A stretch of DNA of 64,000 nucleotides from Prosthecobacter debontii. GTDB taxonomy: Bacteria; Verrucomicrobiota; Verrucomicrobiia; Verrucomicrobiales; Akkermansiaceae. The first letter of the stretch is position 1, and each line of letters opens with the position of its first letter. Positions 1 through 64,000 of the stretch are shown piece by piece. The stretch spans positions 1 to 64,000 of the forward strand of contig CAMAXN010000006.1 of NCBI GenBank assembly GCA_945862245.1, given 5' to 3'. The position numbers were made by a program, and so were the translations under genes. The notes beneath the pieces were generated by a model that did no database searches, had not been told where the DNA came from, and saw only the letters and a program-made list of their open reading frames with translations.

Positions 1-776
1 CCGCTGTCGCGCAGATAGATTTTCGGAGCCTTCACCTGGCGCTTGGCGAGGTTCGCGTGCCAGGGCTGCAACTGCCGCACCATCAGCGCATCCGTCAGCA
101 GATCCAGATAGCGGCGCACCGTGGACGGATTCACCCCCAGCGCCCGCGCTGGATCGGCCGCGTTCCACGTCTGGCCATGGAAATGCGCGAGCATCGTCCA
201 GAACCGCAACAACGCCGTCGCCGGCACTCGAACGCCCCATTGCGGAATGTCCCGCTCCAGCAGCGTTTGGATGAAATCCCGCCGCCACGCCACACTGTCC
301 GCCTCGGTGTCCGCCAGGAACGCGTCGGGAAACGCCCCCCGCCGCCACAGCACATCCGCCGCCGCCGCGCCCGTTTCCGAGAGATCGAAGCCGCCGATCT
401 CGATCCGCTCCACCCGCCCCGCCAGGCTTTCCGAACTCTGCCGCAGCAAATCCCCCGAAGCGCTGCCAAGGATCAGGAACCGCGCCGGAGCATCCCGCCT
501 GTCCGCCAACACCCGCAGCACCGGAAAAAGATCCGGGCGGCGCTGCACCTCATCGATCACCACCAGCCCCCGCAACGGCTCCAGCGCCGTCTTCGGTTCA
601 TCCAGCCGCGCCAAGCTCGGAGGATCCTCCAGATCGAAATAATTCGGCGAATCCTCCGCCAAAAACTCCCGCGCCAAGGTCGTCTTCCCCACCTGCCTCG
701 GCCCGGAAAGCACCACCACGGCCTGCCGCTCCAAACCACGGGAAATCCGCTCCCGCCACCGCTCTCGGGTAATCAT
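1..776 (-). CDS. AAA ATPase with DUF4143-like C-terminus (3' end beyond window)
   Basis: I translated this frame by hand because it runs off the left edge. About 258 residues are visible, starting MITRERWRER. A P-loop GPRQVGKTT lies at residues 25-33, a Walker B segment VVIDEVQ at 72-78 and a sensor-like LGSAS at 103-107. A winged-helix-like stretch (NPSTVRRYLDLL) and a DUF4143-type segment (LMVRQLQPW) follow. This is the AAA_14/DUF4143 architecture common in bacteria and archaea; its cellular role is mostly unknown, and it is often found as a solitary accessory gene. An in-frame ATG at 806 is an alternative start, but neither site has a good ribosome binding site. Very GC-rich third positions leave long false open frames on the opposite strand. 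The family call is secure; the function is not. Confidence 0.88.
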   Translation of the reverse strand, partial: MITRERWRERISRGLERQAVVVLSGPRQVGKTTLAREFLAEDSPNYFDLEDPPSLARLDEPKTALEPLRGLVVIDEVQRRPDLFPVLRVLADRRDAPARFLILGSASGDLLRQSSESLAGRVERIEIGGFDLSETGAAAADVLWRRGAFPDAFLADTEADSVAWRRDFIQTLLERDIPQWGVRVPATALLRFWTMLAHFHGQTWNAADPARALGVNPSTVRRYLDLLTDALMVRQLQPWHANLAKRQVKAPKIYLRDS

Positions 777-926
777 CCCTGCTTTTACTATGAAATTCCC
801 GCACATCAAGCGGTATTTTCATGGTAATACGCCCGACCTTTTAAAAACTAGATCACCATGGGCATCGCCACCGCATCGGCCAGCGCCACCGGGGGCTTTG
901 TAAAAAACTAAGCCAAAATCGTACCC

Positions 927-1154
927 ATGCCCACGAAACACCACCTAGCCACCCGCCGCACCGACCACAACCCCAACCACCATCTCTGGAACAACCACGG
1001 AACCTGGTGGATCCGTTTCACGCTCCGCTCCACCGCAGGAGAATCCATACGCCCCGCCTATTCCCTAAAAACCCCCGACCTCGAAGCTGCCCGCCGCAAA
1101 CGCGACCGCATCCTCGCCGACCTCCAAACCAAATCCGGTAACATCGCCGCGTGA
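927..1154 (+). CDS. Stand-alone integrase arm-type DNA-binding fragment
   Basis: A 75-residue basic protein. The central part (HHLWNNHGTWWIRFTL, then YSLKTPDLEAARRKRD) resembles the N-terminal arm-binding domain of tyrosine recombinases, in which a short three-strand sheet is followed by a helix of the type 'SLxTxDxxEARxRRD'. No core-binding or catalytic domain follows: the frame ends at TGA and the next gene is on the other strand. It may be a remnant of an integrated element or one of the small stand-alone proteins of this kind. No Shine-Dalgarno sequence is visible before the ATG. The family assignment is an inference from pattern similarity; function unknown. Confidence 0.5.
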   Translation: MPTKHHLATRRTDHNPNHHLWNNHGTWWIRFTLRSTAGESIRPAYSLKTPDLEAARRKRDRILADLQTKSGNIAA

Positions 1155-1210
1155 CCCATGGCGGCGATCAATGGGGCAGAAATCCAATCCTTGTGGAGCA
1201 TCGGCCGAAA

Positions 1211-1555
1211 TCAGATCGCCCGTTTCTCGCCGCGGTCATTCACGGAGACGAAGGTGACGTGCGTTTGGAAAACGGGAATATGGGGCGCGTTTTTCGCATC
1301 GGAGACGTGGACTTGGTAGGTCACGGAGGTCTTGCCTAACCGCGTCATTTCACAGGCGATGCGGAGGATCGTGCCATCGCTGACGCCGTGGCGGAACTCG
1401 ACCTTGTCCATGGCGATGGTGACAAACTGGCAGTGCGGGAACTCCGCCGAGGCGGCGATCCATGCAGCCTCATCGACCCACGAGAGCAACCGACCACCGA
1501 ACAGCGAGCCGTAATGGTTTAGGTCTCCGGGGAGGACGAGGTGGTGCGTTTCCAA
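1211..1555 (-). CDS. Acyl-CoA thioesterase-like hotdog protein
   Basis: A 114-residue single hotdog domain. The N-terminal block NHYGSLFGGRLLSWVDEAAW is the signature of YciA/BFIT-type acyl-CoA thioesterases, where the Asp of 'WVDEAA' is the usual catalytic or acyl-contact residue. The strand FVTIAMDKVEFRHGV and the later TSVTYQVHV fit the same fold. It would hydrolyse acyl-CoA in the cytoplasm; chain-length preference cannot be read. It is shorter than most family members (about 130-160 aa), ending soon after the last strand. The first usable start is TTG at 1555, directly downstream of an AT-rich leader element shared with two other genes in this window. Confidence 0.82.
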   Translation of the reverse strand: METHHLVLPGDLNHYGSLFGGRLLSWVDEAAWIAASAEFPHCQFVTIAMDKVEFRHGVSDGTILRIACEMTRLGKTSVTYQVHVSDAKNAPHIPVFQTHVTFVSVNDRGEKRAI

Positions 1556-1591
1556 AACTTTAAACTCGAAATTTTAAACCTTAAGGAAGAG
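1554..1591 (-). repeat. AT-rich leader element, copy 1
   Basis: Read on the minus strand it begins CTCTTCCTTAAGG, continues with TTTAAAATTT, and ends in AAAGTTTTGG at the thioesterase TTG start. It aligns with copies before the histone-deacetylase-like gene (9326-9366) and ppk1 (30884-30921). Shared features are a pyrimidine-rich head CTMTTCCTTRA, a TTTAAAATTT core and a GTTTT tail at the start codon. Function unknown; it could be a 5' leader that aids ribosome binding without a Shine-Dalgarno sequence. Confidence 0.55.
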
Positions 1592-1602
1592 GAAATTTTC
1601 GC

Positions 1603-2070
1603 TCACCACTTTTTGCGGCGGCCTTCTTTGAGGATGTTGGCATCGAAGGAGTACTGACCGGCTCCAGTAAGGAGAATGGCGACGACGGGAATGAGGTAGA
1701 GCAGAGGGCCTTCTTTCGGGCCGATGCCGTTAGGTATGAATAGCTGGGCCCCAGCGAGGATGTTGAAGGCAGCGACAATCATAGTGAAGCCGAGGATGAA
1801 AGCGGCGGGACGAGTGGCAAGGCCGAGGATGATCAGCGCAGCACAACCAACTTCCGCACCGATCGTGACACTCAAGCTAACGGGATTGGACATGTATTTC
1901 AGCGGGAAGAAATCGGGGACAGGAAAGCTTTCTTTATTTTTCGCGAAAGTCAGGATTTTCCCGATACCGTGGCCGAATAACATCATCAGGCCAGTGCAGA
2001 TGCGCAGGAACAGGATGCCGAGGGAGGCGGTTGCATCGCGGGTGCCACAATGGAAGAGGAATTTTTTCAT
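1603..2070 (-). CDS. DoxX family membrane protein
   Basis: A 155-residue protein with four hydrophobic segments (about 15-36, 64-84, 87-107 and 122-140). The early motif LRICTGLMMLFGHGIGK matches the DoxX/YphA pattern of small four-helix inner-membrane proteins, where 'R..G..f..HG..K' is conserved. DoxX-like proteins have been linked to redox and thiol stress, but substrates are generally undefined. The C-terminus is basic (KEGRRKKW), placing it in the cytoplasm by the positive-inside rule. It starts 8 bases after the R3H-domain gene, so the two are likely co-transcribed. Confidence 0.88.
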   Translation of the reverse strand: MKKFLFHCGTRDATASLGILFLRICTGLMMLFGHGIGKILTFAKNKESFPVPDFFPLKYMSNPVSLSVTIGAEVGCAALIILGLATRPAAFILGFTMIVAAFNILAGAQLFIPNGIGPKEGPLLYLIPVVAILLTGAGQYSFDANILKEGRRKKW

Positions 2071-2078
2071 GAGCGAAA

Positions 2079-2528
2079 TTATTTAGGTGAAATACTGATG
2101 CGCTTCAAGCGGTCATCACCAGCCGGGGAGGTGGCAATGACGCCGTTGTCCTCAGCAATCACGTTGTAAGCTAGGCGGCGGTAGTAGGCATTGAGCGGGC
2201 GTATGCGGTAAGGCTTACGCTGGGTTTTCACCAGCTCGATGAGTTCACGCACTTCTTTGTGAAACTCATCCTCCTGCATGGAGCGGAAATGCTCACAGTC
2301 TATCTTCACCCTCACCGCATCCGGCATCTGGCGCTTTAGGATGCGGTTGACGAGGTATTGGAAATCGTCGAGGCGGTCGCCGTTGTCACCGACGATCATT
2401 TCCTTTTCGGAGGAAAAGATCTGGAGAGTCGGCCCATCCTCGGTGTCTTGAATCTGGATCTCAGCGGCGAGACCGAGATGTCCGAGCATGGCGTCGAGGA
2501 TTTTTACAGCAACTTCAGCGGCGGTCAT
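2079..2528 (-). CDS. Jag/KhpB-like R3H-domain nucleic-acid-binding protein
   Basis: A 149-residue protein. Residues about 5-70 look like a KH-type fold (VKILDAMLGHLGL, then IVGDNGDRLDDFQYLVNRIL). Residues about 105-145 match R3H (RIRPLNAYYRRLAYNVI). The layout is that of Jag/SpoIIIJ-associated (KhpB) proteins without the extra N-terminal Jag domain. KhpB proteins bind RNA and influence cell division and envelope genes in Gram-positive bacteria. The R3H motif is unusual: the expected Arg-x3-His reads R-R-L-A-Y, so a Tyr replaces His. It is not next to yidC or rnpA here; DoxX follows on the same strand. Confidence 0.85.
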   Translation of the reverse strand: MTAAEVAVKILDAMLGHLGLAAEIQIQDTEDGPTLQIFSSEKEMIVGDNGDRLDDFQYLVNRILKRQMPDAVRVKIDCEHFRSMQEDEFHKEVRELIELVKTQRKPYRIRPLNAYYRRLAYNVIAEDNGVIATSPAGDDRLKRISISPK

Positions 2529-2617
2529 ATATGCTTACTTTAACCAAAAGTGCTGGGGGGGTCAACTTTACAGCGTTTTATGTTGAAGCACGGCCGCTTT
2601 CCCGAAAAAATTCGACT

Positions 2618-3010
2618 ATGAGCAAGCTATCTTTCGGGGAATTTCTCTCGTTCACACCCTTCGATATCGTAAAAGTCCTGCTGACGGCGATCATTATTCT
2701 CTTCGTCAACAAAATCCAGCTTTTCAGCGACAAGCTCTCTGCCTTCCTCATCGCGCTGCCGCTGACTTCCCTATTAGCTATGATCTGGATGTGGCAAAGC
2801 GGCCAGCCTGCCTCAAAAATTGCCGGGCACGCCGAGGGCACCTTCTGGTTTGTGCTTCCCACCTTGCCAATGTTCCTGATCCTGCCCTGGATGCTCCGCC
2901 ACGGCTGGGCTTTCTGGCCCGCCCTCGCCGCGAACTGTGCGCTTACCACAGGCTTTTTCTGGATTACGGTGATTATCCTGCGGAAATTCGGAATTGACCT
3001 GATGGCATAA
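2618..3010 (+). CDS. DUF3147-like small integral membrane protein
   Basis: A 130-residue, very hydrophobic protein with about four membrane helices (roughly 13-29, 39-55, 70-90 and 97-122). The opening DIVKVLLTAIIILFVNKI and the Pro-rich middle helix (LPTLPMFLILPWMLRHG) resemble the DUF3147 family. No catalytic motif is visible. I chose the ATG at 2618 because the longer open frame adds 29 polar residues that do not look like coding sequence. It stands alone between the divergent R3H gene and rpoZ. Function unknown. Confidence 0.68.
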   Translation: MSKLSFGEFLSFTPFDIVKVLLTAIIILFVNKIQLFSDKLSAFLIALPLTSLLAMIWMWQSGQPASKIAGHAEGTFWFVLPTLPMFLILPWMLRHGWAFWPALAANCALTTGFFWITVIILRKFGIDLMA

Positions 3011-3189
3011 TATTAAAAACGCCGGAACAGTCGAGATTTGACTTGCAAAGCTCTCGAAACTCTGTTTACACAACCAGCCCGCCACATCTAAACCAATCCA
3101 TTTTGAGCGAAGAAAGCCCGCCACCCGTCTCGGAAAATATCATCCAGTTCGGGCAAGCGAGACCCACTTCGCAACTTCCCGGCTCCACC

Positions 3190-3396
3190 ATGAAAAGCGA
3201 TCTTGTCGAACAGGCTGCAGAAATTGTCACCGACCCACTGGTTCTTATCAACCTCGTCTCTCAACGCGTCCGCCAGCTTAACAGCGGGCGCTCACCGCTG
3301 ATCCCGACCCGCCCGAGCATGGGCGCGGCCGACATCGCGCTGACCGAGATCATCGAGGGCAAGATCCGGCTGATCGATAAACCGATGTCGATCTGA
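3190..3396 (+). CDS. rpoZ: RNA polymerase omega subunit
   Basis: A 68-residue protein. The block DPLVLINLVSQRVRQLNSGR followed by ADIALTEIIEGKI is the omega core: the first part is the conserved 'NRFxLVxxxxxRARQL' helix in its divergent verrucomicrobial form, and the second is the 'ALxEIxxGKI' helix. Omega binds the C-terminal part of RpoC (beta') and helps assemble the polymerase. The frame is open 49 codons further upstream, but conservation begins at MKSDLVEQA, so the ATG at 3190 is preferred. smpB follows 40 bases later on the same strand and pta after that, suggesting a shared transcript. Confidence 0.9.
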   Translation: MKSDLVEQAAEIVTDPLVLINLVSQRVRQLNSGRSPLIPTRPSMGAADIALTEIIEGKIRLIDKPMSI

Positions 3397-3436
3397 TCAG
3401 CCCCAAAGGGCAGATGAGCCCGCCAGTATCCCGCCC

Positions 3437-3895
3437 ATGAGCGCCGAGATCGCTACAAACCGCAAGGCCGGTCGGGATTTCCATATCCTCGACAAATATG
3501 AGGCAGGTCTTGAGCTAAAAGGAACTGAGGTCAAGTCGATCCGCGCCGGTAAAATCAATGTTTCCGACGCCTTCGCCCGCGTTGAAGGCCATCAGGTTTT
3601 TCTCTACGGCTGTGATATCCAGCCGTGGCAAACCGCTGGCGAGTGGTTCAACCACACCGCGAAACGCCCGCGCCGCCTCCTGCTCAACAAACGCGAAATA
3701 CTCAAGCTGGCATCGGAAACCGCGATCAAGGGATGTACCCTGCCACTGCTGCGTATGTATTGGAAAAACCGCCGGGTAAAGGTTGAGATCGGCGTCGGCA
3801 AGGGCAAAACACACGCAGACCAGCGCCATGATCTCAAAGAAAAGGTTGAGCTGCGTGAAGCCCAGCGTGAAATGTCGCGCTTCAACCAGCGGTAG
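3437..3895 (+). CDS. smpB: SsrA-binding protein SmpB
   Basis: A 152-residue protein matching SmpB along its whole length: NRKAGRDFHILDKYEAGLEL near the start, the GTEVKSIRAGKINV block, NKREILKL in the middle and the basic tail with GKGKTHADQRHDLKEKVELRE. SmpB is an OB-fold protein that binds tmRNA and delivers it to stalled ribosomes for trans-translation; the C-terminal tail mimics part of a tRNA. Length and motif order are normal. No ssrA gene was found beside it. It lies between rpoZ and pta on the same strand. Confidence 0.97.
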   Translation: MSAEIATNRKAGRDFHILDKYEAGLELKGTEVKSIRAGKINVSDAFARVEGHQVFLYGCDIQPWQTAGEWFNHTAKRPRRLLLNKREILKLASETAIKGCTLPLLRMYWKNRRVKVEIGVGKGKTHADQRHDLKEKVELREAQREMSRFNQR

Positions 3896-3964
3896 GCATC
3901 TCGGGGGTTGATTCCGCTCCCGCCACCACACAATATCTCATTTACGCCCGAACCGATTTCCACC

Positions 3965-5032
3965 ATGCCCGATCCTCTCCCTATAGACTCCAACAAGGTA
4001 ACCCAGCATCTGATTGAGCAGCTCCAGCGCCATCCGAAACGGGTAGTTTTCACCGAGGGCGAGGATGTCCGTGTGATCGCTGCCGCGGCGCGGATGGTCG
4101 CGCTGGAAGCAGTTGTGCCGATCCTGCTAGGCGATGTCGCTCGTATCCAAACTTTGGCAGCGCAACATAGCATACCGCTAAACTTCGTGCGCATAATTGA
4201 TCCGAAGAAATCTTCCGACTTGCTGCTTTTCGTGAAGCTCTCGAAAAACATATCTCGCTACCGGGATAACGGTCAGGTGGACTCAGTAGAAACGATCTCT
4301 CGCCCGCATCACTTCGGCGCAATGATGGTGCAATACGGCCACGCCGACGCGATTGTGGGCGGTAACCAAGTAATCCCCGCCACCTACTTCCGCGCGCTGC
4401 TTCGCAACATTAAACCGCAGCCCGGAATCAACCGCATCTTCGGCGTGACGGCGCTCATGGCGCCCCATTTCCCGCTGCTCGGCAAAGACCGCGTGATTTT
4501 TCTCGCTGACACCGGGCTGAACTCCGATCCCGATGTAAACTTGCTCTCCACCATCGCGATCGAGACGGGTAAGCTGGCGCACCATTTCCTAGGGCGCACA
4601 CCGGTCGTCGCGTTGTTGAGCCATTCCACGAAAGGTTCCTCTGGCACGGCGGAGGCGCTCAAAGTCGCCGCCGCCACCGCGTTAGCGAAAGACCGCATCA
4701 CCCGAGAATTTCTGGATATCCACCTCGACGGTGAGCTGCAGGCTGATGTGGCGGTTGATCCCAAAGCCGCGGAAACGAAACTGCCCGACGCCGTGAACCG
4801 CGATATCGCCGATGTGTTGGTATTCCCGAACCTCGACGCCGCCCACATCTCCATGAAACTACTCCAGCATCTTGGCGGTGCGCAGAACTACGGCCAGATC
4901 ATACTCGGGCTTGCCCGCCCCGCCGCGCAGGTGCCCCGCACCGCCAGTGTTGAAACCATCTTTGGCACCGCCGCCGCCGTCGCCGTGGAGGCAATTAAAT
5001 ACCACGAGCTTTTTCCGGACAGCGATTTTTGA
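3965..5032 (+). CDS. pta: Phosphate acetyltransferase (PTA/PTB domain)
   Basis: A 355-residue single-domain phosphotransacetylase that interconverts acetyl-CoA plus phosphate with acetyl phosphate plus CoA. Family blocks are seen in order: RVVFTEGEDVRV near the N-terminus, YGHADAIVGG, then VALLSHSTKGS, and the C-terminal DVLVFPNLDAAHISMKLLQ followed by GQIILGLARPA. It lacks the long N-terminal regulatory domains of E. coli Pta and resembles the short form. I used the ATG at 3965; the open frame extends 19 codons further but that part is Pro-rich and unlikely. No ackA is in the window; acs, at the far end, offers another acetyl-CoA route. Confidence 0.92.
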   Translation: MPDPLPIDSNKVTQHLIEQLQRHPKRVVFTEGEDVRVIAAAARMVALEAVVPILLGDVARIQTLAAQHSIPLNFVRIIDPKKSSDLLLFVKLSKNISRYRDNGQVDSVETISRPHHFGAMMVQYGHADAIVGGNQVIPATYFRALLRNIKPQPGINRIFGVTALMAPHFPLLGKDRVIFLADTGLNSDPDVNLLSTIAIETGKLAHHFLGRTPVVALLSHSTKGSSGTAEALKVAAATALAKDRITREFLDIHLDGELQADVAVDPKAAETKLPDAVNRDIADVLVFPNLDAAHISMKLLQHLGGAQNYGQIILGLARPAAQVPRTASVETIFGTAAAVAVEAIKYHELFPDSDF

Positions 5033-5060
5033 AGCAGAGGTGATCTTTTTGTGGAGGTGA

Positions 5061-5699
5061 TCACACGCGACTGACCACCTTTCCCGCCGCGAAGCGCGCC
5101 TTTGGCTCAGTGGCGTATTTGTCATCCGCGGAGCGATAGCCGAGGACACAGGCGACAGCGGTGGTATATCCGCTGCCGGGGAGTGCGAGGATGGAATCGT
5201 AGTCGGCGGGGGAAATACCTTCGAGCGGGCAGGTGTCGATGCCCATGACTGCGGCGGCGGTCATGAGTTGGCCGAGGGCAATGTAAACCTGGCGAGTATT
5301 CCATGCCTGCTTTTCCGCAGGGGACATGGCGCAGCAGAAAGAGGAAATGATTCCCGAGAAACCAGCCAGCGCTTCGAGCGGCTTGCCCTGCACTTCCGAA
5401 AGGCGCGCGACCCATGAGTCAATGTCGACCTGTTCGAGATCGGTGCGGACAGTGAAGACTACGAGGTGGGAGGCGTCGGTGACTTGGCCTTGGCCCCAGG
5501 AGGCGGCTTTTAGTTTTTCACGGGTCTCCATATTTTGCACCACGAGGAATTTCCAAGGCTGGAGGCCAAATGATGACGGAGTAAGGACGAGTGATTCCTC
5601 GATAACCTCCCATGTTTCTACGGCAATTTTCCGGACCGGATCGAAGGCCTTAGTGGCGTAGCGAAAACGGAGAGCGGCTAGGAGTTCGGATGGCTGCAT
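5061..5699 (-). CDS. Nitroreductase family NAD(P)H-dependent oxidoreductase
   Basis: A 212-residue FMN-dependent nitroreductase-fold protein. The opening LRFRYATKAFDPVRKI is the FMN-phosphate-binding 'RRSxRxFdp' region. SSFGLQPWKFLVV is the conserved loop that follows, and the C-terminal LGYRSADDKYATEPKARF is typical of NfsB/YfkO-like enzymes. It would reduce nitro compounds, quinones or similar substrates in the cytoplasm. An extra ATG at 5705 gives MIM. It starts just downstream of lptD on the same strand (gap of 15 bases), so it may be read from the lptD transcript. It converges with pta. Confidence 0.92.
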   Translation of the reverse strand: MQPSELLAALRFRYATKAFDPVRKIAVETWEVIEESLVLTPSSFGLQPWKFLVVQNMETREKLKAASWGQGQVTDASHLVVFTVRTDLEQVDIDSWVARLSEVQGKPLEALAGFSGIISSFCCAMSPAEKQAWNTRQVYIALGQLMTAAAVMGIDTCPLEGISPADYDSILALPGSGYTTAVACVLGYRSADDKYATEPKARFAAGKVVSRV

Positions 5700-5714
5700 G
5701 ATCATGGTGCATGA

Positions 5715-8186
5715 CTATTCTGCATCAAGCTTGAAAGGCAAGGCAGCGGACGGAAAATCTTTGAGAGATAGGCTGAATATCACGCTGAGTTCGTCTTCGA
5801 AGCGGTTATCGTGGCGGGTGATACCCATACCGGCGACCCAGTTTCCTAAATCTCGGTGAAGGCTGTATTGCTGGACTTCAATAATTCCATCATCCATCTC
5901 GAAGGTGTGGCGCGAACCGATACCCCAGTTTTCCGCTAGTCGGAGATAGGTGCCGAGGTCGATGCGATCGGAATTAATTAGGGTGGGGTGATTGCTCAGA
6001 TGGCGATAGGCAAGAGAAGCTTCCATGTCCTGCCAAGGCATGTAGCGGAGACGCGTGCTATATTCATGGAAGCCTGCGCCGCCGCCGAAAACCGGGAACT
6101 GCGTCTCCAGATCGATGCCGAGCCATGGCAGCGGCTGCCAACGGATGTCGTTGTACAAATTAGACCACTCGAGGTTCCCCTCACTATCTTCGAGATATCT
6201 GTCCATGTAAGTATCCATGAAAAGCCATTCGTGGGACTGCTCGTCGCGGCGTGTAATGAGCTGATTTCGCACGCCTAAACGGAAGAGATTCCAGCTCTCG
6301 ATCTCGTCGATGGCAGTGAAACTCGTGGTCTGCATTGGACGCGGACGCGTGGTGAAGGTGAGGCGGTCGATCTTTGGGTAATCACGGTCGAGCTCGTCCA
6401 CGGCGACGACGGACCAGGCGGTGTAGGGCTGGATCACATGCAGCAGGCTGCGAATACCGGGGAGAGAATCGTTTCCGGATCCATAGTCCTTGGAAAATTT
6501 CACCGCAGCCTCCGCCCCGCTGTGGAGCATCAAGCGTGCGTCCGTTTCCGCAGGTCCTTGGACGGAGGTGTAATGTGTGTAGGCCGCGCCTATATGTGGC
6601 GAGAAGGAAAACCAATCGCCGTGTGTGAACGGCATGGAGAAGCTGTGATTGCTGTGAAAGCGGTTGAAGCCGGTGTCGAGCAACTGGGTGCGGAGCGCAG
6701 GGATGCGGGGATCTCCGGGTGATAGGTTGCGAATATTCTGGACGATAGCGCGCTCGTATCCATTGAGCTGCCTGAGCAGGCTTGACTCCTGTGGATCGCC
6801 GGCAGGAAGGGTAAGTAGGGGATTAATAATATTTCTGCGAATTACATCGCCCGCTTCGACGCCGCGCACGGAAAAGGAAGTCTGACCCTGATGTTGCAGC
6901 GGCGAGCCGAAAAGTGGACGCCGTACTTGGTCGAAAGCGATCTCCGGGCTCTGCGTGTCGGTACGGTAGAAATCGTTGACGCGGAAGCGCCCGAAGAGCG
7001 AGAGCAGCGATTCGTCGTCGCGGCGGTAGAGGCCAAGGGTGTTTTCGGGTGCGGGGTTGACGCGGTAGATGTCGGGAGCAAAATCCTCGAGGTAGTATTG
7101 GTCGGAAAGGAAGGTGAGGTTTGTATCGAACCGCCAGTCCGCATCGCTGGAAAAATCGAGCTCCTTGCGATACTTGAGCTGTATCTGGAAGCGGTTTTCA
7201 TCCACATCAATGCGCGGGACGTCGGTGCGTGAATCCTGTGGGTCGAGATCGTAAAGATAGTAGAGGCTGAGTCCGGAAATTTCTTCCCTGTTCTCTTTGC
7301 GAGTGTCTATTAGGTCGAGCCCGACGGCCGCGCCACGTCTAGCGCGGAGATCTAAGCGCCAGCGGGAAAGCAGCCAAGCATCCTCATTTTCACCGGTGGC
7401 TGGATTGCGCTCGCCGCCGAGCATGATGCCGTAGGTGTTGAGGAGGAAAGGGCCCCAGTTCGTGCGTGTGCCGGGGATGAAATGATATCCAAGCTCGGAG
7501 TCGAGAGGCTGACTGAGGTAAGGCAACCAGAAAAACGGGGTGTCGCCGGCGTAGAGCTTCAAGTTGTTGAAAGTGATCTTTTCACCGGGATACACCGTTG
7601 TCCGGTCGGATCGCACCCAGTAGTTTGGATCCTCCACATCATGCGTGGTGATGCCCGCGTTCTCGCCTACGAAAATCGTCCTATCGCCGTAGGATTTGCC
7701 GATGAATTTCCCAGCTTCCAGCAAGATTGGATCCATTGAAATGCGCAGTCCAGATGCGTCGAGCTTTTGTGTCTCATAGAAGTAAACGGCGCGGTCGCCG
7801 CGCTGTAAAATGTTACCTTGGTAAACGGAGACATTACCCTCGAAGGAGACGGACTTCACTTTGAGATTTAGATTTGCGCGGTTCGCGAAAATCTCCAGCC
7901 CGTTGTCGCCCGTCACCTTCACTGGACCGCCGAAACGAATACCATCCTCAGGGTTACCTTCGATCTTGCCGCCTTGATTATCGATCTTGAGGTTTTCAGG
8001 GAGAGCGGAGCCGATGAGCACACCGCCGAGAGGGATTTCCGGTGCAGGCACCGGCTGAATCAAATCCACCGGCGACGGCACAGCTCCCTCTGGCAAGATC
8101 TGCCCGCCGCCCGGCTCCTGCGCATGAACCGAAAACGCAAACAAAGGTACGACGCACAGTGAGGCAGGAAAGCGGGCGAAAGGCAT
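5715..8186 (-). CDS. lptD: LPS assembly outer-membrane protein LptD
   Basis: About 823 residues with a signal peptide (MPFARFPASLCVVPLFAFSVHAQ). After a Pro/Gly-rich linker comes an OstA/LptA-type N-terminal domain (IRFGGPVKVTGDNGLEIFAN, then NLKVKSVSFEGNVSVYQGN). A long beta-rich C-terminal region follows with many alternating aromatic strands (for example WLPYLSQPLDSELGYHF and the terminal VIFSLSLKDF). That is the LptD layout: a periplasmic jellyroll that receives LPS from LptA, then a 26-strand barrel for insertion in the outer membrane. The ATG at 8186 fits the signal peptide better than the longer frame. With lpxK and lpxA in this window it supports an LPS-bearing cell. Confidence 0.88.
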   Translation of the reverse strand: MPFARFPASLCVVPLFAFSVHAQEPGGGQILPEGAVPSPVDLIQPVPAPEIPLGGVLIGSALPENLKIDNQGGKIEGNPEDGIRFGGPVKVTGDNGLEIFANRANLNLKVKSVSFEGNVSVYQGNILQRGDRAVYFYETQKLDASGLRISMDPILLEAGKFIGKSYGDRTIFVGENAGITTHDVEDPNYWVRSDRTTVYPGEKITFNNLKLYAGDTPFFWLPYLSQPLDSELGYHFIPGTRTNWGPFLLNTYGIMLGGERNPATGENEDAWLLSRWRLDLRARRGAAVGLDLIDTRKENREEISGLSLYYLYDLDPQDSRTDVPRIDVDENRFQIQLKYRKELDFSSDADWRFDTNLTFLSDQYYLEDFAPDIYRVNPAPENTLGLYRRDDESLLSLFGRFRVNDFYRTDTQSPEIAFDQVRRPLFGSPLQHQGQTSFSVRGVEAGDVIRRNIINPLLTLPAGDPQESSLLRQLNGYERAIVQNIRNLSPGDPRIPALRTQLLDTGFNRFHSNHSFSMPFTHGDWFSFSPHIGAAYTHYTSVQGPAETDARLMLHSGAEAAVKFSKDYGSGNDSLPGIRSLLHVIQPYTAWSVVAVDELDRDYPKIDRLTFTTRPRPMQTTSFTAIDEIESWNLFRLGVRNQLITRRDEQSHEWLFMDTYMDRYLEDSEGNLEWSNLYNDIRWQPLPWLGIDLETQFPVFGGGAGFHEYSTRLRYMPWQDMEASLAYRHLSNHPTLINSDRIDLGTYLRLAENWGIGSRHTFEMDDGIIEVQQYSLHRDLGNWVAGMGITRHDNRFEDELSVIFSLSLKDFPSAALPFKLDAE

Positions 8187-8410
8187 CGCCGCAAAGTCAA
8201 CAGGATGCCGATGGGAGAAGTAAAGAAGCAAGACGTGGAGAGGAATACATCGATTCTCAGATCCAAGCGTGATTCATACCTTCAACCTCAGATTTCGGAT
8301 GCTCCACAGCGTACCGGGCGCAAGCGCACGAACCTCTCCCGCGCTTTTCCCATTCCTTTGCGTCCCGCTGACGTGCCACTCCGTCCGGCTCCTTGTGTAT
8401 TGGAGCAATC

Positions 8411-9325
8411 TCACAGCCCTCGGTATTCGGCAGCGAGGCGCTTCGCCGTGGCGATGGTGTTGCGGTGGAGCTTAGCGGTAAACTCGGGTTGGCGGTTGTA
8501 GCCGCCGCCGTAGAGGATCGCGACGGGGATGCGGTTCTTGATCATGGCACGCAGCAGAACCTCGTCGCGGCGCTGGATGTCCTTCAGTGATAAGTGCATT
8601 TGGCCGAAGCGGTCGTTGCGGTGGTTGTCCGCGCCAGAGATCCAGATGACGAGGTCTGGGGAAAAGCTGTCAAGTGAGTCTGCCAAAGTGCGGAAAAGCA
8701 TTTGCAGATACATCTCGCCCTCAACGTAGCGGACGGTTTCCACATCGAGCGAGGAGGCGACTTTTTTTGTAGGGTAGTTACGCCCAACGTGAATGGAGTA
8801 GGTGAAAACGCGCGGATCATCGCCGAGCAGGGAAGCGGTGCCATTGCCTTGGTGGGCATCGGTATCGACTACCATGACCTTAATGCCAGGCCGTTTGTCT
8901 TGGAGATCTCGGATTGCGATGGCGATGTCGTTGAACACACAGTAGCCCTCACCGTGGCCGCGGAAGGCGTGGTGCGTACCGCCCGCGAGACAGACGCCCA
9001 CGCCATCGGTGAGGGCAGCGTTACAGGCCAGCCTAGTGGCTTCGACTTCGGTAGCAGAACGGGCGAAAAGATTCGGCGATGCGGGCAGGCCGAGTAGAAT
9101 CTGTTCCTTGCGGTCTAGCTGGTTCGACTGGACTTTCTCGATGTAAGCGCGGTCGTGGACGCGCAGTATATGGTGAAAATCCACAGCTTTCACTTCGGTG
9201 ATCTCTTCCGGCCTCAGGATATTTTGCTGTAGCAGCATGTCCTTGGAGATACGGAATTTCCCCATCGGAAAAGGGTGTCCGCTAGGCAAATCAAGCTCAA
9301 GGGACTCAGAGTAAAAGCACCGCAT
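8411..9325 (-). CDS. Histone-deacetylase-superfamily hydrolase (class IV-like)
   Basis: A 304-residue zinc-dependent deacetylase of the HDAC/AcuC/acetylpolyamine amidohydrolase superfamily. The catalytic His pair is in GGTHHAFRGHGEGYCVFND (His118, His119), and the metal-binding residues are in VVDTDAHQGNGTA (Asp154, His158). The later ISGADNHRNDRFGQM and the YGGGYN tail correspond to the second metal Asp region and the glycine-rich loop with the transition-state Tyr. The 'HQGNG' form and compact length are most like class IV enzymes. Substrates may be acetylated proteins or small molecules; context does not say. The coding frame begins right after leader element copy 3. Confidence 0.93.
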   Translation of the reverse strand: MRCFYSESLELDLPSGHPFPMGKFRISKDMLLQQNILRPEEITEVKAVDFHHILRVHDRAYIEKVQSNQLDRKEQILLGLPASPNLFARSATEVEATRLACNAALTDGVGVCLAGGTHHAFRGHGEGYCVFNDIAIAIRDLQDKRPGIKVMVVDTDAHQGNGTASLLGDDPRVFTYSIHVGRNYPTKKVASSLDVETVRYVEGEMYLQMLFRTLADSLDSFSPDLVIWISGADNHRNDRFGQMHLSLKDIQRRDEVLLRAMIKNRIPVAILYGGGYNRQPEFTAKLHRNTIATAKRLAAEYRGL

Positions 9326-9366
9326 GGAAAAACCCTAAATTTTAAACCCCAAACATCAAGGAAGAG
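9326..9366 (-). repeat. AT-rich leader element, copy 3
   Basis: On the minus strand this reads CTCTTCCTTGATG, then TTTGGGGTTTAAAATTT, then AGGGTTTTTCC and the ATG of the deacetylase-like gene. Head (CTCTTCCTTGA), core (TTTAAAATTT) and tail (GTTTTT before the start codon) line up with copies 1 and 2, with a slightly longer spacer between head and core. Confidence 0.55.
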
Positions 9367-9401
9367 TCTAGGCAGAGTGGATAAATGGATCGCTTTCAGG
9401 A

Positions 9402-9821
9402 TCAGCGCGCCTCGCTGCGGTTTCGCAGGTCTTGCAGTGTCCGTGCCTCACCTTTGGTGATGGAATATGGCCCTGAAAACTCGACTTGGCGGCTGTCATC
9501 CCCGCCGATGCGGCAGGCGTAGGCCTTGCTGGATCGCGTATAGTAAAGGATTAGGTAGCGGTCACCGTTCTCATTTATTTCTGCGAGGAAATCAGGATCA
9601 CTCGTTTGTGCGATAAAAACGCCTAGTCTAGAATATGCGGTGATGTGGGCGGCCAAGCGCTGGAACCCGAAGGTCGGCGGATCGCGCCTCACCAGCATGA
9701 TTTGGTCGTTGGCGGATTTGGAGGTGCGCTGAAGATAGGAGGAGTTCGTCCCGGGTAAGCAGCCTCCGCAGAAGAGCAAGAGCAGGGTGAGAAGCTGCGT
9801 GACGTAGAAATTCATTCTCAC
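9402..9821 (-). CDS. Hypothetical lipoprotein
   Basis: A 139-residue protein with a lipoprotein signal: hydrophobic TQLLTLLLLFCGGC with the lipidated Cys near residue 21. The mature part has no motif I recognise; it contains a predicted alpha/beta stretch (FGFQRLAAHITAYSRLGVFI) and ends basic. It follows the trypsin-like lipoprotein gene on the same strand, 5 bases apart, so both are probably in one transcript with mutY and fur upstream. Function unknown. Confidence 0.68.
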   Translation of the reverse strand: MRMNFYVTQLLTLLLLFCGGCLPGTNSSYLQRTSKSANDQIMLVRRDPPTFGFQRLAAHITAYSRLGVFIAQTSDPDFLAEINENGDRYLILYYTRSSKAYACRIGGDDSRQVEFSGPYSITKGEARTLQDLRNRSEAR

Positions 9822-9826
9822 ATTAA

Positions 9827-10618
9827 TCAGCGGGACATGCGGTCTTTCCGATCCTGGTCAATAATCGCCGCGATTTTTCGGATGCTGGGGCGGTTGCCTT
9901 CGGAATCCATAAAAATTGCGGTTTCAAGGGGGATGAGGAATTCGACGGCAGAGTTGATGCCGACGAGGTTACCGAAGGCATCGACAACCGGCCCTCCGCT
10001 ATCGCCCGGTTTGAGTTGGATATCGATCTTGAAAGCACGGGTACGCGTGAATGCGCCTTCTGGAGCCAGTGGGGTGCGTAGTTTTCCGGGCGAAGTGCCT
10101 TGACCGGTGGCTACGCCACCGTGAATCACACCGTGTCCCAAGCGAAGCCATTGGTCGGGTGGCGTCCATTTGTAGTGATAAGGCGTCTCGAAGGGAATGT
10201 GGAGCAAGGCAAGGTCATCAGCAAAGGAGGAGCGCCAAACGATGCGAGCCTTGCCAGTAACAATGCGGCCGCCGCTGTCGTAAATGATGAAAATGTTCTT
10301 ATTTTCCGAGCGGAAGAGAACATGATCTGCAGTCAAGAAATAACCGTCCGAGGTGATTGGTGTAGCAGAGCCGCCGTCCGCGTCGCTCGGAGCGCTGGAT
10401 TTATCAAAACGCCGCCGCAACCAACTGCCAAGCTCCTCGCGAGAGGTGACCACCACCGCCGACAGCCGTTCCCTAACGATCTGCCTCGCGAACTGACCTG
10501 GAATCGCCATGCTGACCCCCGCAGAAGGAGGTGCCTGTGAACAGGCGGCGGCAAGCGCACAGAAGCTAAGGGCACCCGTCTTGAGGAAAATCTTAGACTT
10601 CCTCCATGATGGAAACAT
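9827..10618 (-). CDS. Trypsin-like serine protease lipoprotein
   Basis: A 263-residue protein with a lipobox (FCALAAAC, Cys26) and a chymotrypsin-fold domain. The triad can be read: His99 in FLTADHVLF, Asp135 in FADDLALLH and Ser207 in KPGDSGGPVVD. The 'LKPGDSGGPV...GNLVGINS' ending is characteristic of HtrA-like and S1 trypsin-like domains, but no PDZ domain follows. It is presumably an envelope protease attached to a membrane by its lipid. An ATG at 10639 would add seven residues before the signal peptide. The gene lies 27 bases downstream of mutY on the same strand. Confidence 0.85.
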   Translation of the reverse strand: MFPSWRKSKIFLKTGALSFCALAAACSQAPPSAGVSMAIPGQFARQIVRERLSAVVVTSREELGSWLRRRFDKSSAPSDADGGSATPITSDGYFLTADHVLFRSENKNIFIIYDSGGRIVTGKARIVWRSSFADDLALLHIPFETPYHYKWTPPDQWLRLGHGVIHGGVATGQGTSPGKLRTPLAPEGAFTRTRAFKIDIQLKPGDSGGPVVDAFGNLVGINSAVEFLIPLETAIFMDSEGNRPSIRKIAAIIDQDRKDRMSR

Positions 10619-10645
10619 ATCCGCGCGATTTCGTCTCATCCGATT

Positions 10646-11674
10646 TTAGAAATTTGCTAACAAACGGAGGACCGCCCTGCGAAAAGGCGCTGCTATCGGT
10701 ATCGAAGCGAGCTCTTCGCGGGAAATCCACTCATCCCCTTCCCCAAGTTGATGGCCTGCCCCTGCGTGAATATACAAGAAAACTTTGTATCGGGTGATGG
10801 TGTAGGTGTCCGTGAAAATCCGTGGGGAATCAGCGCATTCCTGCTGCGAACGCAGCGGCAGTTTCCAGAGGCCGTTGCGGCGGCTACCCGTTTCGCGGTG
10901 CATCAGGACGCTGCCTTCCGCGTCGTGCAGCCAGATGGCGTATTCAGATAATTCCGTGACCGCCGCCCGCTTTTTCTTCACGGGCAGATTCTGCGGTTCC
11001 GTTGCCCTGCAGAATTTCGCCACCGGACAAACTTCACAGTGCGGCACGCCGGGGCGGCAGATGGTTTGCCCCAGTTCCATCATCGCGTAGTGATGACGAC
11101 GGGGATTTCCCGTATCGCAGAGCGCGCCCGCCCAATCCGTGTGGAGCTTGCGGGTGGCGGAAATATCAATGGGCGCGGCATCGTCCATCAGCCGCGAGAG
11201 CAAGCGATGGACATTGCCATCCACAAGGGCAGAGGGCTTTCCAAAAGCGAAAGAGAGCAGCGCGGCGGCGGTATAGGGGCCGATGCCAGGCAGCGCGAGC
11301 AACGCGGCTTCATCATTAGGGAAAATACCCCCATGATCATTGAGTACTGCCACCGCTGTGGCCCGCAACATCCGCGCGCGGCGGTAATAACCCAGCCCCT
11401 CCCATGCTTTCAGTAAACGGCTGTCATCCGCTGCGGCCAGCGATTTCACATCGGGAAACGCCTCAAGGAACCGCGTGTAGTATCCCTTGCCTAACACATG
11501 CGCTACCCGTGTCTGCTGGAGCATCATCTCGGAAACGAGGATCGAGTAGGGATCGCGCGTCTGCCGCCACGGGTAATCCTTGCCCTCACCGGCAAACCAA
11601 TCGCCGAGCGCTTCACGAAAATCATCCGGCGCTTCGAGCGGCGATCGTTCGAATCTCGGTTTCAGCAGGGCCAT
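10646..11674 (-). CDS. mutY: A/G-specific adenine glycosylase MutY
   Basis: A 342-residue base-excision repair enzyme that removes adenine mispaired with 8-oxoguanine. Glu49 in SEMMLQQTRV and Asp152 in VDGNVHR are the catalytic residues; LPGIGPYTAAALLSFAFG is the helix-hairpin-helix. The 4Fe-4S ligands follow the C-x6-C-x2-C-x5-C spacing (CRPGVPHCEVCPVAKFC). The C-terminal NUDIX-like domain that reads 8-oxoG begins near residue 235. The ATG overlaps the TGA of fur by one base (TGATG), suggesting coupled translation. A longer open frame upstream runs inside fur in another phase and is rejected. Confidence 0.96.
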   Translation of the reverse strand: MALLKPRFERSPLEAPDDFREALGDWFAGEGKDYPWRQTRDPYSILVSEMMLQQTRVAHVLGKGYYTRFLEAFPDVKSLAAADDSRLLKAWEGLGYYRRARMLRATAVAVLNDHGGIFPNDEAALLALPGIGPYTAAALLSFAFGKPSALVDGNVHRLLSRLMDDAAPIDISATRKLHTDWAGALCDTGNPRRHHYAMMELGQTICRPGVPHCEVCPVAKFCRATEPQNLPVKKKRAAVTELSEYAIWLHDAEGSVLMHRETGSRRNGLWKLPLRSQQECADSPRIFTDTYTITRYKVFLYIHAGAGHQLGEGDEWISREELASIPIAAPFRRAVLRLLANF

Positions 11675-12171
11675 CAGCGTTTGCGGCGCAGGCGTTTGCC
11701 GGAAAGGCGGGTCTCTATCAGGTTCGGGCAGCGGCCTTTCAGCCGGAGCTGCTCGCAGCTTGCCTCGATCTTGACGGATCGCCGCAGCGCACGGAACCCT
11801 AGCCGCCGCGTCACACAATCCATCTGGATATCGACATTCTCATCCTCAAACTCCACGACCCGCCCACAATCGTTGCAGACAAGGTGGTTGTGCGAGGGCT
11901 TGTCGAGGAAGTTCGGATCGTAGGTCACTTGACTATCGCCGAGGTCAATCTGGCGCAGCAGGTCCGCCTCCACTAACAACCCCAGCGTACGGTAAACGGT
12001 GGCGCGTGAGGTTTCCCCCTGCACTTTCCTGACCCGGTCGAAAAGTTCATCCGCAGTGAAGTGTTCGTCGCGGGAGAAAACCTCAGCCACGATCTGCTCG
12101 CGCTGCACCGTGCGCCGTAGGCCTTTGCGCTGGATGAAATCATCGAGCTTCTCCTTTATGCCGCCATCCAT
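11674..12171 (-). CDS. fur: Fur family transcriptional regulator
   Basis: A 165-residue metal-responsive repressor. The N-terminal winged helix carries LRRTVQREQIVAEVF and the recognition helix region SRATVYRTLGLLVEADLL. The dimerisation domain contains NHLVCNDCGRVVEFED, with the CxxC zinc motif and His ligands. The tail is unusually long and basic (RLKGRCPNLIETRLSGKRLRRKR) where many Fur proteins end in His/Cys-rich residues, so metal specificity (Fe, Zn or peroxide sensing) is not clear. It is translationally coupled to mutY, an iron-sulfur enzyme, so the pair could link metal status with oxidative-damage repair. Confidence 0.93.
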   Translation of the reverse strand: MDGGIKEKLDDFIQRKGLRRTVQREQIVAEVFSRDEHFTADELFDRVRKVQGETSRATVYRTLGLLVEADLLRQIDLGDSQVTYDPNFLDKPSHNHLVCNDCGRVVEFEDENVDIQMDCVTRRLGFRALRRSVKIEASCEQLRLKGRCPNLIETRLSGKRLRRKR

Positions 12172-12299
12172 TTGCGCTCAGGCTAGCGGGATCAATGAAT
12201 TTGTAAAACCAATCCGTCCCGCCGTAGCGCTCATTCTGGCGTTGCATCGCACCGCCTCTGCCTCCAGACTTGCGGGGCGAGGTTTTTTCCAAAATTTAC

Positions 12300-12947
12300 A
12301 TGAATAAGCCGTGCAGTGATCCGTCCAATCCATTGCCAATCCCACAGGATGCGGCGGCGGAGGAATCTGATGAGGACTTACGCCTCGTTTCCTTGGCGCA
12401 ACAGGGTGACATGAGCGCTTACGACGAGCTTGTCATCCGCCACCGGGGAAAAATCTACGCGATGATAAGAAACATGATCAAAAACGAAGCTGACGCCTGG
12501 GATCTCTCCCAAGACGTTTTCATCAAGGCTTGGCAGGCCCTACCCCGCTTCGAGGCGCGCTCCCGTTTCTCCACATGGCTCTACCGGATTTCCCACAACG
12601 TCGTTTACGACTGGGTGCGCAAACGTAAGGTCGACAGCGCGGGCGAACTCAACGACGAGATTTTCGACCGAGAAAAAATCGACTCCTCCGCCCGCACCGC
12701 GCCCGCCTTCGTGGAGCCCCCCGACGACGCCCTTTCTAACTCGGAACTTCGCGTGAAAATCGAAGCCGCACTAGCGAAGCTGAGCGAAGATCATCGCGAA
12801 GCCGTAATTCTCAAAGATGTCCAAGGGCTCTCCTACAAGGAAATCGCCGATGTGATGGAATGCTCGATCGGCACCGTAATGAGCCGCCTTTTCTATGCCC
12901 GCCAGAAACTCCAAACCCTCCTAAAAGATGAATACGAATCCAGATGA
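12300..12947 (+). CDS. ECF RNA polymerase sigma factor
   Basis: A 215-residue sigma-70 family protein. Region 2 is clear: YDELVIRHRGKIYAMIRNMI, then EADAWDLSQDVFIKAW and FSTWLYRISHNVVYDWVRKR. Region 4 reads LSEDHREAVILKDVQGLSYK, then EIADVMECSIGTVMSRLFYA. There is no region 1 or 3, so it is an extracytoplasmic-function sigma factor of the RpoE/SigW type. I used the ATG at 12300. The last 20 bases overlap the next gene, the typical arrangement with an anti-sigma factor. Upstream, TTGCAT near 12243 could be part of a promoter, but no convincing -10 is seen. Confidence 0.95.
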   Translation: MNKPCSDPSNPLPIPQDAAAEESDEDLRLVSLAQQGDMSAYDELVIRHRGKIYAMIRNMIKNEADAWDLSQDVFIKAWQALPRFEARSRFSTWLYRISHNVVYDWVRKRKVDSAGELNDEIFDREKIDSSARTAPAFVEPPDDALSNSELRVKIEAALAKLSEDHREAVILKDVQGLSYKEIADVMECSIGTVMSRLFYARQKLQTLLKDEYESR

Positions 12948-13521
12948 AACCCGGCTTGCCCTATGGCTTGACGACGAACTCACCGGTACCGATCTCACGG
13001 AAATGGATGCATGGGCTTCCACTCGGCCGGAGCAGATCGCTGCTCGTGAGGAGTTGCGCGCTTTTCGTAGAATGATGGCGACGAGCCTCCCTACCAGTGA
13101 GGAGCCTCCCTACCCCGAGTTTTTTCTTAGCCGCGTGAAGCAAGGCATCCGCGACCTCCAAGCCGCAGGTGCTGCCACGAAGCCCGTCGCTATGGTTTCC
13201 TTCTGGAAATCGTGGGTGATGCCCATCGCCGCTTGCGCCGGGATGGTGCTGGCTTTCGGCATCGGTAAGCGTAGTAATGAATCTACGGGACCGTTCACTG
13301 TGTTGCCTTCCGTTTCGCCGGTGGTTTACACGCCAGAGGAGGGCGTGAATGCCGAGTGGTTTGCCAGCTCCGGCGCGGGTGCGAATGTGATCGTCCTAGA
13401 AGGAGTCGCTGCGATCCCCGACTCCACCGACTTCTCTGAAACCGTTTACGTGCCCACTGCGCGGGAATCGGATCGCACTGCGACACGCGAAACGGAGGCC
13501 AGAGATTCCGCCCAGCAATGA
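12928..13521 (+). CDS. Putative membrane anti-sigma factor
   Basis: A 197-residue protein with a cytoplasmic N-terminal part (residues 1-85), one membrane helix near residues 93-110 (WVMPIAACAGMVLAFGIG) and an exported, acidic and Ser/Thr-rich C-terminal part. The start LALWLDDELTGTDLTEMDAW is like the first helices of zinc-less anti-sigma domains ('lsayLDGELsaee'). The His-x3-Cys-x2-Cys motif of ZAS domains is absent. Position is the main evidence: it overlaps the ECF sigma gene by 20 bases. It would hold the sigma factor at the membrane until an envelope signal releases it. Confidence 0.72.
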   Translation: MNTNPDETRLALWLDDELTGTDLTEMDAWASTRPEQIAAREELRAFRRMMATSLPTSEEPPYPEFFLSRVKQGIRDLQAAGAATKPVAMVSFWKSWVMPIAACAGMVLAFGIGKRSNESTGPFTVLPSVSPVVYTPEEGVNAEWFASSGAGANVIVLEGVAAIPDSTDFSETVYVPTARESDRTATRETEARDSAQQ

Positions 13522-14009
13522 GAACTTTCATCAAACTTGCCATCACCGTATGCGCACTATTTTTTAGTGGGAAGTCATTCGCTGTCGAGGATGCCGGTCG
13601 TGCGAAGGTGGGTAAGCTCGAGATCACGGTTTACTTCGCCACCAACGGTGATCCTGCCGCTGCAGGCGAGCGGGCGCAGGAAATTTCCATGAGAATCCGG
13701 GACCGACTTCGCCGCGAAGAAAAACTTAAATTTGATCATTACCGTGCGCTTGGAGCCGAGACTCAGACGATTTTCCGCAGCTATGAGAACTGGGCGCAGC
13801 CACTGAAGCCTTCCGACGAAATCCTAGTCCGCTTCGAAACCCGCACCCAACCCACCAAGGATTCCGTTTTCCTTGACTTAGAGCTATGGCTGGCGCGCAA
13901 GAAAATCCTAAAAACCGACGCCGCCCTGCAAGCCGGAAAGCCGCTCTACGTTCTCGGCCCAGAATGGCGCGGCGGGCGGCTCATCATAGAGGTAGGTCTT
14001 GCCTCCTGA
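13518..14009 (+). CDS. Hypothetical exported protein in the sigma-factor operon
   Basis: A 163-residue protein with a signal peptide (MRTFIKLAITVCALFFSGKSFA). The mature part begins with a strand-rich segment (KLEITVYFATNGDP) followed by a charged helix (ERAQEISMRIRDRLRREEKL) and later strands (DEILVRFETRT, FLDLELWLARKKI). I do not recognise the family. ATG overlaps the stop of the putative anti-sigma gene (ATGA), so it is translated with it and is probably periplasmic. Confidence 0.75.
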   Translation: MRTFIKLAITVCALFFSGKSFAVEDAGRAKVGKLEITVYFATNGDPAAAGERAQEISMRIRDRLRREEKLKFDHYRALGAETQTIFRSYENWAQPLKPSDEILVRFETRTQPTKDSVFLDLELWLARKKILKTDAALQAGKPLYVLGPEWRGGRLIIEVGLAS

Positions 14010-14034
14010 GGGGTTCGGCATTCATATTGGCCGC

Positions 14035-14715
14035 ATGAAAATTCTGCCCACCATTCTGTTCGTGCTGGCGATCCTGCCGGTCCAAGCTGAACTGAAATTC
14101 GAGACCCCCATCATAGACGCGCACGTGAGCCTCGATTCCAGCACATTTGTCCGTGACTATAAATTTACAAATTCCGGAACGAAAACGATTAAGATCACAC
14201 AGGCGGATGCTGGATGTTCCTGTCTCGGCGTGGAGGTTGCAGGGGGAAAATTCATCTACGCTCCGGGTGAATCCGGAACTATAAGGACCACCTTCGAGAT
14301 CGGAAATTTCCAAGGCACCGTCGAGAAGCCCATTTTGATCTGGCTTGAGGGTGATCGCGAGGAGGCGCCCTCCGCAAAAGTTACCCTTCGGTTTCATATC
14401 CCAGTCATCATCGCCCTCGAACCGAAGACCTTGAAGTGGGAAAAAGGAGGGCCAGCGGAGATGAAAGCCATCGATGTGAAGATGGCTTATGAGAAGCTTA
14501 TCAGGATCACCTCGGTAACCACCAGCACTGAGAATTTCGCTACGAAAATAGTCACCGTCGAGGAGGGCAAGCACTACAAGGTGGAAGTGACACCGCTTAG
14601 CACGGAAGACGGCGGATTAGGCATTATCCGCATCGAGACCGACACGGATGTCGAGAAGCAACGGATCCAACAATGCTTTGGGGTAATTTCTGCTGCTCTC
14701 AAGCCACTGCCATGA
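14035..14715 (+). CDS. DUF1573 exported protein
   Basis: A 226-residue protein with a signal peptide (ILPTILFVLAILPVQA). The segment VRDYKFTNSGTKTIKITQAD is the DUF1573 pattern ('hxFxFxNxGxxpLxI...'), an Ig-like or ASPM/SPD-2/Hydin-like beta sandwich. The usual 'CGCT' site is CSCL here (Cys61, Cys63). A second beta domain spans residues 125-220. DUF1573 proteins are exported and of unknown role. The stop overlaps the start of the rhodanese gene (ATGA). Pairing a Cys-x-Cys exported protein with a rhodanese suggests a sulfur or thiol role, which is only inference. Confidence 0.85.
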   Translation: MKILPTILFVLAILPVQAELKFETPIIDAHVSLDSSTFVRDYKFTNSGTKTIKITQADAGCSCLGVEVAGGKFIYAPGESGTIRTTFEIGNFQGTVEKPILIWLEGDREEAPSAKVTLRFHIPVIIALEPKTLKWEKGGPAEMKAIDVKMAYEKLIRITSVTTSTENFATKIVTVEEGKHYKVEVTPLSTEDGGLGIIRIETDTDVEKQRIQQCFGVISAALKPLP

Positions 14716-15155
14716 ATACCTTCACCCAGCTTGTAGCAATCGGCATGATCTCACTCATGGCGGCAGGCGGCTCATGGCTGCTTAGGGAACCTCTGTTGAA
14801 TAAACTCACTTTTACCTGCGATCCGGCCAAGCTCCGCGACGACGAGATCTGCCTCGCCGATGTGAAAGGCAATGTGCTTTGGGTGGATGCCCGTTCACGC
14901 AGCGAATGGGAAAAAAATAGCTTCAAGGGGTCGATTCTCTGGAACATGGATCCCAAAGAAGATGCCAACCTGTTCGAGGCGGAGGCCATGCCACACATCC
15001 TCGCCGCCGAGATGGTGGTGATTTACTGCGGCAGCGAAAAATGCGGTACCAGCCGAGAGGTTGCGGGCAGGGTGCGCAGGATGGATCTTGGGCGGCCGGT
15101 GAAGGTGCTCCATGGCGGCTGGGATGCCATCAAAGATTCCAGTCCAGCGTCTTAA
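14712..15155 (+). CDS. Membrane-anchored rhodanese-like protein
   Basis: A 147-residue protein with an N-terminal hydrophobic helix (LVAIGMISLMAAGGSWLL), so probably anchored or exported. The rhodanese domain shows VLWVDARSRSEW (Asp59) and the active-site loop VIYCGSEKCGTS with Cys106 as the catalytic persulfide Cys and Cys111 nearby. The closing LHGGWDAIKD is the usual last helix. Single-domain rhodaneses carry sulfane sulfur; a second Cys in the loop is not universal. It is the last gene of the five-gene operon that starts with the ECF sigma factor. Confidence 0.88.
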   Translation: MNTFTQLVAIGMISLMAAGGSWLLREPLLNKLTFTCDPAKLRDDEICLADVKGNVLWVDARSRSEWEKNSFKGSILWNMDPKEDANLFEAEAMPHILAAEMVVIYCGSEKCGTSREVAGRVRRMDLGRPVKVLHGGWDAIKDSSPAS

Positions 15156-15508
15156 TCTTTAGAACTGATATTACTTCCTAGCTGTCTTCGCGCGGTAGAT
15201 TTCCTAGCATGAACTTCTGCTCGGTGGATGGGACAGCGCTGTATCAAATAGCTTATGCAAAAAAACTTACGAAGGATTCACTACCACTTTGAGTGTGCCT
15301 GAACCATGGGCCTCACAGCATGGTCTTGGTAATCATACTTTTATTATATCCTAGAAAATATCTTGGCTAGCACACACCTAATGAGATACTCTAAACCAAG
15401 TTACTTAATCCGACCCGATTAATAATTCCCCCCTCCCTCGTTTTTCGCGATAGTTTGCACTGATTGTGCTTTTGCTAAATCGAGGAACAAAAAATCTGCA
15501 AAACTACC
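15156..15508. other. Intergenic region before the HU-like gene
   Basis: About 350 bases without a credible coding frame. It is more AT-rich than the flanks, especially 15340-15500, and probably holds the promoter of the HU-like gene. A TTGCAC near 15454 followed by TAAAT is a weak candidate, with a shorter spacer than usual. No RNA gene or clear terminator was recognised. Confidence 0.4.
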
Positions 15509-15856
15509 ATGGCTACTATCACCAAGCGCGAGCTCGTACTCAGCATCACCAATAAACTTGGCCTTAAAGGAGAGACTGTTCGTCAGCAGGATGTGCAACT
15601 CATCGTGCAATCAATCATCGAGGAAATCACGGACTCACTCGCGCAGGGCAACAATGTGATCCTGAGGAATTTCGGAGCTTTCGAGGTCAAGGAAAGGAAA
15701 GCCAAGGTTGGGCGCAACCCGAAGAATCCGTCTAAGAACGTCCCGATTCCCGCACGTGCCGTTGTAAAATTCAAGCCCGGTAAAGAGATGAAAGAAAAGG
15801 TCGCAGCGACACTTCAGGTGATTCGTGAACGAGAAAATGTGCCTGCCCAGTATTAG
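15509..15856 (+). CDS. HU/IHF family nucleoid DNA-binding protein
   Basis: A 115-residue protein with the full HU/IHF fold. N-terminal helices: ITKRELVLSITNKLGL and VQLIVQSIIEEITDSLAQGN. Then comes VILRNFGAFEVKERKAKVGR, and the DNA-bending arm GRNPKNPSKNVPIPARAVVK with its conserved Pro tip. The C-terminal FKPGKEMKEKV is typical. About 20 extra residues follow the usual end. It works as a dimer that bends DNA. No ihfA/ihfB assignment is possible from sequence alone. Confidence 0.96.
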   Translation: MATITKRELVLSITNKLGLKGETVRQQDVQLIVQSIIEEITDSLAQGNNVILRNFGAFEVKERKAKVGRNPKNPSKNVPIPARAVVKFKPGKEMKEKVAATLQVIRERENVPAQY

Positions 15857-15864
15857 GTTTGTAA

Positions 15865-15898
15865 ATGCCCAGCCGCGCATGGACATGCCCAGCCGCGC
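15865..15898 (+). repeat. Tandem 14-bp direct repeat
   Basis: ATGCCCAGCCGCGC occurs at 15865-15878 and again at 15885-15898, separated by six bases, immediately after the HU-like gene. It may be a duplication associated with the decayed gene that follows. Confidence 0.7.
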
Positions 15899-15901
15899 TA
15901 C

Positions 15902-16166
15902 TTGCGTTTACTAGCGGTGATCTCTTTGGCTTGTGCTGCCCGCTCCTCGAGGCCGGAAGGCTATACCTTTTACATAGCCCGCTCTTTCACAGTGAGCGGC
16001 TAGACCTGCCGACCTATCTCCATCGAAAATACCTTTCACCGCCAGCCGCCACCTTGATGTCACCCCCTATGCCTCTAAAAAACTGGGCTTCTACGATAGG
16101 GGACTTGCCCGCACGCGCATCGACGTTACTTCCGTCAGCGATGGGGCACAAGCGCACGGTCAATAA
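15902..16166 (+). pseudogene. Decayed RlpA-like lipoprotein remnant
   Basis: Two frames carry protein-like fragments. Frame one from 15902 (TTG) reads like a lipoprotein signal (LRLLAVISLACAA) and stops at 16001. A different frame from about 15996 to 16166 contains RHLDVTPYASKKLGFYDRG followed by LARTRIDV, which resembles the end of the RlpA double-psi beta-barrel ('IDLSxAAAxxLGxxxxGxAxVRIEV'). The middle of the domain is missing. This pattern suggests a lipoprotein gene broken by a deletion and frameshift. The identification rests on a short match and is tentative. Confidence 0.33.
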
Positions 16167-16239
16167 AGGCTACCTTTTCCGGTGAACCCAAGGCTTGTCG
16201 GCAGGCGCAGAAACGCCAAGCTCTATACCGCCGACATTT

Positions 16240-17451
16240 ATGAAGGAACTGATCGACGAACTGGAGCAATGGGGTGCGGATGTGATCTTCGGTCGCGCCC
16301 GTGGCTTCCGCGCTGCCATGATGCGATTTCTCATGACCGGGCTGTCGTGGATTTTCCGTGGCCTCGTTCAGCTCCGCATCGCCCTATACCGCACCGGCTG
16401 GAAACCGCAGAGCCATCTAGGCACTCAGGTCGTCTCCATCGGCAACCTCACCGTGGGAGGCACCGGGAAAACTCCCGTCGTCGAACTCCTCGCAAAATCC
16501 CTGCGCGACCGCGGCCGCAAGGTTGCCATCCTCTCCCGCGGCTATAAAAGCAAGAAGCTAGACCGCGCCCAGATTTGGACAGGCTCAAACGGCAAACGGA
16601 TCCCAGACGAGTGCATGCCGCGTGTTGTTTCCACAGGTAGCGCCCTCCTGCTCGACTCGAAATTCGCCGGCGATGAGCCCTTCATGCTTGCACAGAACCT
16701 AGATGGCGTCGCCGTCATCGTGGACAAAGATCGCGTCAAGGGCGGCCGTTTCGCAGTTTCAGAGCTGCAGGTCGAGACCCTCCTACTCGATGACGGAATG
16801 CAATACCTTGAGCTCGCCCATTCCTTTGACATCACACTGATCGACTCCAGCTCTCCCTTCGGCACCGGCTCCCTGCTCCCGCGTGGCACCCTCCGCGAGC
16901 CCCCGCGCAATCTTCGGAGGGCATCGTATATACTCATCACCAAATGCGACGGCAGCCCTAACACCGAGCTCATCGCCCGCATCCGGAAATACAACCCCGT
17001 AGCCGACATCATCGAGTGCGCCCACATTCCCGTGCATATGGAGAACCTTTTCACTCGCGAGCGCGAGCCGCTGTCCTTCCTAGAGGGGAAATGGGTGGGC
17101 GCCATAAGCGCCATCGCCGTCCCGGAAAGCTTTGAGCGCTCGCTAGCAGCCCTTGGAGCCAAGGTGGAGATCAAGCGCCATTTCTCCGACCACCACCGCT
17201 TCCACCGTCGCGACGTCGATGACTTCATGCAGCGCTGCGTCGAGCGCGACATGGAGATCATCGTCACCACCGAAAAAGACGCCGTCCGCTTTCCCCACCC
17301 CACCGAAGTTAACGTCCCCATCTACTTTCTCCGCATCGAGGTGCAGATCCTCTCCGGAAAGGAGTCATGGGACGCCATGGTTGAGAGACTTTGCAACCCG
17401 CCCCTAATCCTCGACACCGCCCTAAAAAACGCGGGAGCTTACCGCGTCTGA
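16240..17451 (+). CDS. lpxK: Tetraacyldisaccharide 4'-kinase LpxK
   Basis: A 403-residue lipid A enzyme that phosphorylates the 4' position of the tetraacyldisaccharide at the inner membrane. An N-terminal membrane-associated helix (residues about 23-51) precedes the P-loop [12 protein letters not shown] (69-80). Then follow [10 protein letters not shown], the Walker B-like [12 protein letters not shown], and the late [14 protein letters not shown] and [11 protein letters not shown], all standard LpxK blocks. An in-frame TTG at 16195 is less likely than the ATG at 16240. It is longer than E. coli LpxK (328 aa), with an extended N-terminus and tail. No msbA or waaA is adjacent. Confidence 0.95.
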
Positions 17452-17511
17452 TTAGAAACTCCGTACAACGAAAAACTTGAATCTTGGCAGAATCGCCGGG
17501 CGGTCTAAACC

Positions 17512-18099
17512 ATGGTTATGACAAACCTCGGAATCCTCGGCTCCGGTGCCGGATCGAACATGCAGGCGATCCTAGACGCGATTGCGGCGGGGGGCTTGGA
17601 TGCGCGGATCAGAATCGTACTTTCCGACAACCCCGACGCCCTCATTCTCGAACGGGCGCGTAAACACGGCATCCCGGCGGAGGTAATCGATTGCGGGGGG
17701 CACCGGATGAAATTTCCCGAAGTGGCGCAGGAGACCACAGCGCGAAAACTAGCGGAGGCCGGGGTGGATCTTGTTTGCTTGGCGGGATTTATGCGGCTGA
17801 TGAAGCGCCCGCTGCTCGACGCGTTTCCCTTCCGCATCCTTAATATTCACCCTTCCCTGCTCCCTGCGTTTCCCGGCCTGGAGGCATGGAAACAAGCGGT
17901 GGAGGCGGGCGCTTCCGAAAGCGGTGTGACGGTGCACCTCGTCGATGCGGGGATGGATACTGGGCCCATCTTGGGGCAGGAAAGGGTAGCTATTTTTCCC
18001 GATGACACGCCAGAGTCGCTCCACGCCCGCCTGCAGTTAGCCGAGCATAGGCTTTACCCCGCAATGATCGCCAAATACGCGACCCGACTCCGCCCATAA
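17512..18099 (+). CDS. purN: Phosphoribosylglycinamide formyltransferase PurN
   Basis: A 195-residue folate-dependent enzyme of purine synthesis (GAR to formyl-GAR using 10-formyl-THF). The signature motifs are LGSGAGSNMQAI near the N-terminus, LAGFMRLM, the catalytic block ILNIHPSLLPAFPG with Asn and His, and VHLVDAGMDTGPIL with the catalytic Asp. The length is typical. The start could be ATG at 17512 or two codons on. After the stop, an open stretch with protein-like composition (18102-18209) has no start codon and is listed under the rejected items. Confidence 0.96.
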   Translation: MVMTNLGILGSGAGSNMQAILDAIAAGGLDARIRIVLSDNPDALILERARKHGIPAEVIDCGGHRMKFPEVAQETTARKLAEAGVDLVCLAGFMRLMKRPLLDAFPFRILNIHPSLLPAFPGLEAWKQAVEAGASESGVTVHLVDAGMDTGPILGQERVAIFPDDTPESLHARLQLAEHRLYPAMIAKYATRLRP

Positions 18100-18214
18100 A
18101 CGCGATCTTCATCACCCGCCCGGAAAAGAAAGACCAAATCCGCGGCACGCTGGATCCGCGGTTTGCACCGCCGAACGAGATCAGGATCGAGCCGGAGAAA
18201 CCGGCGTGATCCCA

Positions 18215-18766
18215 CTAACGATCTGGCACGAAAAGCACCTGCCACTCGCCGTCCTTGCGGTAGATAAGTGCGATAATTGCGCAAGGTTCGCTGCCATCAT
18301 AAGAAAAAAATTTACCGCCTTCGAAACAGACGGACATGCCGTCCGTGGGGAGATCCGCCGTGGCGTCCGGCTGGATTTCCAAGGAGCCGTCCATGCCTGT
18401 GAGTTTCGCGGGTTCAGTGGAGAGGTTGAAGGCCCGCAGCGTCCAACTTCCCTCGATGGGCTTTCCGGGGATGAGGGTCCACCGGAATCCTTTTGTGCGG
18501 GGCGAGAGTACCGCGATGTTTATCTCGGCAGTGGCGGGGATTTTAAGCGATGGTATCTTGTCATCGCCCGTTGAGCTTATGAGGGCTGGCTTCTCGGGCA
18601 ATACGAAATTGCCGGTAGTGCCACCATGCGGAAGTTCCACGTTCTGTTTCGTCCCTGCGCATGAGATTTGGAGACCGACGGGATCCGGCAAGCCGAGCTG
18701 GACGATGTTGAGATCGCCCGCAAGGGCTGAGACGGCAAGTGTGAGATAAAGAGGAATTTGCTTCAT
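18215..18766 (-). CDS. Exported protein 2 of the pseudopilin cassette
   Basis: A 183-residue protein with a signal peptide (IPLYLTLAVSALA). The mature part is beta-rich with no known catalytic motif. Its start (GDLNIVQLGLPDPVGLQI) resembles the start of the preceding exported protein (GFLNIVNLIPGKIPADVTI), so the two may be distant paralogues. Its ATG overlaps the stop of that gene by 4 bases. It is the last gene of the six-gene operon. Three Cys residues are present; no lipobox. Function unknown. Confidence 0.72.
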   Translation of the reverse strand: MKQIPLYLTLAVSALAGDLNIVQLGLPDPVGLQISCAGTKQNVELPHGGTTGNFVLPEKPALISSTGDDKIPSLKIPATAEINIAVLSPRTKGFRWTLIPGKPIEGSWTLRAFNLSTEPAKLTGMDGSLEIQPDATADLPTDGMSVCFEGGKFFSYDGSEPCAIIALIYRKDGEWQVLFVPDR

Positions 18767-19470
18767 GGATTCTCTTTGATTTTATCTTTTTCCATCCAAG
18801 GTGGGACGGACTGCGTGCCGGCGCGGGTGAATGCGGTGACATATTCGCCGGTGGGGTTGGTTCCAACGAATAGGTAAAACGAGCCGGTCTCCGAGCTTCC
18901 GGTCGCGTGCCCGATGGTCTTGCCGTTGCGCAGGATGTCGAAAGGGGCCCCCGACCACTTGGGGATATCGATGGACTCAAAAGGTTTGGTCTCGATCCGA
19001 TTGGGGCCGAGCTGGAAGTGGCTTTCCTCTGGGCAGGTGGAAATGAAAGTCAGCGCGAAACCTCTTCCGTCGAAGGCAGGGAAGCTACGGATGCGGATCT
19101 TCGGCGGATACGGGGTGCCGTCCTTTTTTTTGCGATTGTCGGGCTGGAGATAGATCGCGATTACATTCGCGACCCCATCGACCAGCTCAATCTGACCAGA
19201 AGTCTTGTCGATGATAATTTTTGTATCCTCGGGCTGGTCGAGCTCAATCGTGATCGGCTTGCCGCCCACGGGCACCATGAACCAGCCGGTTGCGGAGCCA
19301 GCAACGAGTCCGCCGGGCATGAGTTCCTTGCCCGCGATGGTTACATCGGCGGGGATCTTGCCGGGGATGAGGTTTACGATGTTGAGGAAGCCCAGACCAT
19401 CGCCTTCCTGCGCGGAAAGCGGGAGGATGAGGCTGAACAAGGCGAGCAGCGTCCTAAAAAGAGTTTTCAT
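18763..19470 (-). CDS. Exported protein 1 of the pseudopilin cassette
   Basis: A 235-residue protein with a signal peptide (MKTLFRTLLALFSLILPLSA). The mature region is rich in beta strands and Gly/Pro turns. It contains a repeated theme of strand pairs (VPVGGKPITIEL, IIIDKTSGQIELV, VIAIYLQ) that looks like a binding or structural domain rather than an enzyme. The ATG at 19470 lies inside the end of the GspK-like gene (17-base overlap), and the stop overlaps the next gene by 4 bases. I chose this start because of the signal peptide; the longer open frame is the reverse phase of the upstream gene. Family not recognised. Confidence 0.75.
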   Translation of the reverse strand: MKTLFRTLLALFSLILPLSAQEGDGLGFLNIVNLIPGKIPADVTIAGKELMPGGLVAGSATGWFMVPVGGKPITIELDQPEDTKIIIDKTSGQIELVDGVANVIAIYLQPDNRKKKDGTPYPPKIRIRSFPAFDGRGFALTFISTCPEESHFQLGPNRIETKPFESIDIPKWSGAPFDILRNGKTIGHATGSSETGSFYLFVGTNPTGEYVTAFTRAGTQSVPPWMEKDKIKENP

Positions 19471-22081
19471 AAAGCTTGGTGAGGGTAACTTTACCACCGG
19501 GTATGACGAGGCCGGTGGCATCGCGCTCCGGTTCGATGGTGTAATGATATTCGCGGCTGGCACGGCCAATGAGCTTACCCTGTTTGTCGAGAGCCTCTCC
19601 GGCGACGACGATGCGGAATGTCTTGGAACCGAAGGTGACAAGATCCATGACCTTGCGGAAGAACTCTTCGCGACCCGCGTCATCCCACTCGAGCAAGTCA
19701 ACCGCCGGATCAACGACCACCGGGGCGTTTTCAAAAAGCTGGATGTTTCCGAAGAACGGCGTGTGGACGGAGTTCGCGGGATCGCGCGTGACGAGAGGTT
19801 GCTTGCGGAGGTTGTTGAGATCGGAAACGGCGCGGAGCGGGCTGGCGTTGCGATGGGCGAGCACCTGATCCGCGAAGATGTCTCCGAGTTCCTTGGTCTT
19901 TTTCGGCTTCACTCCCGGAGCCGCCGGATCGTCATCGAGGATGATACCAGCAACTAGGGAACGGAGCACCTCGCGCGGGGCGGTGTTGATATTGATGCGC
20001 GGGTAGTCCGGTTCAGTTGCGGGCAGGGAAAAGATATCGAGCAACTGCGCGGCCCGCAGGCCGTCCTTATCGAAGGGCACGAACTCCGGGCGGCCGATTG
20101 CCAGGGTGTAGCCGCCGCCGGAGCGTTTATCAGCGACTCCTCCGGCGGTCTCAACGCGCGTCCATTGTGCTGGATCGAAAATATGGCCCATCTCGCCGAG
20201 CGAAGCGTAGGTTCCGGAGTTTGAAATAAAGGCAGGCGCCAAGGTTGGCTGGTTAGGTGGGAAAAGCCTGCGCGGCACGGGTGGAGCTCCTGTTGATTTA
20301 AGGATGATTTGCGTGGTGGTGGGAATACGTGCGTCAGTGCCTGATTCGATACCTGCGGTGGAGTTCGAACCGCGGTCTGCCCAATTTTCCAGACGAACTT
20401 CGCGATATGTCGAGGTGGCGGCGATCTTGCGTTTCAGAGCCCGTCCACCCCAGTTGCTGTTCTCGCTGTAAGTGTTGGCGAAAACCTTGTTGTTGATATA
20501 CCAGGACGCCCTAGGATCACCCGGTTGGCCGATGCTCCAGTCATGCGCCGGAGAGCCGTTGCCTTTCCATTTCACGTTGGATAATCCCGGCCTGAGGTTG
20601 CCGTCGGTGCGCTCGACGCCGCCGCGCGCCGTGTCGATTAGCTTGCCGTTCCATTTCAACAGGAAATTATTTTCTGTGACGGCGATGTTGATGTTTCTGA
20701 CGGGGTTAACGAAGATCAGTTCGGAGGCGGGGAAGGCTCCCTGGGGAAATGTGTAGGTGCGCTCGCCTATGGAGAGGACTGAGTAGCCGTTCGGCGGAAT
20801 GGTGACGGCTTTCACCGGAAAAGTGACTTCGGAGAACTGCCTGTTGCCGACCAACGGGATGGAGATCGTGTGCTTGTTCACGTTGGTGAACTCGATGTTT
20901 CCCGAGATGGTTTGCTGGCTGGGATTCCACAGTTCGATAAAGGTTTCCACCTTGATGGAGATGGAGGTGGCGCTACCGCTGATCCACTCGTAGCGGTCGA
21001 AGAGCTCGTTGACAAAGGGGTAGGAATCCACGCCGCGATATCCGCTGCCGGTGGTGGCGTCGCTGTCCGTATCGGCATAGTCGATGATGGATGCCGCGAT
21101 GGTTTTGGAGTAGTCCTCCGACGCTAGGAATGCGCCCTTGCGGTTCTCGAAAAGCGGCAGCTGGAGCTTGATGTGGCTGGCGATCTTCGAGACGTCCTTG
21201 TCCTTGACCAAGGTATTAAGATCCGGTGCGAGTTTCCCGGCATCAACGTATCCGAAGCCATGCGGGATGACTTTTGCGGCGGGGATGGGCTGGGGGATTT
21301 TGTGGAAATGAATGTTTGGCTCGATGCGCTTGGTTTGGTCTGTGGTGAGCACGGAGCGCAGCGAAGCGTTGGTCCGCAGATTGGCGCGTGTGGCGACGAG
21401 CTTCGGAGGCATCACGGGGCTTGCGGCGAGAGGATCGAAGATGGTTGCATAGGCCATCTCCGCAACGGTTTTCCCTTCCGCACGGGCAAGTGTGCCTGCG
21501 TTTTTCCCATCTATTCTCCCGCTAATATCCTCAATCCAAAATGCATAGCGCATGTCATATCCGTTCGGGTTGGTGGAGGGGACATCGACCCATTTTGCGC
21601 GCGGGATGTTCTGATCGTGTTCGGTGGTGCGGCCAATCTGGGAGGCCCCAGCAACATATGCGGAAAGCTGGCTTATAAGCGGCCTGGTATCGATGCGAAC
21701 GCTGCCGAGTGCGCTTTCGCTTTGGCTGCTAAACAGGGGGATGCCGCGCCATGCGCCGTTTTCGAAGATTGCCCCGTAAGTGAAAAACTGTTCGCGGAAT
21801 CCAAGCGGCCTGTCGCTGGCGGCGAGGGTGGCCTTTACGGGATCCTCGATGCGGAAGACAAGTGTGTCATCGCGGCCAGCTATTTCCGAGAGCGAAGCGA
21901 GCGCCACGGCCAAGCCGGACTCGACGGCGAGATCGGCGCGGGTAGCGTCCGAGTAGGAGCGGGCGGTTTTGCGCTCTAGGGAAATAACGGAAAGCAGGCC
22001 GACGAGAAGCAGTGTGAGGCCGGCGACCGCGAGGATCGTCATCGGCAGGGCGAAGCCTTTTCTGTGGGAGCAGTGCGTCAT
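19454..22081 (-). CDS. GspK-like pseudopilin, Verru_Chthon cassette protein A type
   Basis: An 875-residue protein. The N-terminus is pseudopilin-like: a basic leader ending in KG, then FALPMTILAVAGLTLLLVGL. Position 5 of the mature protein is Met where major pilins have Glu. Absence of Glu5 is the hallmark of GspK, the minor pseudopilin that caps the type II pseudopilus. After the helix comes a large exported region with a GspK-like run (INTAPREVLRSLVAG and later FADQVLAHRNASPL). Such long proteins with a pilin-type leader are annotated in Verrucomicrobia as Verru_Chthon cassette protein A. Its ATG overlaps the stop of the GspJ-like gene by 4 bases. Confidence 0.83.
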   Translation of the reverse strand: MTHCSHRKGFALPMTILAVAGLTLLLVGLLSVISLERKTARSYSDATRADLAVESGLAVALASLSEIAGRDDTLVFRIEDPVKATLAASDRPLGFREQFFTYGAIFENGAWRGIPLFSSQSESALGSVRIDTRPLISQLSAYVAGASQIGRTTEHDQNIPRAKWVDVPSTNPNGYDMRYAFWIEDISGRIDGKNAGTLARAEGKTVAEMAYATIFDPLAASPVMPPKLVATRANLRTNASLRSVLTTDQTKRIEPNIHFHKIPQPIPAAKVIPHGFGYVDAGKLAPDLNTLVKDKDVSKIASHIKLQLPLFENRKGAFLASEDYSKTIAASIIDYADTDSDATTGSGYRGVDSYPFVNELFDRYEWISGSATSISIKVETFIELWNPSQQTISGNIEFTNVNKHTISIPLVGNRQFSEVTFPVKAVTIPPNGYSVLSIGERTYTFPQGAFPASELIFVNPVRNINIAVTENNFLLKWNGKLIDTARGGVERTDGNLRPGLSNVKWKGNGSPAHDWSIGQPGDPRASWYINNKVFANTYSENSNWGGRALKRKIAATSTYREVRLENWADRGSNSTAGIESGTDARIPTTTQIILKSTGAPPVPRRLFPPNQPTLAPAFISNSGTYASLGEMGHIFDPAQWTRVETAGGVADKRSGGGYTLAIGRPEFVPFDKDGLRAAQLLDIFSLPATEPDYPRININTAPREVLRSLVAGIILDDDPAAPGVKPKKTKELGDIFADQVLAHRNASPLRAVSDLNNLRKQPLVTRDPANSVHTPFFGNIQLFENAPVVVDPAVDLLEWDDAGREEFFRKVMDLVTFGSKTFRIVVAGEALDKQGKLIGRASREYHYTIEPERDATGLVIPGGKVTLTKLYENSF

Positions 22082-22818
22082 TTCGCGATGGCAATGGTAC
22101 AGGTAAAGGTGCGGATGAACTGTTTTTCATTCTCGCGTGGTGCGGAGGCGAGGCGATCCCACTCCGCACGCGTCTTGTAACGCTGGGCGGTGGAGTCGTC
22201 GATGAAACGAATAGTGACTTCAATCACGGAAGGATTTTGGGGCGAGGTGGCGGTCCAATCCGTCAGAAACGGTGGCGAGCCAGAGTAAAAGCGTGGCTTG
22301 GCAATGAAGCCGAGGACGTTCGCGACGATGGGTTCTTCGAGCGCGGGGTCGGCAGCGGGGAAGGCAGGCGTGCCGGGGGGTTCGAGAAAAGTTTGGGTGA
22401 GCGCCGGGTTGCGGGCGGCGCGGAAGAGCTTGGGGGATACGGTGCTGGTCGTGTCCTGCGAGAAGGCGACGCGGTAGGAGACGAGGTTCAGGTCGCCGGG
22501 CTTGGCGGCCTGCTGCTCGTCGGAGGAAATGGCCCGGACGAAGGCGATTTTATCCGAGGCCTCGACGACACCGCTGCTGGTCGATTTTTCATGTATCATC
22601 GGTGTGCCGGGGAGCCGGGTGGAAAGCTCGCGCCCGAAGAACTGGATGAAAGCGCGGGCCTGCGAGATCGTGTTCACCGCGCGTACGGTGCGCGTGTAGC
22701 TGTCGGTGGACTGGCCGACCAATGAAAACAGCGCGAGCATTATGATCGAGGTGATGGCCATGGCGATGAGCAGCTCGACCATGGTTAAGCCGCGCGGGTA
22801 TGTACGGGAAATTTTCAC
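22078..22818 (-). CDS. GspJ-like pseudopilin, Verru_Chthon cassette protein C type
   Basis: A 246-residue protein with a class III prepilin leader: YPRG then LTMVELLIAMAITSIIMLAL, with Glu at mature position 5 and a long hydrophobic helix. The following VGQSTDSYTRTVRAV and AFIQFFGRELSTRLPG resemble the early part of GspJ-type minor pseudopilins. It is the third gene of the cassette (order D-B-C-A), overlapping both neighbours by 4 bases (ATGA). It should be cleaved by a prepilin peptidase of the PilD type, which is not encoded in this window. Confidence 0.83.
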   Translation of the reverse strand: MKISRTYPRGLTMVELLIAMAITSIIMLALFSLVGQSTDSYTRTVRAVNTISQARAFIQFFGRELSTRLPGTPMIHEKSTSSGVVEASDKIAFVRAISSDEQQAAKPGDLNLVSYRVAFSQDTTSTVSPKLFRAARNPALTQTFLEPPGTPAFPAADPALEEPIVANVLGFIAKPRFYSGSPPFLTDWTATSPQNPSVIEVTIRFIDDSTAQRYKTRAEWDRLASAPRENEKQFIRTFTCTIAIAK

Positions 22819-23342
22819 AGGATGCCTTGGCGCGGACTGATGATCTGGTAGCGGAGGTCGCTGCGCTTGGCGGCGGGAGCCTTGGCGGGATGGAGGACGC
22901 GGATGGTGAGCAGGGAAAGGGTGTCGGGGCCGGCCGCGAGGTTGGGCGGGCGGTGCGCCTCGCCATGGACGGCGACGATGTAGCTGGCGTTGGGGATTTT
23001 GCTCGGGCCGGTGAGATCCGCGGCGGATCCTTTCACCAGGAAATTTCCCTCCGAATCATAGGCGAGGATTTCAGGTGCGGTCGCGGGCGCGAAAGCGGGA
23101 AAAGCCAGTGCCGCGCCGAACGAGGATGCGGGCGCAGGAACCGACCAAGCAGAGATGATTTCCCGCTGCACCTCGCGGGCAAGCCAGGACGAGCGGGTGT
23201 CGGCCTCGGCGCTGAGCCGGGAGCTGTTCGCGGAACCAGTCGCAGCAAGGATGAGGGGAACCACGAAGGCCACCACGCCCAGCGCGATGACCACTTCCGA
23301 GAGGGTCATACCGCGTTTCTGGGGCTTTCCGGTAAGTTTCAT
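22815..23342 (-). CDS. GspI-like pseudopilin, Verru_Chthon cassette protein B type
   Basis: A 175-residue protein with the leader KPQKRG followed by MTLSEVVIALGVVAFVVPLI (Glu5 present). The next part, SSWLAREVQREIISAW, resembles the region of GspI-like pseudopilins after the helix. A long upstream open frame exists in the same phase, but it is antisense or out-of-phase noise: the true ATG at 23342 overlaps the TGA of the preceding pseudopilin gene by one base. The downstream overlap with the GspJ-like gene is 4 bases. Confidence 0.83.
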   Translation of the reverse strand: MKLTGKPQKRGMTLSEVVIALGVVAFVVPLILAATGSANSSRLSAEADTRSSWLAREVQREIISAWSVPAPASSFGAALAFPAFAPATAPEILAYDSEGNFLVKGSAADLTGPSKIPNASYIVAVHGEAHRPPNLAAGPDTLSLLTIRVLHPAKAPAAKRSDLRYQIISPRQGIL

Positions 23343-24007
23343 CAGGGCTGGATGGTTCGGGTTCGGCCGGTGAGGCGGTTGACTTGGAGTAGTTCGAAGA
23401 CCGGCTTGCCGTTTGTTTTCTCGGTCAGCGAGAGCGAGTTGCCGCTCTTTTTGGCGCGGGCGATGACGATGTTCGTTTCCGAGGAGGGCAGGACGATCTG
23501 GCCGTTCGGTGCGAATACGATGAGATGGCAGGTGACGGCCTTGCCCTTGTAGTTTGTGAGCAGGGTTTCCGCCGCATCCACGATGGTGGGCTTGGGTGAG
23601 GAAACCAAGGAGGCGGGCAGGAAATGGAAATTGCCCGGCAGGGTTTCCCAGCGCTGGAGCTGCTTCTCGACTCCGCCCGCATCCTTGACGGGCTCGTAAA
23701 CCGCGCTGTTTTTCACGACCTCGAACAGCGAGATCGCCCGCACGCCGAGGTCGCCGCCGGTGGCAAGGACGGGTATCGCGACGGCAGTGGGGGAGCCCGA
23801 GGCGATGGCGTGGGCGCGCGCGCGCTGGAACTGACCCTTGATGATTTCCCGCGAGGCCTGGCGCGCGCTGTTTGCAGGATCGGAAAAAACTGGGACGGCC
23901 ACTGCGATCAGCAATGCCATGATCGCTATCACTGCCAATAGCTCGACGAGGCTGAAGCCCGATAAACCTCGGCGGTGCTTGTTCTTTCTGTTTGTGGCGT
24001 TTTGCAT
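23342..24007 (-). CDS. GspH-like pseudopilin, Verru_Chthon cassette protein D type
   Basis: A 221-residue protein with a type IV pilin leader: basic stretch (NRKNKHRRGLSG) then FSLVELLAVIAIMALLIAVA, Glu5 present. The following AVPVFSDPANSARQASREI fits GspH/FimT-like minor pilins, and the C-terminal domain is beta-rich. An in-frame GTG at 24034 is an alternative start. It is the first gene of a six-gene operon that runs to 18215 with overlapping junctions throughout. The upstream 110 bases separate it from the dus gene, which is on the same strand but reads away after a gap, so a promoter should be near 24010-24100. Confidence 0.83.
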   Translation of the reverse strand: MQNATNRKNKHRRGLSGFSLVELLAVIAIMALLIAVAVPVFSDPANSARQASREIIKGQFQRARAHAIASGSPTAVAIPVLATGGDLGVRAISLFEVVKNSAVYEPVKDAGGVEKQLQRWETLPGNFHFLPASLVSSPKPTIVDAAETLLTNYKGKAVTCHLIVFAPNGQIVLPSSETNIVIARAKKSGNSLSLTEKTNGKPVFELLQVNRLTGRTRTIQP

Positions 24008-24117
24008 CAACCGGTTCGGCACAACAGTCCGCACGAATTAAGATGCAGCATTTCATGCGCCACGACTAAGTAAATACAGAAATGCCTGCTAGCCATGGGA
24101 GGATTGTGGAGATTTTG

Positions 24118-25167
24118 TCACATTCGGGGGTTTTCGGGCTCGGTGAGGAGTTCCATGAACCCGCAGAAAATCCGCGAATTACCGGGGGGAAGAGGTTTTA
24201 GGGCTTCCGAGCTGTCGAGATGTTCCCGGCACAGATTCTCAAACTCGGCGGGCGTTTTCATCCGGCGGATCTCGCGCTCGAAATCCGGATCAATACCCTC
24301 GCAGATGTAGATCAGCGTTTTTTTCATGCGTTGGATGTGGAGGATTGGGTCGAAATCTGGGTGCTCGCGGGCGAGTTCCTCCGAAAGCTCGCGGATGTAA
24401 TCCAGCAGATCGCGGCGGATGGGTTCGGGCGGTTTTATTCCCGAAAACGCGGCAACGATGCGGTCGAAAATCCACGGATTCCGGATCGCGCCGCGCCCGA
24501 CCATCAGGCCCGCCGCGCCGGTCTGGCGGTGGTAGGCTATAGCGGTTTCTACATCGACGACGTTGCCGTTCGCTATCACCGGGCAGGGCATCGTTGCCAC
24601 CGCGAATTTCACGTAATCGGGTTTCACCGGGGTGGCATAGCGGTCCTCCACAGTCCGCCCGTGGATAGTGAGGCCGTCGATGGCGTGTTTGCGGAAAATT
24701 TCCAACAGATTGGGAAACTCGTCGGGAGAGTGGTATCCAAGGCGGGTCTTTACGGTGAAGCGGCCGGGAATTGCATCACGAAGAGCGCCGAGGATGGCAT
24801 CGACTTTCCCCGGATCGCGCAGCAGGCCGCCGCCCGCATCTTTTCGGCAGACGACGGGTGCGGGGCAGCCGAGGTTCAGGTCGATGCCCGCGATGGGATA
24901 CGTCGCTAGCTCGCGCGCCGTCCGCACCAGATCCGGGATTTCCTTTCCGATCATCTGCGCGAAGACCGGGCGGCCGGTTTCGTTTTCGGAAATGGAGCGT
25001 AGGATGTAGGCGTTCAGTCCGGAGTGGGGATGGACGCGGAAGTATTCCGTCACGAACCAATCGGGTGCGCCGCGCCGTGCCAGCACCCGCATGAAGGGCA
25101 GATCGGTCACGTCCTGCATAGGTGCGAGGACCAGGGCAGGGCGAAATGATGGCAGTAGGTCACGCAT
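24118..25167 (-). CDS. dus: tRNA-dihydrouridine synthase
   Basis: A 349-residue FMN enzyme that reduces uridine to dihydrouridine in tRNA D loops. The barrel starts with LVLAPMQDVTDLPF, then IDLNLGCPAPVVCRKDAGGG with the catalytic Cys, FTVKTRLGY, LTIHGRTVEDRY, VIANGNVVDV and GLMVGRGAIRNPW. These are the standard Dus motifs. The C-terminal helical tRNA-binding domain includes HIQRMKKTLIYI. It cannot be assigned to DusA, B or C from the motifs alone. The ATG at 25167 is chosen over 25194 because conservation starts there. Confidence 0.94.
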   Translation of the reverse strand: MRDLLPSFRPALVLAPMQDVTDLPFMRVLARRGAPDWFVTEYFRVHPHSGLNAYILRSISENETGRPVFAQMIGKEIPDLVRTARELATYPIAGIDLNLGCPAPVVCRKDAGGGLLRDPGKVDAILGALRDAIPGRFTVKTRLGYHSPDEFPNLLEIFRKHAIDGLTIHGRTVEDRYATPVKPDYVKFAVATMPCPVIANGNVVDVETAIAYHRQTGAAGLMVGRGAIRNPWIFDRIVAAFSGIKPPEPIRRDLLDYIRELSEELAREHPDFDPILHIQRMKKTLIYICEGIDPDFEREIRRMKTPAEFENLCREHLDSSEALKPLPPGNSRIFCGFMELLTEPENPRM

Positions 25168-25210
25168 CGATGCGGATAGGAAATGGGTTGACAATCAAGC
25201 CCGCCTCCTA

Positions 25211-25453
25211 ATGCTGGAAATGAACAACAACAAAGGGATTAAAGTGGATAGTGATTTGTTGCATACGGAAAAAATTCTGTCGGATCGGAAAACCTTTTTC
25301 CTCGACCTAAAGCAAAACTCGCGGGGTATGGTGGTCAAGATCACCGAGGATGTCGGCGGCAACCGGGATACAATCATGGTGCCCGCCGAGATCCTAGGTG
25401 ATTTCATAGCTGCGCTTACTGACATCAAGATGACCGCCGACGAACAGGAGTAG
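25211..25453 (+). CDS. DUF3276 PUR-alpha-like nucleic-acid-binding protein
   Basis: An 80-residue protein (start MLEMNNNKG; an ATG three codons later is equally possible). The core LSDRKTFFLDLKQNSRGMVV, then KITEDVGGNRDTIMVPAEI, is the PUR repeat as found in bacterial DUF3276 proteins. It has a four-strand sheet ending in the helix ILGDFIAALTDI. PUR proteins bind single-stranded DNA or RNA as dimers; the bacterial role is poorly known. It is divergent from dus, with about 40 bases between. Confidence 0.87.
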   Translation: MLEMNNNKGIKVDSDLLHTEKILSDRKTFFLDLKQNSRGMVVKITEDVGGNRDTIMVPAEILGDFIAALTDIKMTADEQE

Positions 25454-25757
25454 GCGTGCCTTGACGAGGGTCGTTCATTCGCCCTACTTGCCTAATCTAC
25501 TTTATTTCGGTGTTTATTCAATCGCTGCCAGGTTTAATGTCAGAGTTACTCTCGACGAGCGATGTCTACTGGAATGGTGAAGCTCATGGGTAAAAAGCAA
25601 ACTGCACGCTTTATTCCAAATACAGTCCAAAATTCATGGTAAATTTCTTGGGCGCTTAACGCGCTACTATACTCGTGATCCAGATATATACGTTTATGCC
25701 TATTGTTTAGCTTTCCGCTTGATGGTGTTGAGTTAGTTTAAGAGTGTCTAAAACCGA
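25454..25757. other. Intergenic region before the PIN-TRAM gene
   Basis: About 300 bases, AT-richer than the flanks, with no coding frame of credible composition and no recognisable RNA structure. It probably contains the promoter of the PIN-TRAM protein, but no -35/-10 pair stood out. Confidence 0.4.
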
Positions 25758-26825
25758 ATGAACCAAACCGCAGTCAACATCTCCCGCCTAATTTACCTGC
25801 TTGTCTGCCAAGCCGCGGGTGTGTCCATCGCCCTGAGCACGAAGAGCACGGCTATCGAGATTTCTGTCACACTCGGTCTGCTCATCGGCCTCGCCATCGG
25901 CCTTGCTTTCATCGGCATCGAGCGGCTGATGAAGGGTTTCACATTGCGCGGATTTTCCACCGCTACTTTCGGCTTGGGCGTCGGCCTGCTTTGCGCCTGG
26001 CTACTAACCCGTGTGCAGATCTCCAAACTGTTGGAGCTCGCCTTCCACAACAAGATCAGCAGTGCTGAGGATGGGGAAGCTCTAGCCTACTCCCTTAGGC
26101 TCACCCTTGATGTCACGCTTTTCGCCAGCCTCGGCTTCCTTGGCACCGTGCTCGCGCTCCGCAGCAACCGAGATGACTTCGCATTCATCATTCCCTATGT
26201 CCGTTTCCGTCAGGACGCGAGCTCCGGCCAGCCCATCGTGCTCGACGCCGAGACGGTCATGGATGGCCGCATCCTGCGCCTCCTTTCCTCCGGTTTTATC
26301 AGCGGGCGGCTTATCCTCGCACAATACGTTCTGGAGGAAATCCAGACTTTAGCCAACGAAGGCCCCGAAGGCTTGCGCCAGCGCGCCCAGCGCGGCTTGG
26401 AGAACCTTGAAAAAATGCAGTCCTCGCCGGATGTGCAAATTTCCATCCACGAAGAACGAATGGGCACCGAGGGACAAACCGTTCACGCACGCCTTATCGA
26501 AATGACAAAGTTTTACGGAGCGCGCCTGATGACGCTTGAGGACAAACTTGTGCATATCGCAAAACTTCAGGGCGTGTCTGTGCTTAGCCTTAACGAACTC
26601 GATATAGCCCTGAGCCCTCCTATCGCCGTCGGTGAACGTCTGCGCGTCCCGCTAGTAAGGCCAGGTAAGGAAAGTCACCAAGCGATCGGTTACCTGCCAG
26701 ATGGAAGCATGATTGTGGTGAATCAGGCCGCCGGAGAGATTGGAAGCACGGTGGATCTAGTGGTAGTGACTACCCTCCAAACCGCCGGTGGCACGCTTAT
26801 TTTCGGCGAGATCGCCCATTCCTAA
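25758..26825 (+). CDS. PIN-TRAM domain membrane protein (YacL-like)
   Basis: A 355-residue protein. The first 130 residues hold four membrane helices (LIYLLVCQAAGVSIAL and onward). Next is a PIN nuclease domain: IVLDAETVMDGRILRLLSSG has the acidic residues of the active site, and later MTKFYGARLMTLEDKL has further acidic positions. The C-terminus is a TRAM beta-barrel (GYLPDGSMIVVNQAAGEIGS onward). This is the YacL/PilT-N architecture, a membrane-tethered putative RNase found in many bacteria. Family members usually have 'LDTSxIIDGRI'; here 'LDAETVMDGRI' conserves the Asp residues. The target RNA is unknown. Confidence 0.92.
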   Translation: MNQTAVNISRLIYLLVCQAAGVSIALSTKSTAIEISVTLGLLIGLAIGLAFIGIERLMKGFTLRGFSTATFGLGVGLLCAWLLTRVQISKLLELAFHNKISSAEDGEALAYSLRLTLDVTLFASLGFLGTVLALRSNRDDFAFIIPYVRFRQDASSGQPIVLDAETVMDGRILRLLSSGFISGRLILAQYVLEEIQTLANEGPEGLRQRAQRGLENLEKMQSSPDVQISIHEERMGTEGQTVHARLIEMTKFYGARLMTLEDKLVHIAKLQGVSVLSLNELDIALSPPIAVGERLRVPLVRPGKESHQAIGYLPDGSMIVVNQAAGEIGSTVDLVVVTTLQTAGGTLIFGEIAHS

Positions 26826-26972
26826 TAGCCAGTTAGATCAGGCAAGCGTATGTAATCCCTGCGATTCAATGCCCGCCCAGACTCCGTGGATGTAGCCCTA
26901 TTTTAACAAAGCGTTTTCTCTAAGCGATTCGTAGCCTGCTTCGCCGCACCTATACGCATCTGTAGTGCCGGA

Positions 26973-28256
26973 TTAGCAATGCTCGAGGGCCTGATCGATA
27001 TCGGCGAGGATGTCATCGATATGCTCGATGCCGATCGAGATGCGCACTAACTCCGGACGGATGCCGCCGGCGATCTGTTGTTCTGCAGTGAGCTGGCTGT
27101 GAGTGGTGGAGGCGGGATGGATGGCGAGCGTCTTGGCATCGCCAAGATTGGCCAAATGGGAAATCAGTTTGAGTGAGTTGATGAACTTAGCCCCTTCGCT
27201 AGCGCCACCTTTTACGCCAAAGACAACGACCGCACCGCCGAGACCCTTGAGATAGGCTTTATTCTTTGCATATTCCGTGTCGTTTTCGAGACCCGGGAAG
27301 CGAACCCAATCGACTTTTGGATGAGACTGAAGGTGCTTGGCGACAGCAAGAGAGTTCTCGCAGTGACGCTGCATACGGAGTGGCAGGGTCTCGATGCCCT
27401 GCAGCAGAATCCAAGAGTTGTCAGGACCGATGCATGCCCCGAGATTACGGAGCGGCACGGTGCGCATGCGGAGTATGAAAGCGAGTGGCGCCAAGGCTGC
27501 TGGCAAGTCGTGGCCCCAGCGGAGGCCGTGGTACGAGCTGTCGGGCTCGTCGTAGAGGGGGTGCTTTCCTCCAGCCCATTTGAATTTACCTGAGTCGATA
27601 ACGATCCCACCGAGGCCTGCACCATGGCCACCGAGCCATTTCGTAAGGGAGTGGATGACTATGTCCGCGCCATGATCGATTGGTCTTGTTAGAAAAGGAG
27701 TGGAGCAGGTGGCATCGACAACGAGCGGCAGTCCGTTGGCATGGGCGGCATCGGCGACTGCCTTGAGATCAGTGATTTCGAGGGCGGGGTTGGAAAGCGT
27801 TTCACAGAAATAAGCGCGGGTTTTGCCATCGGTCGCCTTGGCGAAGTTTGCGGGATCATTCGAGTCCACGAAGCGGACTTCGATGCCAAGGTCGGGAAGG
27901 ATGCATGCGAACTGGGTGTAGGTGCCGCCGTAGAGGTTGCGTGCGGATACAATATTGTCGCCGGCCTTGGCGAGGTTGATGACAGTGTTGAAGATGGCAG
28001 CGGTGCCGGAAGAGTGACCGAGACCGCCCATTTCAGGAGCGCCTTCAAGAAGGGCGACCCGTTTCTCGAGGACGTCGGTGGTCGGGTTCTGGAGGCGAGA
28101 GTAGATGTTGCCGAGCTCTCTGAGGGCGAAAAGATTAGCGGCGTGTTCGGTGCTGTTGAATTGGAAAGCGGAGGTGCGGTAAACAGGAACGGCACAGGAA
28201 TTGGTAGCGGAGTCCGGCTTGTAGCCGCCATGGACGCATAAAGTTTCGAGTTTCAT
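26973..28256 (-). CDS. metY: O-acetylhomoserine sulfhydrylase-type Cys/Met PLP enzyme
   Basis: A 427-residue PLP-dependent enzyme of the gamma family. KLETLCVHGGYKPD and TSAFQFNSTEHAANLFAL begin the protein. The sequence YSRLQNPTTDVLEKRV is the substrate-loop block, and IVIHSLTKWLGGHG contains the PLP Lys (residue 206). The overall length and 'CVHGGY' start fit O-acetylhomoserine aminocarboxypropyltransferase (MetY) better than cystathionine synthases, which are about 390 aa. It would make homocysteine from O-acetylhomoserine and sulfide. The ATG at 28256 is preferred to 28265. It stands alone; no metX is nearby. Confidence 0.93.
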   Translation of the reverse strand: MKLETLCVHGGYKPDSATNSCAVPVYRTSAFQFNSTEHAANLFALRELGNIYSRLQNPTTDVLEKRVALLEGAPEMGGLGHSSGTAAIFNTVINLAKAGDNIVSARNLYGGTYTQFACILPDLGIEVRFVDSNDPANFAKATDGKTRAYFCETLSNPALEITDLKAVADAAHANGLPLVVDATCSTPFLTRPIDHGADIVIHSLTKWLGGHGAGLGGIVIDSGKFKWAGGKHPLYDEPDSSYHGLRWGHDLPAALAPLAFILRMRTVPLRNLGACIGPDNSWILLQGIETLPLRMQRHCENSLAVAKHLQSHPKVDWVRFPGLENDTEYAKNKAYLKGLGGAVVVFGVKGGASEGAKFINSLKLISHLANLGDAKTLAIHPASTTHSQLTAEQQIAGGIRPELVRISIGIEHIDDILADIDQALEHC

Positions 28257-28391
28257 TATGACCAATATTAGGAACCCCCCTATGCATTGTCATGTACTTT
28301 CTATGCTGGGTAACCCCGCTCTATCAATCGTAGAGCTGCAAAGCTCGGACCTTCATCCCTAGCACATCTTTTCTTAAAAGTTTATCGAACA

Positions 28392-29219
28392 TCAATCTTC
28401 TACAACTATGTCCGCAGGGTTCCAAGTGATCTTTGGGAACTTCATGTCCAATCGTTTCATCGTATCAACCATAATCCTCGCGACGACGAGGTTACGATAC
28501 CATTTTCGATTCGCGGGGACGACAAACCATGGAGCGCATTCCGTTGATGTTTTCGAAAGGACTTCTTCGTATGTGTGCATGAAATCCAGCCACAAACCGC
28601 GATCCTTCAGATCGTCAGGGTTAAATTTCCAATGTTTTTCTGGATTAAGAAGGCGGGAATCAAGCCGCCGCTTCTGCTCATCACGAGAGATGTGTAGATA
28701 GATTTTTACGATGGTTGTACCTTCCTCGGCGAGCATACGCTCGAAGTCCACCACGTGCCGGAAGCGTTGCTTCCAGATTTTTTCCGGAAAGAGGTTCTTC
28801 ACCTTCACTGCGATAATATCTTCGTAGTGGCTGCGATTAAAAATGACCAACTGGCCGTTGCGAGGCACTTTGTCGTGGATGCGCCAGAGGAAATCCCGAG
28901 ACAATTCCTCCTCGTTGGGTTTCTTGAAGGAACGGACCTGTATACCCTGCGGGTCAATGCGCGAGAAGACATTCTTGATGCAGCCATCCTTGCCGCCGGT
29001 ATCCATCGCCTGCATCACCACAAGAATGCGGTGCTTGTTCTGCGCATAGAGCAAGGTCTGGAGAAACTTCAGCTCGTCTTGTAGCTTGTCGAAGGCCTTC
29101 GCGCTGTCATCCTTCCCGCCGTCTTCAAAAAGGTGCCGATCATCGGCGTCGATTTTACGCAAATCCACCTTTGATCCTGGCTTGACCAAATATTTCTCTA
29201 ATGCACCGCTAACTGGCAT
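28392..29219 (-). CDS. ppk2: Polyphosphate kinase 2
   Basis: A 275-residue PPK2-family enzyme. The Walker A-like loop AMDTGGKDG is at residues 72-79, followed by the lid FKKPNEEELSRDFLWRIHDK. FNRSHYEDIIAVKV is Walker B, and YLHISRDEQKRRLDSRL and KFNPDDLKDRGLW are conserved lid elements. PPK2 transfers phosphate between polyP and nucleotides; single-domain enzymes of this length can use polyP to phosphorylate NDP or NMP. It is divergent from ppx-ppk1 (gap of about 90 bases), so the whole polyP machinery sits at one locus. Confidence 0.96.
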   Translation of the reverse strand: MPVSGALEKYLVKPGSKVDLRKIDADDRHLFEDGGKDDSAKAFDKLQDELKFLQTLLYAQNKHRILVVMQAMDTGGKDGCIKNVFSRIDPQGIQVRSFKKPNEEELSRDFLWRIHDKVPRNGQLVIFNRSHYEDIIAVKVKNLFPEKIWKQRFRHVVDFERMLAEEGTTIVKIYLHISRDEQKRRLDSRLLNPEKHWKFNPDDLKDRGLWLDFMHTYEEVLSKTSTECAPWFVVPANRKWYRNLVVARIMVDTMKRLDMKFPKITWNPADIVVED

Positions 29220-29313
29220 GATTTTTTATCCGTGCTGGCAGCGACGATGACAAGCCTCGTCTCTTCGTGTTTTCGCCATTGTAAACCGCCCCCACTGCAG
29301 TTGTGATAGACGC

Positions 29314-30876
29314 ATGCTCCGAGTGCGGAAAAAAAATACCCTCAACTCTACCGATCCGGTCTCCCTCCTAACCGCGCTGCACATCGGTGCTAGCTCCGTC
29401 TCCTTGATCATCGCCGAGCGTGACGCGGAAGGAAACCCGACGCCCATCGATTTCCTAGAGCAGCCCGCGCCATTGGCCCAAGATGTGTTCGGCGGAAGCT
29501 TTGTGTCGAACGCTACCACCGAGCGCATCGTCTCCATCATCCGCAGCTACCAACAAACCCTCACCGAGATCGGATTAGATCCCCACAAATTCAGCCGCGC
29601 CGTCGCGACCAACGTGCTCCACGAGGCCTCAAACCACGAAGCCGTCCTCAACCGCATACGCATCGCCTGCGGGCTGCCTGTATCGATGATCGACGATGGC
29701 GAAATGACCCGCCTCATATATCTCAAGACACGCCGCCGCCTCCAGCACCTGCCGGCCATGACGCTGCGCACGACCCTTGTTGTACATGTCGGTCCAGGCA
29801 ACACCCGCGCTCTGCTTTTTCACGAAGGTCTCATCACCCGTTACACCAACTACCGCATGGGTACCCACCGCACCAGCGAGGCGGTCCAAGCATCCCACGC
29901 CGAGGGTTCGTCGTTGCTGCGCGTCATCCGTGAACACGCATTGGGAAACCTCGCCCAGCTCCGCTTCGATTTTTCCGATGTATCCATCGACGGCATCATC
30001 CTGATCGGCTACGAGATTCAATCCGTCTCCTCTTTCCTGACAAAAAATAACGAGGCGTGCTCGCTCAAGGATTTCCAAAAATTCACAACCGAAACCGCTA
30101 TCCTAAGCGATCTCGGCACAGTAAAGCGCTTCCAGCTCGATTACCAAACCGCCGAGGCACTGATCCCTGCACTGGAAATCAACCTCGCCATTGCAGAGAC
30201 ACTCGGGATGAAGGAAGTCCACATCCCTAACTCCGAATACGAACAAGGCCTGCTGCACGATCTGCTCGTTTCCCACGAGATGAGTGGCTCCTTCGCCTCC
30301 GAGGTACTGCGCTCCGCCCGCATCCTCGCTGAGCGCTACCAATCCGACCCCGGCCACGGCGAGCATGTAGGGAAACTTTGTGCCCATTTCCTCACCAACC
30401 TACAAGATATACACCACCTCACCGAGCACGACGCGCTGCTCCTCCAAGTCGCGGCCATCCTCCATGAAGTAGGCACCTACGTAAGCCCCCGCGCCCACCA
30501 TAAGCACTCGGAATACATTATCCTTAACTCGGAAATTTTCGGGCTCGATCGCCTCGACGTCACTATTGTTGCCCTTGTATCCCGCTACCACCGCCACTCT
30601 GGTCCGAAGCTCGACCACCCGTCTTACGCCGCCCTATCCACCGAAGACCGCATCCGCGTCTGCAAACTCGCCGCCATTCTCCGCGTTGCCGACGCCCTTG
30701 AACGTACGCACGCCCAGCGCATTTCTAAAATCGAGATTCTCCGTACCCACGACAAGCTTCGTATCCGCCTCCCAGGCCTCAAGGACGCCGCCATCGAGCG
30801 CCTCGCCATGGACTCAAAGGCCGATCTCTTTGAGCAGATTTTCGGCCTTGCCGTCATCATCGAGGAGGATAACTGA
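29314..30876 (+). CDS. ppx: Exopolyphosphatase (Ppx/GppA family)
   Basis: A 520-residue protein with the Ppx architecture. An ASKHA N-terminal pair of domains begins HIGASSVSLIIAE and includes LVVHVGPGNTRALLF. A helical HD-like C-terminal domain carries VAAILHEVGTYVSPRAHHKH, then SEYIILNSEIFG and LVSRYHRH. The 'LHEVG...RHS' form of the HD site is that of E. coli Ppx rather than a classical HD hydrolase. It removes terminal phosphates from polyP; GppA-type pppGpp hydrolysis is also possible. Some ASKHA residues are weaker than usual (IGASSVSL for 'DIGSNSxRL'). ppk1 follows 45 bases later. Confidence 0.92.
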   Translation: MLRVRKKNTLNSTDPVSLLTALHIGASSVSLIIAERDAEGNPTPIDFLEQPAPLAQDVFGGSFVSNATTERIVSIIRSYQQTLTEIGLDPHKFSRAVATNVLHEASNHEAVLNRIRIACGLPVSMIDDGEMTRLIYLKTRRRLQHLPAMTLRTTLVVHVGPGNTRALLFHEGLITRYTNYRMGTHRTSEAVQASHAEGSSLLRVIREHALGNLAQLRFDFSDVSIDGIILIGYEIQSVSSFLTKNNEACSLKDFQKFTTETAILSDLGTVKRFQLDYQTAEALIPALEINLAIAETLGMKEVHIPNSEYEQGLLHDLLVSHEMSGSFASEVLRSARILAERYQSDPGHGEHVGKLCAHFLTNLQDIHHLTEHDALLLQVAAILHEVGTYVSPRAHHKHSEYIILNSEIFGLDRLDVTIVALVSRYHRHSGPKLDHPSYAALSTEDRIRVCKLAAILRVADALERTHAQRISKIEILRTHDKLRIRLPGLKDAAIERLAMDSKADLFEQIFGLAVIIEEDN

Positions 30877-30883
30877 ATCGATC

Positions 30884-30921
30884 CTATTCCTTGAAATTTA
30901 AAATTTAAAATTTGAAGTTTT
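30884..30921 (+). repeat. AT-rich leader element, copy 2
   Basis: Reads CTATTCCTTGA, then two overlapping AAATTTAAAATTT units, then TTGAAGTTTT ending at the base before the ppk1 ATG. It matches copies 1 and 3 in head, TTTAAAATTT core and GTTTT tail and sits in the same place relative to the start codon. Confidence 0.55.
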
Positions 30922-33012
30922 ATGACGCATTATAACAACCGCGAACTCTCCTGGCTCGAATTCAACCAACGCGTCCTCGCCCAGGCCTTCCGCGAAGACC
31001 TGCCGCTGCTTGAACGCGTGAAATTCCTCGCCATCTCCGCATCGAACCTCGACGAGTTTTTTCAAGTCCGCGTTGGCTCACTGATGTTGCTGCGCCGCAG
31101 CGGTAGGAAAACCCGCGACAACTCCGGCTTCACCCCGATACGCAACCTCGCCGCCATCCGCGAGCGCGTTTTGAAAATGAATGCGGATCAATACGGACTG
31201 CTCAACAACACCCTGCTCCCTGCCCTCGCGGAAAAAGGTATCGTCCTACTTTCCGCCGCTCAGCTCTCCGATTCCCAGCGCGCCCAGACCGCCATCGCTT
31301 TCGAGGACAACATCTCGCCGCTCCTCACGCCGCTCGCCGTGGATCCTGATTCCGCTCCGCCCATCGTCCCCGCCTTACAGATCGTCCTCGCCTGCACCCT
31401 TCACGATCCTGCCGATAAAACCTCGCGCCACGTCCTTATTCCCATCCCCGAGAACCTGCCACGCCGCATCGCCATCCCCACCGATGACGAAACGATCTCC
31501 TTCATCCTCATCGAGGATCTCATCGCCACCCACGCCGATCGCCTTTTCCCCGGTGAGAAGATCACCGCCACCACCGCCTTCCGCGTCACCCGCAACGGCG
31601 ACATCGCCGTCCAGGAAGAGGACGCCACCGATCTCGCCGATGAAATGGAAGACGTCCTCACCGCCCGCCGTTTCGCCGACACTGTCCGCCTGGAAATCCG
31701 CGCCGACGCCCCGCGTGAGCTTTCCTCCCTCGTCCAAAAAGTCACCACCACCACCGCGCAGGAAATTTACCGTCACGCCGGCCCGCTCGGACTTTCCTCC
31801 TTCATGGAGCTAGCCTTCCTCCCGGACTACGACCACCTCCGAAATGAGGATTGGCCCGCTCAAAACTCCCCTTCCATCGCGCCGGGGGCCTCCATGTTCG
31901 AAACCATCGCCAGCGGTGACGTGCTGCTTTTTCACCCCTACGAATCCTTCGATCCCGTGATCCGCCTCATCGAGGAAGCCGCCGTCGATCCCGATGTCAT
32001 CGCCATCAAGCAGATCCTATACCGCACCGCGCGCCAGTCCCGCATCATCGATGCCCTCATCCGCGCCGCGGAAAACGGCAAGCACGTCACCGCACTCGTC
32101 GAGCTTAAAGCCCGCTTCGACGAGGCGCGCAACCTCAACCGCGCCGACGAACTTCAGCGCGCTGGCGCCCAGATCGTCTATGGCGTGAAAAACCTCAAGA
32201 CCCATGCCAAGATCTGTCTAATCCTACGCCGCGAGTCCGGCCGCATTCGCCGCTACGTCCACCTCGGAACAGGAAACTACAACGAGACCACCTCTCGCCT
32301 CTACACCGACCTCTCCTACCTCACCTGCAAGTCGGAATACGGCAACGACGCCTCCCTGCTTTTCAACGCCGTAACCGGCCGCTCGAAGCTCCTCCGCTTC
32401 CAGCGCCTTATCCCCGCCCCTTCCGCGATGAAGCCACGCCTTCTCGACCTAATTGCCGGCGAGACAGAGCGTGCCAAGCAGGGCCTTTCGGCAAAAATCA
32501 TTGCTAAAACCAACTCCCTCCAGGATCCCGACATTATCGCTGCCCTATACTCCGCCTCCCAAGCCGGCGTCGAGATCAAGCTCAACATACGCGGCATCTG
32601 CTGTCTCATGCCCGGCGAGAAATTCTCGAAAAACATCGAGGTCATCTCAGTCATCGACCGCTACCTCGAACATGCCCGCCTCTTTTATTTCCACCAAGGT
32701 GGCGATCCCGAGATATTCATCGCCTCGGCTGATTGGATGACGAGAAACCTTGAAAAGCGCGTTGAGCTGATGATCCCTATCGAGGAAAAAAACATCAAAC
32801 GCCGCCTCGTGAAAATCCTCGAAACCTATTTCAAGGATAACCGCAACGCCTGGCGCATCCTCCGCGATGGCAGCTCCACCCCTGTCGTCCCTGCCAAAGG
32901 CGAAAAGCCCTTCCGCGCTCAAGAACACTTCTTCCAGCAGTCGAAGAAAGCCGCTAAAGCCCGCGAGCACGAACGCTCCATGACTTTCGAACCCCACGTC
33001 CCGCAGGATTGA
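30922..33012 (+). CDS. ppk1: Polyphosphate kinase 1
   Basis: A 696-residue enzyme that builds polyP from ATP. N domain: NRELSWLEFNQRVLAQA and FLAISASNLDEFFQVRVGS, the latter a signature. Middle: ILYRTARQSRIIDALIRAAE. The first catalytic His is His447 in YVHLGTGNYN, and the second PLD-like half includes LNIRGICCLMPG and IEVISVIDRYLEHARLFYFH. It is membrane-associated in other bacteria. The gene follows ppx on the same strand with an AT-rich leader element directly before the ATG. Length is normal for PPK1 (about 690 aa). Confidence 0.97.
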   Translation: MTHYNNRELSWLEFNQRVLAQAFREDLPLLERVKFLAISASNLDEFFQVRVGSLMLLRRSGRKTRDNSGFTPIRNLAAIRERVLKMNADQYGLLNNTLLPALAEKGIVLLSAAQLSDSQRAQTAIAFEDNISPLLTPLAVDPDSAPPIVPALQIVLACTLHDPADKTSRHVLIPIPENLPRRIAIPTDDETISFILIEDLIATHADRLFPGEKITATTAFRVTRNGDIAVQEEDATDLADEMEDVLTARRFADTVRLEIRADAPRELSSLVQKVTTTTAQEIYRHAGPLGLSSFMELAFLPDYDHLRNEDWPAQNSPSIAPGASMFETIASGDVLLFHPYESFDPVIRLIEEAAVDPDVIAIKQILYRTARQSRIIDALIRAAENGKHVTALVELKARFDEARNLNRADELQRAGAQIVYGVKNLKTHAKICLILRRESGRIRRYVHLGTGNYNETTSRLYTDLSYLTCKSEYGNDASLLFNAVTGRSKLLRFQRLIPAPSAMKPRLLDLIAGETERAKQGLSAKIIAKTNSLQDPDIIAALYSASQAGVEIKLNIRGICCLMPGEKFSKNIEVISVIDRYLEHARLFYFHQGGDPEIFIASADWMTRNLEKRVELMIPIEEKNIKRRLVKILETYFKDNRNAWRILRDGSSTPVVPAKGEKPFRAQEHFFQQSKKAAKAREHERSMTFEPHVPQD

Positions 33013-33020
33013 GCTCCCAT

Positions 33021-33046
33021 GCTGGCGCCGATCTTTGGTCGCCAGC
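33021..33046 (+). other. Hairpin downstream of ppk1
   Basis: GCTGGCG and CGCCAGC form a 7-bp stem around a 12-base loop, nine bases past the ppk1 stop. There is no T-run after it, so a factor-independent terminator is not assured; it may be an mRNA 3' end structure. Confidence 0.4.
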
Positions 33047-33129
33047 TATCGCAGCGGTCCGCGCTGATGACTTTTCCTAGGAAATCACGCCCCATCTATC
33101 CTTGTCCTCCGACTTTTCTAAAAAAACCG

Positions 33130-33158
33130 TTGCCACAGGCCGGCGCGGCGGGTAGCTT
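33130..33158 (+). promoter_or_regulatory. Candidate promoter of the small basic protein gene
   Basis: TTGCCA at 33130-33135 and TAGCTT at 33153-33158 are 17 bases apart and lie 31 bases before the ATG at 33190. The -35 differs from TTGACA at one position and the -10 is weaker. The isolated position and nearby strong terminator make a dedicated promoter likely. Confidence 0.45.
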
Positions 33159-33189
33159 CCGCCCCCCAACTGTCTAATCCCGCTCTCCG

Positions 33190-33345
33190 ATGTCTAAGCA
33201 CAACTCTCTCAAATCAAGCGCCACCGTCGGCGGCAAACGTTCTGTTCTAAAGCGTTTCGAGCGCGTGAAGCTGCTCAAGGAACGCGGCGAATGGAAACAG
33301 GGAAAATCCCCGATCGGTCTGCCCAAGACTAAGCACGAAGCTTGA
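33190..33345 (+). CDS. Small basic protein (Verrucomicrobia/Chlamydiae family)
   Basis: A 51-residue, strongly basic protein. The core SLKSSATVGGKRSVLKRFER, then KLLKERGEWKQGKSPIGLPK, matches the family annotated only as 'small basic protein' in Verrucomicrobia and Chlamydiae. About a third of the residues are Lys or Arg, and it has no signal peptide or membrane segment. The composition and size are like those of a ribosomal or nucleic-acid-binding protein. It is a single-gene unit bracketed by a candidate promoter and a strong terminator, suggesting high expression. The function is unknown; it is a good lineage marker. Confidence 0.88.
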   Translation: MSKHNSLKSSATVGGKRSVLKRFERVKLLKERGEWKQGKSPIGLPKTKHEA

Positions 33346-33375
33346 TCCTTTGTTCCGCCATTCTCTCTCTTACCT

Positions 33376-33404
33376 CCGCGCCGCTTCACGGCGCGGTCTT
33401 TTTT
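33376..33404 (+). terminator. Rho-independent terminator after the small basic protein gene
   Basis: CCGCGCCG and CGGCGCGG form a perfect 8-bp GC stem with a 5-base loop (CTTCA), followed by TCTTTTTT. It ends eight bases before the ATG of the next gene, so the pseudouridine synthase must have a leader starting in or just after the terminator, or depend on readthrough. Confidence 0.9.
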
Positions 33405-33412
33405 GAACCGTC

Positions 33413-34120
33413 ATGCCTGAGGGAGTCCGTCTCAACAAATACCTCGCCTCCTGCGGCATCGGCTCGCGGCGGGGTTGCGAGGAGTTGATCGAAAGCGGGC
33501 GCGTCGAAGTCAATGGTTCGCCCTGCCTCAAGCTGGCCACCCGTATCACCTCGTCGGATCACGTTCGCCTCGATGGCAAACGTGTCCTTCCTAAGGAAGA
33601 AATGGTCGTCATTTTTCACAAGCCGCGCGGCTATGTCTGCACCCGCAGCGACGAGCTCGGCCGCCAGACTATTTACAATCTTCTGCCGCCAGCGCTGTAT
33701 GCCTTGCATCACGTCGGCCGACTCGACACTGATTCCGAGGGCATGCTCATCCTCACAAACGACGGTGATCTTTCACAGCGCCTCATGCACCCATCGAAAT
33801 CGGTAGAAAAGGAATACCTCGTCACCGCGAACCAGTCCTTCGAAAACGCCCACCTTGACCAGTTTGTCTCAGGGGTGTTTACGGAGGAAGGCAAACTCAA
33901 GGCGAAAAGTATCGAGCGCATGTCCGCGCGCCGCATCAAGGTCATCCTTGATCACGGTGCGAAACGCCAAATCCGTGTGATGTTCGAGGCACTCGGTTAC
34001 CAAGTCACCAAGCTCCTCCGCGTTCGTATCGGAAATCTCTGGCTCGGCGATCTCGAACCCGCCCAATACGCGATCCTCAACCGCAAGGAAATCGCCATGC
34101 TGCTCGACGAAAAGACGTAG
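33413..34120 (+). CDS. RsuA/RluB family pseudouridine synthase
   Basis: A 235-residue rRNA pseudouridine synthase. An S4 domain comes first (VRLNKYLASCGIGSRRGCEE). The catalytic domain has VIFHKPRGYVCTRSD and HHVGRLDTDSEGMLILTNDG with the catalytic Asp, then MHPSKSVEKEYLV and the closing KRQIRVMFEALGYQV. These motifs define the RsuA/RluB/RluE/RluF group; length and S4 domain favour RluB or RluF-like 23S enzymes, but specificity is uncertain. The start lies only eight bases after the T-run of the upstream terminator. Confidence 0.93.
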   Translation: MPEGVRLNKYLASCGIGSRRGCEELIESGRVEVNGSPCLKLATRITSSDHVRLDGKRVLPKEEMVVIFHKPRGYVCTRSDELGRQTIYNLLPPALYALHHVGRLDTDSEGMLILTNDGDLSQRLMHPSKSVEKEYLVTANQSFENAHLDQFVSGVFTEEGKLKAKSIERMSARRIKVILDHGAKRQIRVMFEALGYQVTKLLRVRIGNLWLGDLEPAQYAILNRKEIAMLLDEKT

Positions 34121-34249
34121 ACATATCCCACGCAACTTCAGCCCTGTTGGCGACAGAGAGAACGAAGCCGCAATTCTTGGGTGTTTTCCCATATCCAACA
34201 TTGAAGAAACCGCCTAGGCGGTGATACTACCCGCTGTCCCTACCAGCCA

Positions 34250-35329
34250 ATGCATAAGACCCTCCTCCTTTTTCTCCTGCTTTCTGCATCCCACTCCCAT
34301 GCCTCGCCCACCGAGTCGGAGCGCATCAAGCGCGGCTATGAACTCGCTGCAGAGACATGGGGACTACAATGGCAAATCGCCACCGATCCCTCGGAGAAAC
34401 AAAAGCTGCTGGAGAACCGGCCCGATCCCTCCGCCTCCGCCACGGAGCTATGGCGGCAAATCGCACCGTCGCTCAAGGAGGATTGGACAATCCCTTACTC
34501 CACCTTTTTCCTCGGCCTCGCCCGCAACCTCAGCATGGTCAACCTGGACGGTAACACCGGCACCGCATTCACCGAAGAGCGGAAACGCATCTTCGAGGCC
34601 TTTGTCAAGAACCACACCACTAAGCCGGGCATCGCGCCTTTCTGTATCGCCATCGCTGATAACGGCGATACCAAAAGCCTCCACCTTCTGGAAAAAATCA
34701 TGGCTGAGAATCCCGACGAAGCGATCAAAGGCATCGCCGCGTTCGCTGCCGCGATGTTGCTTAAGACCCTAGGTGATGCTCCCGAGGTGATGAAGAAACG
34801 CCTCACCTACCTGCGCCAAGCCATCATAATGGCCGCCGACCAAACGGTGGGCGAAATCAATGTTGCGGACATCGTCACCAACGAACTTTACGTGATACGG
34901 TTCCTCAGCAAAGGCCGCAACGCGCCCGACCTAAGTGGGACGGATGTAGGCGGACGCATCATTCGGCTTTCCGAGATGCGCGGAAAAACTGTGATCCTGC
35001 TTTTCTGGGATGCGAAATCCGCGGAAACCGACAAGTTCATTGGCCTCACCAACGCGATGGCGATGAAATACTCCGACAAACCCGTTGTCATCATCGGAGT
35101 CACTCCGGAAGCGCTCAACCGCATCCGCGAACTACAAGCCAAGGAGGCGATTAAATGGAACAACATCATCGACTCGGAAGACAAGCTCGCAAAGGAATAC
35201 CGCATCGCCGTCCGACCCGCAGCGTTCGTTGTCAGCCCCGAGGGGAAATTCGAATACATCGGACTGCCGGGATCCTTTGTGGAAATGACCGTCGACGCCC
35301 TGCTCGCAGGTGATGTCCCGCCACAATGA
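34250..35329 (+). CDS. Exported redoxin-like protein lacking the CxxC
   Basis: A 359-residue protein with a signal peptide (TLLLFLLLSASHSHA). Residues about 20-210 are helical with no known motif. Residues about 220-355 are a TlpA/AhpC-TSA thioredoxin-fold domain (GRNAPDLSGTDVGGRIIRL, then SEMRGKTVILLFWDAKSAET). The active site that normally reads WCxPC is DAKSAE, so both Cys are gone, while the fold features (VVIIGVTPEA, RPAAFVVSPEGKFEYIG) remain. It probably no longer does thiol chemistry and may be a binding or structural protein. Single gene between the pseudouridine synthase and rpoD. Confidence 0.82.
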   Translation: MHKTLLLFLLLSASHSHASPTESERIKRGYELAAETWGLQWQIATDPSEKQKLLENRPDPSASATELWRQIAPSLKEDWTIPYSTFFLGLARNLSMVNLDGNTGTAFTEERKRIFEAFVKNHTTKPGIAPFCIAIADNGDTKSLHLLEKIMAENPDEAIKGIAAFAAAMLLKTLGDAPEVMKKRLTYLRQAIIMAADQTVGEINVADIVTNELYVIRFLSKGRNAPDLSGTDVGGRIIRLSEMRGKTVILLFWDAKSAETDKFIGLTNAMAMKYSDKPVVIIGVTPEALNRIRELQAKEAIKWNNIIDSEDKLAKEYRIAVRPAAFVVSPEGKFEYIGLPGSFVEMTVDALLAGDVPPQ

Positions 35330-35339
35330 CGCTCTAATG

Positions 35340-35360
35340 CTGGATAGTAAATCTATCCAG
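35340..35360. other. Perfect hairpin between the redoxin-like gene and rpoD
   Basis: CTGGATAG and CTATCCAG form a perfect 8-bp stem with loop TAAAT, eleven bases after the redoxin-like stop. No T-run on either strand. It could be a transcript end for the plus-strand gene. The rest of 35361-35554 shows no gene. Confidence 0.45.
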
Positions 35361-35554
35361 ATATAAACAATCGGCCAGTATTCCTGCTAACAAAACGAAC
35401 AACGACCATCTTCAAAATAGTATCTTGAAGGCATCTGCATACAAAGGGTCGGACTTCTAGAAAGATATAAAGTTCGAAAGTTGCAGTTTGCCAAAAAGGA
35501 TACACTTCATGTTGCGTTTTTTTCTGATGCTCCCGACGGGTCTCTCGCTATGTA

Positions 35555-37588
35555 TCAAGCCCCCGGCAACTCGATGAAGCCTTCCAGCTTTCGAATCCGA
35601 GTAGGGTGGCGCATTTTTCGCAAGGCCTTGGCCTCGATTTGGCGGATGCGCTCACGGGTGACTTGGAACTGACGGCCGACTTCCTCGAGGGTGCGGCTGT
35701 AGCCGTCCTTGAGGCCGAAGCGTTGTTCCAGCACCTCGCGCTCGCGCTCGGTAAGGGTGTCGAGCACGTCCTTAATTTTGTCCTTAAGCATCGAGAAACC
35801 AGCCTCCTCCATCGGGTTGTCGGCGGCCTTGTCCTCGATGAAGTCACCAAAAGAAGTGTCGTCCGAATCACCGACAGGGGCTTGCAAAGAGATCGGCTGT
35901 TGTGCCATCTTGAGAACGGCGCGGACACGCTCGACGGGAAGATGGATTTCCTCGGCGATTTCCTCCGGGGATGGCTCGCGACCGTATTCCTGAACGAGTT
36001 GCTTTTGCACGCGCATCAGCTTGTTAATCGTCTCGATCATGTGAACCGGAATGCGTATCGTGCGCGCTTGGTCGGCGATGGAGCGAGTAATTGCTTGGCG
36101 GATCCACCAAGTTGCGTACGTGGAAAATTTATAGCCGCGGCGGTATTCGAATTTTTCGACCGCTTTCATAAGACCCATGTTGCCTTCTTGGATAAGGTCG
36201 AGGAATGAGAGTCCACGATTGGTATATTTTTTAGCGATAGATATGACGAGGCGAAGGTTGGCCTCCACCATCTCAGTCTTGGCCTTGAGCGCCTCCTTCA
36301 TCCAGCGGCGTAGCTGCATGTAAACTGGCTCGAAAGTTCTATTGTTTAGCCATGTGCGCTGCTGGATTTCGCGCATCTTGGTTAAAAATTCCTTGTCCTC
36401 CGGATGTGTCTGGAGGCGGCGGGAGTACTTACGGTATTTATCCATATAGTCCTCCACTTGCTCGCAGAAATCCTCGACTATTTTCTGTTTGTAGTAAAAA
36501 CGGACGTAGATGCGGTGCATCGTGCCAATGTTCTTCTCGAAAGTCTCCTCGAGTTTCTTTTTGCCACGGGGAGCCTTGGCGGAGAGTTGGCGAAAAATGT
36601 TGTCATTCTCCACGTGGAGCGCTTTGAGTTGATCGCAAAGCTTAGTAAGTCCTTTTTCGTAGCGGTCGCGAGACTCGATTTTTTTATCTAGAATAACACG
36701 GTCAAAGCGCTCGGTTTTTTTCTTAAGCTTATCGGCGAGTTCAAGGTAGAGGTCGGTGATAAAGCCGTATTGGTGGAGGTATTTTGAAACCTCGATCTCC
36801 GCATCCTCAATGCGTTTTGAGATTTCCACCTCCTGCTCGCGGGTGAGCAAAGGCACTTGACCCATCTGCTTGAGATACATTCGGACAGGGTCGTCGAGGA
36901 TATCGAGCTTTTGGTCGGTCTTTACGTCCTCCTCATCGCCGTCTCCTTCGTCTTTCTTCTTGTCCTTGAAACGGTCAACCTCTGAAGCGTCGATGATGTC
37001 GAACTCCATGTTGCGAAGTCGATCCATGATGGCCTCTACATCATCGGGATCAACGAGGTCATTCGGTAGGATCTCGTTGATGTCGTCGTAAGTGATGTAT
37101 TCTTGCTCCTTAGCGAGCTTGATGAGCTCACGTATCTTTTCTTGGATCTCTGGGGTGTCGATGCGGCGCTTCTCGGCTTTCTTGCCCTTGCTTGGCGCTA
37201 TGGCTTCGGCTGGGGGCTTATCGCTTGCTTTCGGGGCTTTCGCAGCTGCCGCGGGCTTGGCTGTAGCGGGTGCTGGCTTGACGGCAGGTTTTTTAGAAGG
37301 TGCTAGCTTATTGGTAGGGGCCTTCTTCGTGGGAACTGGCTTGGCCGCAGGTTTTTTGGAAGGTGCTGGCTTGTTAGCAGGGGCCTTCCTTGCCGGTGCT
37401 GACTTAGCAGCAGCCTTCTTCGCGGGAGCTGCTTTGGTAGCTGGTTTTTTCACCGGTACTGGCTTCGCAGGAGCCTTCTTTGCCGGTGCTGCCTTGGCAG
37501 CAGAAGGCTTCTTTACTAAAGCTGGCTTGGCGTTAGCCTGGCTCGTTTTTTTGGCGGCGGGTTTCTTAGTGATCGATTTGGAAGACAT
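35555..37588 (-). CDS. rpoD: Primary RNA polymerase sigma factor RpoD with histone H1-like tail
   Basis: A 677-residue housekeeping sigma factor. Region 1.1 lies near residues 145-205 ([21 protein letters not shown]-like). Region 1.2 is [20 protein letters not shown], and region 2 is [20 protein letters not shown] followed by [20 protein letters not shown]. Region 3 carries [20 protein letters not shown], and region 4.2 is [16 protein letters not shown]. It has the long nonconserved region seen in group 1 factors. Unusually, residues 1-135 are almost only Lys, Ala, Pro, Ser and Thr in degenerate 'KKPAxKxAPxK' repeats, like histone H1 or AlgP tails. The ATG at 37588 is chosen over one three codons earlier. 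Confidence 0.95.
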
Positions 37589-38009
37589 GAAGAGCAAAGG
37601 GGACTTAGGAACGGGTCATCAGGCTACAATTCACCCATTAGCTGGGCACACGTGGAAAAACACGGGCGGGCGGAATGAAGAGGGCATGAAGCGATGCGTC
37701 AAGACGATAGTTTAAAAAAATACTTGGCCTCAAGGATTAACGGTCGCGCCTTCGTTAGTAGTTTCCTTTGAGAATTTAATTAATAAATGTTTGTTAATTT
37801 TGCGATAGGGTATTTTTTGTCAGAATTCGATTCCAAGAAATGAGTGCGAATAGCAGCTACCTTCAGCTTTCAAGCAAATTAAGTGACTATGAAAAGCGCC
37901 ACACCTGACACCAAATACACAAATGTAAATTTTTAAAAAAAATCAGCGGATTAAAAGCGCGCAAACCCAGCCATGATGCAATCCCCCAAACGGCGCATAG
38001 CATTTCCCA
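37589..38009. other. AT-rich region between lpxA and rpoD
   Basis: About 420 bases without a gene; 37730-37960 is markedly AT-rich with poly-A and poly-T runs. It should hold the rpoD promoter(s) on the minus strand and the 3' end of lpxA. No RNA gene was recognised. Confidence 0.45.
37704..37733 (-). promoter_or_regulatory. Candidate rpoD promoter
   Basis: On the minus strand, TTGAGG (37728-37733) and TATCGT (37704-37709) are 18 bases apart, about 115 bases before the rpoD ATG. TTGACG at 37697-37702 is a second possible -35. Both are weak matches read by eye. Confidence 0.28.
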
Positions 38010-38864
38010 TCACCGAGTCACACCGCGCTGCGATTCCTCTACGAAATGGATCAGATGCTCAACGTAGGGGTTCGATGCGGCGGCAGTGGCTTTCAGGGAG
38101 CTAACGCCGTTAGCGAGACTTATATCCTTTTTGAGGAACAGGCGTTTGTAAGCGGATTTCAGGTCGCGGATGTCATCTTCTAAGAAGCCGCGACGCTGGA
38201 GGCCGATGAGGTTGAGGCCGCGGGTGGAGGCGGGGTTGCCATCGACAATCATGAACGGCGGCACGTCCTGAACGATCTTCGTGAGACCGCCAATAATGGA
38301 ATGTTTGCCAATTCGGCAGAACTGATGGGCCGCGGCGAGGCCGGAGACGATCGCAAAATCGCCCACAGTACAGTGCCCGGCAAGGCTGCCGTTGTTGGAG
38401 AGAATGATATGGTTGCCGAGCTGGCAGTCGTGGGCGACGTGGGAGTAGCAGAGGAAAAGGTTGTGTGAGCCAATGCGGGTGGGCAGCTCTTTGTGGGTAC
38501 CGCGGTGGACCGTGCAGTTCTCCCGGAAGACATTGTGGTCGCCCACCTCTAGTGAGGTAGGCTCACCGATGTATTTGAGATCCTGGGTTTTGCCGCCGAC
38601 AAGGGCGAAGGGAAAAAACTCGTTGGCTTTCCCGAAACTGGAGATGCCTTCAATCACCACATGGGAGTGGAGCACACAGTCATCGCCGAGTGTGACGTTT
38701 GCACCAATGACGCAGTAGGGGCCAACGCGGATGTTCCTGCCGAGCTCGGCCTTCGGCGAAATGATGGCGGTGGAGTGGATCACTCGCCTAGTTTCAATCG
38801 TTATCGACGGCCGTGACGAGCGAATTTTCCCGTCAGTATTTGTCGAGAAATTTGGCTGCGTCAT
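38010..38864 (-). CDS. lpxA: UDP-N-acetylglucosamine O-acyltransferase LpxA
   Basis: A 284-residue first enzyme of lipid A synthesis, which moves a hydroxyacyl chain from ACP to UDP-GlcNAc. Hexapeptide repeats of the left-handed beta-helix run from IHSTAIISPKAELGRNIRVG through IVSGLAAAHQFCRIGKHSI. The LpxA signature regions NVFRENCTVHRGT and FLCYSHVAHDCQLGNH (catalytic His in SHVAHD) are clear. The C-terminal helical part starts after GLNLIGLQRRGF. A start at 38912 adds 16 residues; even from 38864 there are about 25 residues before the beta-helix, longer than in E. coli. No fabZ or lpxD is adjacent, unlike the usual cluster. Confidence 0.94.
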   Translation of the reverse strand: MTQPNFSTNTDGKIRSSRPSITIETRRVIHSTAIISPKAELGRNIRVGPYCVIGANVTLGDDCVLHSHVVIEGISSFGKANEFFPFALVGGKTQDLKYIGEPTSLEVGDHNVFRENCTVHRGTHKELPTRIGSHNLFLCYSHVAHDCQLGNHIILSNNGSLAGHCTVGDFAIVSGLAAAHQFCRIGKHSIIGGLTKIVQDVPPFMIVDGNPASTRGLNLIGLQRRGFLEDDIRDLKSAYKRLFLKKDISLANGVSSLKATAAASNPYVEHLIHFVEESQRGVTR

Positions 38865-39148
38865 GTTGAGTGAGGATTGCAACGCGGCTTCGGCGACTAT
38901 GGCAGAAGCCATCTCCGCTTAGCTAAACGCAGCTAAATAGGCGCCATTACCTAATGCGCTTCTACCCTTTGTGCCGAGTTCATCTGATGGTATCAGAGGA
39001 TGTTCCCAAGATTTACCTCATTCCGTGGAACGGTGACAGAGTAGTCGTGATCTGAATGCTATAAACCAGCCAAGCTTTGCCCGGCATGTCTAAATGCACT
39101 CCAACTATAGCACCTTTGTAACCACCACACCTGATGATGATAACGTAA

Positions 39149-40102
39149 TATGGCATTGATGGCGTGTTCGTGCAGCGCTTCGCCACCGAGGTCACTTCCC
39201 CTAGTGGCGGTCGAGCCGACAACCAAGAATCCCGCTCCGTCAACCGCGTGCTCGAGCATTGCCGCGCCGGTGCCGAACAGCATGGCAGGACCTACGCGGT
39301 GATGTATGACCTCACAAGCATGTCCTCCGCACGCATCGCGGCCGTGAAAGATGACTGGCGTTTCCTAGTGAAGGAAATGGGCATTCTCAAGGACGCCGCC
39401 TATCAGAAACATTCCGGCCGCCCCGTGGTCGCACTCTGGGGTGTGGGGTTCAACAGGCGCGACTATGGTCCGGACCAGATCGCACCTTTGTTAGAATTCC
39501 TCAAGAATGATACCGAATGCGGTGGCATGACAGTCATGCTCGGCACGCCCACCTACTGGCGCGCCGGTGATCGTGATGCGGGACCGTTTTCGGAATGGAA
39601 AAAGATCTATCTTGCCGCTGATATTATCTCTCCATGGACGGTCGGGCGTTTCGGCGCAACCGATGCCGCGCAGCGATACGCCGCTGAGATCGCCAAGCCC
39701 GACCACGAGTGGTGTGTGGCCAATAAGAAGGACCACATGCCAGTGGTTTTCCCTGGTTTCTCATGGTCGAATCTGAAAAAGGCCACTAATGAGAATCCCA
39801 ATGCCATCATTGATCGGAAAGGTGGCCGCTTTCTCTGGTCCCAATATGACGCGCTCGTCCGGACTGCCGGCGCGACGATGGTCTACCAGGCGATGTTTGA
39901 TGAGCTTGACGAAGGCACACACATTTTCAAATCCACTAACAATCCGCCTGTCGGACCCAGCCGGTTCCTGACTTTTGGCGAACTACCCACGAATCACTAC
40001 CTGTGGCTGGTTGGCGAGGCTACACGACGCGTGGGGGGAGAATTACCTTTCAAGCCCGAGCTGCCAATCCGTAAGTTCATGGGATCCAATTCTGAGCAAT
40101 AA
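39149..40102 (+). pseudogene. 5'-truncated GH71/99-like glycoside hydrolase gene
   Basis: About 318 codons encode the C-terminal part of a secreted carbohydrate-active enzyme. From an upstream TAA the frame reads [15 protein letters not shown], then [40 protein letters not shown], and a terminal [19 protein letters not shown]. This is the pattern of GH71/99-like proteins (annotated in places as xylosidase/arabinosidase), where 'YGIDGVFxQRF' lies some 100 residues after the signal peptide. Here the frame is closed just before that motif, and signal peptide and first strands are missing. GTG at 39164 is the only start. I read it as a decayed gene. Confidence 0.62.
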
Positions 40103-40299
40103 GCCTCTAATCAAGCCGCTCACATTTGAATCTGAACATGGACAAGCGCCAAGCACGGTTGATTTTGACCCCACTCAGACCTATTACTACCGTAACTTGA
40201 ACCACTTGCACCTGTCGTACCCTCTTCAATGAGGTTTTTGTATAATTACCACGATTAGGATGGTAAATTATACTTAGGATAACAAATTATCGTAGGCAA

Positions 40300-41277
40300 A
40301 TGTCGGAACCAAAACAGATAAGGGAGCAATTACGTATCACTTGCCCATCCTGCAATCAGCGTTTTTCCGTGGGCGCAGACCTGATGGACCGGATGGTCGA
40401 GTGCGGAGCTTGTGAAACGCGCTTCCGCATCAATGACGAGGTCGTTGTCAGAAGTAAAAGAATCTACCCGGGAGAACGGACATCTAACACTTTAAACCGT
40501 TTCCAACGAGTTCCCATTGTCTCTACCACTCCGCAAGGCATGCGAGAGATAAGTTATGATAAAGACATTAATGCCGATAACTTGTTGTCCAAATACCCAC
40601 GCCTCTGGGCCGCGATCCTAGGAGGCGGGGCAATAGCCACTATCGCCCTGATGCTCCTTTTCTCCGGCGGCGAAAACAACACACTAAGTGGCGTGTCATT
40701 CGAAAATAAACTGATATTAACAGGCTTTACTTCGATTGTTGGAACGGTGCTCCTAGTTTATGCTATTCCCAATGCCCGCGCAAAAGCGGTATTCTTCGCA
40801 ATACTTGCTGCGGCCGGTCTGTTGACCATCCCGTTTTTCATAAACAGTCCCGCCGTTACTTCTACTAAACCAAGTAATACGCCGGATTATATGGATCCAA
40901 CTAATTCGTTGCTTTTCTCTGAGTTAGAGGAGGATCCTCTCACCGAATTGAAAAACCGTTTCTTGACCAATCCGCTGGAAAACGAGCAGAAACGCTTGGA
41001 GGCCCTAGGAGGCGATAAAAAAGCGTACGGAATTTACCTCACAAACCTCATCCAGAGTAATTTCAATACCGTTAGGGATTACCTGATCAGTAATACGATG
41101 GCAGGTTCCTCATCCCACGCCTACCCACGCGAAAATGGCAACTACCTGATAGTGCTGACAGATGTTTCCATGGACATTACGGAAGTGACGAAAATAGCCG
41201 ACTCACTCGGATCCACCAAGGAAGTCCACTCAGACATAGGAGTCATCGTGGTCAGCATCAATAACGAACAGTTCTAA
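40300..41277 (+). CDS. Zinc-ribbon membrane protein (MJ0042-type)
   Basis: A 325-residue protein. The N-terminal zinc ribbon CPSCNQRFSVGADLMDR then VECGACETRF has the CxxC...CxxC spacing of MJ0042-type fingers. Three hydrophobic helices follow (about 103-121, 139-158 and 162-181). The C-terminal part is soluble with acidic helices (LFSELEEDPLTELKNRF) and a compact alpha/beta end (GNYLIVLTDVSMDI). It probably senses or binds something on the cytoplasmic side; function unknown. Base composition is more AT-rich than its neighbours. The ATG at 40300 has no Shine-Dalgarno sequence. Confidence 0.75.
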   Translation: MSEPKQIREQLRITCPSCNQRFSVGADLMDRMVECGACETRFRINDEVVVRSKRIYPGERTSNTLNRFQRVPIVSTTPQGMREISYDKDINADNLLSKYPRLWAAILGGGAIATIALMLLFSGGENNTLSGVSFENKLILTGFTSIVGTVLLVYAIPNARAKAVFFAILAAAGLLTIPFFINSPAVTSTKPSNTPDYMDPTNSLLFSELEEDPLTELKNRFLTNPLENEQKRLEALGGDKKAYGIYLTNLIQSNFNTVRDYLISNTMAGSSSHAYPRENGNYLIVLTDVSMDITEVTKIADSLGSTKEVHSDIGVIVVSINNEQF

Positions 41278-41460
41278 GACAGCTCCACCGAGAAGCTAGA
41301 CAACTAGAAAGACCCAGCTTTCTGCATATTGAACCAGTCCATCAATGAGCGCTGGCTCTACCTATCGCTAACCCCTCTACCTAGGTCTTTCTCCCTTGCA
41401 CCTGAGGAGGCAAACCGCTTTCTTGCTTCTGTCCTTGCTAACTCCAATCCTTTTCAGATC

Positions 41461-42591
41461 ATGACAGAATACGCACGCGGCCTTCAAGGGGTCATCGCCA
41501 ACGAATCCTCACTAAGCAACGTCATTGGTGATATCGGTGAGCTCAGTTACGTCGGACACCACATCGACGATCTCGTAGAACACTGCTGTTACGAGGAAAT
41601 CATCTACCTGCTCCATCACAACCGCCTGCCGAATAAGGTAGAGCTTACCGCCTTCGAAAAGCAGCTCCGCGCCGAACGTGAACTGCCTGCACCTGTCATC
41701 GATTTCCTAAAAATCGCGCCCAAGGACGCGTCTCCAATGGATGTCCTACGAACCGCAATATCCATGCTTGGTATGTATGACCACCGCGCGAAAATCGGCG
41801 AGCCAGACATCGCCGCAAACGCCGCCATCGCGCTCTCTCTCTGCGCGAAATCCGCGACTATCGTCGCTGCCTACCACCGCTTCCGCAACGATCTCGAACT
41901 ACCCCCGATACGCGAGGATCTCACCGAAGCTCAGCATTTTCTCTACCTCATCACCGGCGAAGTGCCCACCGACACCGCCTCACGCGTATTGGACGTCGCC
42001 CTCATCCTGCACGCAGATCACGGCATGAACGCTTCGACGTTCTCTGCCCGTGTCACCATCGCCACGTTATCGGATATGTATTCCGCTATCACCGCCGCCA
42101 TCGGTACCTTAAAGGGGCCCCTTCACGGCGGCGCGAACGAGGGCGTGATCCACATGCTAAAGGACATCGGAGAGCTAGAAAATGTGGATGCATGGGTGGA
42201 AGAAAAACTTGTGCAGAAAGAAAAAATCATGGGTATCGGCCACCGCGTTTACAAGGTGCTCGATCCCCGCGCCCCGCACCTCCGCAGGCTTGCCATCAAG
42301 CTCACTGAGGAACTCGGCGAACCAAAATGGATCAAGATGTCTGAGCGGATCGCTGATATCATGCGAGAGCGTAAAGGGCTCGAAGCGAATGTCGATTTCT
42401 ACTCCGCCACGGTTTACTATTCTCTCGGAATCCCCACTGATCTTTTCACTCCCATCTTCGCTATCTCACGCACCTCTGGCTGGACCGCGCATATTCTTGA
42501 GCAGCTTCGCGATAACCGCCTTTACCGCCCACTCACCCTCTACACCGGACCTAAAACCCTCAGCCCGGTCGCACAGATCGAATCACGCTAA
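41461..42591 (+). CDS. gltA: Citrate synthase
   Basis: A 376-residue citrate synthase that condenses acetyl-CoA and oxaloacetate. RGLQGVIANESSLSNVIGD opens the protein. ALILHADHGMNASTFSARV has the first catalytic His, and GPLHGGANEGV and MGIGHRVYKVLDPRAPHL the oxaloacetate His and Arg. VDFYSATVYYSLGIPTDLFT has the catalytic Asp region. The length is that of the short Bacillus CitZ-like type rather than the NADH-regulated E. coli form. I used the ATG at 41461; a TTG start at 41329 would add 44 residues not seen in the family. Confidence 0.95.
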   Translation: MTEYARGLQGVIANESSLSNVIGDIGELSYVGHHIDDLVEHCCYEEIIYLLHHNRLPNKVELTAFEKQLRAERELPAPVIDFLKIAPKDASPMDVLRTAISMLGMYDHRAKIGEPDIAANAAIALSLCAKSATIVAAYHRFRNDLELPPIREDLTEAQHFLYLITGEVPTDTASRVLDVALILHADHGMNASTFSARVTIATLSDMYSAITAAIGTLKGPLHGGANEGVIHMLKDIGELENVDAWVEEKLVQKEKIMGIGHRVYKVLDPRAPHLRRLAIKLTEELGEPKWIKMSERIADIMRERKGLEANVDFYSATVYYSLGIPTDLFTPIFAISRTSGWTAHILEQLRDNRLYRPLTLYTGPKTLSPVAQIESR

Positions 42592-42602
42592 GTACATCTC
42601 CA

Positions 42603-42848
42603 GTGAAAAACCCAATAATTCTTCTCGCCGCATTAGCTCTCTCCTCTTGCGCTCCACCACAGCCTATCGTCATCGCCGAGAAGACAATCAAACAGCCACC
42701 CAGCGCACCGGAAGCACCTGCTCTCGCGGATGATGAGCTTCGCCTACCTGATATGACTATACTCCCCGACGATGACGATCTTCGCTCAATGGCCCCATTA
42801 AAAAAAGACAGCAATGCCACAATCATCTCTAGACCGCCCACCGAATAG
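42603..42848 (+). CDS. Small putative lipoprotein
   Basis: An 81-residue protein starting at GTG with a lipoprotein signal (IILLAALALSSC, Cys16). The mature 65 residues are Pro- and Asp-rich (APEAPALADDELRLPD, ILPDDDD), so probably disordered. It begins 12 bases after citrate synthase and is likely on the same transcript. No family recognised; supported only by the signal and position. Confidence 0.5.
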   Translation: MKNPIILLAALALSSCAPPQPIVIAEKTIKQPPSAPEAPALADDELRLPDMTILPDDDDLRSMAPLKKDSNATIISRPPTE

Positions 42849-42944
42849 CGGGTCTTGTGTCGAAAAATGAAAACTTTCCGCACTTCCAAGAGCATCACTT
42901 CCCCTAAATTTATGGCCTTTGGTCTCTGCTGTAAGAATTTTACC

Positions 42945-45458
42945 CTATCCTTGTTCTCCTAGGATCATAGAAACCGTTGGCTGCGCAGCGAAGACCCTAG
43001 TTGCGACCGCACACACTTCGTCCGGGGTGAGTTTTTCGTAGATCTGCGGGAGCAGTCGGTAGGTGTCGGCAGAGCGACCGAAAAGGAGGTCAAGCGCGGC
43101 GTGGCGAGCGTTAGAGGACAAGGATTGCTGCTGTATCGCTGCTCCGCTGAGGACAGTGGATCGAACGCGCTCGAAGGTGTCTGCTGGGATGCCTTCGACA
43201 GCGATTTTGGCTATCTCCTTCAGTAGCTCGGTGCGGGCGAGGTCAAGTTGCTCGGGCGAAGTGGCGAGGTAGAATGTGAAGAGGCCGCAATCATGGCCGA
43301 GGAACTGTGTGGCACCGACTCGGTAGGCGAGGCCGAGTTTCTCGCGAATGTGCCCAAAAAGCGGGCCGGCCATGTCAGAAGCGTGCTCTTGGAGAAATGC
43401 GAGCGCGTGGCGGTCAGGTCCGCTAACGTGGGTACCTTGGTAGCCAATGGCGAGAACAGCCTGTTTCTTAGGAAGATTGAGCACAGCACTTGCTCCTATA
43501 CTCATAGTAGATGAGGGCGGTATCCATATATCCCCATCGGGAAGTTTTGCAAAAAAGTTTTCAAGTAGACCGATAAGATGATCAGGATCGAAATCTCCGG
43601 ATACAGAGAGGGTCATGTTAGAAGCGTTGAAATGACGGGTGTGGTGGGCGGAGAGATCAGCACGTGTTAGCTTTTCTAAAGAATTCAAGGCACCTAGTGA
43701 ATCGAGACCGTAGCCACTTCCGCTGAAATGGGTGGCACGGAGCTGCGTGAAGCAGCGATACAGTGGATCGGCGAGTGATTCTTCAAGCGACGCAATCTGC
43801 GAAGCTTTTTCCCTTGCAATGGCATCCGTGGGGAAGATCGGGTGCATGATCACATCTGCGAATACATCCAAGATCGGAAGAGTGTCTGCGGAAAGACCGG
43901 AGGCTTGCACAAGCAGTGCGTTGTTGCCTGCCGAGGCGGAAATAGACGCACCGAGTGATTCGAGGGCATAGGCAATTTCCTCGGCGTTACGAGTGACCGT
44001 GCCCTTTGGTAAAGTGGCAGCGAAGAGCTGATTAAGGCCGTTATTCTCCAGCGTTTCCGATGGCATGCCCGCACGTGCAGCGGCCTGGAAATGGATAAGC
44101 GGCACGCGGCGATCCGGCAAAAGCGCAAGGCAGAGACCGTTGGAAAGCATGTGGGTGGTGATCGCGTGGGAGATAGCGGCAACCTTGGGGCGCACAGTGG
44201 CGGTGACGTGATTTTTAGGATATACAGAGGTGTAGGTGAGCCTGTTTTCGGAAAGCCTTGAAGCAACGCGACGGATGTCTTCGGCGGAGACGGCGTTGAT
44301 CGCGGCAAGATGGCTGCGGGTAAAATCGAGATCGCGCGCCTCGTGCCAGTTAGATGCCAGATCGGAAGCTCGACCCGAGGCGCTGGTCAGCGTGCAGAAC
44401 TGACTGGTGGCAGTTTGTCGCTTCGCCTTGGCGAGCTCCTCATTAAGGTCGCTAGCAGCGATGTCCTGAATCTCCGTGAGAATAGCAGTCTTGAGCTCGT
44501 CGCATTTCTCGGGGGCGGATTCGGCAGAAACGGCGATCAACCCTTCTGATCCCGGACCGATCCATGTCCACGCAGAAATCTCGATGGCGAGTTCTCTTTG
44601 GTCGCGAAGGCGGCGATGGAGGCGAGAGGACTTGCCGCGGCCGAGAATGTCAGCAAGTAGATTGTAGGCGGGTGCATCGGGATGATCTATAGCTGGGGCT
44701 TTCCACGATAGGCACAAGCGGCTCGTCGGCACGTCGAAGGTGTCAAAGCTCTCGCGCGGCCCGAGCTGCGGTGGATCTAACTGGATGTGAGGCTCGGGGC
44801 CAGGGACGATTTTGCAGTCCACCGTCAGCTCCGCGACGAGTTCGCGGGCTTTTGCAGGATCGAAATCACCGGAAATCACCAAGTGCGTCCGGTCGGGTGT
44901 ATATCTGGCGTGGTGATACGAGGTGAGATCGGTGTATTGGATTTGATCAAATAGATGGCGATGGCCGATAACCGGATGACGGCGAGCGTCTACCATAAAC
45001 GCAGTAGAAAGTAGGAGGCGAATCGAGGTGTTATCAGGATCGTCTAGACCCATATCGATCTCGCGGCGTATCACGTCCTTTTCTGAATCAAACTCCGACT
45101 CCGGGATAATGGGAAAAAACACTAGACCGGTGATACATTTTAGAAATATTTCCATGGAGCGCGAGGGTCCATCGATGTAGTAGACCGTACGCTCAAAGGT
45201 GGTGTAGGCATTCCAGTGGCCGCCAGCCGCTTGGACGGTCTGAGCGAGTTCCTCGGAAGAAAAATCACGAGTGCCTTTGAAAACCATATGCTCGAGAAAA
45301 TGCGAGAGCCCGGAGCCGAGTTTTTCACCCTCATGGATGCTGCCAGTAGCAACCCATGCCTGCACACTGATTACCGGCGTGGCGGGATCAGGATCGAGTA
45401 TCAAAGTAAGTCCATTTGGGAGCGTGTGGCGGGTGGCGTGGGTTAAAGGATATTCCAT
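42945..45458 (-). CDS. M16 zinc peptidase (pitrilysin family), two-module
   Basis: An 837-residue protein with two M16 modules. The first has the inverted zinc motif HFLEH at residues 53-57, preceded by VISVQAWVATGSIHEGEKLG. It also shows YHHARYTPDRTHLVISGDFD, the usual end of the M16 active domain. The second module (from about 430) is the inactive partner, with LPDRRVPLIHFQAAARAG. It resembles bacterial PqqL-like or processing-peptidase-like enzymes with both halves fused in one chain. No clear signal peptide at the N-terminus, so cytoplasmic location is possible. It stands alone between a lipoprotein and a small membrane protein. Confidence 0.93.
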   Translation of the reverse strand: MEYPLTHATRHTLPNGLTLILDPDPATPVISVQAWVATGSIHEGEKLGSGLSHFLEHMVFKGTRDFSSEELAQTVQAAGGHWNAYTTFERTVYYIDGPSRSMEIFLKCITGLVFFPIIPESEFDSEKDVIRREIDMGLDDPDNTSIRLLLSTAFMVDARRHPVIGHRHLFDQIQYTDLTSYHHARYTPDRTHLVISGDFDPAKARELVAELTVDCKIVPGPEPHIQLDPPQLGPRESFDTFDVPTSRLCLSWKAPAIDHPDAPAYNLLADILGRGKSSRLHRRLRDQRELAIEISAWTWIGPGSEGLIAVSAESAPEKCDELKTAILTEIQDIAASDLNEELAKAKRQTATSQFCTLTSASGRASDLASNWHEARDLDFTRSHLAAINAVSAEDIRRVASRLSENRLTYTSVYPKNHVTATVRPKVAAISHAITTHMLSNGLCLALLPDRRVPLIHFQAAARAGMPSETLENNGLNQLFAATLPKGTVTRNAEEIAYALESLGASISASAGNNALLVQASGLSADTLPILDVFADVIMHPIFPTDAIAREKASQIASLEESLADPLYRCFTQLRATHFSGSGYGLDSLGALNSLEKLTRADLSAHHTRHFNASNMTLSVSGDFDPDHLIGLLENFFAKLPDGDIWIPPSSTMSIGASAVLNLPKKQAVLAIGYQGTHVSGPDRHALAFLQEHASDMAGPLFGHIREKLGLAYRVGATQFLGHDCGLFTFYLATSPEQLDLARTELLKEIAKIAVEGIPADTFERVRSTVLSGAAIQQQSLSSNARHAALDLLFGRSADTYRLLPQIYEKLTPDEVCAVATRVFAAQPTVSMILGEQG

Positions 45459-45509
45459 GAGATTAATTTCCAGCTTGGCTAAAGAATAAATGCGGCATAA
45501 ATCTTAGCG

Positions 45510-46004
45510 ATGCAACGGTGGATATTTGCTGGGCTGGGAGCTGTGGGCCTCGTGGTGATGTTCTTCGGAGCTCTCTACGCAAAACGCGAATACCATCTCC
45601 GCCAGCCCGACAAAAAATGGGTGCCCATTGCGCTACGTGCCGATATATCCTTGGAAGATCATAATAAAATTGCGGAGGAGATCGATGAAAAACTCCGCGC
45701 TGATGAGATACTACGGTCAGTCGTGGCGGATGTAGGGCTTCAGGAAAAATTCAATCAACCCAGCGAGGACGCCGCCGTGAAGGAACTAAACCGCCGCCTT
45801 TTCTGCGAGATCGGCACCACTGACACGCCGAAAGGTTCCGTACCCTCGATTAATGTCGGCATTTCCGGGATCAGGCACGAAACAAAACTACTCGGCGATA
45901 CTTCAACGCATATCGCCCGCATCGTATTAAAAATGCTCGGGATAGATCCGGATACGGGCAAGCCTATCAACCCCGACAACACACCTCCATCTAACGAATT
46001 TTAG
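45510..46004 (+). CDS. Hypothetical single-pass membrane protein
   Basis: A 164-residue protein with one N-terminal helix (WIFAGLGAVGLVVMFFGALY) and a soluble part that may face outwards. The soluble part has alternating helices and strands (DISLEDHNKIAEEIDEKLRA, VPSINVGISGI, TSTHIARIVLKMLGI) in the style of capsule/Wzz-like periplasmic domains, but no specific match is recognised. It is divergent from the M16 peptidase, 50 bases apart. Confidence 0.68.
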   Translation: MQRWIFAGLGAVGLVVMFFGALYAKREYHLRQPDKKWVPIALRADISLEDHNKIAEEIDEKLRADEILRSVVADVGLQEKFNQPSEDAAVKELNRRLFCEIGTTDTPKGSVPSINVGISGIRHETKLLGDTSTHIARIVLKMLGIDPDTGKPINPDNTPPSNEF

Positions 46005-46192
46005 CAGAAGCTTTCTTCAACTGATTGCAATCCATGTTTTCGCAGGGTTAGATCTGCTGATGGGCGACAGCTTGAAAAAATTCCGCTGCTTCTCAGTCTA
46101 TCGCGCCGCGCATGGCGCGTCCTAACTCCAGAATCGCGCGCGCATCTCCGTAGTGACACGATGTGCATGACAAACCTACGCTGAGGAAAAAC

Positions 46193-46492
46193 TCACCGGT
46201 GAGGACTCAACAATCCCCCAAGGCCGAGAAGGATCGTCTTAAGAATCCGCCAAACGACGAAGATCACCGCTGTGCTTATCCCTACGATGACCATAACAGC
46301 TATGACGACGAAGCCGATTATAAGCCAGAGCGGCCACCAACGGGCGTCAAGGCGTTTCACGCGGCCATGCCAGACCGACCAATCAATCTTACCACGCGTT
46401 TCCCGTTTGGCGCCCATAGGACGCGGCATTACGGCTATACCGTCGATCTCGACAACTTCTGCCTCAATAGTTTTTTCTTCGCCGATAGCCAC
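46193..46492 (-). CDS. Small membrane protein, hypothetical
   Basis: A 99-residue protein: an acidic N-terminal part (MAIGEEKTIEAEVVEIDG), a basic Trp-containing stretch (DWSVWHGRVKRLDARWW), then two hydrophobic segments (LIIGFVVIAVMVIVGI and VIFVVWRILKTILLGLGGLL). The opposite strand also has an open frame here, but its composition is not protein-like. Divergence and length make function unreadable. Confidence 0.55.
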   Translation of the reverse strand: MAIGEEKTIEAEVVEIDGIAVMPRPMGAKRETRGKIDWSVWHGRVKRLDARWWPLWLIIGFVVIAVMVIVGISTAVIFVVWRILKTILLGLGGLLSPHR

Positions 46493-46585
46493 GGTTAAAC
46501 ATGATACAATTTTCAGGAAATATAAAGCCCGAAACCCGGTACAAGAAAGTAGTCCTATTGATTAGTGCCAGTTTATTCGAAAAAA

Positions 46586-47293
46586 TCACCTCGGCAAAGC
46601 GACACGCGGCATGGGCACCACCCCGCCGCCAAGCACCACCCCGCCGATAAAGCCACCGAGGTGAGCGCCGTAAGCCACACCCATATTCCCGCCAATATAC
46701 CCTCCGAAATCCATCAACAATCCCATCACGCACAAGGTCGCGAGATGAGCGGGCGGGATGGGTCTTGCAATGGGCCAGACGTGCGGGTTTGGCAGGCGCC
46801 AGCGTATCACCATACCAAGGTAAAGCCCCTCGAAACCCATCACTGCACCCGAAGCCCCGAGCATAGGTATGGTCTCCTGTGGGTTCAAGCCGACGTGACA
46901 AACGCTGCCGCAAAGGGTGGTGAAAATGAAAACAAGGAGCATCCAGCGATGTCCGAGTAGATCTGCTGCAACTGCGCCGAAGATCCATAAATACAGCATA
47001 TTTCCGAGTAGATGTCCGATATTCCCGTGGAGCAAAGCAGCGCTGAAAAGCGTGAAAAGCGGCGCCGTCTCGGAAAAGCCACCCGCGCGTAGGCAATGGA
47101 AAGCATCAACCACAGCGGAAGGCACCACCATGAAGCGATACTCGAAGGTTACCCCGAGTATCATCTGCATCAGATAAACAACTGCAATGAAAGCAATGAG
47201 CGCCAGCAACGGCCATTGCTGACGAAATGCGGAAGTCAGATGGAGAATACGGTGCACATCACACAGCTTGCGCTCAGGCACAGCAACCCTCAA
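46586..47293 (-). CDS. Rhomboid family intramembrane serine protease
   Basis: A 235-residue membrane protease with six hydrophobic helices. The L1/TM2 block LLHGNIGHLLGNMLYLWIFG matches the conserved 'HxxxxHLxxNMxxLW' pattern. The catalytic Ser149 is in GASGAVMG and His211 in YGAHLGGFIGG. It would cleave membrane-anchored substrates in the bilayer. The start at 47293 adds a short basic N-tail. The gene is alone; a small membrane protein gene follows about 90 bases later on the same strand. Confidence 0.92.
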   Translation of the reverse strand: MRVAVPERKLCDVHRILHLTSAFRQQWPLLALIAFIAVVYLMQMILGVTFEYRFMVVPSAVVDAFHCLRAGGFSETAPLFTLFSAALLHGNIGHLLGNMLYLWIFGAVAADLLGHRWMLLVFIFTTLCGSVCHVGLNPQETIPMLGASGAVMGFEGLYLGMVIRWRLPNPHVWPIARPIPPAHLATLCVMGLLMDFGGYIGGNMGVAYGAHLGGFIGGVVLGGGVVPMPRVALPR

Positions 47294-47325
47294 GCGAACT
47301 CTGAACCCATCATTCGGAAATTAGA

Positions 47326-48216
47326 TCACTTTTTAAGGAGCTTGACCATCGCCTCGCCCAGTCCAAGGCCGACATTCATGTAGGTCTTACCGTTATTACC
47401 ATAGTGGCCGTTGGATGCGCCGCCCATGCTGAGTGGGTGTGTATAAACAGTGACTACATTGCCCTTGAACTCAGGATATTTGCCAGTCTCGCCGTCCACA
47501 GCCATTTGGGCGTCAAAGATCAAGCCGTCATTGCCAGCCTTATTATCTTTTGCGGTCTGGCCAAGCGTGCCGAGCACGAACGGTGCATTCGGTGCGTCGA
47601 AATCCTTGCGCAACGACTTGATCAGGTTCACGAGGTTCTGTTGGTAACGGCTGGCGTGCGCCGCGTCATAACGATCCTTGTCGCCCTGCCACCAGATAAA
47701 ACCGGCAATCTCATATTTGGTGGCTCCGGGTTAGTGCTCGCCGATATAGGCGAGGACTTTTTTCGCGTTCGCGGTGTCGTCGTCGTATTGCTTGTAACCG
47801 GCGTAAATCCAGGTCGTTTCCTTCTTGGTCTTTTTCTCCATGGCAATGAACTCATAGATCTCGCTCCCCGGAGGTAGTAGGTCCCAGCCGAGTCCACGGT
47901 TGCCAATAGAGCTTTTCAAGATCATTATGGATGCATCTACGGCGTTTCCAAGGTGATGGCCGATCCCTATCTCGATTCCGATTTTGTTGCCGCTGATGGT
48001 GAGCCAATCGTTGCGGTAAACGCCTTTACCTACCATCACCGAAACGTTGCGAACATCCTGGCGGTCCGTCCATTTGCCTTCGGCATCAGTGAGGAAACCG
48101 TAGAGGTTCTCCTGCTTGACAGCTCTTTCCAACGTGCCGTCCTTCTCACCCATCACAACGCCCATTTCGAGGGTATTAGACTGACCCATGATGATGAAAA
48201 CCTTGGTATGTTTCAT
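47326..48216 (-). pseudogene. Sialate-O-acetylesterase-like gene with an in-frame stop
   Basis: One reading frame runs 48216-47326 apart from a single TAA at 47731-47733. Upstream of it is KVFIIMGQSN with the catalytic Ser block of the SASA/DUF303 carbohydrate esterase family. Downstream, the frame continues with YEIAGFIWWQGDKDRYDAAH, a family hallmark, and ends with GHYGNNGKTYMNVGLGLGEA. The homologous position after 'H' usually carries Tyr-Pro-like residues, so TAC to TAA would explain it. There is also no signal peptide: only four residues precede KVF, while these esterases are normally exported. Both signs point to recent inactivation. It begins 39 bases after the hslO stop. Confidence 0.8.
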
Positions 48217-48255
48217 CGTGGCAAAGCCTACTTGTGCGGTCCGTGTGAAATTTCA

Positions 48256-49017
48256 TCAGATCATATCGCGGGTAATGACATAGCTGGCGGCGCAGCGCGG
48301 ACATTGGACGGTAATAGCGTCGGCGTCATAGAAAAGCTCATCGGGCTTATCACGCCATGAGCCGAGCACGGGTAGTATTTTTTCAAGCGTGCAGCCGCAG
48401 TGGAAACGGAAAAAGCGGGTCTCCAAGAGGCTTGTTTCTTCAGTCGTATCGATGGCGGCAACCTGCTCCGCTTCGAGTCCGTCGAGCCATTCTAGATCGG
48501 CGTCCGGCTGCGCCGCGATAAGCGCAAAATTCTCATCTTCCAGCCGGAAAGTGCGGGCGGGGCGCTGCTCAGACTGACCGTAGAACTGCGATACCCAAGC
48601 GACCGGATCGCGACCCTCCACCTCCATCGTGGATAGGCGAGGCTCGATCGAGTGAGGCGTGTTGGTCTGCGAATAAAAAAAATTACGGTCTGGCTCACGT
48701 ATGTCCTCAGTGAAGATGCGTCCGGTGATATAGCGCTCGTTGGATGATCCGGTAACGAAGAGATTGATTCGCGGCGCGCGGAGGTTCGCGGTCCAAGCGA
48801 TTGTCTCGTTCCAGGGTCGGGCGGAGAGATGGAGCGTTATCATGGCCAGCGCATCTTTAAGCATTGCATCCAGCTCCGCGGGATAGCGGATGCCATTTTC
48901 CATCAGATGCAGATAATGATCTATGTAGATGCCCGTGAACTGCCCGCGCAACAACAGGCAGTTGCGGCGGCGGATGAAGATGGATTGGATTTTTGTGAAG
49001 TCTTCAACCGGCTGCAT
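48256..49017 (-). CDS. hslO: Hsp33-type redox chaperone
   Basis: A 253-residue Hsp33-family holdase. The N-terminal domain has an atypical opening (IFIRRRNCLLLRGQFTGIYI), then DALAMITLHLSARPWNET and GRIFTEDIREPD. The C-terminal zinc centre is complete: FHCGCTLEKI (CxC) and VQCPRCAASY (CxxC), separated by about 28 residues. When oxidised the four Cys form disulfides and activate chaperone function. It is shorter than E. coli Hsp33 (292 aa). It precedes the broken esterase on the same strand. Confidence 0.9.
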   Translation of the reverse strand: MQPVEDFTKIQSIFIRRRNCLLLRGQFTGIYIDHYLHLMENGIRYPAELDAMLKDALAMITLHLSARPWNETIAWTANLRAPRINLFVTGSSNERYITGRIFTEDIREPDRNFFYSQTNTPHSIEPRLSTMEVEGRDPVAWVSQFYGQSEQRPARTFRLEDENFALIAAQPDADLEWLDGLEAEQVAAIDTTEETSLLETRFFRFHCGCTLEKILPVLGSWRDKPDELFYDADAITVQCPRCAASYVITRDMI

Positions 49018-49323
49018 CAGGGTGCGTAAGGGAAATAAGTTTAGGGGATAGGGCGTTTCTTGAGAATCGCTTAGCAGAAAGAATCGTCTTTAGAGTCGTG
49101 CTTGCCAACGAAGGATCCGAGAAACTGCGTAAACTCCAGATGTATTGGGGAAACGCCACGAGGTAAGTCTAACCGATGCGGCGGGCCGCGGAAAGGGATA
49201 ATTCGGTTTACGATAATGACAGCAGATCGAACTATGCTGCTTCCGCCTAATTCATATTTCCCGCCCCGATAAAAAATAGGATCACCGCATGTAATTAAAG
49301 AAGAATCGTCCGATACATAATTC
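49018..49323. other. Intergenic region between hslO and the CAP gene
   Basis: About 305 bases. The minus strand carries an 84-codon open frame here (listed separately). It should also contain the divergent promoters of hslO and the CAP-domain gene. No terminator or RNA gene was seen. Confidence 0.4.
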
Positions 49324-49325
49324 AT
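49071..49325 (-). CDS. Possible small protein, uncertain
   Basis: An 84-codon frame from ATG 49325 to TAA with protein-like composition (KYELGGSSIVRSAVIIVNRI, then HRLDLPRGVSPIHLEFTQFL). It starts on the opposite strand at the same CATG as the CAP gene start. The frame stays open 80 codons further upstream within the CAP gene, so openness itself is weak evidence. No family is recognised; it could be a remnant or chance. Confidence 0.22.
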   Translation of the reverse strand: MNYVSDDSSLITCGDPIFYRGGKYELGGSSIVRSAVIIVNRIIPFRGPPHRLDLPRGVSPIHLEFTQFLGSFVGKHDSKDDSFC

Positions 49326-50382
49326 GAAATATTTTGACAAGTTCTTCTCAGCCATTGCGCTGACCGTTTGCCTGCTATTCTGTTTCCTAAGCACTTCCGC
49401 ATCCGCGCTGAAGCCGGAAGAAAGAAAGCGCGCTTCCAGCCTTTTCGAAGCGTTTCGAGAGGCCATGAAAAAGGGTGAACGGGAAGCTGCCAGTGAGGTC
49501 ATCGAGGTCATGATTAAAGAATTGCCGGGTACCGCAGCAGCGCTGGCGCATAAGGAAATCTTCACAGAAACGAAAGCGCTAGCGCTCGACTACTCCCGCG
49601 ATGCGAAAGCTCTACTCTCTTGCTATGACTCCACTAAAGCCGTTCGCGATCCAGAGGTGATACAAGACCGCAAGCTCATCGCGGAAATCTACGCGAGTAC
49701 GAACGAGGCAGTAAAAAAGAAGCGGCTCGCTGAGGAAGGCTGGCCTGCCATAAGGCGGCTGCATACAAAACTGCAGGCAGACCCCGGAAAAGCGCTCGAT
49801 TCCGATGCAGTGCTGCTCCAACTCCGTGATGGCATTTCGTTCCGACTGGATCTCTGCGATGATCTCGCGAAGCACGCTGGACTACCGAGCGAAAAAGGCT
49901 TGCAAGATCTACTCGACGTTTCTGTTAAAGAGAGCGAAGGACTTATGTCCATCGCCACGCCAATGGATCGGCGTGTTCTCATCGCCAACCAGAAGACAGC
50001 GGAAAGCAGTAATATCCCAAAAAGCGATTTGATCGGGGTCGAGGACGCAAACCGCCTACGCATGCTCGCTGGGCTGCCTGCGCTGCTGCTCGATCCTCGG
50101 CTCTGCAAGGGAGCGCTCATCCACTCAAAGGACATGGTCGAGCACAAATTCTTCGCGCATGAGTCTCCAGTCGAAGGACGCCGCTCTTTCACCGACCGAG
50201 CTAGGGAGGTGGGTACCACCGCCAGCGCGGAAAATATCGCCATGGGCCATCAGGATCCCATAGATGCAAACAAGGCTTGGTTCCACTCAGCTGGCCATTT
50301 CCGCAACTTTTTTCACAGCAACTACACACGCATTGGCTATGGCTCTCACGGCAAATATTACACTCAGTTATTCGGCAATTAA
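49324..50382 (+). CDS. Exported CAP (SCP/PR-1) domain protein
   Basis: A 352-residue protein with a signal peptide (FSAIALTVCLLFCFLSTSASA). Residues 30-230 are helical and charged with no known domain. The CAP domain starts near residue 235: DANRLRMLAGLPALLLDPRL, CKGALIHSKDMVEHKFFAHE, SAENIAMG, and AWFHSAGHFRNFFHSNYTRI near the end. The His residues in HKFFAHE and the HFRN segment match the CAP cleft. Bacterial CAP proteins are exported and of largely unknown role. fRMsr follows 15 bases later. Confidence 0.88.
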   Translation: MKYFDKFFSAIALTVCLLFCFLSTSASALKPEERKRASSLFEAFREAMKKGEREAASEVIEVMIKELPGTAAALAHKEIFTETKALALDYSRDAKALLSCYDSTKAVRDPEVIQDRKLIAEIYASTNEAVKKKRLAEEGWPAIRRLHTKLQADPGKALDSDAVLLQLRDGISFRLDLCDDLAKHAGLPSEKGLQDLLDVSVKESEGLMSIATPMDRRVLIANQKTAESSNIPKSDLIGVEDANRLRMLAGLPALLLDPRLCKGALIHSKDMVEHKFFAHESPVEGRRSFTDRAREVGTTASAENIAMGHQDPIDANKAWFHSAGHFRNFFHSNYTRIGYGSHGKYYTQLFGN

Positions 50383-50397
50383 GATACGATCAAATCT

Positions 50398-50859
50398 ATG
50401 AACGAAGCATCCGCGATCAATACCCGCATCAGCGCCCTCATTTCAGGCGAAACGGATGCCGTCGCGATCATGGCTACCCTAGCCTGCGAGCTTCAACATC
50501 ACTTCCCGTACTTTCACTGGACGGGGTTTTATCGTGTGGTCGAAGTAGGCTTGCTGAAAATCGGTCCCTATCAGGGCGGGCATGGCTGCCTCACCATTCC
50601 ATTTGAGCGGGGCATATGCGGTCGCTGTGTGAGGGAGAAAAAAACTATAGTCATACCCGATGTGGAATTGGAGGCAGACCACATTGCGTGCTCCAGCAGC
50701 ACCCGTTCGGAAATAGTTGTGCCGGTTTTCGATTCAACGGGAGACCTCCGCGCCGTGCTAGATGTAGATTCTGATTTCCCTGCCGCATTCAATGAAACAC
50801 ATGTCCTTTTCCTCGAGGAAGTTTGCGAAATATTCCGTGATCCTGCAATAATTTGGTGA
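50398..50859 (+). CDS. msrC: Free methionine-(R)-sulfoxide reductase (GAF domain)
   Basis: A 153-residue GAF protein. HWTGFYRV, IGPYQGGHGCLTIPFERGIC, and DHIACSSSTRSEIVVPV are the fRMsr blocks. Cys64, Cys74 and Cys98 are spaced 10 and 24 apart, identical to the Cys84, Cys94 and Cys118 spacing of the E. coli enzyme, so all redox Cys are kept. It reduces free Met-R-O in the cytoplasm with thioredoxin. The gene lies directly after the exported CAP gene and may be co-transcribed with it. Confidence 0.92.
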   Translation: MNEASAINTRISALISGETDAVAIMATLACELQHHFPYFHWTGFYRVVEVGLLKIGPYQGGHGCLTIPFERGICGRCVREKKTIVIPDVELEADHIACSSSTRSEIVVPVFDSTGDLRAVLDVDSDFPAAFNETHVLFLEEVCEIFRDPAIIW

Positions 50860-50938
50860 AGCTTAGCGCAGCTCAAAGGGCTTCAAGCCCTCAAGCTTTC
50901 AGATCAACATGTAGGTCAAATCCCTAGAGCGGCGATTT

Positions 50939-52261
50939 TTAAAAATCGAGATATATTTCTGTACGGCGGTTGGTGCGACGGCCGTCAGGATTGTCCTCGC
51001 CGGTTTGGGTGACGTTGGGGCGGCGAGGTTGAGAGGCGCCCTCTGCTATGGTGCTGATCTGTTCGGTTGGTACTCCGCTAGCAGTGAGGAAATCGTGGAC
51101 TGTATCGGCACGTTTTGAGGAGAGACGATCGTTGTAAACCGCAGTGCCAAGAGCGTCGGTATGGCCGCTGATTGTGATTTTCTTGTTAGGGTCGCTCTTT
51201 AGTATAGCGGCGACAATCTCAAGCTGGCGACGATTGCGATTATTGATGAAGTCCTCGTCAAAGCCAAAGTAGAGTGCGAGGGTTTCTCCGCCAGTGGGAT
51301 TTTTCACGAAGGGGGAATAATAGACATCGCCGCCAGCGACACGGTTGGCGTAATCGGCCAAGAGACCATCGAGATTGATCTCGGTGACGAGCCAGTTCGA
51401 AGCTGTTGAAAGTTGGCGAAGGTTGAGAGTAAACTCAGCGTTATGCTGATGATCTGCGGTGACGACGTGAGCTAGGTATCCGACGGTATCAGCGCGTTTA
51501 AACATGACTCGCAGAGGTTTTGCTGATCTCATGTGGAAATCGCCTTCTTCGAATAAAATGCAAAGGGCAGCGATTTTTGTATCGGAAACGCTGACAGTAT
51601 CGACGAAATCCCTAGCGAACTCGAAGTCTTGCTTAAGGACAGCCTGAAGGAAAGCGTCGGCAATGCCGAGGGAATCAGCTAAGATGGCCTTGGGTATGAG
51701 ATCACCGGTACCTGGTGGCAAGATGAGTTTATCGATCCTCCATTTGCCGCCTTCACTAAGCAGTTCGAAAAGAATGCGGTCACGGCCAAATTCTCGATCC
51801 TCAAGCTCAAGTGCCCAGCGGGCCGCTCGGTTCAGTTCTATTTCGCCAATCTCGACTATCCCTCCGGGTTTGCGAATTCGAAAAGTATCTTCCGCTATAA
51901 GTGCTGTGAGTTTGGCAAGATTTTCTGTGTCGAGAGCCCGTTTTCCGATAAGCTTAGAAACAGATTCTATATCCCCGTTTTCCAGCACCTTAGCTATTTG
52001 GACAAGTAGATCAGTAGGATTTATTACGGAAAGGCCTGATCCTAAATCCTTGAGGAATTCATCGGGGGTTTCCGGAGGCATGGTTTCGTTAAGCTTCTTT
52101 ATGGGGGCTGGTTCTACAAAGGCTTCTGAGGCGGGCTTCTTATGTAGCTCGGCTAGAGTTGGCTTGGGAGTGTCGTAGCGTATAAACAGGAGGGCTACCG
52201 CGCTTACAGCTAGAACCGCAGCTAGGCCTAGAAAAAAATAAGGGACGGCGTTAGGGCGCAT
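50939..52261 (-). CDS. OmpA-family membrane-anchored protein
   Basis: A 440-residue protein with an uncleaved N-terminal helix (FFLGLAAVLAVSAVALLFI) and a long periplasmic region. Residues 80-300 are mixed alpha/beta with repeated elements of unknown family (two similar segments: LLVQIAKVLENGDIESVSKL and AFLQAVLKQDFEFARDFVDT). The C-terminal OmpA domain has LALYFGFDEDFINNRNRRQL, then KKITISGHTDALGTAVYNDR, LSSKRADTVHDFLTASGV and GEDNPDGRRTNRRTEIYLDF, which bind peptidoglycan. It follows the HtrA-like gene 18 bases later on the same strand, so the two envelope proteins are probably one operon. Confidence 0.9.
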   Translation of the reverse strand: MRPNAVPYFFLGLAAVLAVSAVALLFIRYDTPKPTLAELHKKPASEAFVEPAPIKKLNETMPPETPDEFLKDLGSGLSVINPTDLLVQIAKVLENGDIESVSKLIGKRALDTENLAKLTALIAEDTFRIRKPGGIVEIGEIELNRAARWALELEDREFGRDRILFELLSEGGKWRIDKLILPPGTGDLIPKAILADSLGIADAFLQAVLKQDFEFARDFVDTVSVSDTKIAALCILFEEGDFHMRSAKPLRVMFKRADTVGYLAHVVTADHQHNAEFTLNLRQLSTASNWLVTEINLDGLLADYANRVAGGDVYYSPFVKNPTGGETLALYFGFDEDFINNRNRRQLEIVAAILKSDPNKKITISGHTDALGTAVYNDRLSSKRADTVHDFLTASGVPTEQISTIAEGASQPRRPNVTQTGEDNPDGRRTNRRTEIYLDF

Positions 52262-52279
52262 AGCTTTTAAGTTAAAATT

Positions 52280-53788
52280 TTAGGGGGCGGGTAGACTGAT
52301 GCGAATGGATGAACCGCTTCGAACTACATTGAAGCTAATGGGTTTAATTGCAGCGGACGCTAAGAGATGCTGGTAAAATTCTCTGGAGCTAGAGATATGC
52401 ATGTTGTTTAGGCTCACAATCAGATCACCGGGTTGCATTATACCGGCGGCTCGACTACTAGCAAAGATGCGTGTAACAAGCACTCCGCTGTTGTCGAACG
52501 CGCGTTCTTCATCTGTGAGATTTCTAACCTCTATTCCAATATTTCGAAGCATCTCTATATTGTCTTTGGTCTCTTGATTCATTGTAATTTCCGAATAGAC
52601 AGGTGGAGAAATTGCTTCCGTGATTGATGCCTCAAGATTTAAAAATTGACCTTTTCTCCAGACAGCAATTTTTACTTTTTTGCCAATTTTGGATCGCTGT
52701 ACAAGTGTAATGAGATGTTCCGTATCCCTGACGAATTCATCGTCGTACGCGACGACAACATCGCCTGATTTGAGTCCCGCTAGATCAGCAGGAGCGCCAT
52801 AGGTAGTGTCTAGAACAGCACAACCGCCGTTTTTTATGTAGTTGAGCTCGAGGCGCACTGCCGAGTCTAGATCTCGCATTTGTACGCCGAGATAACCGCG
52901 AATTGGGCGTCCTCGCTTTATAATTTGTTCGAGCGCGTCGTTAACTTCATTGGAGGGAATGGAAAAACCAACACCTTGGAATCCAGGGTTTTTCAAGTCT
53001 CGACTATAAATAGCAACATTAATTCCAATGATTTCTCCTTTGATATTTACGAGTGGCCCACCGGAATTACCGGGATTGATAGCAGCGTCAGTTTGAAAAA
53101 GATCCCGCTGGTTATCGGAGAGCGAGCGTTCTTTGGCAGAGATGATTCCTTGAGTGACGGTTTCTCCTAAGCCGAAAGAGTTTCCCACTGCGAAGACAAG
53201 CTGTCCTACCTCAACTTGGGACGAATCACCGATCTTGAGGGGAATAAAAGATTCGTTTGAGTCGATTTTAATAACCGCGATGTCTAACAGCTTGTCTTCA
53301 CCAATCATGGTTGCTCCATAGGTTTTTCCGCCATGTAAGGTGATGCGGATTTTTTTTTGTCCAGCTACGACGTGGTAATTCGTTATTATATGGCCCTCTT
53401 TACTAACTATCACCCCAGAACCCTGTCCTTGTGTGGCGTAACTGCGAATGTCTGTTTGTCCGAAGAAACCCATCAGTTTCTCTGTGCGTATTCCTGCGGT
53501 GTCTATACTAACAACTGATGGCACTACCGCCTTAGTGAGGCGCGCGTATTCTTGGTTGAGGCGGGAAATCATCTCCACATCACTTAGCTTCAATGCAGAC
53601 TTGTTAATAGGAGTGAAAGCTTCTGGGTAGTTCGCCGCTCTGTTCTTCAGGAAAGCAGGGATCAAGGTATTGAAACTACCGTCATTTCGCCAAACTCGCA
53701 GCGTCGCCACGAGAAAGAAAAAAACGACAAAGATGATAAGTAATAAAAAGAAGCGTTTATAAGTGGACAGCATGAGTAAACGAACCAT
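52280..53788 (-). CDS. HtrA/DegP-like envelope serine protease with PDZ domains
   Basis: A 502-residue protein anchored by an N-terminal helix (FFLLLIIFVVFFFLVATL). The trypsin-like domain has His139 (TNYHVVAG), Asp169 (LLDIAVIKI) and Ser242 (NPGNSGGPL). It is followed by a PDZ domain (GYLGVQMRDLDSAV, then ADLAGLKSGDVVVAYD) and a second PDZ near the C-terminus (VTRIFASSRAAGIMQPGDLI). DegS/HtrA-like quality-control proteases have this form. The gene is clearly more AT-rich than most of the window. Starts at 53773 or 53827 are alternatives. Confidence 0.93.
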   Translation of the reverse strand: MVRLLMLSTYKRFFLLLIIFVVFFFLVATLRVWRNDGSFNTLIPAFLKNRAANYPEAFTPINKSALKLSDVEMISRLNQEYARLTKAVVPSVVSIDTAGIRTEKLMGFFGQTDIRSYATQGQGSGVIVSKEGHIITNYHVVAGQKKIRITLHGGKTYGATMIGEDKLLDIAVIKIDSNESFIPLKIGDSSQVEVGQLVFAVGNSFGLGETVTQGIISAKERSLSDNQRDLFQTDAAINPGNSGGPLVNIKGEIIGINVAIYSRDLKNPGFQGVGFSIPSNEVNDALEQIIKRGRPIRGYLGVQMRDLDSAVRLELNYIKNGGCAVLDTTYGAPADLAGLKSGDVVVAYDDEFVRDTEHLITLVQRSKIGKKVKIAVWRKGQFLNLEASITEAISPPVYSEITMNQETKDNIEMLRNIGIEVRNLTDEERAFDNSGVLVTRIFASSRAAGIMQPGDLIVSLNNMHISSSREFYQHLLASAAIKPISFNVVRSGSSIRISLPAP

Positions 53789-54087
53789 GTAGAAAATAAA
53801 ATATTTGGCAGTAATTCCAAGTGTCAAAAATATGTTTGTTGTTCCTGTATGAAGGATATTCTGTTTTTTGACTCTATAAGATCTTAATCATAATCGTGTT
53901 AATAAGTCGCCAATATACTAGTTCCACGCTTTGGTTAGAAGCGTTCCACGTGACGGATAACTTCATGGTAGTGACGGGTAGCTGGGTCTAAACTAAGGTT
54001 ACTAAGGTTATCCCAAATGAATACCTATAATAAATCACTGGTTTTTGGGGCTTTATTCACAGCTTGTTATTGGAGAGTGTAGCGCTG
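53789..54087. other. Intergenic region between the HtrA-like gene and the SDR gene
   Basis: About 300 AT-rich bases that must hold divergent promoters. A 9-base direct repeat CTAAGGTTA occurs twice in tandem near 53993-54010. No gene or RNA recognised. Confidence 0.4.
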
Positions 54088-54735
54088 TTGAAACGCGCGG
54101 TCATTACAGGAGGTACAGGTGGTCTGGGAAAGGCGATAGCCCTTGAGTTTACAGAAAATGGTTGGGAAGTCATGGCGCTTGGGCGGAGTGATCTAAATCT
54201 GGCTCATGATAAGTCAGTGACACAATTTTTCGAGCGTAACCCTTGTGATCTTTTGGTCTGTTGTGCCGGCATCATCGAAGATGTTCCTTTATCGCGCATG
54301 GTGGAAGGGCAGTGGGATGAGGTTATCGATGTTAATTTCAAGGCAGCGGCTCGCTGTGCCGCTGCAGTAATACCAGGCATGCTTGCGAATGGACGTGGAC
54401 ATGTAGTTTTTATCTCGAGCTACGCGGCGCTGCACCCTGCCGTGGGGCAAGCTGCTTATGGTACAGCGAAGGCTGCGCTGTTCGGACTGGTGCAAGAGTT
54501 GGCTGAAAGGCATAGCTGCACCGGCTTGAGGTTCAATGTGGTTTTGCCGGGCTTTTTGGAGACGCCAATGACCGAAGCAATTTCTAAAAAGAGAAAAGAG
54601 GCAATCCGCGAATCGCACTGTATTGGCGAGTTCAATACGAAGGAGGCGGCTGCGGGATTCATAAGGTTTCTCGATGAAAAGTTGCGGTTCACATCGGGAC
54701 AGGTGTTTTCGCTAGATAGCCGTTTATGTGGATGA
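54088..54735 (+). CDS. SDR family oxidoreductase (FabG-like)
   Basis: A 215-residue short-chain dehydrogenase. The NAD(P) loop is AVITGGTGGLGKAIALEF. Then LVCCAGI, the catalytic Ser/Tyr/Lys in VVFISSYAALHPAVGQAAYG and TAKAALFGLV, and LRFNVVLPGFLETPM follow. This is FabG-like but shorter than FabG (about 245 aa), mostly in the loop before the C-terminus. I prefer TTG at 54088, preceded by GGAG eleven bases earlier, because the protein then begins KRAVITGG; a TTG at 54064 is possible. The substrate is unknown. tRNA-Arg lies 80 bases downstream. Confidence 0.9.
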   Translation: MKRAVITGGTGGLGKAIALEFTENGWEVMALGRSDLNLAHDKSVTQFFERNPCDLLVCCAGIIEDVPLSRMVEGQWDEVIDVNFKAAARCAAAVIPGMLANGRGHVVFISSYAALHPAVGQAAYGTAKAALFGLVQELAERHSCTGLRFNVVLPGFLETPMTEAISKKRKEAIRESHCIGEFNTKEAAAGFIRFLDEKLRFTSGQVFSLDSRLCG

Positions 54736-54760
54736 TTTGGTAGATAAATCAACGATATCC

Positions 54761-54789
54761 TTGACACAACGACCTTGTTTGTGGTTTTT
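54761..54789 (+). promoter_or_regulatory. Candidate tRNA-Arg promoter
   Basis: A perfect TTGACA (54761-54766) is followed 17 bases later by GTTTTT, a poor -10. It lies about 27 bases before the mature tRNA 5' end, which is the expected distance. Confidence 0.35.
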
Positions 54790-54815
54790 TTCCCAGCCGC
54801 AGCTAACACGGTAAT

Positions 54816-54892
<77 letters not shown>

Positions 54893-54904
54893 CGTTTTTA
54901 CAAG

Positions 54905-54931
54905 CTCTCTGGCAACTACAGTTCCAGAGAG
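54905..54931. terminator. Hairpin between tRNA-Arg and the MBL-fold gene
   Basis: CTCTCTGG and CCAGAGAG make a perfect 8-bp stem with an 11-base loop. On the plus strand a T-run (ATTTTT) comes 10 bases later, and the stem sits between two converging units, so it may stop transcription in both directions. The T-run is not adjacent, so strength is uncertain. Confidence 0.5.
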
Positions 54932-54945
54932 ACTTTGCAGATTTT

Positions 54946-55986
54946 TCAGAAATCCCAGCGGTGTGACGAGGGTATCCACCTATAGCCTTTTCGGCCGTTG
55001 GTTGTCACGATGCCAAGGCCAGGCCATGGCAGGTGGAAGCCGTAAGCGAGTTCCTTCGTGGCTGCGATTTCCGCGAAAACCTTTTTGCGCGTTGCAACGG
55101 CGACCTGCGGGTGGTGGTCGAAATCGATGAACCAATTTGGGTCTTCGAACATTAGCACGTGGTTGTGCGCGAGGTCGGAGATGTGTAGTAGGGATTCGCC
55201 CCCAGACTTGATGCGGTAGATTGCGTGGCCGTCGGTGTGGCCCGGTGCCGCGAGTATGGTGATTGCGCCGCCGAGTATCTGGTCGCCGTCCTTGTGGATG
55301 ACGAGGTTTGGCTGAAGCGTTTCGAAGCAACCGCGGACATACGTGATCATGCTCTGTATATCATCATTACGGTGAGACTTCGTGAAATCGGGTTGCTTGG
55401 CGCGCCAGAAATCGAGTTCCTCGCGCAAAACGTGAACCGACGCGTTGGGGAAGAGAATTTTGCTGCCGCTGGTGAGTCCACCGATGTGGTCCATATGTGC
55501 GTGGCTTAGCAGGGCGTGTGTCACGTCGCCGAAGCTAATGTCGACGGAGTCCATAGCGTCTGCGAGCCAACCCCAGTCCGTATTAGCGTGCGGGCCGAAG
55601 CCGGCGTCTATTATGATGATTTCCTTGCCATACCGGAGCAGTAGGATGTTGATGTATAGAGTCATATCGTCGGGACGCTCGCCGAGAGCTACCAAAGCTT
55701 TTGACATCTCGGCCTGTTGGGCAGGGGGCCACATCTTTTTCGTAACACCCTGTTTGAAGGTTCCGTATCCGTCGCTGATCGACCAAGCCTCGAAGTCGCC
55801 GATTCTGAATTGGTAGATGTAAGGATTCAGTATTGTTTTCTTCTCGATCGGGTTGCCAGCGGCGTCGGTAGCGGTTTGAGCCGCGCTGAGCGCGGTGGGC
55901 ATGCCTAGAGCAGCGAAGGCTGTGCCGAGACTGCTGAAAAATTGTCTGCGGGAGTTTACGGGATCATTATTTTCCATAAGGTTCAT
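54946..55986 (-). CDS. Tat-exported metallo-beta-lactamase-fold hydrolase
   Basis: A 346-residue protein. The twin-arginine signal NSRRQFFSSLGTAFAALGMP marks export of a folded metalloprotein. The MBL fold follows: IIIIDAGFGPHANTDWGWLA, the zinc motif HAHMDHIGG, and ILAAPGHTDGHAIYRI with another His ligand. SDLAHNHVLMFEDPNW supplies Asp/His further on. It resembles the lactonase/phosphodiesterase-like MBL proteins of environmental bacteria; substrate unknown. The first in-frame ATG (55986) and one at 55977 are both possible. Confidence 0.92.
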   Translation of the reverse strand: MNLMENNDPVNSRRQFFSSLGTAFAALGMPTALSAAQTATDAAGNPIEKKTILNPYIYQFRIGDFEAWSISDGYGTFKQGVTKKMWPPAQQAEMSKALVALGERPDDMTLYINILLLRYGKEIIIIDAGFGPHANTDWGWLADAMDSVDISFGDVTHALLSHAHMDHIGGLTSGSKILFPNASVHVLREELDFWRAKQPDFTKSHRNDDIQSMITYVRGCFETLQPNLVIHKDGDQILGGAITILAAPGHTDGHAIYRIKSGGESLLHISDLAHNHVLMFEDPNWFIDFDHHPQVAVATRKKVFAEIAATKELAYGFHLPWPGLGIVTTNGRKGYRWIPSSHRWDF

Positions 55987-56136
55987 ACGTGAGGTTTATG
56001 GGTAAGGTTTCGTCGTACAACTCAAATAGGTATCAGGCAAAGTGATGGGTTTTGCCGGATCGCGGAGCAGGTTGTCGTGAGGATCGGACTCAGACTTTTC
56101 TCGACGGCTCGCAGTTTCCAAGAATAATAGTGTTCG

Positions 56137-57090
56137 ATGCGCTTGGCAAAAGTTTCCGGGATTTTAACGGCTGGGTTTCCGCTGTGGCTGCTATTGGGCT
56201 GCGCGTGGGCATGGGGGAGGCCGGATGATTGGGCGTGGTTCAGGCCGTATATTTCCATCGCGCTCGGGGTGGTGATGCTCGGCATGGGGCTGACTCTGCG
56301 TTTTTCCGATTTCGCGGCGGTTCTTAAAGATCCGAAGCGGATTGCGCTGGGGGTGTTCGCGCAATTCCTGATCATGCCGTTGCTCGGTTGGTCGCTGGCG
56401 AAGGCGTTCCAGCTGGAGGCGGGTCTCGCGCTCGGCCTGATCCTCGTCGCCTGCTGTCCTGGCGGCACGGTATCGAATGTGATTTGCCACCTCGCCCGCG
56501 CAAATGTACCGCTCAGTGTGCTGATGACGATGACATCTACCATGACTGCAGTATTTGCGACCCCGTGGCTAACGCGCTGGCTGGCGGGGGCGTGGATGCC
56601 GGTGGATGCGTTCGCACTTTTCAAATCCATGGTCATCGTGGTGCTGCTGCCGCTGCTGCTTGGTATCGCGGTGAACACACTGCTGGGAAAAATGAGGGAT
56701 GCGCGGAAGGCGCGTGAATGGATCGATGCGCTTGGGCCACTGGTTAGCGCGTTGGTGGTAGTGGCGATCGTTGGCTGCATCGTGGCGGGGGAAAAGGACA
56801 AGATTGCGATGGCGGCGGGGCCGCTTTTCATGTCCGTGTTCCTGCTGCACGGCTGCGGTTTTTTCCTCGGTTACTTTTTCGCAAAACTCGCCGGCTGCGG
56901 CGAGAGCCTGCGCCGCACGATTTCCATCGAGGTGGGCATGCAGAACAGCGGCCTCGGCGCGGCGCTCGCGTCGAAACATTTCCCGCAGATCGCGATGGCC
57001 CCTGTCCCTGCGGCGATTTCCGCCGTATTCCATAGTATCATTGGAAGTTGTCTCGCGGCTTGGTGGCGGAAAAGAGGAGAAGATTCCTGA
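56137..57090 (+). CDS. Bile acid:sodium symporter (BASS) family transporter
   Basis: A 317-residue membrane protein with about ten helices. Signature blocks are MLGMGLTLRFSDFAAVLKDP and LGLILVACCPGGTVSNVICH, where 'CCPGGxxSN' binds Na+ and substrate in ASBT-like carriers. GMQNSGLGAALASKHF follows near the end. These are standard BASS/ArsB-P motifs of the bacterial subfamily that moves organic acids or bile-acid-like compounds. The start has no strong ribosome site. It converges with carB. Confidence 0.92.
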   Translation: MRLAKVSGILTAGFPLWLLLGCAWAWGRPDDWAWFRPYISIALGVVMLGMGLTLRFSDFAAVLKDPKRIALGVFAQFLIMPLLGWSLAKAFQLEAGLALGLILVACCPGGTVSNVICHLARANVPLSVLMTMTSTMTAVFATPWLTRWLAGAWMPVDAFALFKSMVIVVLLPLLLGIAVNTLLGKMRDARKAREWIDALGPLVSALVVVAIVGCIVAGEKDKIAMAAGPLFMSVFLLHGCGFFLGYFFAKLAGCGESLRRTISIEVGMQNSGLGAALASKHFPQIAMAPVPAAISAVFHSIIGSCLAAWWRKRGEDS

Positions 57091-57096
57091 TCGGGT

Positions 57097-60000
57097 TCAG
57101 GAGTGATACTCTTGGATGCTTTGTACGGTGAGCTCGCGCTCCTTGAGTGAGCGTATGGCCTTCACGCTGGCTTCGGCTGCGGAGAGGTTTGTAGCATGGG
57201 AGATTTTTTGTGCGATGGCGGTGGAGCGGATCAGGATCTCGTCGGCGCGGGACTCGTGGGTGGCGGGGGTGTTGATGAGGAAATGGATCTCGTTGTTCTT
57301 CATCATGTCGATGATATTGGGGCGCGCCTGCTCGAGCACTTTGTATACGCGGTCGGCGGGGATGCAGGCCTTGGCGAGCTTGGCGAGAGTGCCGCCGGTG
57401 GAGACGATACGGAAGCCGAGTTCGTACAGATCGCGTGCGACGGCGACGGCGCGGTCCTTGTCGCGGTCGGAGACGGAGAGGAAAACGGTGCCTTGCGTGG
57501 GCAGTGGGTTGAAGGCAGCCATCTGTGATTTTGCGTAGGCCATGCCCCAGTCCATGTCGATACCCATGACCTCGCCTGTGGATTTCATTTCAGGGCCAAG
57601 CACGATGTCGATGCCGGGGAAGCGATTCCATGGGAAGACGGCTTCCTTTACGGAAAAATGTAGAGGGATGATGGTTTCGGTGTAGCCGAGCTCCTTGAGC
57701 TTGTGACCGAGCATGACCTTGGCGGCGAGCTTGGCGAGGGATACGCCGGTGGCTTTGCAAACGAAGGGCACTGTGCGAGACGCGCGCGGGTTGACCTCTA
57801 TAACGTAGAGTTGCTCGTCCTTCACAGCGAATTGGATGTTCATCAGGCCGATGACTTTAAGTTCGTGTGCGAGTTCTTTTGCGGCGCGTATGATCTCTGC
57901 TTTGATTTCTTCCGAAAGGGAGAAAGCAGGGATGACGCAGGCGGAGTCACCAGAGTGGATGCCAGCCTGCTCGATGTGTTGCATGATGGCGCCGACCACC
58001 GAAGTTTCGCCGTCGGAGATGCAATCTACATCGACTTCGGCGGCGTTGTCGAGGAAACGATCTACGAGCACGGGGCGCTCCGGCGAGGCAGTGACGGCCT
58101 CGCTCATGTAGCGGGAAAGTTCAGCATCGCAATACACGATCATCATCGCACGGCCGCCGAGCACGAACGACGGGCGGACGAGGACAGGGTAGCCGATGCG
58201 GTTGGCTACGGATAGAGCCTCTGCCTCGTTGGTGGCAGTGCCAGCCTCAGCTTGCTTAAGTTTAAGTTTATCTAACAGGGCAGAGAAAAATTTTCGGTCT
58301 TCGGCCTGCTCGATGGATTTCGGCGAGGTGCCGATGATGGGGACGCCGTGGCGTTCGAGGTCAGCGGCGAGGTTTAGTGGTGTCTGCCCGCCAAACTGGA
58401 CAATAACGCCGTGAGGTTTTTCTTGGTCGCAGATGTTTAGCACGTCTTCTAGGGTGAGCGGCTCGAAGAATAGTTTGTCGGAAGTGTCGTAGTCGGTGGA
58501 GACGGTTTCTGGGTTTGAGTTCACCATGATAGCCTCGTAGCCGAGTTCTTTCACTGCGAAAGCGGCATGCACACAGCAGTAATCGAACTCGATGCCCTGC
58601 CCAATGCGGTTCGGCCCGCCACCCAAGATGATGATCTTTTTTTTGTCGGTTTCGCGGGCTTCATTCTCGTCGCCGTAGGTGGAGTAGAAATAAGGCGTGT
58701 AGGCTTCGAACTCCGCGGCGCAGGTATCGACAAGGCGGTAGGTGGGGATGATGCCTTTCTCCTTTCGCTCGGCACGGACAGCGTCTTCGTTCGTGCCCTT
58801 TGCCTTTGCTATCTGGCGGTCGGAGAAACCGAGTTTCTTGGCTCGCTTCAGATCGAGCGAGGCTAGCTGAATGCCTTCCTCCGCGATTTCTTGGAGGTGG
58901 CGCAGGAACCAAGGATCGATGTTGGAAAGACCGTTTATTTCCTCGAGCGTGAAGCCGTTTGTAAAGGCGGTCTGTAGCCAGGAAATGCGCTCCGCGTTGG
59001 GGATCTGGAGCTTTCGGGTGATTTCGTCCCGGGTAGGGTTGACGGGTTCCTTGCTATCGAAGCCGAAGCCCCAGCGGCCGGTTTCCAGCGAGCGCAAGCA
59101 CTTCTGCATAGATTCCTTGAAAGTGCGACCAATGGACATCGCCTCGCCTACGGATTTCATGGAAGTTGTAAGCACGGCGTTTGCCGTAGGAAATTTCTCG
59201 AAGGTGAAGCGCGGGATTTTCGTAACCACGTAATCTATAGTAGGCTCAAAAGAGGCGGGGGTTACGCGGGTGATATCGTTGGGAAGTTCATCTAGGGTGT
59301 AGCCTACGGCGAGTTTTGCGGCGATCTTGGCGATGGGGTAACCGGTGGCCTTTGAGGCCAGCGCAGAGGAGCGGGAGACACGCGGGTTCATCTCGATGAC
59401 GATCATGCGCCCGGTTTTCGGATCGGTGGCGAACTGGATGTTGGAGCCGCCCGTTTCCACTCCGATCTCGCGAATCACGGCGAAGGAGGCGTCGCGCATG
59501 ATCTGGTATTCGCGATCGGTCAGAGTTTGGATGGGCGCAACGGTGATGGAGTCTCCTGTATGGACGCCCATAGGATCGAGATTTTCGATCGAGCAGATGA
59601 CCACGCAGTTGTCGGCGCAGTCGCGCATGACCTCCATCTCGAATTCCTTCCAGCCGAGCAGGGACTCGTCGATGAGGACTTCGGACACAGGCGAGAGATC
59701 AAGGCCGCGATGGACGATTTCCTTGAACTCCTCTTTGTTGTAGGCGATGCCCCCGCCTTGACCGCCGAGTGTGAAAGCGGGTCGCACGATGAGTGGGAAC
59801 GTGCCGATTACTGCGGCCACTTTTTTAGCCTCCTCCATGGTGCGGGCGATGCCGGAGCGCGGCATGTCGAGGCCAATTTTTTCCATAGCTTCCTTGAAAA
59901 GATGGCGGTCTTCTCCCTTGTCGATGGCTCCGGCGTTCGCCCCGATCATGCGGACACCGTGCTTCTCAAGTGTGCCGGATTTGAAAAGTGACATGGAGGT

Positions 60001-60291
60001 GTTCAGCGCTGTCTGGCCGCCGAGCGTGGGAAGTAAGGCGTCGGGTTTCTCACGGATGATGATTTTCTCGACGATTTCGGGGGTGATAGGCTCGATGTAG
60101 GTCCGGTGCGCGAACTCCGGATCAGTCATGATTGTGGCGGGATTCGAATTGACTAGGATGACCTCGTATCCCTCCTCTTTTAGGGCTTTGCAGGCCTGGA
60201 CTCCGGAGTAGTCAAATTCACAACCTTGACCAATGACGATGGGGCCGGATCCGATGACGAGAATCTTCTTGAGTGAGGTGTCTTTAGGCAT
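57097..60291 (-). CDS. carB: Carbamoyl-phosphate synthase large subunit
   Basis: A 1064-residue enzyme that makes carbamoyl phosphate for pyrimidine and arginine synthesis from glutamine-derived ammonia. It has two ATP-grasp halves: [20 protein letters not shown] opens the first, and [20 protein letters not shown] opens the second (from about residue 555). [20 protein letters not shown] and [20 protein letters not shown] are the matching metal-binding blocks. The C-terminal allosteric MGS domain includes [20 protein letters not shown]. Length is normal (about 1070). carA is not beside it, although the two genes are usually adjacent. Confidence 0.98.
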
Positions 60292-60408
60292 GAGCGCGCG
60301 TGAGTTGCTTAAACTTTCAGGGATCTGGCAGGGGATGGCCGTTTTGTAAAGGCCAGGCGCAGCGAAAACGCTGAATAAGTAGTCAGAAATCCGGCCACTT
60401 GCGTTATC

Positions 60409-61278
60409 TCATTTCACATCGGCGAGCTTGCGGTTTAAATTGATTGATTTTCGCAATATTAGCATTACATGTATGATGCTTTGCTTTTTTTTGCTCAACT
60501 TTACGCATTTGGGATCTGAGCTGTTGCGGCTGATGTATTTGCCTACTTCCGTATAAATCTGGCGCATCTGAGTATCGATCAAAACCAGCTCGGCGCGCAG
60601 TGTAGAGATTTTTCGGTTGATATTCCCGACTTGCTGATAGTCATCGGAGCCGGATTCGCGCCGCTTTTTCTTGCGCAGCGTAATCTCGGCATCGATCTTA
60701 TCGATTTTTATATCTTCTGCAGCGATTTTTTCAGCCACTTCTTGGCGCTGTGATTTCAGCGCATCGAATTCGGATTTCAGCTGGAGAAGCTTGCTTGTCA
60801 TGTTTTCGAAATCCTCGGGATTGTTGGCACTCTCTTTACTAAGAATCTCCTGCTTAGATTTTATGCTTTCGTAGGCGCGACGTATGTCACTGGCTTTATT
60901 GACGATTTCATCGCGATGTTTTGCGAGTTCTTCCAGTAAGTTAAGGGCGCTCTGCCGCTCCTCGAGTAAATTCTGGAACAGCTCATTGGAAGTATCCGAA
61001 ATGCCTGCTTTTTCTTGATGAACTTCGGTAAGCTTTTGTTGGCATTCATCTAGCTCGGAAACGATGCGGGTGCGTTCATTGTTGAGCTTGCGCAGGTTCC
61101 AGTATTCGAGGGAAAGTCCCTCAATATTCTCAATATCCTCCCACAACTTCTTGCCGATGTAGGCTTCCGCCTCTTTCAACAGAAATGTCTCCTCGGCCAT
61201 CGCAGACATGTGTTTGTTTTTCCGGCGGTAGCCAAAGGCTTGAGCGAGGGTGTAAAAGAAATATCTAGTTGAGGTCAT
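60409..61278 (-). CDS. Coiled-coil protein, hypothetical
   Basis: A 289-residue protein with no enzyme motif. Residues about 45-250 are predicted long coiled coils with heptad patterns (NNERTRIVSELDECQQKLTE, MTSKLLQLKSEFDALKSQRQ, DAEITLRKKKRRE). The tail is strongly basic (KLSKKKQSIIHV). It starts 10 bases downstream of acs on the same strand, so it is probably in the acs transcript. No homologue recognised. A start at 61209 (MSAMAEETFLL) is also plausible. Confidence 0.75.
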   Translation of the reverse strand: MTSTRYFFYTLAQAFGYRRKNKHMSAMAEETFLLKEAEAYIGKKLWEDIENIEGLSLEYWNLRKLNNERTRIVSELDECQQKLTEVHQEKAGISDTSNELFQNLLEERQSALNLLEELAKHRDEIVNKASDIRRAYESIKSKQEILSKESANNPEDFENMTSKLLQLKSEFDALKSQRQEVAEKIAAEDIKIDKIDAEITLRKKKRRESGSDDYQQVGNINRKISTLRAELVLIDTQMRQIYTEVGKYISRNSSDPKCVKLSKKKQSIIHVMLILRKSINLNRKLADVK

Positions 61279-61287
61279 GTTTTTAAA

Positions 61288-63246
61288 TTATTTCTTAAGA
61301 AGCTCTTGGAGATTGTCTATCACGCTTATGTCCTCCAGCGTAGTGATACTTCCCGCGATGATGCCAGTAGTTACTAATTCCTTTAATAACCGCCGTATTA
61401 TTTTTCCTGAACGTGTTTTTGGCAAGGCGGGAGTGAAATGGATATCATCGGGCTTTGCGATAGCACCGATCACATGGCCAACGTGATTGCGTAATTCATT
61501 CCTCAGATCGGCGGAGCTTTCGTAGTCGAGTTTAAGGGTGACGAAAGCGGCAATGGCTTGGCCTTTTAGTTCGTGTGGGCGGCCAACGACCGCGGCTTCT
61601 GCGACGGCGGGGTGTGCGACAAGGGCACTTTCTATTTCGGCGGTGCCGAGGCGGTGGCCGGAGACGTTGAGCACGTCATCAAGGCGACCGATGATCCAGA
61701 AATTGCCTTTATTGTCGCGCCTGGCGCCATCGCCGGCCGTGTAAATGCCGGGGTAGTCGGAGAAATAGGTTTTCTTAAAGCGTGCCTTATCGCCGTAGAT
61801 CGTGCGGGTCATGGAAGGCCACGGCTTGCGTATCACGAGGCGGCCATCGACGTTAGGTGGACATTCTTTGCCGGTGTCGTCTAGGATGGCGGCGTCGATG
61901 CCGAAGAAGGGGCGGGTGGCGGTGCCGGGGATGCACGGTGTGGCGCCGGGGAGTGGGGAAATGAGAATTGCGCCAGTTTCAGTCTGCCACCAGGTATCGA
62001 CGACGGGGCAGCGGCCGCCACCGATTTTCTGGTGATACCAAGACCATGCCTCGGGATTGATTGGCTCACCGACGGAGCCGAGCAGGCGGAGGGATGAGAG
62101 GTCGTGTTTTTTTGGGAAATGGTCGCCGGCTTTGATAAAGGCGCGAATCGCTGTGGGAGCGGTGTAGAAAATGGTGACGCGGTGTTCCTCGATCATCTTC
62201 CAAAAGCGCCCGAAGTCCGGCTCGTTCGGTGCGCCTTCGTACATGACTTGGGTGACACCGTTGGCGAGCGGGCCATAAACGATGTAGGAGTGGCCTGTGA
62301 TCCAGCCGACATCGGCGGTGCACCAATAGACATCTTCATCGCGCATATCAAAGATGTACTTGCAGGTAGAGTAGGTGCCGGTGAGGTATCCGCCAGAGGT
62401 GTGGAGAATGCCTTTCGGTTTTCCGGTGGAGCCGGAGGTGTAGAGTATGAAAAGTGGATGCTCGGAATCGAAGCCCTTCGGCTCATGCTTCGCGGAAGCG
62501 GTTTCCATTTCCTCATGCCACCAGTGATCGCGGCCTTCCTTCATGGAAACTTCATTATCCGTGCGGCGGACTACGAAGATGTTACGGATTTTGTTGTATT
62601 TTTTCAAAGCCTCGTCCACTGCGGGCTTTAGAGATAATACCTTTCCCCGCCTCCAGCCACCATCGGCGGTGATGACGGCGATGGCTCCTGAGTCTTCGAG
62701 CCGGTCGAGGATGGCTTCGGAAGCAAAGCCGCCGAAGACTACATTGTGCACTGCACCAATACGCGCGCAGGCGAGCATGGCGATGGCAGCCTCAGGGATC
62801 ATCGGCATATAGATTAGGACGCGATCCTTCGATTTCACGCCGCGCGCGAGCATGACGTTGGCAAATTTGCACACCTCACGGTGGAGCTGGGAGTAGGTTA
62901 TGGTTCGTTTGTCGCCGGGCTCGCCCTCCCAGATGATCGCCGCTTTGTTCGCTCGCGGTCCGAAAGCGTGGCGGTCCACGCAGTTCTCCGCGACATTGAG
63001 TTTCCCGCCAAGGAACCACTCTACGTCGGGAGCCTTCCATTTTAGTACTTTGGAAAAGGGCTTTTGCCAGATCAGTTCCTTCGCCTGCGACGCCCAGAAT
63101 TTCTCAGGCTTCTCGATGGATTGTTTGTAAAGCTTCTCATACTCCGCCATCGATCCGATGCGGGCTTTCTTGGAAAACTCTTTCGAGGGTTTGCGGACGG
63201 CCGCAAGTTCGGCAGCGTGGTTGGTGGTAGCTTTTTTTGAGCTCAT
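61288..63246 (-). CDS. acs: Acetyl-CoA synthetase
   Basis: A 652-residue AMP-forming enzyme that makes acetyl-CoA from acetate, ATP and CoA. Blocks in order are [37 protein letters not shown], the AMP loop [20 protein letters not shown], and [15 protein letters not shown]. The hinge follows with [19 protein letters not shown]. The C-terminal [12 protein letters not shown] has Lys615, which is acetylated in other bacteria to switch the enzyme off; no acetyltransferase or deacetylase gene sits beside it. Length is normal. Confidence 0.98.
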
Positions 63247-63527
63247 TAGTTGAAACTCGTAGGAAGTTAGTGAGCCGCCGCGAAGTGAGCAATGGCGAAA
63301 AATAGTGTCATTGGCTTCGGCCTAGATGAGTAGATGTGGCTTATAAATTTATAGGGGTAACGCTGCCACGCTAGGGCTGAGCGGGAAAGGTGGGTCACAA
63401 GCTTGTTACACAATGCGCCGTCTTTGTAATCGCTAGGTACATGAAATAGATACGGGTCGCGCTCGCAGCGAACACACGCGTGTTGATTGTCAGGCAATAC
63501 CGACTGATCGGCTGCTAAAAAACCTTT

Positions 63528-63671
63528 TTAGAACGGCTTGCGGATGCCGAGGTAGGTAGCGGCGGTGGCGGCGATAAGGCAGAGGACGAAGACCATCCAC
63601 GGAGTCAGTATTTTACGCTTTGAGAGAACGGGAGCCACGCCGATAAAGAGCCAGAGTCCAAGTTTTGCCAT
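63528..63671 (-). CDS. Tiny membrane protein, 47 residues
   Basis: A 47-residue frame not covered by usual length cut-offs: MAKLGLWLFIGVAPVLSKRK, then a helix (MVFVLCLIAATAATYLGI). The ATG touches the TAG of the upstream small membrane protein gene, which argues for coupled translation. No family recognised. The 280 bases between it and acs (63247-63527) hold no gene I can see. Confidence 0.55.
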   Translation of the reverse strand: MAKLGLWLFIGVAPVLSKRKILTPWMVFVLCLIAATAATYLGIRKPF

Positions 63672-63860
63672 CTACCATTGTTGATCCATCGGCGGCTTTT
63701 TAAGCATGGCGAAGCCGATCAACAATATTAGGACAAGCGAAATACCGTGCAGCATGGAGGCCGATTGTTTTTTTGATCCAGCCAGTAGAGTTGCACCGAG
63801 CGATGAAAAGAGGGCGAAGACACCGGCGATGTGGAGGGTTTGCAGAAGAAGCTGATCCAT
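63672..63860 (-). CDS. Small membrane protein
   Basis: A 62-residue protein with two hydrophobic helices (LLQTLHIAGVFALFSSLGATLLAG and SMLHGISLVLILLIGFAML) joined by a short basic loop (SKKQ). It resembles the first pair of helices of small unknown membrane proteins near respiratory or cation-handling genes, but no family is certain. Start ATG 63860 or 63887. It is coupled to the 47-residue membrane protein that follows. Confidence 0.6.
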   Translation of the reverse strand: MDQLLLQTLHIAGVFALFSSLGATLLAGSKKQSASMLHGISLVLILLIGFAMLKKPPMDQQW

Positions 63861-63945
63861 GGTGGGGGAGCTTTGCAGAGCGGACAAAATGAATCAAGAA
63901 AACTTGGAAAGTTGCACCTTCAGAGATTTGTAGAATATTCCATCC

Positions 63946-64000
63946 GTGAAACGGAAACTTGCATGGTTTGGAGCCACCTTCTCGGGATTGTATCTGCTAA
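63946..64000 (+). CDS. Start of a gene cut by the window edge
   Basis: GTG at 63946 opens a frame MKRKLAWFGATFSGLYLL that runs off the window, with an N-terminal basic patch and a hydrophobic stretch, like a membrane protein start. It is divergent from the small membrane protein pair. Only 18 codons are visible, so no family can be named. Confidence 0.4.
   Translation, partial: MKRKLAWFGATFSGLYLL

Follow-up and report, generated by a model that had tools for sequence, protein, structure and literature searches.

The giant prepilin A encoded in the window (the whole stretch of 64,000 nucleotides of Prosthecobacter debontii DNA that was analysed) is strictly tied to a small exported partner, P5, and this tie is the new element of the locus. 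We searched 145 genomes of the window's family with profiles, and counted the matches without correction for kinship. P5 was matched in 46 of these genomes, and in 46 of 46 it was found only with a window-type A or its fragment. Both genes belong to a group of six overlapping genes on the minus strand, which runs from 24007 down to 18215 in the order D-B-C-A-P5-P6 (Table 1). In the explanation that we favour, with moderate confidence, the products of this operon form an alternative tip (priming) complex on a type IV filament, together with its dedicated exported partner or partners.

The gene coordinates agreed exactly with the overlapping six-gene operon described in the earlier note, with junction overlaps of 1, 4, 4, 17 and 4 nt along the operon. 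The N-termini of D, B, C and A carry class III prepilin leaders, and Glu5 is kept in D, B and C and absent in A, just as had been claimed. P5 and P6 have signal-peptide-like N-termini and lack a lipobox, which is in line with the two exported proteins expected at the operon end. A simple pattern scan gave no promoter or terminator signals above shuffled sequence. The order D-B-C-A with P5 behind recurs in more than 30 other genomes, from several genera of the family and from other families too, and the 17-nt overlap was identical at every intact junction read. The arrangement is therefore not due to chance.

Table 1. Genes of the operon (positions in the window) and pilus or secretion machine genes on the contigs of the same genome
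Feature	Location	Strand	Remarks
D, GspH/FimU-like minor prepilin	23342..24007	-	221 aa; ATG start; leader SG^FSLVE
B, GspI/PilV-like minor prepilin	22815..23342	-	175 aa; leader RG^MTLSE
C, GspJ/PilW-like minor prepilin	22078..22818	-	246 aa; GTG start; leader RG^LTMVE
A, giant GspK/PilX-like prepilin	19454..22081	-	875 aa; leader KG^FALPM; no Glu5
P5, exported partner	18763..19470	-	235 aa; predicted signal peptide
P6, second exported partner	18215..18766	-	183 aa; predicted signal peptide
A stop/P5 start overlap	19454..19470	-	17 nt (ATGAAAACTCTTTTTAG); P5 start codon inside the A 3' end
T2SS cluster	contig 5		GspD plus its own G-H-I-J-K
GspE/F-like pair	contig 6, about 71.5-74.9 kb		
PilA/PilB/PilC genes	contig 3		
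PilT-like genes and one prepilin peptidase (PilD)	contig 49		
PilM and secretin	contig 22		

The association of P5 with A was found in both directions. Forty-five of the P5-bearing genomes carry a window-type A, and the 46th (G053) is an apparent exception in which D-B-C are present and the A gene is broken at a contig end. P5 was in turn matched in 45 of the 49 genomes with A (Fisher p about 1e-31, kinship ignored). A occurs without a P5 match in G001, where the contig ends inside A, and in G117, where a different exported protein takes the place of P5. The same was seen in G017 and G004 (L126 and L127; genus g5, genomes of 1.5-1.6 Mb), in which window-type A stands alone without D, B, C and P5. 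These two genomes have different exported proteins behind A and no GspG over the cut-off. Beyond this family, window-type A was found in a second family of the order and, as a weak match, in one more family of the class (G296); by A identity (80-82%), the closest named relatives are MAGs called Prosthecobacter debontii.

The distance from the start of P5 to the last base of the A stop codon was exactly 17 nt at 25 of 25 intact junctions read, and the same offset was observed in G202 and G342 of the second family and in G117. For genus g12, profile coordinates, which do not resolve the junction base by base, point to slightly shorter overlaps of 11-14 nt. In genus g11, eight genomes have the P5-P6 pair unlinked from the cassette: seven carry it on a different contig, and in G051 the two are about 70 kb apart. 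The pair and the cassette are nevertheless both retained in all eight, and the six of these genomes that were read no longer have the ATG at the A end. That the pair persists even when unlinked is a good indication that the partner and the cassette act together.

In hhalign, P5 and P6 match each other at 97%; they are homologues and make up one exported superfamily, which has no name in Pfam or NCBIfam. P6 travels with P5 in 15 loci. PEGA (best 1e-4, matched by 12 of 20 P5-family members) and DUF4397 (best 6e-3) were rejected as names for P5 because the matches are too weak, and they suggest that the P5 family may be a beta-sandwich. PF05567 (PilY1) matched neither P5 nor P6. It also matched nothing in a search of the whole genome, but this second result is uninformative, as control genomes were equally silent.

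The four prepilins had been read as a GspH-I-J-K-like set. HMM searches bore this out for D and A, which gave significant GspH and GspK matches; C looks GspJ-like, B is only weakly GspI-like, and all four remained under the equivalog cut-offs. D matched TIGR01708 (GspH) at 7.2e-7 (29.4 bits, under the 80-bit cut-off). D and C passed the N_methyl cut-off, and B fell short of it (17.8 bits versus 21.2); A instead gave a weak PilX_N (PF14341) match of 14.6 bits, short of the cut-off of 25.5. C reached 12.6 bits with GspJ, under the cut-off of 64.85. B alone was weak (XpsI 0.024; GspI 0.09, 13.2 bits against a cut-off of 44.35), and XpsI (GspI) was matched by 10 of 17 of its relatives, with a best value of 8.1e-7.

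For A, NF037980 (GspK) was matched at 1.4e-7 (31.3 bits, under the cut-off of 130), and it was also matched by 17 of 17 A relatives. The Pfam T2SSK model PF03934 matched residues 696-720 only, at 24.2 bits, which is exactly its gathering cut-off of 24.2; 9 of 17 relatives matched it at E 0.1. GspK-like motifs lie near residues 334-355 and 696-712 of A, and the stretch of about 300 aa between them is unassigned. A D-Y-A-D motif, similar to D-W-[IV]-D of GspK, is present in 24 of 24 A relatives; in the window A, an N-I-N-T-A motif follows some 360 residues past D-Y-A-D. From these motifs we infer that A may be a GspK-like protein carrying a large insertion.

For each T2SS pseudopilin (G, H, I, J and K), a profile was built from 21 loci of the family and compared with the cassette profiles by hhalign. 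The best partners were H for D (97%), J for C (95%) and K for A (61%, the sole pairing for A above 5%). B was ambiguous between J, H and I, with the longest alignment to I. When the N-terminal helix was removed, the ectodomain-only profiles showed nothing significant against the T2SS pseudopilins. The prepilin assignments therefore rest mostly on the N-terminal helix and, for A, on the GspK model. The A and P5 profiles had no match among PDB sequences, and AlphaFold single-chain models had a pLDDT of 30 for A (3-row alignment) and 34 for P5 (2-row alignment), too low for either model to be used.

A match of the four genes to the Verru_Chthon cassette proteins D, B, C and A had also been proposed, and this claim failed at all four curated cut-offs. 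D matched TIGR02596 (Verru_Chthon D) over its whole length at 6.9e-7, and C matched TIGR02599 (Verru_Chthon C) at 9.9e-7, confined to the first 57 positions. Among the relatives of D, 15 of 17 match Verru_Chthon D and 14 match GspH. C relatives hit models of the J/PilW type, with 18 of 18 matching PRK10557 and TIGR02599. All four window proteins missed the curated cut-offs (29.5 bits against 70 for D, 28.3 against 256.5 for C and 16.6 against 332.3 for A with TIGR02600), and B gave no match to TIGR02598 (Verru_Chthon B). The two over-cutoff cassettes that were examined have the orders A-B-C-D (L183 in G027) and B-C-D-A (L182 in G053), and no P5-like partner gene was found in either. By distant similarity, detectable for D, C and A, the window encodes the same four kinds of protein as Verru_Chthon A-D (TIGR02600, TIGR02598, TIGR02599, TIGR02596). 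In contrast, its scores are below the cut-offs, its order is D-B-C-A-P5(-P6), and an exported partner is present. Because the cut-offs are missed and the order is different, the window cassette is, judged from its sequence, a distinct sister type ordered D-B-C-A-P5(-P6) rather than a member by the curated definition. No mention of the Verru_Chthon families was found in the literature searched.

The genome (2.57 Mb, 83 contigs, about 95% complete) was surveyed for machine genes, and those without a family match were named from sequence and position. The earlier note's statement that there is no secretion machine holds for the operon, whereas both T2SS and T4P machine genes were found in the genome. 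The survey recovered GspD, the GspE/F-like pair and PilD, as well as PilA, PilB, PilC, PilT and PilM of a T4P machine, and secretins beyond the T2SS GspD are also present. The T2SS genes sit outside the operon, elsewhere in the genome, with a separate G-H-I-J-K set; a penicillin-binding-protein 1A-like gene directly adjoins the T2SS gspG-K cluster (L031:15419-17788). The suggestion of a self-contained tip driven from elsewhere thus gained a motor elsewhere in the genome but met a T2SS that has its own H-I-J-K. For that reason, the window set would be an extra or alternative tip and not the only one.

The survey for further cassettes in the same genome found two more. One is a second D-B-C-A cassette on contig 32 (L034:1015-7393), followed by an exported protein of another kind (about 280-300 aa). 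The other is a D-B-C set without an adjoining A on contig 2 (L033:4182-6597), which may borrow an A encoded elsewhere.

PilM is present in 145 of 145 family genomes and window-type cassettes in about a third, so the cassettes are not required for T4P as such. GspG scored over the cut-off in 45 of 49 A-bearing genomes versus 55 of 96 others. Naming the motor by the presence of GspG or PilM was rejected, since PilM is universal and GspG follows kinship. By our own estimate, the T4P has an even chance of being the motor used by the cassette, and the chance of the T2SS is somewhat lower.

Two known systems can be compared with the operon. It resembles the T2SS GspH-I-J-K set in gene order, in the prepilin leaders, in the absence of Glu5 from the K-like protein only, and in the GspK-type motifs of A. 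It differs in lacking GspC-G, L, M and N, in the size of A (875 aa versus about 310 aa for the family's GspK), in scores below all equivalog cut-offs, in the exported partners behind the prepilins, and in the separate T2SS set of the genome. The other system is the minor pilins of Myxococcus xanthus, which has three FimU-PilV-PilW-PilX plus PilY1 clusters in one genome; PilY1 requires PilX and is located at the tip together with the pilins (PMC7541494). The authors considered PilY1 an analogue of T2SS substrates and suggested that tips made with the three sets differ in their properties (PMC7541494). The missing Glu5 had been taken as a mark of GspK. A does lack it, but it does not single out GspK because M. 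xanthus PilX is also without Glu5 (PMC7541494). A FimU-PilV-PilW-PilX set with an exported tip protein therefore fits as well as H-I-J-K. The window operon is like these clusters in its four minor prepilins plus an exported protein, in the several sets per genome that share one machine, and in the possible extra periplasmic factor, for which TfcP, encoded in M. xanthus minor-pilin cluster 1, is the example, a periplasmic helper that stabilises PilY1 (PMC8833165). It is different in that its partners are small (183-235 aa) and have no PilY1 match, and in that the giant is the K/X-like pilin in the window but PilY1 in the T4P clusters.

If the operon does encode an alternative tip, the prepilin peptidase would cleave the leaders of D, B, C and A, and the four proteins would assemble in the inner membrane with A on top; GspK is on top of the T2SS tip complex (PMC6211770). 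P5 and P6 would leave the cytoplasm through Sec, and after folding in the periplasm they would attach to the large outer part of A, in the way that PilX is capped by PilY1 or GspK is met by a T2SS substrate. By this analogy, P5/P6 may cap A or be carried on it. Either the T4P or the T2SS motor would extend the filament with the complex at its tip, which would be shown at, or pushed through, the outer membrane. The genome supplies the peptidase, ATPases, platforms and secretins for such a tip. Against it stand the H/I/J/K homology, which lies mostly in the N-terminal helix, and G004 and G017, in which A occurs without D-B-C-P5.

The presence of one partner per A, the overlapping genes and the retention of the partner when unlinked would also be expected if P5 and P6 stayed in the cell as periplasmic chaperones or assembly factors dedicated to the giant A, and TfcP gives a precedent of a periplasmic helper from a minor-pilin cluster (PMC8833165). 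We regard this as rather unlikely, since the partners of paralogous cassettes are very divergent (12-43% identity), which is more like recognition or cargo proteins, and since many genomes retain P5 as well as P6. P5 and P6 could also be substrates that are secreted to the exterior by a T2SS with this special tip instead of its own H-I-J-K. GspK is the closest match of A, the T2SS is present in the genome, GspG is more frequent in A-bearing genomes, and GspK has been proposed to contact substrates (PMC7541494, PMC6211770). The GspG link is confounded by kinship, with genus g3 (probably Akkermansia) lacking both, and the T2SS already has its own K, which makes this explanation improbable. A private H-I-J-K set is, to our knowledge, not normal for known T2SS substrates, and this also counts against it.

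It is very doubtful that the prepilins form no filament tip and, after processing, serve as anchors in the inner membrane or at the surface that keep A and its partners in the envelope. Such a role would suit an operon without a major pilin, the A that stands alone without D-B-C in genus g5, and the lack of adjoining D-B-C at most paralogous A genes. On the other hand, the full H-I-J-K-like set, with Glu5 in three proteins but not in the fourth, is the exact pattern of a tip complex.

The family genomes contain further A-like prepilins of 1100-1400 aa, which were sampled in 20 regions from six genomes plus L034 and L074. A signal-peptide protein was found directly behind 23 of 25 paralogous A genes versus 121 of 567 background genes, by a crude signal test and with cassette genes included in the background loci. 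The pairing of giant A proteins with an exported partner is thus general. Pfam and NCBIfam had no covering model for the paralogous partners. A profile of eight of them matched the P6 family in hhalign at 96% over 188 columns and P5 weakly, at 19%. Tips built with the paralogous pairs would differ in specificity.

What a type IV filament binds or exports is determined by its minor pilins, and we know of few dedicated tip partners outside PilY1. Our results suggest a swappable, custom tip for a bacterial fibre. We put forward, tentatively, that Verrucomicrobiota possess an expanded tip system in which a genome encodes several giant GspK-like tip pilins and every one of them has an obligate partner of its own from the P5/P6 superfamily, so that one pilus or T2SS engine could present or deliver many tip cargoes. 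If the strict pairing of a giant K-like pilin with an exported family, in several copies per genome, is true, it would explain the role of widespread unstudied Verrucomicrobiota proteins and provide a simple system in which to study how a single machine selects one tip over another.

Several loci showed variations around P5. In G202, a tandem pair of P5 genes lies behind one A (L176:7636-9279, minus strand). In G098 (L053, L084), stops were reported inside the P5 match, yet an open P5 frame of 221 aa is present, and the stops are probably at the match edge. In genera g12 and g16 (L121, L123, L124, L125), the gene directly after P5 encodes a metallophosphatase-like protein with a Tat signal (..FHTTDLHGHI..) and is possibly a further member of the operon.
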